From: an uncultured Deferribacteraceae bacterium
Lineage (GTDB): Bacteria > Chrysiogenota > Deferribacteres > Deferribacterales > Mucispirillaceae
Direction of reading: 5' to 3'
NCBI GenBank assembly: GCA_947041165.1
Contig: CAMRCY010000024.1
Span: forward strand, 1 to 33,415
DNA length: 33,415 bases
Part shown: positions 1 through 33,415 of the stretch, piece by piece
How the letters are laid out: each line of letters begins with the position of its first letter
How positions within the stretch are numbered: the stretch's first letter is position 1
The notes under the pieces: generated by a model
Seen by the model: only the letters and a program-made list of their open reading frames with translations
The model's database searches: none
Told to the model about the DNA's origin: nothing
Program-made: the position numbers and the translations under genes

Positions 1-47
1 CTACACCCTATCCTACACTCTTTCCCTACACGACGCTCTTCCGATCT
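1..47. other. Illumina TruSeq dual-index adapter (assembly contaminant)
   Basis: Bases 15-47 match the 33-nt Illumina TruSeq read-1 adapter, which ends in GACGCTCTTCCGATCT. Bases 1-6 (CTACAC) are the end of the P5 segment. Bases 7-14 (CCTATCCT) correspond to the TruSeq HT i5 index D503, as I recall the index table. The whole P5-index-read-1 order is intact. This is library sequence left on the contig end and should be trimmed; genomic sequence begins at about 48. Confidence 0.97.
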
Positions 48-112
48 AACAAAAATGATAAAACCGAAAACATCAACACAATAAAAACTTTAAATTCATT
101 TAAAATAAACAT
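48..112 (-). CDS. Truncated third ankyrin-family gene (5' end only)
   Basis: Reading leftwards from ATG at 112-110, 21 codons remain before the adapter. They give MFILNEFK followed by a hydrophobic stretch ending MFSVLSFL. This aligns with the signal peptide of the neighbouring ankyrin gene (MLILNKLK, then MFSILSFLL). It is the start of a third tandem copy cut off by the contig end, not a proven pseudogene. The sequence between it and the next gene matches the spacer between the other copies. The rest of the protein, presumably ankyrin repeats, is not in the window. Confidence 0.8.
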
Positions 113-138
113 CGTAACTCTCCATATATACTAAATTA

Positions 139-220
139 ACTACTCTTAAATATTTTTAAATAAAACATTACTACTAATTTTTATAGATACTATTTAGCAC
201 CTTTACTTTTTAGATACTCT
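139..220. repeat. 82-bp direct repeat, copy A
   Basis: This stretch is identical over 82 bases to 813-894. It covers the last codons of the ankyrin gene (ending KSKGAK) and about 50 bp of downstream spacer. Perfect identity, including noncoding bases, while the gene bodies differ substantially, points to recent duplication or gene conversion between tandem copies. Confidence 0.9.
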
Positions 221-789
221 ACTATATCTGCATGTTTATATTTTGAAGCTACACTCAATGCTGTAAATGCTGTATCACCCTCAATTATCTCTATGTTAAT
301 ATCTGCACCAGCATCAACTAGCATACGAACAATTTCTAAATTACCTATACTTGACGAAACCATTAATGCTGTTACACCATTTACCGTATCATTGACATCT
401 GCACCTGCTTTTATAAACATACGAACTATAATATCATTGTTTACTATAACACCTATCATCAATGACGTAAATCCTCCCCCGCCCTTAAGGTTTACATCTG
501 CTCCTGACTTTAACAATAACTCAACAACTTCAACATGGCTACCAACTTCAACATGGCTACCAATTGCTGCTGACATTAAAATTGTAGAGTTATTCTCATC
601 TTTAGTATTTATATCTGCACCCTGTTTTAGAAGAGATTTAACTTTATCTAAATCGCCTTTACTTGACGCATTTAAAAGTTGTATATCTAAACTAGGTTCT
701 GATCTAACATCTGATACCATTACTAACAAAAATGATAAAATCGAAAACATCAACTGAGCTGAAATTTTTAACTTATTTAAAATCAACAT
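190..789 (-). CDS. Exported ankyrin-repeat protein, copy 1
   Basis: The 199-residue protein starts with a signal peptide (short basic start, hydrophobic core at about residues 12-25, then VRSEPS), so it is probably periplasmic or secreted. About five ankyrin repeats follow, recognisable by LLKSGADVNLKG, IKAGADVN and VDAGADIN with the G.TALM.A pattern between them. Ankyrin repeats bind other proteins; no enzymatic domain is present. A weak GGA lies upstream of the ATG at 789. It is paralogous to the next gene at 864-1430, with matching repeat order and the same KSKGAK ending. An 18-bp in-frame duplication doubles GSHVEV near residues 78-89, which the paralogue lacks. The binding partner cannot be read from sequence. 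Confidence 0.9.
   Translation of the reverse strand: MLILNKLKISAQLMFSILSFLLVMVSDVRSEPSLDIQLLNASSKGDLDKVKSLLKQGADINTKDENNSTILMSAAIGSHVEVGSHVEVVELLLKSGADVNLKGGGGFTSLMIGVIVNNDIIVRMFIKAGADVNDTVNGVTALMVSSSIGNLEIVRMLVDAGADINIEIIEGDTAFTALSVASKYKHADIVEYLKSKGAK
525..560. repeat. 18-bp in-frame tandem duplication in ankyrin copy 1
   Basis: Two identical, directly adjacent 18-bp units (525-542 and 543-560) encode GSHVEV twice. The paralogous gene at 864-1430 has one copy, so this is a local insertion of six residues within an ankyrin repeat. Confidence 0.9.
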
Positions 790-812
790 TACTCATCCAC
801 ATATATTATTTT

Positions 813-894
813 ACTACTCTTAAATATTTTTAAATAAAACATTACTACTAATTTTTATAGATACTATTTAGCACCTTTACTTTTTAGATACTCT
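813..894. repeat. 82-bp direct repeat, copy B
   Basis: Identical to 139-220. It spans the 3' end of ankyrin copy 2 and the spacer before ankyrin copy 1. See copy A. Confidence 0.9.
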
Positions 895-1430
895 GTAACT
901 TTAGCATTACCCTCACGCACAGAGTAACTAAGAGCTGTGTTACCATTATCGTTTTTAAGATCTGTAACTGCACCCGCTTCAACTAACATACGAACTATAT
1001 CCAAATTGCCTATCTCTGATGCTACCATTAAAGCAGTCACTCCATTAAATGCATCATTAACATTTGCACCTGCCTCTAAAAACATACGTACCAAAATATC
1101 GCTATTCGCTAAAACACCTACTATCAATGTTGTAACGCCTCCCTCTCCTTTGATATTTACATCTGCACCTGATTTTAACAGTAACATAATAACCTCAACG
1201 TGACTGCCAAGAGTTGCTAACATTAAAATAGTTGCATTATTATCATCCTTAGCATTTATATCAACACCTTGATTTATAAGCGATCTAACTTCATCTAAAT
1301 TGCCATCATATGCCGCAGTTATTAACTGATCTTTAAGGCTTACCTTCGCATCAGCGATCGTTGTAAATATAAACGTAAATATGAAAACTAACAAAACCGA
1401 ACTTAACTTTAAACGATTAATCCTAAACAT
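864..1430 (-). CDS. Exported ankyrin-repeat protein, copy 2
   Basis: I place the start at the ATG at 1430-1428 (MFRINRLK), because AGAGGT lies about 6 bases upstream; a longer reading frame to 1475 adds 15 residues before the signal peptide and is less likely. The 188-residue product has a signal peptide (hydrophobic core LLVFIFTFIFTT, then IADAKVS) and about five ankyrin repeats (SLINQGVDIN, LLKSGADVN, LEAGANVN, VEAGAVTD), ending KSKGAK. It is probably a periplasmic or secreted protein-binding scaffold. It lies 74 bp upstream of copy 1 in the same orientation and may be cotranscribed with it. The target is unknown. Confidence 0.9.
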   Translation of the reverse strand: MFRINRLKLSSVLLVFIFTFIFTTIADAKVSLKDQLITAAYDGNLDEVRSLINQGVDINAKDDNNATILMLATLGSHVEVIMLLLKSGADVNIKGEGGVTTLIVGVLANSDILVRMFLEAGANVNDAFNGVTALMVASEIGNLDIVRMLVEAGAVTDLKNDNGNTALSYSVREGNAKVTEYLKSKGAK

Positions 1431-1638
1431 ATCAACACCTCTTTTTATATATATTATACTCTTTTGAAAATTCAACTAATATGCATGTAAACCATATTCG
1501 TATATCATATCTCAATCACGATAATGCATTATTATTAAACAGCTTCCTATTATAAATAATTGTTTCATCTAAAACAACAACATATAATGAGGTCAAATAA
1601 TCTATTCAACAATGTATTAATTTGTATTTTATATATTG

Positions 1639-1667
1639 TTGAAAAAACATATATATGTTATTATACA
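1639..1667 (+). promoter_or_regulatory. Candidate sigma-70 promoter with a palindrome in the spacer
   Basis: TTGAAA (1639-1644) and TATACA (1662-1667) are separated by 17 bp, upstream of the gene at 1729. The spacer holds a perfect 14-bp palindrome, AACATATATATGTT (1646-1659), where a dimeric regulator could bind. In DNA this AT-rich, chance palindromes are fairly common, so the operator is a suggestion only. Confidence 0.45.
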
Positions 1668-1728
1668 ATATATGTGTAGCTTATGCATTATATAATTAAT
1701 AAAAATTTATTATTCTATGGAGAATTAA

Positions 1729-2157
1729 ATGTTAAAAAAAACACTCTTTACTATCGCTTTATTGACTTTATTCATACAGTCGGCTTACGCTGATTTTCCT
1801 GTGCCTTATAACCAATCAAATGATCTAGGATTTCATAAAAATACTAAATTTGAACTGCCTGATAATAATACAATGATCGTGAGAATTAATCCAGAAAAAC
1901 CAAAAGCTTTATACCCATTTGAAATTATGGTAGATTTTATTAATCCTACTCAAGTTATAAATGTTGTTGTTGATCTAAACATGACAATGAATATGGGTGA
2001 CTTTAAATATAAACTGGCTTTTCAAAATAACCAATATAACAAAACTCTTACCCTGCCTAGATGCGGGAGTGGAAGAACAAAATGGTATGCTAAAATAACC
2101 GTTAAACTTTTAGATAACACTCATGAAGAAAGATATGTATTTTTTGATGTTATTTAA
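1729..2157 (+). CDS. Exported FixH/YtkA-like small protein, possible copper handling
   Basis: The 142-residue protein has a clear signal peptide ending near QSAYADFP and a GGAG ribosome site before the ATG. The mature part looks like one beta-sandwich: YPFEIMVDFINPTQ, then a methionine-rich VDLNMTMNMGDF, and near the end SGRTKWYAKITVKL. The M-x-M-x-M-G segment followed by a late G..W...V strand recalls FixH and YtkA-like domains, some of which take part in copper delivery to cytochrome oxidase. That match is by eye. The following gene encodes a TauE/SafE-type membrane protein, a common partner in cbb3 oxidase maturation loci, which supports the reading. No oxidase subunit is nearby. The function remains provisional. 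Confidence 0.6.
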   Translation: MLKKTLFTIALLTLFIQSAYADFPVPYNQSNDLGFHKNTKFELPDNNTMIVRINPEKPKALYPFEIMVDFINPTQVINVVVDLNMTMNMGDFKYKLAFQNNQYNKTLTLPRCGSGRTKWYAKITVKLLDNTHEERYVFFDVI

Positions 2158-2200
2158 TACCAGTTATTAAATATGAAATTTATAAAATAGATTACAAAAT

Positions 2201-2833
2201 ATGTCAATTATCACAATTACATCATTTTTCTTTATCGGATTGTCTGGAGGGTTTGGGCATTGTGTACTCATGTGCCACCCCTTCACACTATTTATATCAA
2301 CTAAATTCTCTATCAATAAAACTGGCATAAAATTTATCATCCCTCACCTATATTACAACCTAGGACGCATTATCACATACTCAATCTTAGGAGCTATCGC
2401 TGGCTTACTCGGATCTGTTATCCAGTTTGCTGGGACGTTTGTTAAGATACAAGGGCTTGCTGCAATAATCGGTGGGAGTTTACTCATCATATATGCTACT
2501 CTTTCATTATTTAATATATCAACAAAATCGATAAATATATTTAAAAAAATAAAAGTTATAAACTCTATCCATCCACTTATAACTGGATTAATATTAGGAC
2601 TCTTGCCTTGTGGGTTATCTATGGGTGCTGTGATCGGTGCTGCATCATCTGAATCTGCATTGACTGGAGCGTTACAAACATTTGCATTCGGAGTTGGAAC
2701 TTCTGTCGCTATGATCACGATCGCAATCTTTGGATCGTTAGCTCTAAAATATGTTAAAATACTTTCAAAAATATCAACAATATTACTGTTATTTATGGGA
2801 GCATATTTTATATACATAGGGATTACATATTAA
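2201..2833 (+). CDS. Sulfite exporter TauE/SafE family (DsbD_2-type) membrane protein
   Basis: The 210-residue protein has about six membrane segments. The N-terminus carries GHCVLMC, with cysteines 21 and 25 inside the first helix, and the second half carries GLILGLLPCGLSMG. These two halves with their Cys motifs are characteristic of the DsbD_2/SafE group found next to copper chaperones, FixH and heavy-metal ATPases. It starts 43 bp after the preceding FixH-like gene and is probably cotranscribed. It most likely moves metal ions or reducing equivalents across the inner membrane; the substrate cannot be assigned. The ribosome site is weak. Confidence 0.8.
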   Translation: MSIITITSFFFIGLSGGFGHCVLMCHPFTLFISTKFSINKTGIKFIIPHLYYNLGRIITYSILGAIAGLLGSVIQFAGTFVKIQGLAAIIGGSLLIIYATLSLFNISTKSINIFKKIKVINSIHPLITGLILGLLPCGLSMGAVIGAASSESALTGALQTFAFGVGTSVAMITIAIFGSLALKYVKILSKISTILLLFMGAYFIYIGITY

Positions 2834-2874
2834 GAGTTAATTAAGCTGATAGAAGTGAGATTGTTTGACTATAG

Positions 2875-3260
2875 TATAAGTTAATTTATTTGAATTTGTA
2901 TAGTTAAGTTATTTGAAAATCGTATAAGTTGATTTATTTGGTTTGTATATTTAAGTTATTTCAAAATCGTATAAGTTAATTTATTTGAATTTGTATATTT
3001 AAGTTATTTAAAAATTGTACAAGTTAATTTATTTGAATTTGTATAGTTTAAGTTATTTCAAAATAATATAAGTTAATTGATTTGAATTTGTATAGTTTAA
3101 GTTATTTCAAAATAATATAAGTTAATTGATTTGAATTTGTATAGTTTAAGTTATTTCAAAATAATATAAGTTAATTGATTTAGATTTGTATAGTTAAGTT
3201 ATTTGAAAATCGTACAAGTTGATTGATTTAGATTTATACAGTTAAGTTATTTAACAACCA
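2875..3260. repeat. Tandem array, 8 copies of a 47-49 bp unit
   Basis: The anchor TATAAGTT (or TACAAGTT) recurs at 2875, 2923, 2970, 3018, 3067, 3116, 3165 and 3213. The steps are therefore 48, 47, 48, 49, 49, 49 and 48 bp. The whole unit is conserved, with no unique spacers, so this is a minisatellite and not a CRISPR. Three units contain TTATTT-CA-AAATAA, a small palindrome. It fills most of the 491-bp gap between the SafE-type gene and the gene at 3325. I see no open reading frame in it. Confidence 0.93.
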
Positions 3261-3324
3261 TATATTTAAATGCTTACAAACTATAACTTAGCATCATCAC
3301 AACATAAAAAGGATAATATACCAC

Positions 3325-3903
3325 ATGGATAAAATAAAATTTTGGGATATGATTGCTAAGGCAAATATCACCACTTCATCTACTATTGAAACAGGTATTA
3401 TGAGTATTCTTAATGAAGTTGAGCACCTTAATCGTAACGATCTAATAAAGTTTATACGATATTATGAAAACTATAAAGCACTCGCAAAGAAACCATTAAT
3501 CATCGGTGTGATAGCTCTGAATTGTCAAGATGAAAACTATAATACAACTTTAAACTCTGCAAACTCTTTGTTAGATATTTTTCTACTTTTTGGATACGAT
3601 AGGTATATTAAAACCCTCGCAAACCCTGATTCATTTTCTGAAATTACTCCGTTTGATTTCAATACAGAAAGGTTTAATATTAAAGCGTTTAACTGTACTC
3701 TCAATTATATGATATCTGAAAATGAACCTCATAAAAAATTCATAACTCTAAACAATAACCTTAACTTCTCGGAAATTGAAAAAGATGATATCACAAACGA
3801 TATTAAATATAGTAACGAAATCAATTTTAAATGGAGTAATGTTGATGAGTTAAAACCGATACTCAAAAACACATTTAATATTATTTCAGATAAAAAAAGG
3901 TAA
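3325..3903 (+). CDS. DUF4240-like protein of unknown function
   Basis: The 192-residue protein is cytoplasmic in appearance, with no signal peptide or membrane segment. Its first half recalls DUF4240: an opening MDKIKFWDMIAKA, a helix around LNEVEHLNRNDLIKF, and LLFGYDRYIKTLANPDSF, which resembles the family's G...Y..AL..PDSL segment. The match is by eye and partial, and the second half (about residues 110-192) is polar and unassigned. AAGGA lies about 11 bases before the ATG. The gene stands alone, convergent with the minus-strand block, and its stop codon lies inside that block's terminator hairpin. No function can be given. Confidence 0.7.
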   Translation: MDKIKFWDMIAKANITTSSTIETGIMSILNEVEHLNRNDLIKFIRYYENYKALAKKPLIIGVIALNCQDENYNTTLNSANSLLDIFLLFGYDRYIKTLANPDSFSEITPFDFNTERFNIKAFNCTLNYMISENEPHKKFITLNNNLNFSEIEKDDITNDIKYSNEINFKWSNVDELKPILKNTFNIISDKKR

Positions 3904-3925
3904 CAACTATTTTGTAGCTGTTACC
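3890..3925 (-). terminator. Rho-independent terminator of the hpf-side operon
   Basis: GGTAACAACTA (3899-3909) pairs with TAGCTGTTACC (3915-3925), an 11-bp stem with one mismatch and loop TTTTG. On the minus strand the stem is followed by CCTTTTTTT, a U-tract. It lies 60 bp past the hpf stop. The left arm contains the stop codon of the converging plus-strand gene. Confidence 0.75.
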
Positions 3926-3984
3926 TTGTGAAATTTATAATAAATGTAAAAACATATACATAATCATAAAACTATAACTTAAAA

Positions 3985-4521
3985 TTAATGACCGTCTTTA
4001 ATTAATCCTATATTGCCATCATCTCTTTTATATACAACATTAATCTCGTTACCGTCAATATTGTTGAACACAAAAAACTCTTTGTTAAGTAAGTTCATTT
4101 GCATAACAGCTTCATCAATATCCATAGGTTTTGATGGGATTGATTTAGATATAACTATAGATGGTGAATCATCATGGATCGTGTCTGTATCGTAAACATC
4201 CATAAATAATGTGTCCTCAGGATTATGTTTATACGGTTTTCTTGTACGGATTTTATCTCTATATTTAACTAACTGTTTTTCGATTTTATCAATAGCAAAA
4301 TCAATAGACTTATATAGATCTTCAGATCTATCAAAACCTTTTAGAAACATACCTTTAACATCAACTAAAATTTCCACTATGTGAATATTTTTTACTACTT
4401 CGAAATTGATCTGCACATCGCCATCATCAAAATACTTCTCTAACTTGCTGATCTTTTTTTCAGAATACTCTTTAATTGCATCCGTAACTGTAATATTCTT
4501 CGCAAATATGTTAACTCTCAT
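3985..4521 (-). CDS. hpf: Ribosome hibernation promoting factor, long form
   Basis: HPF binds the small subunit and pairs 70S ribosomes into inactive dimers under stress. At 178 residues this is the long form. The N-terminal S30AE domain (MRVNIFAKNITVTDAIKEYSEK, then FEVVKNIHIVEILVDVKG and DLYKSIDFAIDKIEKQLVKYRDK) covers about residues 1-100. A linker leads to the C-terminal dimerisation domain (PMDIDEAVMQMNLLNKEFFVFNN). I chose the ATG at 4521 because GGAG sits 9 bases upstream; a TTG five codons earlier lacks such a site. It follows rpoN by 40 bp, a very common pairing. Confidence 0.95.
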   Translation of the reverse strand: MRVNIFAKNITVTDAIKEYSEKKISKLEKYFDDGDVQINFEVVKNIHIVEILVDVKGMFLKGFDRSEDLYKSIDFAIDKIEKQLVKYRDKIRTRKPYKHNPEDTLFMDVYDTDTIHDDSPSIVISKSIPSKPMDIDEAVMQMNLLNKEFFVFNNIDGNEINVVYKRDDGNIGLIKDGH

Positions 4522-4561
4522 AAACAAATACTCCAATTTTATTTTACTTCTTCAACAAAAA

Positions 4562-6022
4562 CTAACCTTTTAAACGCTTACGTTGAGACATCGTCTTTAT
4601 GTTAAGCTCATCTCTATATTTTGCAACCGTTCTTCTTGCTATCGTTACCCCAGCTGCTAATAACTCCTCTACTAAACGCTGATCTGAAAATGGTTTAATC
4701 GGATCTTCTTTATCAATCAAATCCTTTAAAACACTTTTTATTTTTGTGGTGGATACATCTTCGCCACCGTTATCTATAGACTTTACAAAAAAAGATTTCA
4801 ACTCTATCAAACCATGTTCGGTCATCGCATACTTGCCTGATGTTACCCTGCTTATTGTTGATTCATGCAAACCAGTTATCTCTGAAATATCTTTTAACTT
4901 CAAAGGCTTTATATAATCAATACCCTTCATAAGAAAATCATGCTGGACATCAATCAACGCTGTCACAACTCTTCTTATAGCACTCTGCCTTTTCTGTAAA
5001 GACTCTATAACCCATAACGCATTACGAATTTTATCTTTTACATACTGCTTTGATTCTTTATCCTGTGAACTCTTATTAAACATATTTATATAATATTTAT
5101 TCAACTTAAACGCTGGTAATCCATTCTCGTTTATTGATATTTCAAACTTGTTCTTCTCTCTCATTATATAAACATCTGGAGTAATATAATCCGTTGATGA
5201 TGATGCATAATTTAAGCCTGGCTTAGGATCTGTTTTCTTTATTAACGATAAAAGATGATCAAATGTATCTCGCTCTATTGACATCTTTTTTAAAATATCT
5301 TCATATCTATAATTTATAAGTAAGTCTGAATAATTATTCAGTAGTTCTTGAATAAAATCAAGATAAACTTTCGGTTCGTCAAGTAATGCTATCTGAATAA
5401 AGATAGATTCATTCAACGATTCTGCAGCAACTCCTACTGGATCAAAATTTTTTATAACCGATAAAACTTTCTCAAATAAAGCAGTGTCAACATCGATTTC
5501 ACTATCTATATCTACTTCTAAATTTAACTCTTTTATCGACTCTTCTTTATCTAATGTAAAGTAACCCTCATCTGATAAATTGCCTATTATAAACTCACCG
5601 ATAAACATCATCTCATCAGCTATACCACTTGATTTTAGCTGTGTCATTAGATGTTCATATAACGTCGGAGTGTCTGATAAAAATTGCTCGTAATCATAAA
5701 ACTCATCTTCTTTAACAGGAGTATAACTTATATCATCTCTTATATCATAGCCTATATATTCCTGCCACTCATCACTTGTAACAGTATCTGCAATATCTTC
5801 TTTGCGATCAACTTCCCCATCTGATTGATCGCCCATATCTGTTTGAAGTTCATTATCAATAACTTCTAGTAACGGATTATTCTCTAATATACTATTAATC
5901 TCTGTTGTTAATTCGTGAAGAGGCATCTGTAACATCGCCAAAGATTGCTTCATCTCTGGTGTGATGATGATACTTGTTTGTATAGTTGTTTTTATTCCTA
6001 CGTTTTGTCTTATGTTGTTCAT
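4562..6022 (-). CDS. rpoN: RNA polymerase sigma-54 factor
   Basis: Sigma-54 directs polymerase to -24/-12 promoters and needs an enhancer-binding ATPase to open DNA. The 486-residue protein has the full layout: region I with Q-rich LAMLQMPLHEL (residues about 28-40), an acidic region II, the core-binding region, a helix-turn-helix around residues 380-400 (ITGLHESTISRVTSGKYAM), and the RpoN box ARRTVAKYR at residues 462-470. It lies between lptB and hpf with 40-bp gaps, the usual place in many Gram-negatives. I saw no -24/-12 promoter in the window, so its targets must lie elsewhere. Confidence 0.97.
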   Translation of the reverse strand: MNNIRQNVGIKTTIQTSIIITPEMKQSLAMLQMPLHELTTEINSILENNPLLEVIDNELQTDMGDQSDGEVDRKEDIADTVTSDEWQEYIGYDIRDDISYTPVKEDEFYDYEQFLSDTPTLYEHLMTQLKSSGIADEMMFIGEFIIGNLSDEGYFTLDKEESIKELNLEVDIDSEIDVDTALFEKVLSVIKNFDPVGVAAESLNESIFIQIALLDEPKVYLDFIQELLNNYSDLLINYRYEDILKKMSIERDTFDHLLSLIKKTDPKPGLNYASSSTDYITPDVYIMREKNKFEISINENGLPAFKLNKYYINMFNKSSQDKESKQYVKDKIRNALWVIESLQKRQSAIRRVVTALIDVQHDFLMKGIDYIKPLKLKDISEITGLHESTISRVTSGKYAMTEHGLIELKSFFVKSIDNGGEDVSTTKIKSVLKDLIDKEDPIKPFSDQRLVEELLAAGVTIARRTVAKYRDELNIKTMSQRKRLKG

Positions 6023-6062
6023 ATTTACTCTATATTATCTCTTTACTACCAACTAGTTAATG

Positions 6063-6782
6063 CTAAAGAGTAAAACTATCTCCCAAGTACCTACTTTTTA
6101 CTTCATCGTTATCTAAAACAACTTTTGACGAGCCTTCAACTAATATTTCGCCATCAGTTACGATATACGCTCTATCAGTTATTTTTAATGTTTCTCTCAC
6201 ATTGTGATCTGTAATTAAAACTCCAATACCTCTCTCTTTTAGCGAAAAAACCATCGACTGAATGTCCGAAACCGATATAGGATCAATCCCCGCAAACGGT
6301 TCATCAAGAAGTATGAAGTCAGGATTTGTTGCAAGACATCTCGCAATTTCTACCCTACGTCTCTCGCCACCTGACAACGCATAACCGTAAGTTTTTATAA
6401 CTTTCTCTAAATTAAAATCAACTACCAATTCATCTACACGATTCTTAATTTCTGACTTCTTAGAATATCTAAACTCTAACGCTGCAACTATATTATCATG
6501 CACTGTCATATTTCTAAATATAGAACTCTCTTGTGCTAAATATCCTATACCTAACCTCGATCGTTTAAATATAGGAAGTTTTGTGATATCTTCACCACTA
6601 AGAGATATACTGCCCTTATCTGGTTTAAGTAACCCAACGATCATATAAAATATAGTTGATTTTCCAGCTCCATTTGGCCCTAGTAATCCTACTATTTCAC
6701 CGTTATCAACCGTTAATGAAACGCCATTAACAACCGTTCTTTTTTTAAATGATTTAAATATATTGTCAACTAATATGCCCAA
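6063..6782 (-). CDS. lptB: LPS export ABC transporter ATPase LptB
   Basis: LptB is the cytoplasmic ATPase that powers extraction of LPS from the inner membrane by LptFG. The 239-residue protein has Walker A GPNGAGKST (about residues 35-43), a Q-loop in GYLAQESSIF, signature LSGGERRR, Walker B ILLDEPFAGIDP and switch His in LITDHNVRE. DEPFAGIDP is typical of LptB. The start follows the lptA stop by one base, so the genes are translationally linked. lptF and lptG are not in the window. Confidence 0.97.
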   Translation of the reverse strand: MGILVDNIFKSFKKRTVVNGVSLTVDNGEIVGLLGPNGAGKSTIFYMIVGLLKPDKGSISLSGEDITKLPIFKRSRLGIGYLAQESSIFRNMTVHDNIVAALEFRYSKKSEIKNRVDELVVDFNLEKVIKTYGYALSGGERRRVEIARCLATNPDFILLDEPFAGIDPISVSDIQSMVFSLKERGIGVLITDHNVRETLKITDRAYIVTDGEILVEGSSKVVLDNDEVKSRYLGDSFTL

Positions 6783-6783
6783 C

Positions 6784-7269
6784 TTATTCCTCTTTTTTCT
6801 CTGGTTTAAATAATATATTTACCCTGCTATCAGTACCCTTATCTATTAAGATTTTATTCTCTTCATAATAGACCGTCATCTTATCGCCCTCTAAAAGGTT
6901 ATCGGCCTGCCAAACTTTTACCCCACCTTGTAGAGTTATAACTTTTAATTTCTCATCAAGCTCAGCTGTTGCTGCAGTCGCTATTATATCATCCGTTTTA
7001 AAGTTGACGTTACCATCACTAACTATCTTCCATATAGTTAAATTATCATCCAATAAAACAGTTACTGTATCTGATGTTAAATTGAACGTATCATTAAATG
7101 AGATCACATTGCCACTAAATACCGAACGCTTATCTTTACCGAAATATTTCATACTATCAGCTTGAACACGAATAGGAGTATTTACAATCTCATTTGCATT
7201 CACATCAACTGACAAAGTTGTTAACAAAAAGATTATTAATAACTTTATTGCTATATATTTATTATTCAT
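6784..7269 (-). CDS. lptA: LPS export periplasmic bridge protein LptA
   Basis: LptA forms the periplasmic bridge that carries LPS from LptC to LptD. The 161-residue protein has a signal peptide (MNNKYIAIKLLIIFLLTTLS, then VDVNANEIV) and an OstA-type beta-jellyroll: PIRVQADSMKYFGKDKRSVFSGNV at the start, and later ATAAELDEKLKVITLQGGVKVWQ and GDKMTVYYEENKILI. The length is normal for the family. Its start overlaps the end of lptC by 8 bp. Confidence 0.93.
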   Translation of the reverse strand: MNNKYIAIKLLIIFLLTTLSVDVNANEIVNTPIRVQADSMKYFGKDKRSVFSGNVISFNDTFNLTSDTVTVLLDDNLTIWKIVSDGNVNFKTDDIIATAATAELDEKLKVITLQGGVKVWQADNLLEGDKMTVYYEENKILIDKGTDSRVNILFKPEKKEE

Positions 7270-8104
7270 TAAGTGTTACATTATCTCCATTCAAAGCCAC
7301 ATCATTACTATCTAATGTTGCATTGTCTACATCAAGAGTTGTACTATCGCTATCTGATGTTGCGTTATCTACATCTAAAGTTGTATTGTCGCTATCTAAT
7401 GTTGCATTGTCTACATCAAGAGTTGTACTATCGCTATCTATTGTTGCATTGTTACTATCTGATATTGTATTGCCTACATCTATAGTAGTATTGTCGCTAT
7501 CTAATGTTGCATTATCTACATCTAAAGTTGCATTATCACTATTAGATAAAATCACAGGTTCTGAATAATTTACAACAACATTATCCTTAAAGTAAAAAAA
7601 ATCATTTACACTATCAAAAAATACTGAATCAGAGTAGATCATATTCTTCCCCTGTTTCACCTCTAAACCATTCAAAATTGAACCCTTACTTGTTTCATAA
7701 TTATAAACAATATTGCCATCTTTCTTGGTTGTGAAATCTAAGTCGTTTAATGATCCATTTAAGTTTCCTGTCGCTTCAAGAATTTTATTAATTGTGTAAC
7801 TGCCTCTCTCTGCCTCTGCATCAACTTTAATTTTATTATTCTTAAAACTGATATCTATATCTTCTAACTTAAACCTATTTGCTATTATATCTGCATAAGC
7901 TAAATCTGAAATAATCCTAATAAATGAATTCTCTTCATTTAGATAACCGTAATCAAGTCCTGTGATAATTAACTTGTTCGATTCAATAGCTGTTATAAAA
8001 CTCATATTTGCAGTATCTTCTCTCAATATAACAATAACAATATTAACTGTGAGTGTTATAAATAGAAAAACAAAAAGTATAGTCCTTAATCGAACTTTTT
8101 TCAT
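7262..8104 (-). CDS. lptC: LPS export protein LptC with a C-terminal heptapeptide-repeat tail
   Basis: LptC is a bitopic inner-membrane protein that passes LPS from LptBFG to LptA. Residues 1-28 give the membrane anchor (KKVRLRTILFVFLF and on), and about residues 35-189 form the jellyroll domain with GLDYGYLNEENSF, AERGSYTINKIL and SDSVFFDSVNDFFYFKDNV. That accounts for a normal-length LptC. Residues 190-280 are 13 exact-length heptads of the type DNATLDV / DNATLDS, acidic and rich in Asn-x-Thr. I know of no LptC with such a tail. The assignment rests on position between kdsD and lptA, topology and domain pattern; the overall sequence is divergent. Confidence 0.85.
   Translation of the reverse strand: MKKVRLRTILFVFLFITLTVNIVIVILREDTANMSFITAIESNKLIITGLDYGYLNEENSFIRIISDLAYADIIANRFKLEDIDISFKNNKIKVDAEAERGSYTINKILEATGNLNGSLNDLDFTTKKDGNIVYNYETSKGSILNGLEVKQGKNMIYSDSVFFDSVNDFFYFKDNVVVNYSEPVILSNSDNATLDVDNATLDSDNTTIDVGNTISDSNNATIDSDSTTLDVDNATLDSDNTTLDVDNATSDSDSTTLDVDNATLDSNDVALNGDNVTLNE
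7265..7537 (-). repeat. Coding minisatellite: 13 heptad (21-bp) repeats in lptC
   Basis: The 273 bases encode 13 heptads, residues 190-280, ending at the last codon of lptC. Position 7 of the heptad tends to alternate Val and Ser, so the larger repeat is 14 residues (42 bp). All changes keep the frame and length. The final heptads, NDVALNG and DNVTLNE, are the most divergent. The last codons overlap the lptA start. Confidence 0.95.
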
Positions 8105-8146
8105 ATTAAAATTTTCTCATATATTTTATCTACTACTAAAAAACTG

Positions 8147-9118
8147 CTAAATAATACCTTGCACTAATATATCTTGGAAATGTATTAATCCTACTAAATG
8201 AGTATCAACATCTACCACAAATAATGTAGTTATCTTATGTTTCTCCATCAACATCATAGCCGTTGCAACAAGCTCAGTTGATGAAATGATTTTAGGAGAT
8301 ACAGTCATAATATCTTCAACACTTTTTGCAGTATTTAAAATATTGCTACCAGCTGCTCGTCTTATATCACCATCTGTAATTATACCGATTAATTTCTGAT
8401 CAGTATCAAGAACTGCCGTACAACCGAAACCTTTCTCATTTATCATATTAACACCAACATCAACAGATGAGTTATAATTGACAATAGGTAGGTCATCCCC
8501 TGTACGCATAATATCTGAAACTTTTATTAATAACTTTTTACCTAAACTGCCTGATGGATGAAATTTGAGAAAATCCTCAGCCTTAAATCCTCGTTTTTCA
8601 ACAAGCGCTACAGCTATTGCATCACCCAAAGCTAATGCTACTGTTGTTGATGATGTCGGTGCTAAATTAAGCGAACATGCCTCTTTCTCCACCGTTGCAT
8701 CAATTACTATATCAGCAAATTTTGCAAGTGTTGAGTTTATATTGCCTACGATTGATATGAGTGTTACATCAAACCTTTTGATCGTTGGTAGAAGAGATTT
8801 AATCTCCTCCGTTTCGCCACTGTTTGATAACATTATAACAATGTCACCCTTAACAATCATCCCTAAGTCACCGTGCATACCTTCTGCTGGATGAAGAAAA
8901 AATGATGGAGTTCCTGTTGATGCTAATGTTGCTGCAATCTTTTTTGCTATCTGTCCCGACTTGCCGATACCTATCACAACTACCCTGCCTGAACAGTTAT
9001 AAATTGCATCTACTGCATCTATAAACGAATTAGATAATTTCGACTTCACTAAAATTAATGCGTCGATCTCTATCTGTAAAGTTTCTTGTCCAATTTTTAA
9101 TATATCTTTTTTATCCAT
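8147..9118 (-). CDS. kdsD: Arabinose-5-phosphate isomerase
   Basis: KdsD converts ribulose-5-phosphate to arabinose-5-phosphate, the first committed step to KDO. The 323-residue protein has an N-terminal SIS sugar-isomerase domain (VVVIGIGKSGQIAKKIAATL at about residues 47-66, PAEGMHGDLGMI, then SNSGETEEI) and two C-terminal CBS domains (DIMRTGDDLPIV and DIMTVSPKIISS, each with a GIITDGDIRR or GLIHFQDIL ending). This is the full KdsD/GutQ architecture. The next gene downstream is lptC, 42 bp away; kdsC, often between them, is absent. Confidence 0.95.
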   Translation of the reverse strand: MDKKDILKIGQETLQIEIDALILVKSKLSNSFIDAVDAIYNCSGRVVVIGIGKSGQIAKKIAATLASTGTPSFFLHPAEGMHGDLGMIVKGDIVIMLSNSGETEEIKSLLPTIKRFDVTLISIVGNINSTLAKFADIVIDATVEKEACSLNLAPTSSTTVALALGDAIAVALVEKRGFKAEDFLKFHPSGSLGKKLLIKVSDIMRTGDDLPIVNYNSSVDVGVNMINEKGFGCTAVLDTDQKLIGIITDGDIRRAAGSNILNTAKSVEDIMTVSPKIISSTELVATAMMLMEKHKITTLFVVDVDTHLVGLIHFQDILVQGII

Positions 9119-9160
9119 TCAACTTCTATACCTTTTTAGTTTATATTATTAATTTTTTCT

Positions 9161-9266
9161 ATAACAACTTCAAGCACACTTGAAATATATTTAACTTATA
9201 TCATCAACTGTTTTCAGAACAATTTCTAACTTATTTGAAACATATTTAACTTATATCATCAGGTTG
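9161..9266. repeat. Direct duplication including the 3' end of pyrG
   Basis: About 50 bp around the pyrG stop (9216-9266) recurs imperfectly at 9161-9210, with a 55-bp step. Both copies share TTAACTTATATCATCA, which on the minus strand reads DDIS plus stop in pyrG. The downstream copy is a ghost of the gene end. Confidence 0.8.
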
Positions 9267-10868
9267 TTTACTAAGTTTATACTCATGACACGCCTTCACA
9301 TATGAAGTGAAAAGCTTATGTGGTGCAAATGGTTTTGAAGTAAATTCTGGATGAAATTGTGTTACAACAAACCACCTATGTGATTTAATCTCCATGATAT
9401 CTATTAGGTCACAATCAACTGATTTACCAGATACAATCATTCCATTCTGTTCAAGTTGATCTCTATAAACATTGTTTACTTCTAACCTATGTCTATGTCG
9501 TTCTAAAACTATATCATCTTCATAAATCATTTTTGCAAGCGTGTTATCAATTAGTTTAGTCTTATACCCACCTAAACGCATCGTTGCTCCAAGCTCTATA
9601 TCGTAGCAATCATTATGTTGGTAATCAATAACTAACTCTTTAGAGTCAATATCATCTGATTCAGCGAGTGTTGCATTTTTAATCTTTAAAACATTTCTTG
9701 AATATTCAACAACAGCTGCACACATTCCAAGCCCTATACCTAAAAATGGAATATCTGTCATACGTGCAAAATTTGCTGCAATGATTTTTCCTTCAACACC
9801 TCTTTCACCAAATCCACCTGGTACTAATATACCATCTAGATCAGTAAAAAAATCTGTTACCTGTTCACTTGTTTCTAATGCTTCTGCATCTATCCACTTT
9901 ATCTCAACCTTTAACTCGTTCGGTAATCCACCGTGAAGTAATGCCTCTTTCAATGATATATACGCATCTTTTGTACCAAGATATTTACCAACTATTCCGA
10001 TCTTAACGGTATCTTTTGGTTGCTTGATACGGCGTACAATATCTTGCCATACAGATAAATCAACCTCTCTATCTGGTAGATTTAATTTCTGCAATACAAC
10101 CGAATCCATTCGCTCTTCATTAAGCACTAACGGAACTTGATATATAGTATTTAAATCTATACATGAAATAACTGCATTCTCATCAACATTACAAAATAGT
10201 GATAACTTCTTTCTAATCTCACTATCAAGAGGATACTCACTTCTGCATACTAAAATATCTGGAGAAATACCGATCTCTTGTAAACGTCTAACCGAGTGTT
10301 GAGTTGGTTTTGTTTTAAGCTCTAACGCTGATTTAATATACGGTATAAGTGTTACATGAATGTATAAAATATCATCATAATTATCTAGCTTCATCTGTCT
10401 GATAGCTTCTAAAAATGGTAACCCTTCTATATCGCCTGCTGTTCCACCGATCTCAACCATAACTATATCGTAGCCTTCATTATCTGAACATATATTCAAC
10501 TTTATCTCATCTGTGATATGAGGAATAACCTGTACTGTCCCACCTTCATAATCACCATTACGCTCTTTCTCCAAAACATTATAAAATATTTTACCAGATG
10601 TGATATCTGAACTCTTATTCGTTTTGCTGTTTAGAAATCTCTCGTAATGTCCTAAATCTAAATCGCCCTCGCCACCATCTTCTGTAACGAAAACCTCTCC
10701 ATGCTGTAATGGACTCATAGTACCTGATGCATAATTTAAGTATGGATCAAACTTTTTTATCTTTACTTTATAATTACGTAACTCTAACAATGATGATAAC
10801 GATGACGCAGTTATCCCTTTGCCTAATGATGATAAAACTCCACCCGTGATAAATATATATTTACACAT
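9246..10868 (-). CDS. pyrG: CTP synthase, with the glutaminase nucleophile cysteine replaced
   Basis: PyrG aminates UTP to CTP using ATP and ammonia released from glutamine. Length (540) and layout are normal: synthetase domain from ITGGVLSSLGKG (residues 7-18) to about 270, glutaminase domain from about 285. The glutaminase motif normally GICLGMQ reads GIGLGMC here. Gly379 (codon GGG, 9732-9734) takes the place of the catalytic Cys379 of the E. coli enzyme, while the His and Glu of the triad remain (TQFHPEF, His506 and Glu508). In the synthetase domain the usual NVDPGTMSP reads NYASGTMSP and DGAETDLDLG reads DGGEGDLDLG; the metal-binding aspartates are kept. I expect ammonia-dependent activity only. 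It is 6 bp from kdsB, whose CMP-KDO reaction uses CTP. Confidence 0.95.
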   Translation of the reverse strand: MCKYIFITGGVLSSLGKGITASSLSSLLELRNYKVKIKKFDPYLNYASGTMSPLQHGEVFVTEDGGEGDLDLGHYERFLNSKTNKSSDITSGKIFYNVLEKERNGDYEGGTVQVIPHITDEIKLNICSDNEGYDIVMVEIGGTAGDIEGLPFLEAIRQMKLDNYDDILYIHVTLIPYIKSALELKTKPTQHSVRRLQEIGISPDILVCRSEYPLDSEIRKKLSLFCNVDENAVISCIDLNTIYQVPLVLNEERMDSVVLQKLNLPDREVDLSVWQDIVRRIKQPKDTVKIGIVGKYLGTKDAYISLKEALLHGGLPNELKVEIKWIDAEALETSEQVTDFFTDLDGILVPGGFGERGVEGKIIAANFARMTDIPFLGIGLGMCAAVVEYSRNVLKIKNATLAESDDIDSKELVIDYQHNDCYDIELGATMRLGGYKTKLIDNTLAKMIYEDDIVLERHRHRLEVNNVYRDQLEQNGMIVSGKSVDCDLIDIMEIKSHRWFVVTQFHPEFTSKPFAPHKLFTSYVKACHEYKLSKQPDDIS

Positions 10869-10874
10869 ATCTAT

Positions 10875-11612
10875 TTACTTACCTCTTATACTTTTTGAAT
10901 ACTTATTTGCTATAATCAAATCTTCTTCCGTGTCTACCGAAATAGGATTGTAATCAGTCTTTATAACCTTGATATTATGCCCGCTCTCTAACACTCGTAA
11001 CTGTTCTAAATTTTCTGATATCTCTAACGATGTGCGTGGAAGTGATAATATCCAAAATAAAAAATCTCTACGATAACCGTAAATACCGATATGCTTATAA
11101 TATGATACGCCTTCAATATTATCTCTATTATATGGTATAACCGATCTTGAAAAATATAAAGCAATGTTATGTATATCAAATATAACCTTAACATATGATG
11201 GATTACTTACATCATTTATATCTTTAAATAATGTCGCAGCTGTGATCATCTTGAAATTGCTACTATCAACCTCTAACTCATCTATAAGTTGATCTATAAG
11301 TTTGTAATCTATAAACGGCTCATCTGATTGTAAGTTTATAATAACGTCATCGTTGATACTTTTTGCAATTGATGCAACTCGATCTGTTCCTGTTGGGATT
11401 TCTGAACTAGTTAAAACAGTTGAAACCTCTTTGATATCTTTAAACAGATTAAGCACTTCTTCTGAATCACTCGTAACGATAACCTTGTCAGCTTTAGATT
11501 GAACAGCCTGCATAGCCGTTAAAACAACCATCGGAACACCATCAATTAATGCTAAAACTTTTGCAGGAAATCTCGTCGATCCTATCCGTGCTGGAATAAT
11601 CACTGCACTCAT
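10875..11612 (-). CDS. kdsB: CMP-KDO synthetase
   Basis: KdsB activates KDO with CTP to CMP-KDO for addition to lipid A. The 245-residue protein begins with the nucleotide-binding PARIGSTRFPAK (residues 7-18) and carries NLQSDEPFID (canonical NVQGDEP), YFSRSVIPYNRD and YKHIGIYGYRRDFL, all diagnostic of the family. LEISENLEQLRVLESG with a final SVDTEEDL matches the C-terminal part. It is upstream of pyrG with a 6-bp gap, so CTP supply and use are coupled in one transcript. Confidence 0.96.
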   Translation of the reverse strand: MSAVIIPARIGSTRFPAKVLALIDGVPMVVLTAMQAVQSKADKVIVTSDSEEVLNLFKDIKEVSTVLTSSEIPTGTDRVASIAKSINDDVIINLQSDEPFIDYKLIDQLIDELEVDSSNFKMITAATLFKDINDVSNPSYVKVIFDIHNIALYFSRSVIPYNRDNIEGVSYYKHIGIYGYRRDFLFWILSLPRTSLEISENLEQLRVLESGHNIKVIKTDYNPISVDTEEDLIIANKYSKSIRGK

Positions 11613-11665
11613 AATAACCTCATAACATCTATATTAATATACATAATACTATAACACAAAAATTA

Positions 11666-12022
11666 TTATTTTATAAGTGCAAAAGAGATCGCATTGCTTT
11701 TACTGTGGGAGATCGTAACATGAATATCAACACGTCGCTTATTTTTGATGTAAACTTCTGGAACACCTAACGGATTTGAAAGAATTGAAATATCAGTGAA
11801 AAATAAATCTGCATGAAAACCAGTACCTAATGCCTTAGATACAGCCTCTTTTGCTGCAAATCTACCCGATATATATGTTAGACTTTTTTTTCTGAATTTA
11901 TACTCTTCAATCTCTTTTTCTGAAAGAATTTTACTTATAAAAGAGTCTCCAAACTTGTTGATAGATCTAGATATTCTATCTATCTCTATTATATCACAAC
12001 CTATTATCTCGCTATACCTCAA
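11666..12022 (-). CDS. acpS: Holo-[acyl-carrier-protein] synthase
   Basis: AcpS transfers 4'-phosphopantetheine from CoA to ACP. At 118 residues it has the normal length. Motifs are IIGCDIIEIDRI (metal-binding Asp and start of the fold), GRFAAKEAVSKALGTG (metal-binding Glu and CoA site) and VTISHSKSNAISFAL at the end. It overlaps the end of pdxJ by 11 bp, a conserved pdxJ-acpS linkage, and precedes kdsB by 53 bp. Confidence 0.96.
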   Translation of the reverse strand: MRYSEIIGCDIIEIDRISRSINKFGDSFISKILSEKEIEEYKFRKKSLTYISGRFAAKEAVSKALGTGFHADLFFTDISILSNPLGVPEVYIKNKRRVDIHVTISHSKSNAISFALIK

Positions 12023-12725
12023 CCAGTTTTTTCATCTCTAAGATAGCCTGCTCTAAACCTACAAATATAGATCTTGAGATTATTGAGTGTCCGATGTTCA
12101 ACTCTTCTATCTCTGAAATATTCATGATTGATGCGATATTTGTATAATTTAATCCATGTCCTGCTGCAACTTGCAATCCTATCTCTTTGCCTAATATTGC
12201 ACCCTTACGAATTCTATCAAGTTCAAAATTTATCGTATCTGTTGTTGATGAGTTAGAGTACTCTCCTGTATGGATCTCAATTATATCAACACCTGCTGAT
12301 TTTGATGCTGTTATCTGATCTACATCTGGATCTATAAATAAACTAAGTGAGATGCCTGTACCTTTAAATACCGATAACATACTTGTCGCTTTATCAAAAT
12401 ATTTTAAGATATCAAAACCACCCTCAGTCGTTAACTCTTCCCTTCTTTCTGGAACGATAGTTATCTGTTGAGGTTTTAACTTTAAGGCAATCTCGATAAT
12501 CTCTTCACTTAACGCCATCTCTAAATTTATAGGAATGTTGACGTTTTTCTTGATAGTAAATAGATCTTCATCTTGTATGTGTCGTCTATCCTCTCGAAGG
12601 TGAACAGTTATTGCATCACACTTACATCGCTCAACAATTAATGCAGCATCAAGTACCGATGGCTCTATGCCACCTCTTGCTTGTCTAAGTGTTGCAACAT
12701 GATCTATATTTACATTAAATAACAT
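12012..12725 (-). CDS. pdxJ: Pyridoxine 5'-phosphate synthase
   Basis: PdxJ joins 3-amino-1-hydroxyacetone phosphate and deoxyxylulose 5-phosphate to give pyridoxine phosphate in the DXP-dependent vitamin B6 route. The 237-residue TIM barrel shows NVNIDHVATLRQARGG at the start, ITVHLREDRRHI, INLEMALSEE, IVPERREELTTEGG, SLFIDPD, IEIHTGEYS, AAGHGLNY and ELNIGHSII, all in the expected order. It lies between glmM (upstream, 225-bp spacer) and acpS (overlapping). Confidence 0.97.
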   Translation of the reverse strand: MLFNVNIDHVATLRQARGGIEPSVLDAALIVERCKCDAITVHLREDRRHIQDEDLFTIKKNVNIPINLEMALSEEIIEIALKLKPQQITIVPERREELTTEGGFDILKYFDKATSMLSVFKGTGISLSLFIDPDVDQITASKSAGVDIIEIHTGEYSNSSTTDTINFELDRIRKGAILGKEIGLQVAAGHGLNYTNIASIMNISEIEELNIGHSIISRSIFVGLEQAILEMKKLVEV

Positions 12726-12779
12726 ACTCTAATTCCTCTACTGATCTAATTGTTTAATTTAATAGTTTATTGAATTGAT

Positions 12780-12971
12780 AATCTCTTCCGTTTTAGCATA
12801 ATAAATATAATCGTTTATCGAAGTTTCTATCTATTTGTTTATAGAAATTTAAACCTAATCGTTTATCAATGAGCCAATCTCTTCCGTTTTAGTATCATAA
12901 ATATAATCGTTTATAGAAGTTTCTATCTATTTGTTTATAGACATTTAAACCTAATCGTTTATCGATGAGCC
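12780..12971. repeat. Two 96-bp tandem units ending inside glmM
   Basis: Units 12780-12875 and 12876-12971 differ at about 5 of 96 positions. The last 21 bases of the second unit (12951-12971) are the final codons of glmM (GSSIND plus stop). The matching part of the first unit reads GSLIND plus stop, a ghost copy. The units fill the 225-bp spacer between glmM and pdxJ. Confidence 0.93.
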
Positions 12972-14321
12972 AATCTCTTCATTTATTGATGCTATAATCT
13001 CTTCAGCGTATGACTCTATCTGTCCTTGACGCTCACCCTCTATCATAACTCTTAATTTATTCTCTGTACCAGAATATCTAACTAATATTCTTCCTCGTTT
13101 ATCTAATCTATGTTTTATATCATTAATCAATGTTGAAGTTTTTGGCATTTTCTCTAATGGAATTTTCTCTTTTACTAAAACATTTTTTAAAATTTGTGGA
13201 TATAAAGTAATCGTTGATGCAAGCTCTGTTAATGTTTTACCAGTTCGTCGCATAACTTTTAAAAGTTGAAGTGCAGAGATTATACCATCACCTGTTGGAT
13301 TAAAATCTGAGAAAATAATGTGTCCTGATTGCTCACCACCAAGGTTTGAACCACTCTTCAACATCTCCTCTACAACATATCTATCTCCAACTGATGAACG
13401 AATAAGTTTAATTCCTGCTTCATTCATAGATTTCTCAAATCCTAAATTACTCATAACAGTTGCAACAATAGTATTGTTCTTAAGCGTCCCATCTAGTAAC
13501 ATATCTTTCGCACAGATACCCATGATTTTGTCGCCGTCAATAATGTTGCCTAAACTATCTGAGAAAATAACTCTATCTGCATCGCCGTCTAATGAAATAC
13601 CGATATCAGCCTTATATTTTAAAACCATATCTGACATATTTTCAGGATATACAGCACCACAAGATTTATTAATATTTGTACCGTTCGGCTCATTGTTAAG
13701 AACTATAACTTCAGCACCCAATTCTTCTAACGCCATAGGGCAAACTTTATATCCAGCACCATTTGCTAAATCTGTTACAATACGAATTCCTCGCAACGTG
13801 TACGCTTTAGGAAAAGTCTGTTTTACAAATTCAACATATCTGCCTATCGCAGTTTCAATTCTAAAAGCTTTGCCGATGTGCTGATCAGATTTTATAGGAG
13901 TTGTAGAATCGATTAACTCCTCAATCTCTAACTCGACACTATCTGCCAACTTATAACCGTTCTTATCGAAAAACTTTATACCGTTATCGTAATATGGATT
14001 GTGCGATGCTGAGATAACTACGCCTGCATCTGCCCTTATTGATTTTGTCATAAATGCGATCGCAGGAGTTGGTAGAACTCCAACCATTACAGCATCAACG
14101 CCTGCAGAACATATACCTGCAACCAACGCATTTTCTAACATATAAGATGATATACGAGTGTCTTTACCAACCAATATTTTACGTTGAGTATTTTTATCAT
14201 CTTTATTATTTTTTAAAACATTTAACGCAGCAGCTCTACCTAGTTTTAATGTGAAATCTGCTGTGAGAGGAGGAACATTTACCTCACCCCTAATTCCATC
14301 TGTACCAAAATATTTACGCAT
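12951..14321 (-). CDS. glmM: Phosphoglucosamine mutase
   Basis: GlmM converts glucosamine-6-phosphate to glucosamine-1-phosphate on the path to UDP-GlcNAc, needed for peptidoglycan and lipid A. The protein from ATG 14321 has 456 residues and begins MRKYFGTDGIRGEVN, the family's usual start; a GTG seven codons earlier is possible. Motifs are the phosphoserine loop VISASHNPYYDNGIKFF (about residues 92-108), metal loop GISLDGDADRVIF, sugar loop GGEQSGHIIF and phosphate loop RYSGTENKLRVMIEG. It overlaps the end of ybbR by 8 bp, placing it in the cdaA-ybbR-glmM group that links c-di-AMP to wall synthesis. Confidence 0.97.
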   Translation of the reverse strand: MRKYFGTDGIRGEVNVPPLTADFTLKLGRAAALNVLKNNKDDKNTQRKILVGKDTRISSYMLENALVAGICSAGVDAVMVGVLPTPAIAFMTKSIRADAGVVISASHNPYYDNGIKFFDKNGYKLADSVELEIEELIDSTTPIKSDQHIGKAFRIETAIGRYVEFVKQTFPKAYTLRGIRIVTDLANGAGYKVCPMALEELGAEVIVLNNEPNGTNINKSCGAVYPENMSDMVLKYKADIGISLDGDADRVIFSDSLGNIIDGDKIMGICAKDMLLDGTLKNNTIVATVMSNLGFEKSMNEAGIKLIRSSVGDRYVVEEMLKSGSNLGGEQSGHIIFSDFNPTGDGIISALQLLKVMRRTGKTLTELASTITLYPQILKNVLVKEKIPLEKMPKTSTLINDIKHRLDKRGRILVRYSGTENKLRVMIEGERQGQIESYAEEIIASINEEIGSSIND

Positions 14322-15312
14322 CTTCAATCTCGTATCGTACACTCTTTGGATCTATATCAATATCTTCCAATATAACCTCTTGTACGTTATTTATATATAT
14401 GACTTCACCAACATATTTTCCAATGTTTTTATCATCAGAACAATCAATAGAAAACCCATCGTTACTTGTTATATCTGATAACTTATCTATATAGCCTGTA
14501 ACATTTAACTCTTTTATAATTATCTTACTTTTAAGCTTCAAACCTTTCTTTAAATTATTACAACCGAGCTTGACATCTGTAAAAGTTTTCAACAATAAAA
14601 CAGGCTCTAAAACAGCTACCACTTTAATGTTGTTTGGAACTATTGTATTAACACCATCTTGCAGAAATAAACCTGTGTGTTTCTCATTATTGATATCTAA
14701 ATCTGATAGATTTATTTGATGTGTTTCAACATGATTTATTGAGTTTAATTTAGATTTAACTCCTGATATTTTAACGATCTCAGGCTCTATAGCGATTGAG
14801 ATAACTTTATAACCTTGTGGCGCTTCACCGATAAATATCGGAGTTACTCGAACATTTTTTGACTCTAACTGTTCATAAGATATATTTATTCTGCTAGGAG
14901 TAATTTCTAAAACTTCAACACCAATCGGAGCTATAATATCTGAGGGAACTATACCCTTGCTGTTAGCTCCATGTGATAATGATTTTGAATCAATATTTAA
15001 CGATAACGTGCCGTATTTAAATGTGTCTAAAAGTGATTTTGAACCTTGAATAATCACTGACAAATTACTACTGCTTGATAATGCAATATAGCCCGTTGGA
15101 GTATCTATAAAATTAACTGGTACAAGTACCGATTTAGTTATAACTTGTCCAGATAAAACCATAATCCATAACATAATCGCAACAAATACCGATATGAGTT
15201 TTAATGATACATTTTTTGAAAAAAAGTTAGTTAAACTTTCTTTACTCAAATAAGACATAAATCTTATGTACAGCGTTTTAACTAATCTTGTAATACCTAC
15301 TCTATCTATCAT
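14314..15312 (-). CDS. ybbR: YbbR-domain protein, c-di-AMP cyclase regulator
   Basis: The 332-residue protein has one membrane segment near residues 37-55 (LKLISVFVAIMLWIMVL) and then a long extracytoplasmic part built of about three YbbR repeats, seen from LVPVNFIDTPTGYIAL, VRVTPIFIGEAPQGYKVISI and the following EPEIVKISGVKSKLNSI. YbbR (CdaR) binds and modulates the cyclase CdaA, encoded immediately upstream with a 5-bp gap. The gene ends inside the start of glmM. This trio is conserved across Firmicutes and several Gram-negative groups. Confidence 0.92.
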   Translation of the reverse strand: MIDRVGITRLVKTLYIRFMSYLSKESLTNFFSKNVSLKLISVFVAIMLWIMVLSGQVITKSVLVPVNFIDTPTGYIALSSSSNLSVIIQGSKSLLDTFKYGTLSLNIDSKSLSHGANSKGIVPSDIIAPIGVEVLEITPSRINISYEQLESKNVRVTPIFIGEAPQGYKVISIAIEPEIVKISGVKSKLNSINHVETHQINLSDLDINNEKHTGLFLQDGVNTIVPNNIKVVAVLEPVLLLKTFTDVKLGCNNLKKGLKLKSKIIIKELNVTGYIDKLSDITSNDGFSIDCSDDKNIGKYVGEVIYINNVQEVILEDIDIDPKSVRYEIEDA

Positions 15313-15317
15313 ATTGT

Positions 15318-16097
15318 CTACCCATTACTGCGTATTGTTGTTCTAAAAATACTCTCTAAAATATCAGTCAAACTGTTCGCATCTAAATCAGTAAATATCT
15401 TACCATTGTGCGCTACAGAAATTGCTCCACGCTCTTCACTGACGATAATCGCAACTGCATCTGTTTCCTCTGTAATACCTATTCCTGCTCTATGTCTTGT
15501 GCCGAAATCTGATGGTAAATCCTCTTTCTCTGTCAACGGTAAAATCGTTGCTGCATATGCTAATCTACTTCCTGAAATAATAACAGCACCATCATGCAAC
15601 GGTGAATATGGAATAAATAATGAGATGATAATATCCTTACTTATCTCTGCATCTATATACTGCCCTGCTGAAAAATATGGATTCAATTTTGTGTTACGCT
15701 CAATAACAATTAACGCACCTAACTGTCTGTTTGCTAATATATTTGTTGATCTAACTAAAATATCTAATATGCTTGAGTTTAGTGGGACTTTCTTCTCAAA
15801 AAAATTGGACTCACCGATAAACGCTAAAGCACGCCTTATCTCTGGCTGAAAAATAACAACTAACACAATTAGTAAATAACCCGATAGATTGTTTAATACC
15901 CATGAGGTAACTTGTAAACCTAACCACTCCGAAAATCCTAATAGTATAACTATTAACATGATCGTGATTAACATATAAGCCGCTCTTGTACCTTTTAATA
16001 GCATTAAAATTTTATAAACTAAAAAGCTTATAATTATTATATCTATTATATCCTTCACCTTGATTGATGATAAAAATGATAAAAGAGTTGGACCCAT
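15318..16097 (-). CDS. cdaA: Membrane diadenylate cyclase CdaA
   Basis: CdaA joins two ATP into cyclic di-AMP. The 259-residue protein has three N-terminal membrane helices (about residues 12-85) and a DisA_N catalytic domain with the two key motifs: LHDGAVIISG (DGA) and FGTRHRAGIGITE (RHR). SVAHNGKIFTDL follows, as in other CdaA proteins. It is the first gene of a tight cdaA-ybbR-glmM run, after a repeat-filled spacer, so a promoter probably lies between 16098 and 16300, though I could not pick a convincing one. Confidence 0.96.
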   Translation of the reverse strand: MGPTLLSFLSSIKVKDIIDIIIISFLVYKILMLLKGTRAAYMLITIMLIVILLGFSEWLGLQVTSWVLNNLSGYLLIVLVVIFQPEIRRALAFIGESNFFEKKVPLNSSILDILVRSTNILANRQLGALIVIERNTKLNPYFSAGQYIDAEISKDIIISLFIPYSPLHDGAVIISGSRLAYAATILPLTEKEDLPSDFGTRHRAGIGITEETDAVAIIVSEERGAISVAHNGKIFTDLDANSLTDILESIFRTTIRSNG

Positions 16098-16295
16098 TCA
16101 CTAATCCTTATATTATATTTTATTTATGACTGTATAACTATTTGAATTGAAATAATACTACTCATTTAGAAATCAAATAATTAAACTTCTAAACCTAAAA
16201 CCGTTTAAGAAACCAGATAACTACTGTCTATCACGAACAAACACTCTGAACTAATATATGTAACAATACCGTTATATGTAATGATACAGTTTTTG
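16098..16295. other. Spacer upstream of cdaA without a recognised feature
   Basis: About 200 bp of AT-rich sequence lie between the cdaA start and the tandem array. I find no open reading frame of note, no strong hairpin and no clear promoter in it, although the cdaA transcript might start here. Confidence 0.5.
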
Positions 16296-16612
16296 TTTGT
16301 TGCACACTTAGTTTAATTAATACCCACAACTTGAGTGCTAATTGTTACACACTAAATTTAATTAATACCCACAACTTGAGTGCTAATTGTTGCACACTTA
16401 GTTTAATTAAATACCCACAACTTGAGTGCTAATTGTTGCACACTAAATTTAATTAATACCCACAACTTGAGTGCTAATTGTTACACACTAAATTTAATTA
16501 AATACCCATAACTTGAGTGTTAATTGTTGCACACCAAGTTTAATTAAATTCCCACAACTTGAGTGCTAAAAGTTGCATACTTAGTTTAATTAAATACCCA
16601 CAACTTGATATA
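16296..16612. repeat. Tandem array, 7 copies of a 45-46 bp unit
   Basis: The anchor CCCACAACTTGA (one copy CCCATAACTTGA) recurs at 16323, 16368, 16414, 16459, 16505, 16551 and 16597, with steps of 45, 46, 45, 46, 46 and 46 bp. Each unit also holds TTTAATTAA and AGTGCTAATTGTT. The 1-bp step difference comes from TTAATTAATACCC versus TTAATTAAATACCC. No unique spacers and no reading frame. It lies between folP and cdaA and is unrelated in sequence to the other arrays. Confidence 0.94.
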
Positions 16613-16631
16613 CCAATTATACATATATTTC

Positions 16632-17807
16632 TTAAATATCAATAACTGCTTTTGTAAACATTATTGCATCTCGGGTAGCTCGTATATTATGAGATCTTAC
16701 GATGTTTGTTCCACCTAATAATGCAATTGTGTCTGCTGACACACTACCATATGCTCTCTGATTAATCTCTCTGCCTGTTGCAACCCCGATAGTTGATTTA
16801 TTTGATAAACCTGATAAAATCGGTAAACCAAATGATTTAAACTCTTTGAGATATCTTAATAATTGTAAGTTCTGTTCATATGTTTTACTGAAACCGAAAC
16901 CTACATCTAAAATAATACTCTTTATATCAACACCAAACTTAAGCGCCTTTTCAATCCTTTCTGAAAAATAATCTTTTATATCGTGGATAAGATTTTGGTA
17001 GTTTGTCATATCTGCCATCTCTTTACTGTTTCCACGTTTATGCATGATAACAACTGCAACTTTACTATCAGCTACTAGTCTAGCCATATTGTCATCTTCT
17101 AAACCATTAATATCGTTGATGATTTTAGCACCATGTGTTATTGCATATTTTGCTGTTAAATAATTGTTCGTGTCTATCGACATAAATAAGTTATTCTCTA
17201 ATGATATCTTAACAGCTGTTGTTATTCTTGAGATCTCCTCGTCTGAGGTAATCTCATCTGCTTGAGGACGGGAAGATGCACCACCGATATCTATAATATC
17301 AGCACCCTCTTCTGTCATCGTTTTAATTCTTACACTTTGTTCATCTTCTGTTAAAAATCTCTCTCTATCTGAAAACGAATCTGGTGTGCAGTTCATGATC
17401 CCCATTAATAATGGAGTATCAAGCGACACCTTCTCGCCTCTTGTTATAAAATAATTCGTACGCTCTTGATTAATAAATTTTTCCAACATATCTGGAATTT
17501 CTTTCAATATCGATTTCTGTAATTTTAAGCGTTTAAGTAATCTATCGTAATCGTTCAAATCACCCATTATTATAATATCAGATATATCAACTGATGCCGT
17601 TATTACACCACGTTTAACTGCTGTGTCCATTCCTGATGCTAATGATTCTTGTTTGATAAGATTAGCTTGGGAATGTTTTACACCCGTTACCACAATATTA
17701 AGTTGCTCACCCTTATCTGCCATTTGCATAGCATAGGGATCAACACCGATACGAAGCAACTCCGTATAAACACGATCCCTATTAGATGATATTTTATAAA
17801 ATCTCAA
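16632..17807 (-). CDS. folP: Dihydropteroate synthase with N-terminal extension
   Basis: FolP condenses p-aminobenzoate with the pterin diphosphate in folate synthesis. The 391-residue protein is longer than the common 280. The catalytic TIM barrel starts near residue 132 with LLMGIMNCTPDSFSD, then DIIDIGGASSRPQ (usually GGESTRPG), MSIDTNNYLTAKYA, KIINDINGLE, VVIMHKRGN and ILDVGFGFSKT. The first 130 residues form an extension like those in some epsilonproteobacterial and Deferribacterota enzymes. The start appears to be TTG (17805-17807) with AGAAGG 6 bases upstream. It stands between two tandem arrays, downstream of ftsH. Confidence 0.94.
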   Translation of the reverse strand: MRFYKISSNRDRVYTELLRIGVDPYAMQMADKGEQLNIVVTGVKHSQANLIKQESLASGMDTAVKRGVITASVDISDIIIMGDLNDYDRLLKRLKLQKSILKEIPDMLEKFINQERTNYFITRGEKVSLDTPLLMGIMNCTPDSFSDRERFLTEDEQSVRIKTMTEEGADIIDIGGASSRPQADEITSDEEISRITTAVKISLENNLFMSIDTNNYLTAKYAITHGAKIINDINGLEDDNMARLVADSKVAVVIMHKRGNSKEMADMTNYQNLIHDIKDYFSERIEKALKFGVDIKSIILDVGFGFSKTYEQNLQLLRYLKEFKSFGLPILSGLSNKSTIGVATGREINQRAYGSVSADTIALLGGTNIVRSHNIRATRDAIMFTKAVIDI

Positions 17808-17906
17808 ATTATACCTTCTAAAATTAATAAACTATACAACCACTACTCTTCAAAGCTTAATCACCAAAAATATGATGACGTTTTGCCAACCGAACCATTT
17901 TTAAAA

Positions 17907-18170
17907 TTTATGCACAGTTGCGACTTTCAAAACTTGTCTACAATTGCTATCTTCAAAATTTATGCACAGTTGTGACTTTCAAAACTTCTCTACAATTGCT
18001 ATCTTTCAAATTTATGCACAATTACGACTTTCAAAACTTGTCAATAATTGCTATCTTTCAAATTTATGCACAATTGTGACTTTCAAAACTTGTCTACAAT
18101 TGCCATCTTCAAAATTTATACACAGTTGCGACTTTCAAAACTTGTCAATAATTACAACTTTCAAATTTCA
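17907..18170. repeat. Tandem array, 5 copies of an exact 52-bp unit
   Basis: TTTATGCAC (TTTATACAC in the last) recurs at 17907, 17959, 18011, 18063 and 18115, always 52 bp apart. Each unit contains GACTTTCAAAACTT and an AATTG core. A plus-strand reading frame through the array (17944-18186) is a by-product of the repeats: 52 is not a multiple of 3, so each unit is read in a different frame. The array fills most of the 428-bp gap between ftsH and folP. No CRISPR-like spacers. Confidence 0.94.
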
Positions 18171-18235
18171 AATTTCCAATAACTAAACTAACTAACCCAA
18201 CTGCTTTCAACTTACTAACTATCGTAACTGCTAAA

Positions 18236-20248
18236 CTACTTTTTAGGAGTTTTTGCAGTTGTCTTAGCTTTAGGAGTTTTAGTAGCTTTGCTAACTTTAA
18301 CAGTTTTTGTAGTTTTAGTTGCAGTAGATGACACATCATCTTTTAATGCTTTACTTGCAATAAGTGCATTCTTCTCTTTAGTTTTAGCTATGATTGATGC
18401 TGGTTTAATTTCATCAAGCATCTCTGAAAAACTGTTCATCTTACCTGTTGCATATGTTTTAACTAACTCATCAAGATCTTGTCTGTTAATAGTTTCTTTC
18501 TCCATTAACATATTAGCTGCTGCATCTAAAAGTTTGATATTTGTTTCTAAAACTTTTCTTGCACTGTTGTAACATAAGTTAACAATCTTATCTACTTCTG
18601 AGTCTATATGTTCTGCAGTTTTTTCACTGTAATCTTTCTGTGATGAAATCTCTTTACCTAAGAAAATCGCTTCATCTCTCTTACCGAAAGATATCGTACC
18701 TAACGATTTTGTCATACCCCAACTCATTACCATTTTTCTTGCTAACGATGATAATCTTTCAATATCGTTACTAGCACCTGTTGACATAGATTTGAATTTT
18801 ACTTCTTCTGCTATTCGTCCACCTAATAAAACAGTGATCTTACTTAAAATGTATGATTTATTATACATATGTGTTTCTTCATCAGGAAGTTGCATAGTAA
18901 GACCTAACGCCATTCCACGTGGAATAATTGTTACCTTATGTACTGGATCAGAATCTTTAATCATAACTGCAACGATTGCGTGACCTGCTTCATGATATGC
19001 TGTAATTAATCTCTCTTTCTCAGGGATAACCATACTGCGTCGCTCAGCTCCCATCATAACTTTATCTTTAGCTTCTTCAACATCATCCATTGTAACACTA
19101 TCTTGATTTTTGCGAGCAGCAAGTAACGCTGACTCATTTATTAAATTAGCTAACTCAGCCCCTGCAAATCCTGGAGTTCCTTTTGCTATTACTTCAAAAT
19201 CTACAGTATCTTCCATCTTAACTCTTGCTGCATGTACTTTAAGAATCTGTACTCTACCATTTAAATCTGGACGAGGAACAACAATTTGACGATCAAATCT
19301 ACCAGGTCTTAATAACGCTGGATCTAGAACATCTGGACGGTTCGTAGCTGCTACTAATATAACGCCTTCATTAGAATCAAATCCATCCATCTCAACTAAT
19401 AATGCGTTAAGTGTTTGCTCACGCTCATCATGTCCACCACCTAGTCCTGCACCACGGTGACGTCCTACTGCATCTATCTCATCCATGAATATTATACATG
19501 GAGCTGCTTTTTTACCTTGCTCAAATAAATCTCTAATTCTTGCCGCACCAACACCTACAAACATCTCTACAAAATCTGATCCAGAAATTGAGAAGAACGG
19601 AACTCCCGCCTCGCCTGCAACTGCTTTTGCTAACAACGTCTTGCCTGTTCCTGGTGATCCTACTAATAAAACACCTTTAGGAATTTTACCACCTAATCGT
19701 TGATATTTAGTTGGGTCTTTTAAGAAATCAACTATCTCTGTTAACTCTTCTTTTGCCTCTTCAATACCTGCAACATCTTTAAATGTTACCTTCATGCTAT
19801 CAGGTGTTAAAAGCTTAGCCTTAGACTTGCCGAATGAAAACGCTTTACCGCCACCACCGCCGCCTGTCATCTGACGCATGAAAAACAACCATATTCCCAC
19901 TAATAAAATAAGCGGAAACCACGAAATTAATACTGTCATATACCACGGAGATCTATCCGCAGGTTTTGCATGGATCTCAACACCGTTTGATTGTAAAAGT
20001 GGAACTAACTCTGGATCGCTTGGAGCGTATGTTTCAAATTGCTCATCATCCTTTTTAAGTTCGCCTGTAATATTATTGTCTTTTATAACAACTGTTTTTA
20101 TCTCACCAGCTTTTACATCATCTATAAAATCCGAATATGCAATCTCTTTTCTGATTACATCACTTTTATTAAAATAATTAAATACGAGTACCATTATTAA
20201 ACCAATAGCCAACCACAATGAAAGACTCTTTAGCATGTTTTTCTTCAT
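18236..20248 (-). CDS. ftsH: ATP-dependent zinc metalloprotease FtsH
   Basis: FtsH degrades membrane and short-lived regulatory proteins; in enterics it controls LpxC and so LPS amount. The 670-residue protein has two membrane helices (about 8-25 and 103-124), Walker A GSPGTGKT (197-204), Walker B IIFMDEID (252-259), second region of homology [20 protein letters not shown] (301-320) and zinc site HEAGH (419-423). The last 34 residues (637-670) are a Lys/Thr/Ala-rich tail with repeated KT.K, probably disordered. Its start lies 17 bp from the hpt stop, in the common tilS-hpt-ftsH order. Confidence 0.98.
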
Positions 20249-20265
20249 TCTTTTAAATCTTCTCC

Positions 20266-20790
20266 TTAAATTTTTACTGCATGAATTGATGGTAAATTTC
20301 TATACCTATTATCATAATCTAATCCGTAACCAACTAAAAATCTGTCGTCTACTTCAAATCCTATATAATCAACATCCACTTCTACTACTCTTTTTGAAGG
20401 CTTATCTAGTAACGTGCAAACCTTCACTGAACGAGAACCTTTATTTTTTAAATGTGTTTTCAGAAATTGTAACGTGTAACCTGTGTCTACAATATCTTCA
20501 ACAATTAAAATATCTTTATCTACACACGATAAATCGATATCAAACCTTAGCCTAACATCACCAGTTGATACCTGTCCTTTACCATAGCTTGAAATCGCAA
20601 TAAATGATAGTTCTTGAGGGAGATCTATTTTTCTGATTAAATCAGAAACAAATATAACAGAACCCTTAAGCACACCTACTATCAATAAGTTCTTCGTTGC
20701 ATAATCAGATCTGATTATTGAAGCTAACTCATTAACTTTTGATTCAATATCGTCTGATGAAATACATAACTCTAAAGTTTCATTACTCAT
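20266..20790 (-). CDS. hpt: Hypoxanthine phosphoribosyltransferase
   Basis: Hpt salvages hypoxanthine (and often guanine) to IMP/GMP using PRPP. The 174-residue protein shows LLIVGVLKGSVIFVSDLIR (PPi loop), the flexible loop SYGKGQVSTGDVRL, PRPP motif ILIVEDIVDTGYTL and C-terminal VDDRFLVGYGLDYDNRYRNLP, the expected order for HGPRTase. It overlaps tilS by 4 bp and precedes ftsH, a linkage seen in many bacteria. Confidence 0.97.
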   Translation of the reverse strand: MSNETLELCISSDDIESKVNELASIIRSDYATKNLLIVGVLKGSVIFVSDLIRKIDLPQELSFIAISSYGKGQVSTGDVRLRFDIDLSCVDKDILIVEDIVDTGYTLQFLKTHLKNKGSRSVKVCTLLDKPSKRVVEVDVDYIGFEVDDRFLVGYGLDYDNRYRNLPSIHAVKI

Positions 20791-22034
20791 AAAATATTAT
20801 CTACTACCTTTATCATTTTATTCTCTAAAATTTTATCTATAAAAATAATTTTATTATCTGTAAAATCTCGAACAACTATTAATCTATCCCTATCTATCAA
20901 TGGGATACGCTTATCAATTAATATATCTTTAAGCTTCTTAGTGCCTACTTTATCGCCACTCTCTCTTCCTGAAATTGTAAGCTTGATATTAACTAAATTA
21001 TCATTAAAACATATCCGTTTATCTAAATATAATATCTCTGAAATACCAGCCTCTTTAACTAAAGTCGGCAACTCTATTAATTTAGATAGATATATGTATA
21101 TTTTATTATACGAACTTTCAAAAACATAGCTATCTGGAAGGTTTATGCGTCGTGACGTGCTATATGATAATATTTTTAACACTTCTTCTATATTATTTCT
21201 ACCAAAACGAAATAAGTTAGAGAAAATTTTACCTAATAAAAACACTTGATCATCGTAATCAAAATCTATAAAAATTTCTCTATCTAACTCAATATAATCG
21301 TTATTTTCTATCAATATAGCATTCTTTAATAAGCTATATTTCATACTGTTTAATTCTCTTGATTCTCGTTGAATATTAAGAATAGAGTTTACTATATTAC
21401 TTTTATCCTTTTTTATCAACGAAATAATATCAGATCTCACTCTATTTCTAATAAATCTTTTATCGTTGTTACTACTATCAAATATCGGCTCTAAATCATT
21501 ATAAGTTAAATATTCATTAACTTCATCTGTTGCGATAGATAACATCGGTCTAAATACCTTACCTTTCTTCTCCCATATGCCACCTAATGTGTAAATTGAA
21601 GCACCTGTTAACACATCGATAAAGAAACTCTCCAACTGGTCATCAAGTGTGTGTGCTGTGAAGATGAAATCACCGTTAATTGACTCTAAATACTCATCAA
21701 ATAACGTATATCTAACCTCTCTTGCTGCACCCTCAATCCCTACTTTAGCGATTACTGATTTATCAATCTGAACACTCTTAATAATTAAATCAATAGAGTT
21801 ACGTTTACAATATTCAACACAAAAATTCTCATCATTTATGCTGTCATCTCTTAAATTATGATTTACATGAAGTGCATAAATCTCAACACCTATTAATTGC
21901 CTATTACGCATTAGGTAATCTAGTAAAGCTAATGAATCTTTACCACCTGAAAACGCAACAACAACTTTTGCACCTTTAAAGAGTATACTATCTATTGATG
22001 ATGATATCAGATCATTAAATCGTAAACCGTTCAT
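20787..22034 (-). CDS. tilS: tRNA(Ile) lysidine synthase
   Basis: TilS puts lysine on C34 of the CAU-anticodon tRNA-Ile so that it reads AUA, an abundant codon in an AT-rich genome. The 415-residue protein has the PP-loop VVAFSGGKDSLALLDYL (residues about 26-42), LHVNHNLRDDS, and TAHTLDDQLESFFI. The C-terminal part (TKKLKDILIDKRIPLIDRDRLIVV) matches the substrate-binding domain. The gene start overlaps a repeat derived from the end of pgi, so its weak AGAGAAG ribosome site has a coding-sequence relative upstream. Confidence 0.96.
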   Translation of the reverse strand: MNGLRFNDLISSSIDSILFKGAKVVVAFSGGKDSLALLDYLMRNRQLIGVEIYALHVNHNLRDDSINDENFCVEYCKRNSIDLIIKSVQIDKSVIAKVGIEGAAREVRYTLFDEYLESINGDFIFTAHTLDDQLESFFIDVLTGASIYTLGGIWEKKGKVFRPMLSIATDEVNEYLTYNDLEPIFDSSNNDKRFIRNRVRSDIISLIKKDKSNIVNSILNIQRESRELNSMKYSLLKNAILIENNDYIELDREIFIDFDYDDQVFLLGKIFSNLFRFGRNNIEEVLKILSYSTSRRINLPDSYVFESSYNKIYIYLSKLIELPTLVKEAGISEILYLDKRICFNDNLVNIKLTISGRESGDKVGTKKLKDILIDKRIPLIDRDRLIVVRDFTDNKIIFIDKILENKMIKVVDNIL

Positions 22035-22170
22035 ATATCTTCTCTAATAATATTAGAACTATAGTTATAGCGTAAATTTTTCATCATAGTTACATATCTT
22101 CTCTAATAACGATATTTGAACGATTACTAGATCGTAAATTTTTCATCCTTTATATATATCTTCTCTAATT
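22035..22170. repeat. Three partial ~60-bp copies spanning pgi end and tilS start
   Basis: ATATCTTCTCTAAT recurs at 22035, 22094 and 22156; CGTAAATTTTTCATC recurs at 22071 and 22133. On the minus strand the rightmost copy codes the last residues of pgi, and the other two are decayed copies in the spacer. The leftmost copy supplies the bases just before the tilS ATG. Confidence 0.85.
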
Positions 22171-23488
22171 CCGTTTTCTTAGCTTCATACCCTTCTCTAT
22201 TCATAAGCCCATATGCAAAATCTTTAGCCTCTTCAACGCCAGGTTGATTAAACGGATCGATATTTACTGATAATCCTATTATCGGCACTATAAACTGATA
22301 GAAATTTATTAACTGTCCTAATGTATACTCATCAACTTGCTCAATATCAATTCTTACTGAAGGAACATTTGATGTCAATAATGCACCCTCTGTTGCTTTA
22401 AGCTCTGCATTTAAAAGATCACCCAATTTTATCCCTTTAAGATAATTAAAAGCTGGATAATAGTTTCCTGTTACCTCTTTATCAAACTCATGAGATGATA
22501 CTCCAATAAATGAAATATGTTTATCTGGTGTGCCCTCTCTAAAAAGTTGGATCTGAGAGTGTTGATCTATCGCACCTGTTGCTCTAACTGGAGTTGTGCC
22601 GAATGTTATCTCTTTATTATCATAAGTTAATTTCTTACCTAATGACTCTCCCCATAATTGGCAGAACCACTCTGAAAATTTCTCTAACTTAGAACTGTAT
22701 GCCATCATTACATTTATGCTTTTTCCGTTTTCCATAAAGTATAAATATATTGCCGACGCTAACAACAGTTGATCGTATCCTTTAGCTGTTAACTCTTTTG
22801 CACCTAATAAAAGTTTATCGATATCTATACCTAATAACGCAGCAGGAAGTAAACCTACTGGCGACAGAACTGAAAATCTTCCACCGATTGATGACATAAT
22901 AGGAAATGATCGTAAATTGTTCGCAGTAACATACTCTCTAAGTGGCCCTTTTTCAGGATCGGTTACAACTACAACATGTTTACTTATATCAACACCTGAT
23001 GCAAGTAGCCAATCATGGATATATGAATAGTTCGCTGCCGTTTCAACTGTATTACCAGATTTAGATATAACAACAACTAAAGTATCCTCTGCTTTACACT
23101 TCTTAACTATTCCAAATATCTTAGACGGATCAATATTATCTGCAATCCAACATCTTGGAAAAAATCCACGATCTGCAAGACTTTTACTGTTATTTCCAAC
23201 TGGTATTAATGCGTTAATCAACATCTCTATACCTAACGCTGATCCACCTATCCCCACAACGATCAGATCGTTAAACTTGCCTTTAGACTCTTTTACAAAA
23301 TCTTTGATAGGTGACATATCCGATGAACATAGATTAGGAAACCCAACTTGATCACTTGAAACCATCTCTTCTAGACGCCCTAAACCCACTTTTACTCGCT
23401 CTAAATACTTGCCAATATCAACAGATGATATCCCTGATTTAACATGAGCATCCACAGAAAAGTTGTAATCAAACTTTAAATTTTTCAT
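22127..23488 (-). CDS. pgi: Glucose-6-phosphate isomerase
   Basis: Pgi interconverts glucose-6-phosphate and fructose-6-phosphate in the cytoplasm. The 453-residue length fits the short bacterial form. Motifs are IVVGIGGSALG (about residues 75-85), VVISKSGNTVET (sugar-phosphate site), SIGGRFSVLSPVG, the catalytic Glu in LWGESLGKK, and ATGAIDQHSQIQLFREG (active-site His). It sits between the helicase gene and tilS. Its 3' end has been copied downstream. With the phosphofructokinase gene at the right end it gives two upper-glycolysis steps in this window. Confidence 0.97.
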   Translation of the reverse strand: MKNLKFDYNFSVDAHVKSGISSVDIGKYLERVKVGLGRLEEMVSSDQVGFPNLCSSDMSPIKDFVKESKGKFNDLIVVGIGGSALGIEMLINALIPVGNNSKSLADRGFFPRCWIADNIDPSKIFGIVKKCKAEDTLVVVISKSGNTVETAANYSYIHDWLLASGVDISKHVVVVTDPEKGPLREYVTANNLRSFPIMSSIGGRFSVLSPVGLLPAALLGIDIDKLLLGAKELTAKGYDQLLLASAIYLYFMENGKSINVMMAYSSKLEKFSEWFCQLWGESLGKKLTYDNKEITFGTTPVRATGAIDQHSQIQLFREGTPDKHISFIGVSSHEFDKEVTGNYYPAFNYLKGIKLGDLLNAELKATEGALLTSNVPSVRIDIEQVDEYTLGQLINFYQFIVPIIGLSVNIDPFNQPGVEEAKDFAYGLMNREGYEAKKTELEKIYIKDEKFTI

Positions 23489-23574
23489 AACACAGTCTCC
23501 CCATAGTATATTGCTATCGTAATTAATACTTGAAATTAATGTTGCTAACTAATATATCTATATAACTAATATAA

Positions 23575-25359
23575 TTAGTTAATAAATTCTAACACTTTAT
23601 CAATATCATCTAATCTATCTACGCCTTCTACAACTGATAGAAAATATTTGCCGTAACTGCTGGTTAATAAACGCTCATCTAAAACTAACCACACACCGCT
23701 ATCGCTCTCATGACGGATTAACCTGCCAATTGACTGCTTGAAATATAATACCGCTCGAGGTAGGAAAAAATCTCTAAAACCGTTTCCACCATCTCGCTCT
23801 AAAACCTCTACTTTGCTAGATAAATATAAATCTCTAAAATATTCAAACGGAAGTTTATCAATAACAACCGATCTGAAATCTCCTCTTGATAAATCTATAC
23901 CCTCTCTAACTATTGCAACACCAACTAAGATAACATCACTACTTAAATCAAGTTTAGATAACGTCACTTCATCTTGAGATATAACTCGCTTATTCTTAAC
24001 CTCTTTCTTTAAAAGCTCAGATAAGTATCTCATTCTATCAATACTATTAGCAATAATCAATACTGAACCGCTTGATTGTTTACCTAACTTAATATATAAC
24101 TCATCTTTTAATCTAGGTGTAAGATCTTTACTTACAAACAATCTGCCTTGTTTTTTATAGTCAAATGCACTCTTTAAAATTAATTTATTAGACTCATTTG
24201 ATATACCTGTTTCTTTCATAAAATAATCAAAATTGCCACCAACAGATAGCGTTGCTGATAAAAAAACTGATGAAACAGCTAATTTAGTTAGTGATCCACT
24301 AAACTTCTCCGATACTGAAAATGGAGTGAATTTAACCGCTAATCTATGCCCTATACGATCAACATGACGCAACCCTTCTTCACCAGAATTTATAATTTCC
24401 ATCTGTGAGTAATATCGCAGAAATGTATCTAAAAACTCTTCATCATCAGCGTCACGAACAACCCTATCACATACTGCCATAAATGCTTTAACTTCATCTT
24501 CTATAACTTCATACAGAAATCTATCAAGGTTTTTACTCTCAACTTTTTTAACTATCTCAAAATATAACTCTTCAAGTTTTATCAACGTGTCAATACTCAT
24601 AAGAGTTTTGTTATCTCTAAAAAATAGTATAAGTGAAAAAAGTAAAAGCTCTGCTCCTGCATACTGTGCATATATATCTGGTAATGAATGGGCTTCGTCA
24701 AATATTATATGATCTCTGAAATCAAAAATACCAGCAACACCTTCTGTCGCTTTAAGTGCAATATCTGATAGTAACATATGGTGATTGGTTATAATCATAT
24801 CTGCATTATTTGCGATATCTTTTGCTCGATAAAATGAACAAACATCGTAAAATGTACATTTTGAGTATAAACATTGATACCTGTCTGCACTCATTAAATC
24901 AATCGCTTCTTTACTAAACTTTGACTCTGGAATTAATACAACAGCTTCGCTTTCTACTGAATCAAACCACTCTATCGCATCTAAATAATATGCAACGTTA
25001 GGCATTATATATTTATAAAACCTGTGGTGACAAAGATAATTCTTTCTGCCTTTTAACTCAGCTATCGTATAACCATCTGGTATTAATGACGCAATAGCTG
25101 GGATATCTTTATGCAATAGTTGACTCATCAACTGTTTTGTTTTAGTAGATATCAAAACCTTTCGTTTTGAATGAATTGATGAAATAAGGTATGCCATAGA
25201 TTTGCCCGATCCAGTTGGTGCTTCGATTAAAGCATTCTCAAACTTCTCTATTGAAGAAAAAATCGCTTTTGCTGCTTCTAGTTGAGTTTCTCTTAAATTA
25301 TAATTTGGAATAAGAGAGGGCAAAAACTCTTTATCTTTAAAGTACCGTTCAATTGACAT
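23575..25359 (-). CDS. dinG: DinG/XPD-family iron-sulfur DNA helicase
   Basis: This 594-residue protein is a superfamily 2 helicase of the DinG/YoaA group, which unwinds 5'-tailed duplexes, R-loops and D-loops. Walker A is APTGSGKS (47-54), the DEAH box is at 221-224, and TNHHMLL matches motif Ib/II surroundings. Four cysteines at 110, 163, 168 and 174, between Walker A and DEAH, fit the 4Fe-4S site. Motif V/VI is seen in GVAIVREGIDLSRGD and QSIGRLIRHESD. There is no N-terminal exonuclease domain, unlike Gram-positive DinG. It diverges from mobB with 76 bp between the starts. The symbol is by family; the exact role is inferred. Confidence 0.92.
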   Translation of the reverse strand: MSIERYFKDKEFLPSLIPNYNLRETQLEAAKAIFSSIEKFENALIEAPTGSGKSMAYLISSIHSKRKVLISTKTKQLMSQLLHKDIPAIASLIPDGYTIAELKGRKNYLCHHRFYKYIMPNVAYYLDAIEWFDSVESEAVVLIPESKFSKEAIDLMSADRYQCLYSKCTFYDVCSFYRAKDIANNADMIITNHHMLLSDIALKATEGVAGIFDFRDHIIFDEAHSLPDIYAQYAGAELLLFSLILFFRDNKTLMSIDTLIKLEELYFEIVKKVESKNLDRFLYEVIEDEVKAFMAVCDRVVRDADDEEFLDTFLRYYSQMEIINSGEEGLRHVDRIGHRLAVKFTPFSVSEKFSGSLTKLAVSSVFLSATLSVGGNFDYFMKETGISNESNKLILKSAFDYKKQGRLFVSKDLTPRLKDELYIKLGKQSSGSVLIIANSIDRMRYLSELLKKEVKNKRVISQDEVTLSKLDLSSDVILVGVAIVREGIDLSRGDFRSVVIDKLPFEYFRDLYLSSKVEVLERDGGNGFRDFFLPRAVLYFKQSIGRLIRHESDSGVWLVLDERLLTSSYGKYFLSVVEGVDRLDDIDKVLEFIN

Positions 25360-25435
25360 CAGCTATAGTACGCAGAAGGCACATTTTTTGCAAGTAAATT
25401 ATACTCAACCGCAATTTTATTTTTTGGGAGTTTAT

Positions 25436-25936
25436 ATGAAAACAAAATATTTCACATTTGCAGGATTTTCTGGATCAGGAAAAACAACTTTAGCTGTAAA
25501 AATTATCACACTATTATCATCAAGAGGATACCGTGTTGCAGCCTTAAAACATGACGGACATTCTTTCGAAATGGATAAAGAAGGAAAAGATACAGACCGA
25601 TTAAAAAAAGCTGGTGCTAAAGCCGTTGCTATCACATCTAATAACAAATATGCACTGATAGCCGACTGTGATAAAAGAAAATCTTTTCACGAACTTATAG
25701 AAATTTTGCCAACAGATATCGACATAATTGTTGGTGAAGGGTTTAAGGATGAAGAGATAGATAAAATAATAGTATATAGAAAAGGTGTGAAAGAAATCAC
25801 AGATATACATGATTTAAATATAATAGCCTATGCTACTGATGATAAAGAACTATTTAGCGATAAACAAAATGTGCTTGATATAAATAACGAAGAAGAAATT
25901 GCAAACTTTATAATTGATAAATATCTAAAACAGTAA
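25436..25936 (+). CDS. mobB: Molybdopterin-guanine dinucleotide biosynthesis adaptor MobB
   Basis: MobB is a GTP-binding protein that assists attachment of the nucleotide to molybdenum cofactor. The start is the ATG at 25436 with GGGAG 6 bases upstream; the open frame reaches back 16 codons but has no ribosome site. The 166-residue product has Walker A GFSGSGKTTL (10-19), the family's ALKHDGHSFEMDKEGKDTDRLKKAGA segment in the usual place (about 40-65), and VGEGFKDEEIDKIIVYR. It stands alone between divergent neighbours. A mobA or molybdoenzyme gene is not in the window. Confidence 0.93.
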   Translation: MKTKYFTFAGFSGSGKTTLAVKIITLLSSRGYRVAALKHDGHSFEMDKEGKDTDRLKKAGAKAVAITSNNKYALIADCDKRKSFHELIEILPTDIDIIVGEGFKDEEIDKIIVYRKGVKEITDIHDLNIIAYATDDKELFSDKQNVLDINNEEEIANFIIDKYLKQ

Positions 25937-26032
25937 CAATCATATAGATAGTTTACGATTAAATTTGATTAGTGAGTTTGGTTGAGAATTATAAACTCTA
26001 CATATAATATCAACCAATAATTAAACCATAAA

Positions 26033-26947
26033 CTATTTTCCGATCTTTCTATTCAACTTATGTTTATGATACTCATATCTTATAATTGAATCAGATGAAT
26101 AGATAATTACTGCTATCCAGATAAATATAAATGATACTAAATGTGCTTGAGTAAACACCTCTTTATAGATAAATACACCTATCAAAAATGATAGCGTTGG
26201 TGCTGTGTATTGCATCAACCCTATAGTTGATAAGTTTAGACGCTGGACGGCAAAGGCAAACCCTGCAAGTGGAATTGATGTGATTACACCTGACAGTAAT
26301 AGAAGTGTGATCTCATATGTTGTGCCTGTAAAAAAAACACCCTTACCTAAACTTAATTGATAACCTATAAAAAATACTGCTGGAACACTCATAAATAACG
26401 CTTCAACAAATAAACCAGGCATAGGCTTTATATGAACTTTCTTATGGATAATGCCATAGAAACAAAATGTTCCTGCTAAAAATATCGCTATTGATGGAAA
26501 TGAACCGTAATTTAATAATAGGTAGATAACACCGATAAATACTAATACAACTGAGAAAATTTGTACTCTATTTATTCTTGTTTTGAAGATTATAGCTGAT
26601 GCTAAAATATTTAATAATGGATTGATATAGTAACCCATACTTGACTGAGTTATTCGATTTGTTACAACTGCATATATAAATATCGACCAGTTAAGCAATA
26701 TGAAAAATGCTGACATCATAAATAAAAGAGTTAATCGCTTACTACGAAAAACTTCCTTAACTTGATTAGTATCTCCCATTGCAAGAACTAAAATACCTGT
26801 GAAAACCATAGAGAAAACTGCTCTATAAGAGATTACTTCTAAATAATGGACATTAGATAACTGCGACCAATAGATAGGTAGTGTACCCCATGCAATAAAA
26901 CTTAGAGAACCTATAACTAATGAAAACGCCTTGCTATTAATATTCAT
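26033..26947 (-). CDS. rarD: RarD-type EamA-family transporter
   Basis: The 304-residue protein has about ten membrane helices in two EamA halves. The opening LVIGSLSFIAWGTLPIYWSQL, the following ISYRAVFSM and later QSSMGYYINPLLNILAS and LMQYTAPTLSFLIGVFIYKE are the standard marks of the RarD subfamily of drug/metabolite transporters. The substrate is unknown for most members. It is oriented like trpB upstream, with 99 bp between, which hold an imperfect hairpin. Confidence 0.93.
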   Translation of the reverse strand: MNINSKAFSLVIGSLSFIAWGTLPIYWSQLSNVHYLEVISYRAVFSMVFTGILVLAMGDTNQVKEVFRSKRLTLLFMMSAFFILLNWSIFIYAVVTNRITQSSMGYYINPLLNILASAIIFKTRINRVQIFSVVLVFIGVIYLLLNYGSFPSIAIFLAGTFCFYGIIHKKVHIKPMPGLFVEALFMSVPAVFFIGYQLSLGKGVFFTGTTYEITLLLLSGVITSIPLAGFAFAVQRLNLSTIGLMQYTAPTLSFLIGVFIYKEVFTQAHLVSFIFIWIAVIIYSSDSIIRYEYHKHKLNRKIGK

Positions 26948-26987
26948 TTAAACTCTTTATCTTGAAACTCTTAGATTATATATTACA

Positions 26988-27018
26988 TGTATCGACTAAT
27001 CATAAACTAGCCGATACA
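26988..27018 (-). terminator. Hairpin between trpB and rarD, possible terminator
   Basis: TGTATCGACTA (26988-26998) pairs with TAGCCGATACA (27008-27018) over 11 positions with one mismatch or wobble and a 9-nt loop. It lies 28 bp past the trpB stop. No U-tract follows on the minus strand, so it is not a textbook terminator. Confidence 0.4.
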
Positions 27019-27046
27019 CATAACTTTTAATGATACTATATATTGA

Positions 27047-28420
27047 TTAATAATTACTTATATCTGGTGCTTTAGGGATAGTTTTTAACGACTCATTAAT
27101 CTCATCATCTGTTGGAACGATATCTTGCATCTCGCCTGATAAATAATTATCGTAAGCTGACATATCAAAATGTCCGTGTCCTGTAAGATTAAATAATATC
27201 GTCTTAGGTTTACCCTCAGCATCAGCGTTCTGTGCCTCAATTATCGCTTGTGCAATAGCATGAGAACTTTCAGGTGCTGGAATAATACCTTCCGTTTGTG
27301 CAAATAATACAGCCGCTTTGAAAACATCTTTCTGACCTATAGCTTTTGCTTCAACAATACCCTCTTTTATAAGTAATGATAACTCTGCGTTACCACCATG
27401 ATATCTAAGTCCGCCTGCATGAATTGATGATGGAGTAAAGCCGTTACCCAATGTGTACATAGGTATCAACGGTGTCATACCGCTTGCATCACCAAAATCA
27501 TAAGCATATCTGCCTTTAGTAAATTTTGGACACGCTTTAGGTTCAACTGATACTATTCTAATATCTTTATCTTTTGTTAATTTATCTTGTACAAACGGGA
27601 ACGCCATACCAGTTAAACTGCTTCCGCCACCAATACAGCCTACAACAACATCTGGATATTCATTTATAAGTTCAAACTGTTTCTTAGCCTCTTGACCGAT
27701 AATAGTTTGATGAAGAACAACATGTGATAAAACACTACCTAACGCATATCTTGAATGATCATCTTCTAACGCATCTTCAATAGCTTCACTTATTGCCATC
27801 GCTAATGATCCTGACGTGTTTGGAGTTTTAGCAAGTATCGCTCTACCTGCTGATGTGTGTTCGCTTGGAGATGGTATTACTGTTGCACCATAAGTTTCCA
27901 TTAACATCTTTCTGTACGGTTTCTGATTGTAACTAACTTTAACCATGTACACAACGCACTCTAAATCAAAAACTTTGCAAGCCATCGATAAAGCACTACC
28001 CCACTGTCCTGCACCTGTTTCTGTTACAAGACGTTTCATACCTATAGATTTGTTATAGTACGCCTGTGCGATAGCTGAGTTACTTTTATGACTACCAGAT
28101 GGTGATACACCCTCATATTTAAAATATAATTTAGATTTTAAACCCAACTTCTCTTCTAAGAAATTCGCTCTAATTAAAGGGCTTGGTCTATACATTGTGT
28201 ATAGCTTTTTAACTTCTTCTGGAATTTCAATATATCGCTCATTAGATAGCTCTTGTTCTATTAAAGGTTTTGCAAATAAACGCTCTAACATCTCAATTGC
28301 AGGTGGTTTTAAAGTATCTGCCATGATCATCGGTGGTAACTGTTTTGGTAGATCCGCTTTCATATTATACCAAGAATTAGGAATCTCTTGCTCTGTTAAA
28401 TATATTTTCTTCTCTCTCAT
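27047..28420 (-). CDS. trpB: Tryptophan synthase beta chain, TrpB2 type
   Basis: TrpB condenses indole with serine to tryptophan with PLP. The 457-residue protein belongs to the longer TrpB2 class: N-terminal extension with TEQEIPNSWYNMKADLP, the PLP lysine in GVSPSGSHKSNSA (about residues 105-117), ETGAGQWGSALS, and glycine loop GCIGGGSSLTGMAFPF. TrpB2 proteins often act without TrpA; no trpA or other trp gene is adjacent here, which fits. AGGAGG 7 bases before the ATG is one of the strongest ribosome sites in the window. It diverges from the lipoprotein gene at 28657. Confidence 0.95.
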   Translation of the reverse strand: MREKKIYLTEQEIPNSWYNMKADLPKQLPPMIMADTLKPPAIEMLERLFAKPLIEQELSNERYIEIPEEVKKLYTMYRPSPLIRANFLEEKLGLKSKLYFKYEGVSPSGSHKSNSAIAQAYYNKSIGMKRLVTETGAGQWGSALSMACKVFDLECVVYMVKVSYNQKPYRKMLMETYGATVIPSPSEHTSAGRAILAKTPNTSGSLAMAISEAIEDALEDDHSRYALGSVLSHVVLHQTIIGQEAKKQFELINEYPDVVVGCIGGGSSLTGMAFPFVQDKLTKDKDIRIVSVEPKACPKFTKGRYAYDFGDASGMTPLIPMYTLGNGFTPSSIHAGGLRYHGGNAELSLLIKEGIVEAKAIGQKDVFKAAVLFAQTEGIIPAPESSHAIAQAIIEAQNADAEGKPKTILFNLTGHGHFDMSAYDNYLSGEMQDIVPTDDEINESLKTIPKAPDISNY

Positions 28421-28555
28421 ATTCTCCGCCTCCTTTTCTTGATAATAATATCACTTTTAATTAAAATATTTCACCTATATAAATACAGATAATCTTTTTA
28501 AAATAATGCAATATCCATATTATGTCAAGTATTAAATATATTACTTAATTCATAT

Positions 28556-28605
28556 AGTTACGGTAACTGTTACTATAATTGACATAACAATAAACACGAT
28601 ATACA
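28556..28605 (+). promoter_or_regulatory. Candidate promoter and palindrome upstream of the lipoprotein genes
   Basis: A 13-bp perfect palindrome, AGTTACGGTAACT (28556-28568), precedes TTGACA (28579-28584) and TATACA (28600-28605), 15 bp apart. They point to the gene at 28657. The short spacing and lack of data make this tentative; the palindrome would suit a repressor or activator site and could equally serve divergent trpB. Confidence 0.4.
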
Positions 28606-28656
28606 CTCAACAACAAATACAACTTATTTTGAAGTTTCAAAGTTTATGGGGTTTAT

Positions 28657-29232
28657 ATGATTATCAGAAAAATGGCTACCCTCTTGATTACAATTTTAGT
28701 TTTATCGTTATCTATCTCTTGTGCTAGCAAAGAGGTTATCGCTGTTCAAAATGCTGATAGTATATTAAGTGGATTGATAGAACCTGATAACAATACTAGC
28801 GTTGTCAATCTGACAAACAAAGAGATAGTCAGCAATATATTTAAGCGTGTGAAATGGAAAGAAAAAACTGAAGATAATGGAACAAAATATATCTATGCAA
28901 CAGGGAAATTTATAGATATCGAACAAGCTAAAAAAAACGCATATCTAACTCAACTGTTTTTTATGGTGATCACCTCTATTAGAAGGATAGATTGGGATCA
29001 AGCTGATCCGATAATGTATTTAAAATATATGATCGGTATAAAAAAAACTGTTGATGATCTTTTTCTACTAGGCGATACTAGCAGAGGAATATTTAAGTTT
29101 AATGAAAGTGGTGAGATTATAGAACCTAAAGAGAAATCACTGTTGTTCAACTTTTACGTTTTTATCGGATATAGTATCGCCCTAACTGGTATTGATAAAG
29201 TGCTTGAACTTCCGATAATAGATAATTTCTGA
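28657..29232 (+). CDS. Lipoprotein of a local three-member family, member A
   Basis: The 191-residue protein has an N-terminal lipoprotein signal, with Cys22 in LSISCASKE after a hydrophobic core. I do not recognise the family. Members A, B and C share a mid-section T(N)..IV..I...W......DNGTKYI.ATGK..D...AKK.A (here about residues 50-92) and an ending F.FN..VFIGYSIALTGIDK.L.LP.ID. The latter is hydrophobic enough to be a membrane-associated or buried helix. GGGG lies upstream of the ATG. The product is presumably anchored in the inner or outer membrane. No enzyme motif is visible. Confidence 0.85.
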   Translation: MIIRKMATLLITILVLSLSISCASKEVIAVQNADSILSGLIEPDNNTSVVNLTNKEIVSNIFKRVKWKEKTEDNGTKYIYATGKFIDIEQAKKNAYLTQLFFMVITSIRRIDWDQADPIMYLKYMIGIKKTVDDLFLLGDTSRGIFKFNESGEIIEPKEKSLLFNFYVFIGYSIALTGIDKVLELPIIDNF

Positions 29233-29284
29233 TTTCTGATTGATGGAGTATAACTACTGATTTCTGATTGATGGTGTATAACTA
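29229..29284. repeat. 28-bp tandem duplication after lipoprotein gene A
   Basis: Units 29229-29256 and 29257-29284 differ at one base and begin with CTGATTTCTGATTGATGG. The first includes the end of gene A (stop TGA at 29230-29232). Degenerate CTGATT pieces continue to about 29360. Confidence 0.85.
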
Positions 29285-29373
29285 CTGATTACTAATTTAT
29301 GATTTCTAATTTTTCTTTTTTGATTTATGATGTATTTTCACTGGTTACTGATTTTTTATTTTAAGGAGTTCTT

Positions 29374-29964
29374 ATGATTACAAAAAGAATAGTTACAATT
29401 TCATGTATAACTTTAATCTCTTATTTCTTGATATCTTGTGCTGGTAAAGACATCTCTACAACTAAAAATGCAAATACTTTTTTGATAGAAACTACAAGTA
29501 AAAATGGTCTTATAGATGTAGCAGATGTAGTAAATGTTACAAATGAAACAATAGTTAACACTATATTAACTGATGTTGTATGGACACAAAACAAGGCAGA
29601 TGATGGAACTAAACAGATAAAGGCAACTGGAAAATATAAAGATTTAGAACTTGCAAAAAAACATGCTGCACTTGCTCTAATCTTTGTTACAGCTAAGGGA
29701 ACTAAAGAGTGGAGTCCAGAAGATGGAGAAGTTAGTGAAAAAGCACTCTCAGCTGCAAAAGAAGCTGTAAGTCACTTTTTTGACGAATCTGACATAAATA
29801 ACTCTAATATAAAAGAGGTTACTTTTAAGTTCAGTATTGATGGTACTTTTAAAGCTTCTAGAAGTAGGTTATATTTTTTCAACTCTCTAGTTTTCATCGG
29901 ATATAGCATCGCTCTAACGGGTATTGATAAAGAGTTAGGACTTCCTACAATAGATACTTTCTGA
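29374..29964 (+). CDS. Lipoprotein of the local three-member family, member B
   Basis: The 196-residue protein has a good lipobox, LISC at Cys22 (FLISCAGKD). It shares with member A the segment VVNVTNETIVNTIL, DDGTKQIKATGKYKDLELAKKHA and the ending SLVFIGYSIALTGIDKELGLP. The region between (about 105-150) is variable and lysine/glutamate-rich. AGGAG precedes the ATG. It lies 141 bp after A, with repeat-like DNA between, so cotranscription is possible but not certain. Function unknown. Confidence 0.87.
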   Translation: MITKRIVTISCITLISYFLISCAGKDISTTKNANTFLIETTSKNGLIDVADVVNVTNETIVNTILTDVVWTQNKADDGTKQIKATGKYKDLELAKKHAALALIFVTAKGTKEWSPEDGEVSEKALSAAKEAVSHFFDESDINNSNIKEVTFKFSIDGTFKASRSRLYFFNSLVFIGYSIALTGIDKELGLPTIDTF

Positions 29965-30046
29965 TTTCTGGTTTATGCTTTATGATTTATAGTTTCTAAT
30001 CTTATTAATAACATATAAAACTTCTATCGTTAGATATATTTTAATC

Positions 30047-30098
30047 AATTATCTTTACAATTATATTTACAATTGTAAAGATAATTATATTTGTAAAT
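30047..30098. other. AT-rich perfect hairpin with an alternative pairing
   Basis: AATTATCTTTACAATT (30047-30062) and its exact reverse complement (30071-30086) form a 16-bp stem with an 8-nt loop. A second, exclusive pairing joins ATTTACAA (30065-30072) with TTGTAAAT (30091-30098). No U-tract follows. It lies in the 260-bp gap between lipoprotein genes B and C. Confidence 0.7.
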
Positions 30099-30224
30099 CT
30101 CTACTAGCTACTCATATTATCTAAGTTCAAAACAACTAAATTATTTGCCGTAAACTAAAAATTGTAGTAACAAAATATTCATGATAGCCTTTAAGTGTAA
30201 TTAATATACCTTGGAGAAATACAC

Positions 30225-30803
30225 ATGAAAAAAATAGTCACTAACGTCTTAATCTTAACCTTACTTTTATTCTCTGTTGCCTGCACTAGTCAAGAAGTTC
30301 TAAACGTGCAAAAAGCTTTAACTATTCCTGAAGAAAAACTAAACTCACTTAAAAAAATAACAGATAATATGAGTGATGTTGTTCCTGTTACTAACGAAAC
30401 TGTAATTAATAAAATTATTAAAAACAGTAAATGGAAAGTAGTTAAAATTGATAACGATACTAAATATGTACAGGTTACTGGAAAATATATCGATGTGAAA
30501 CAAGCTGAAAAATATGCATACCTACCTCCTTTATATATAATGAAGCTTGCGAACAAAGTTAACGGTGGTGATAATCAATCTACTGTCGACAATAATCAAC
30601 TTATCCAGATAAAAGAAACTGTTGCTATCTATCTTACATTTGCAAATACTGATAAAGCTGTATTTATGTTTACTATGGATGGCAAATTGATAGAAATGAA
30701 AGATCAATCAACTATATTTAACTCACTAGTTTTTGGTGGATATGTTATAGAGCTTTCTGGTATAGGCAAAACATTAAACATTCTTACCGTTGATAAATTG
30801 TAG
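30225..30803 (+). CDS. Lipoprotein of the local three-member family, member C
   Basis: The 192-residue protein has a signal sequence and lipobox with Cys20 (LLFSVACTSQE). It shares VPVTNETVINKII, then W and NDTKYVQVTGKYIDVKQAEKYAYL, and the end FNSLVFGGYVIELSGIGK.L with members A and B, but is the most divergent of the three. GGAG lies 9 bases before the ATG. Like the others it is presumably a membrane-anchored protein exposed to the periplasm or surface. Function unknown. Confidence 0.87.
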   Translation: MKKIVTNVLILTLLLFSVACTSQEVLNVQKALTIPEEKLNSLKKITDNMSDVVPVTNETVINKIIKNSKWKVVKIDNDTKYVQVTGKYIDVKQAEKYAYLPPLYIMKLANKVNGGDNQSTVDNNQLIQIKETVAIYLTFANTDKAVFMFTMDGKLIEMKDQSTIFNSLVFGGYVIELSGIGKTLNILTVDKL

Positions 30804-31224
30804 TTTTGAAAATATAAATAACTTAATTATAAAATAAATTCTAAATAGTAGTACAGTAAATTATGTGCTACTATTTACTATATTCCACATTATCTACAAT
30901 TAACCACCTCTCAATATAATCAATATTAAAATCTATACTAACGTGCTAATACTCTTTAAGTAATATCTTATTTACTTGTAAATTAAGGTAAAATAGATCT
31001 CATTAAATCTAAAATTTTTTCAACATTACAATTACTAAATCTGTTACTTTATGATAATCAACTATATATAGAACTAAGATTTATATTCGTATAGATAAAA
31101 CAACTTTATAGTTTATAAAAATTATGTGTAGACATCAGTATTATATTCAAATAAGATAAGGTATATCATAATTTAATAACTATATATTATCTGGATATCT
31201 TAAATTATAAATGGAGGAAGTACT
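30804..31224. other. 421-bp spacer between lipoprotein C and the phosphofructokinase gene
   Basis: One hairpin is clear: TAAATAGTAGTACA (30842-30855) with TGTGCTACTATTTA (30864-30877), 14 pairs with one G-U, loop GTAAATTA. It sits 39 bp after the gene C stop and may help end that transcript, though no U-tract follows. The remaining sequence is AT-rich; I see no gene, and no promoter I would defend, although one for the next gene must lie in it. Confidence 0.5.
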
Positions 31225-32439
31225 ATGTCTAACATTCGTAACATTGGAATTATTACAGCTGGTGGTGATTGTGGAGGACTAAACGGAATCGTTAGTGCCG
31301 CTGGACAATATGCAGAAAAAAATGGTATAGCAGCATATGTTATACCTAACGGTTACTCTGGTTTATACAACCTTGTTGATATTGAAAAATTAACAAGACT
31401 CACAACGGAAAGAGTAGAAGAAATAAATTGTACAAGAGCTGGTAGTGAGGCTGGTCATTCAAGAGTGAAAATCTCTAAAATTAAAGATACTGATAAATAT
31501 AGTAGAATTGCCGAAGGATTAAAAAAGTTTAATATCGACGGACTTGTGATAGCGGGTGGTGATGATACTGGATCTGTTGTTGTGGATCTTTTTAAACACG
31601 GGTTCCCTGTTGTGCATGCACCGAAAACGATGGATCTTGATCTTCAAACATATTCGGTTGGTGGTGATTCAACTATCAATCGTATAGCTAGACTTTCTGA
31701 AGATCTTAAAACAACTGGAAGAACACATAACAGAATTATGATTATGGAAGTTTTTGGAAGATACGCAGGACATACTGCATTTAGAGGTGGAATTGCTTCT
31801 GATGCTGATTGTATTCTTATACCTGAAATAGCTGTTGATTTTGATATCGTTTACAGACACATTAAAGATACTCTATTTAGACGTATCTTATCTAGCGATG
31901 TTTATAAAGGAACATATACGATGGTTATTGCTGAAGGTATTGCCGATAAAGATGGTAACCTCTACTCTGAGGGAAACAAAGTTGATGCGTTCGGACATGT
32001 TAAATTATCTGGCGTTGCGAAACACACTAAAGCTATGCTTGAAGAGATGATGAAAGATGATCCTGAAGTTAAAGAGTTTATGAAAAAATCTCATATGTAT
32101 ATAGAAGGGATATTTGAAACTCCTGAAATTAGAGATATTAACCCGAGCCATATTGTAAGATGTGGTGAGTCATCAGCTTTAGATGTTAATTTTGGAAAAG
32201 AGGCAGGAATAGGTGCAGTAGCTTTACTTATGAAAGGTATCTATGGAGTGACTTTTGCCAATCTAACCTATGATGGACAAATTCAATATATGTTAACTGA
32301 AGAGGCTATCAAGCAACGTCACGTTAATCTTTGTCAAGTTGCATATCATGAAAATTTAGGAATATGCTTTGGTAGAAAACCTATTAAATATGAGCCTATA
32401 GTAAAAGAGATAACGTCATTTAACGATAGAATGTTTTAA
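31225..32439 (+). CDS. pfp: Phosphofructokinase, pyrophosphate-dependent type by motif
   Basis: The enzyme phosphorylates fructose-6-phosphate. The 404-residue protein has TAGGDCGGLNGIV (11-23), GGDDT (111-115), PKTMDLDL (133-140), MEVFGRYAGH (174-183) and IAEGI. In ATP-type enzymes the second motif is GGDGS and the third PGTIDND. Asp in GGDD and Lys in PKT are the residues that mark pyrophosphate use, so I infer a reversible PPi-dependent enzyme. The middle of PKT.D.D is usually TIDND; here Asn is replaced by Leu, with both aspartates kept. GGAGG lies upstream of the ATG and a terminator 33 bp after the stop, so it is a single-gene unit. Confidence 0.93.
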   Translation: MSNIRNIGIITAGGDCGGLNGIVSAAGQYAEKNGIAAYVIPNGYSGLYNLVDIEKLTRLTTERVEEINCTRAGSEAGHSRVKISKIKDTDKYSRIAEGLKKFNIDGLVIAGGDDTGSVVVDLFKHGFPVVHAPKTMDLDLQTYSVGGDSTINRIARLSEDLKTTGRTHNRIMIMEVFGRYAGHTAFRGGIASDADCILIPEIAVDFDIVYRHIKDTLFRRILSSDVYKGTYTMVIAEGIADKDGNLYSEGNKVDAFGHVKLSGVAKHTKAMLEEMMKDDPEVKEFMKKSHMYIEGIFETPEIRDINPSHIVRCGESSALDVNFGKEAGIGAVALLMKGIYGVTFANLTYDGQIQYMLTEEAIKQRHVNLCQVAYHENLGICFGRKPIKYEPIVKEITSFNDRMF

Positions 32440-32470
32440 ATTATAACAACTTAAGTTTATCACAATAGAT

Positions 32471-32506
32471 AGAGCTGCAGAGATCAACCTGTAGCTTTTA
32501 TTTTTG
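32471..32506 (+). terminator. Rho-independent terminator after the phosphofructokinase gene
   Basis: AGCTGCAG (32473-32480) pairs with CTGTAGCT (32489-32496), 8 pairs including one G-U, loop AGATCAAC, followed by TTTATTTTT. It is the clearest plus-strand terminator in the window. Confidence 0.85.
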
Positions 32507-32583
32507 CCAATTTTCTGTAATGCTTAGTTAATAATATTTTGAGAGCAGAGAGAGAGTGTGCGTGTGTGTGTAATAAGTTGAGC

Positions 32584-33415
32584 GTAACCTATTATAATTA
32601 GATTGCGTGTACGAGTAAGAGTTAGTAATTATTAAATTTAGGATTACTTATTGCGATTAGATTGTGCATGAGTAAGAGTTAGTAATTATTAAATTCAAGG
32701 TTATATATTGCGACTAGATTGTATACGAGTAAGAGTTAGTAATTATCAAATTCAATGTTACGTATTGCGATTAGATTGTGCATGAGTAAGAGTTAGTAAT
32801 TATTAAATTAAAGATTATATATTGCGATTAGATTGTATACGAGTAAGAGTTAGTAATTATTAAATTAAGGATTACATATTGCGATTAGATTGTGCATGAG
32901 TAAGAGTTAGTAATTATTAAATTAAGGATTATATATTGTGATTAAATTGTGCATGAGTAAGAGTTAGTAATTATTAAATTCAGGATTATATATTGTGATT
33001 AGATTGTGTATGAGTAAGAGTTAGTAATTATTAAATTAAGGATTATATATTGCGACTAGATTGTGCATGAGTAAGAGTTAGTAATTATCAAATTAAGGAT
33101 TATATATTATGATTAGATTGTGCATGAGTAAGAGTTAATAATTATCAAATTCAATGTTACGTATTGCGATTAGATTATGCATGAGTAAGAATTAGTAATT
33201 ATTAAATTAAGGATTATATATTATGATTAGATTGTGCATGAGTAAGAATTAATAATTATTAAATTAAGGATTATATATTGTGATTAAATTGTGTATGAGT
33301 AAGAGTTAATAATTATTAAATTCAAGATTACATATTACGATTAGATTGTGCATGAGTAAGAATTCATAATTATTAAATTAAAGATTACATATTACGATTA
33401 GATTGTGCATGAGTA
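32584..33415. repeat. Tandem array, about 14.6 copies of an exact 57-bp unit, open at the window end
   Basis: GAGTAAG recurs 15 times from 32613 to 33411, every step exactly 57 bp. Units contain ATTGTGCATGAGTAAGAGTT and TAATTATTAAATT and differ only by substitutions. All six frames are closed by stops in each unit, so it is noncoding. No unique spacers. The array runs to the last base, so its true length is unknown. Confidence 0.96.

Follow-up and report, generated by a model that had tools for sequence, protein, structure and literature searches.

Gene content of the window and the glutaminase triad of PyrG1

The stretch of DNA analysed here (the window, 33,415 nucleotides) is one entire contig (G000:C24) of a 2.14 Mb genome, 98.6% complete in 70 contigs. 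Among named genomes, those closest to it are MAGs of uncultured Deferribacteraceae, with 90-94% identity at the protein level. The window encodes a CTP synthase, PyrG1, with glycine in place of the catalytic cysteine of the glutaminase domain; the gene, its neighbors and the sites discussed below are as follows.

10875..11612, minus strand: kdsB, for the CTP-consuming CMP-Kdo synthetase, immediately upstream of pyrG1 (profile search)
9246..10868, minus strand: pyrG1, full-length two-domain CTP synthase of 540 aa (PF06418 + PF00117; TIGR00337), native and vertically inherited
10077..10868, minus strand: synthetase (amidoligase) domain, tested ATP/UTP/Mg and tunnel residues intact (alignment; dN/dS about 0.04)
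10725..10736, minus strand: loop NYAS (E. coli NVDP, 46-49), ahead of the ammonia-tunnel residues, with D48 changed to Ala (alignment)
10545..10547, minus strand: Glu at the E. coli L109 position, in the L4 loop of GTP coupling (alignment; role of L109 from PMC9138612)
9288..10007, minus strand: glutaminase-like domain, fold kept, nucleophile lost (AlphaFold2 model; dN/dS 0.08-0.11)
9732..9734, minus strand: codon 379, GGG, Gly at the catalytic Cys position (E. coli C379); the motif reads GIGLGMC (alignment)
9720..9722, minus strand: Cys383 (E. coli Q383 position), not conserved as a replacement nucleophile (alignment)
9570..9590, minus strand: GTP-activation motif GGTMRLG changed to GATMRLG, G437A (alignment; motif from PMC9138612)
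9345..9353, minus strand: His506 (9351-9353) and Glu508 (9345-9347), the remaining triad members (E. coli H515, E517)
8147..9118, minus strand: kdsD/kpsF, arabinose-5-phosphate isomerase, downstream of pyrG1 (profile search)

PyrG1 scores far above the profile cut-offs, with 732 bits against 463 for TIGR00337, which identifies it as a CTP synthase, and 760 bits against 308 for NF003792. Of the Cys-His-Glu triad of a class I amidotransferase it has the histidine and the glutamate, with Gly at 379. A first-pass annotation of this DNA had noted the Cys-to-Gly change in GIGLGMC, the intact His506 and Glu508, and a cysteine at 383 lying off the nucleophile elbow; reading of the open reading frame and the alignment confirm each of these, and an AlphaFold2 model of PyrG1 (mean pLDDT 88.9, pTM 0.90) keeps strand 375-378, Gly379 and helix 380-392, with residue 383 inside the helix that follows the elbow. 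Residue 383 is C/C/S/C within the window's genus, H in g2 and Q in g3, the other two genera of the family, and Cys383 was rejected as a replacement nucleophile on this lack of conservation.

The argument that a single base-call error could not explain Gly379 also holds, as three congeneric species (90-94% identical) encode this residue by GGA, compared with GGG in the window; this rules out a sequencing or assembly error at codon 379 and indicates that Gly379 is fixed, with a later synonymous change. Alignment of the motif across close relatives, proposed in the same annotation, reveals Gly throughout the genus and Ser (TCN) in the family's remaining 10 native copies (one from g2, nine from g3). 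None of the 14 native family copies, drawn from three genera, has Cys379 (Gly, n = 4; Ser, n = 10), a loss of the nucleophile from a retained glutaminase domain that is fixed clade-wide, as in a CPS1-like enzyme. All nine g3 copies additionally carry H515C and the oxyanion-hole change G351A (E. coli numbering). In a comparison of 146 distinct PyrGs, the native copies of this family and one Bacteroidaceae clade are alone in lacking triad residues. The family-wide loss of Cys, the loss of His515 and the oxyanion Gly in g3, and the convergence of a second clade together lend good support to the prediction that PyrG1 would be unable to hydrolyse glutamine.

Residues lost and retained in the two domains

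We compared PyrG1 with 126 distinct PyrGs that have an intact triad, with an E. coli row as a ruler only, in which C379, D72, E140, H515 and E517 match published numbers and the C-terminal tail is unreliable. The P-loop, K18, K40, D72, E140, K187, K189, K223 and D240 are unchanged in PyrG1, as are residues 14-19, 40, 42, 70, 72, 140, 187, 189, 192 and 223, which places it with CTP synthases in this respect, and tunnel residues 51, 52, 54 and 56-60; of the catalytic and substrate residues tested in the synthetase domain, none is altered in any of the 14 native family copies. Losses in the family among 116 invariant positions are concentrated in the glutaminase domain (9/41, vs 3/74 in the synthetase domain; Fisher P = 0.008). 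The GTP motif GGTMRLG reads GATMRLG or GASMRLG in family PyrG1, and L109 is Glu in the window's genus.

Just three positions, D48, C379 and E499, are lost throughout the 14 family copies. D48 is present in 126/126 PyrGs with an intact triad and absent in 20/20 dead ones, a correlation that rests on two origins, as the 20 represent two evolutionary events; the corresponding overlap for C379 and H515 is partly circular because these residues define the classes, which is not the case for D48. The L2 segment (50-58), which D48 directly precedes, forms the ammonia tunnel and contacts GTP (PMC8325340). Two loops of the synthetase domain had been singled out as unusual in the first-pass annotation: NYASGTMSP stands, in view of the invariance of D48 in the 126 intact enzymes, and DGGEGD was downgraded as evidence, since position 69 varies (T or A) in normal PyrGs. 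Eukaryotic CTP synthases have GGE at the DGGEGD position as well.

The dN/dS of PyrG1 is about 0.04 in the synthetase domain and 0.08-0.11 in the glutaminase domain, about as in a second CTP synthase of the same genome, PyrG2 (0.03 and 0.09, respectively), which indicates that both domains of PyrG1 are maintained under purifying selection.

Vertical origin of PyrG1 and a second CTP synthase

In a phylogenetic tree, PyrG1 forms a monophyletic group with the copies of other Deferribacterales families, where pyrG is single-copy in nearly all genomes and has Cys in every copy examined. The operon cdaA-ybbR-glmM-pdxJ-acpS-kdsB-pyrG-[kdsA]-kdsD-...-lptB-rpoN-hpf is shared by the window, G005 and three further Deferribacterales families; beyond the window, genes were named by sequence similarity and location, with profile searches for a subset of them. 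Tree and gene order indicate that PyrG1 is the native family copy in an ancestral kds/lpt operon. The kdsA gene, which separates pyrG from kdsD in the order's other families, is absent from this operon both in the window (8147-10868) and in G005. Elsewhere in the window, tandem repeats of periods 21 to 105 (7308-7542) occupy the C-terminal part of an LptC-like ORF (7262-8104) and encode a repetitive DNATLDSDNTTLDVDN tail, and three successive small lipoprotein-like ORFs on the plus strand (28657-29232, 29374-29964 and 30225-30803) resemble paralogues.

The search for a second pyrG that had been recommended is positive. At G000:C6:52755-54335, between guaA and glmS, lies a gene encoding a protein 49% identical to PyrG1 with a complete triad (GICLGMQ / QFHPEF). 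This PyrG2 accompanies PyrG1 in 13/14 family genomes, the exception being G008 (96% complete), and is present in every family genome at least 75% complete other than G008; neither protein was detected in G014 (57% complete). The occurrence of the pair in all genera of the family rules out MAG contamination as the source of PyrG2. PyrG2 places outside Deferribacterales, beside single-copy proteins of the f66 family (61% identity) and then Bacteroidota, and by this placement is a horizontally acquired xenologue. It is presumably a glutamine-using CTP synthase, in which case the cell need not depend on ammonia for CTP, and PyrG1, with PyrG2 alongside, may be dispensable or specialised. The earlier proposal that the cell needs an ammonia-rich habitat or a second source of amide nitrogen is thus incomplete as stated; it gains from the missing carA of the genus and from the Bacteroidaceae parallel, both described below.

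Other amidotransferases and carbamoyl phosphate synthesis

GuaA, PyrG1, PyrG2 and HisH are the only PF00117 matches in the window genome, and GuaA, HisH and GlmS keep their cysteines, which rules out a genome-wide loss of glutamine amidotransfer. We find no carA, encoding the glutaminase subunit of carbamoyl phosphate synthetase (CPS), in 4/4 genomes of the window's genus; the gene does occur in g2, in g3 and in the remaining families tested. All four genomes have carB, in G002 with one copy divided across contigs. In g2 and g3, one CarB adjoins CarA and another stands alone, and the window's genus retains the lone type only (G000:C21:5940-9083; L197 5871-9149), where it adjoins a YeiH-like exporter gene. 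Since a pyrR-pyrB-pyrC operon and argF are present in G000, as judged by sequence resemblance, carbamoyl phosphate apparently forms there with no CarA involved. Of the two amidation steps, the first looks to use ammonia alone in the window's genus, and the second appears to exist in both versions.

A long, type III-like glutamine synthetase gene lies just upstream of carA-carB in g2 and g3, and a second glutamine synthetase gene lies beside the lone carB in g2 (loci near carA-carB or lone carB: L202 1539-3677, L204 1126-3258 and L200 2050-4233). The long form is the only glutamine synthetase detected in g3, which from this feature is probably Mucispirillum, a type III glutamine synthetase having been reported for Mucispirillum schaedleri (PMC5285517). 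Against the ammonia reading, added ammonium did not raise the growth of Mucispirillum schaedleri, in an experiment that measured something other than CTP synthesis (PMC5285517).

A parallel in Bacteroidaceae

The loci matched by the window protein include Bacteroidaceae MAGs (L108-L110) from cattle and water buffalo gut. In one Bacteroidaceae clade, six genomes have a triad-deficient PyrG as the only full copy detected, a provisional count as genome completeness was not given. These proteins show H515 to Tyr, E517 to Gln, R468 to His and D48 to Asn, together with a broken GTP motif; Cys379 is Gly in four of the six distinct sequences, and L108 and L110 keep Cys and are without His and Glu. CarA is dead as well in 4/4 clade genomes that have carA (GICMGNQ to GIGLG[CN]Q, QFHPEA to QFAPEA) and is encoded next to a full-length CarB. 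Canonical CarA is found in five other Bacteroidaceae. Within the clade, PurL keeps GICNGCQ in one genome, and PurF, encoded upstream of carA, keeps Cys in the two genomes where it is readable. The genomes and loci with dead PyrG and CarA are G061, G115, G134 and G182, and L109, L148-L150 and L244-L247; PyrG and CarA are both triad-deficient at L109 (5001-6575), L148-L150 and L244-L247. The sequences indicate that triad loss in this clade is independent of that in the Deferribacterota family, and the clade is possibly a cleaner case of ammonia-dependent pyrimidine synthesis. In other Bacteroidaceae (G076, G100, G125, G143, G172 and G175), the PyrG alignment is interrupted near 124-130 and the frames are longer (564-630 aa), which suggests an in-frame insert in the synthetase domain.

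Discussion

Cytosine is held to be made de novo through CTP synthase alone, and the enzyme is regarded as a glutamine enzyme under GTP control. We consider it likely that PyrG1 is a natural ammonia-only CTP synthase with a structural glutaminase domain, its loss of glutaminase function being tied to PyrG2 and forming part of a shift to ammonia. PyrG1 would phosphorylate UTP with ATP and aminate the intermediate using free cytosolic NH3, and the glutaminase-like domain would be kept as a structural part of the protein that hydrolyses no glutamine. This loss would have followed, or been permitted by, the horizontal gain of PyrG2 before the family diversified, and the pyrimidine pathway as a whole would have shifted toward ammonia, the same genus having dropped carA and making carbamoyl phosphate with a lone CarB. 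Which nitrogen donor PyrG1 actually uses, that it cannot act as a glutaminase, and in which order the events took place are inferred from sequence comparison.

Activity with NH3 and not with glutamine would be expected by analogy with E. coli mutants: CTP synthase can use exogenous NH3 directly, the glutaminase-dead variant G352P has lost all use of glutamine and retains almost full activity with NH4Cl, and GTP binding seals the tunnel and blocks the entry of external NH3 (PMC9138612). The pattern of loss at the nucleophile and the GTP site fits such an enzyme, because one that works with external NH3 only would need neither nucleophile nor GTP gating. From the known biochemistry of CTP synthase, PyrG1 would depend on free ammonia, and since CTP synthase as a rule binds NH3 poorly at neutral pH, an ammonia-only enzyme would need high ammonium.

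We weighed several other readings of the same data. PyrG1 might work only in mixed tetramers in which PyrG2 provides the glutaminase and PyrG1 the synthetase sites or L4 loops, as CTP synthase is a tetramer whose L4 loop reaches the GTP cleft of a neighbour (PMC9138612). The two copies are retained together in 13/14 family genomes with the native copy, and the coupling residues D107 and L109, gone from PyrG2, are largely kept by PyrG1 of g2 and g3 (D107 as Glu). Complementation between L4 loops was initially attractive and was weakened when the nearest outside relatives of PyrG2 (G229, G372 and G503, one pyrG each) proved to be already without Leu109, so that this loss predates the pairing. 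With PyrG1 and PyrG2 just 49% identical, PyrG1 found alone in G008, the Bacteroidaceae clade managing on a dead PyrG alone, and the ammonia tunnels of CTP synthase staying within one protomer, we regard mixed tetramers as improbable. We assign a similarly low probability to the idea that PyrG1 no longer makes CTP and serves as a regulator, filament scaffold or moonlighting protein; a canonical PyrG2 could supply CTP without PyrG1, and bacterial CTP synthases are able to form filaments, but the tested synthetase residues are intact in 14/14 copies in a domain with a dN/dS of about 0.04, and PyrG1 stays in an operon with kdsB, whose product consumes CTP. Filaments are documented for the E. coli enzyme (PMC11211670).

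That glutamine hydrolysis persists through another residue, Cys383 in the genus or Cys515 or Ser379 in g3, seems very improbable to us. There is indeed a cysteine four residues away in the window PyrG1, and g3 has Ser379 plus Cys at the His position; against this, residue 383 is Ser in the congener L005 and His or Gln elsewhere, it sits in the helix after the elbow and not at its tip in the AlphaFold2 model, g3 is without the base His, and residues of the oxyanion and GTP sites are degrading too. We hold it equally remote that PyrG1 is simply redundant and decaying into a pseudogene, with no particular role for ammonia. The glutaminase domain did evolve somewhat faster on the family stem (rate 0.449, vs 0.178 in the synthetase domain; a ratio of 2.5, vs 1.65 in the rest of the order), but none of the 14 genomes has an interrupted reading frame, both domains show dN/dS values far under 1, and PyrG1 has persisted from a time before the divergence of the three genera.

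PyrG1 remains close to canonical PyrG (TIGR00337, EC 6.3.4.2) in its two-domain architecture, operon position and synthetase site, and is about 60-64% identical to Cys-bearing orthologues in most other families of the order; it differs in lacking the nucleophilic Cys379 and in alterations to D48, G437 and other glutaminase or GTP-site residues. Mammalian CPS1 similarly retains a class I glutaminase domain without Cys, and human CPS1, with Ser294 at this position, keeps the domain and is ammonia-only (PMC4655335). The synthetase part of CPS1 is, however, a different enzyme and fold, and CPS1 has an acetylglutamate switch, for which no equivalent is known in PyrG1; frog CPS1 keeps the triad yet is unable to use glutamine, and L108 and L110 PyrGs likewise keep Cys, without His and Glu. 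In the NAD synthetase family (NadE), too, glutamine-using and ammonia-using forms exist as distinct types and have passed from lineage to lineage (PMC3376133), but in single-domain NadE the glutaminase domain is absent rather than disabled, and the ammonia form is thought ancestral. A further likeness is the Bacteroidaceae clade, which has independently lost triad residues in PyrG (Y515, Q517 and mostly G379) together with D48 and GTP-site residues; that clade has one detected pyrG and a carA retained in a dead form, in contrast to the two pyrG genes and missing carA of the window's genus.

Whether two unrelated gut-associated lineages independently converted the amide steps of carbamoyl phosphate and CTP synthesis from glutamine to free ammonia is, in our judgement, an evenly balanced question, and the same balance applies to the part of this reading in which loss of D48 and GTP-site residues would be a repeatable signature of the glutamine-to-ammonia switch in CTP synthase. 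We found no description of a natural glutaminase-dead CTP synthase in the open-licence literature searched. If the interpretation is true, naturally dead yet selected forms, with two or more separate origins, would stand among CTP synthases as mammalian CPS1 does among carbamoyl phosphate synthetases, and would offer natural variants for probing the control of ammonia entry by GTP and by the L2 loop, D48 included. The glutaminase site of CTP synthase is a drug target (DON, acivicin class), and glutaminase-dead PyrGs would be expected to resist glutamine-analogue inhibitors. The data suggest that parts of nucleotide synthesis have moved from glutamine to free ammonia more than once, and glutaminase-dead PyrGs would point to ammonia as a direct source of nucleotide nitrogen in gut bacteria.
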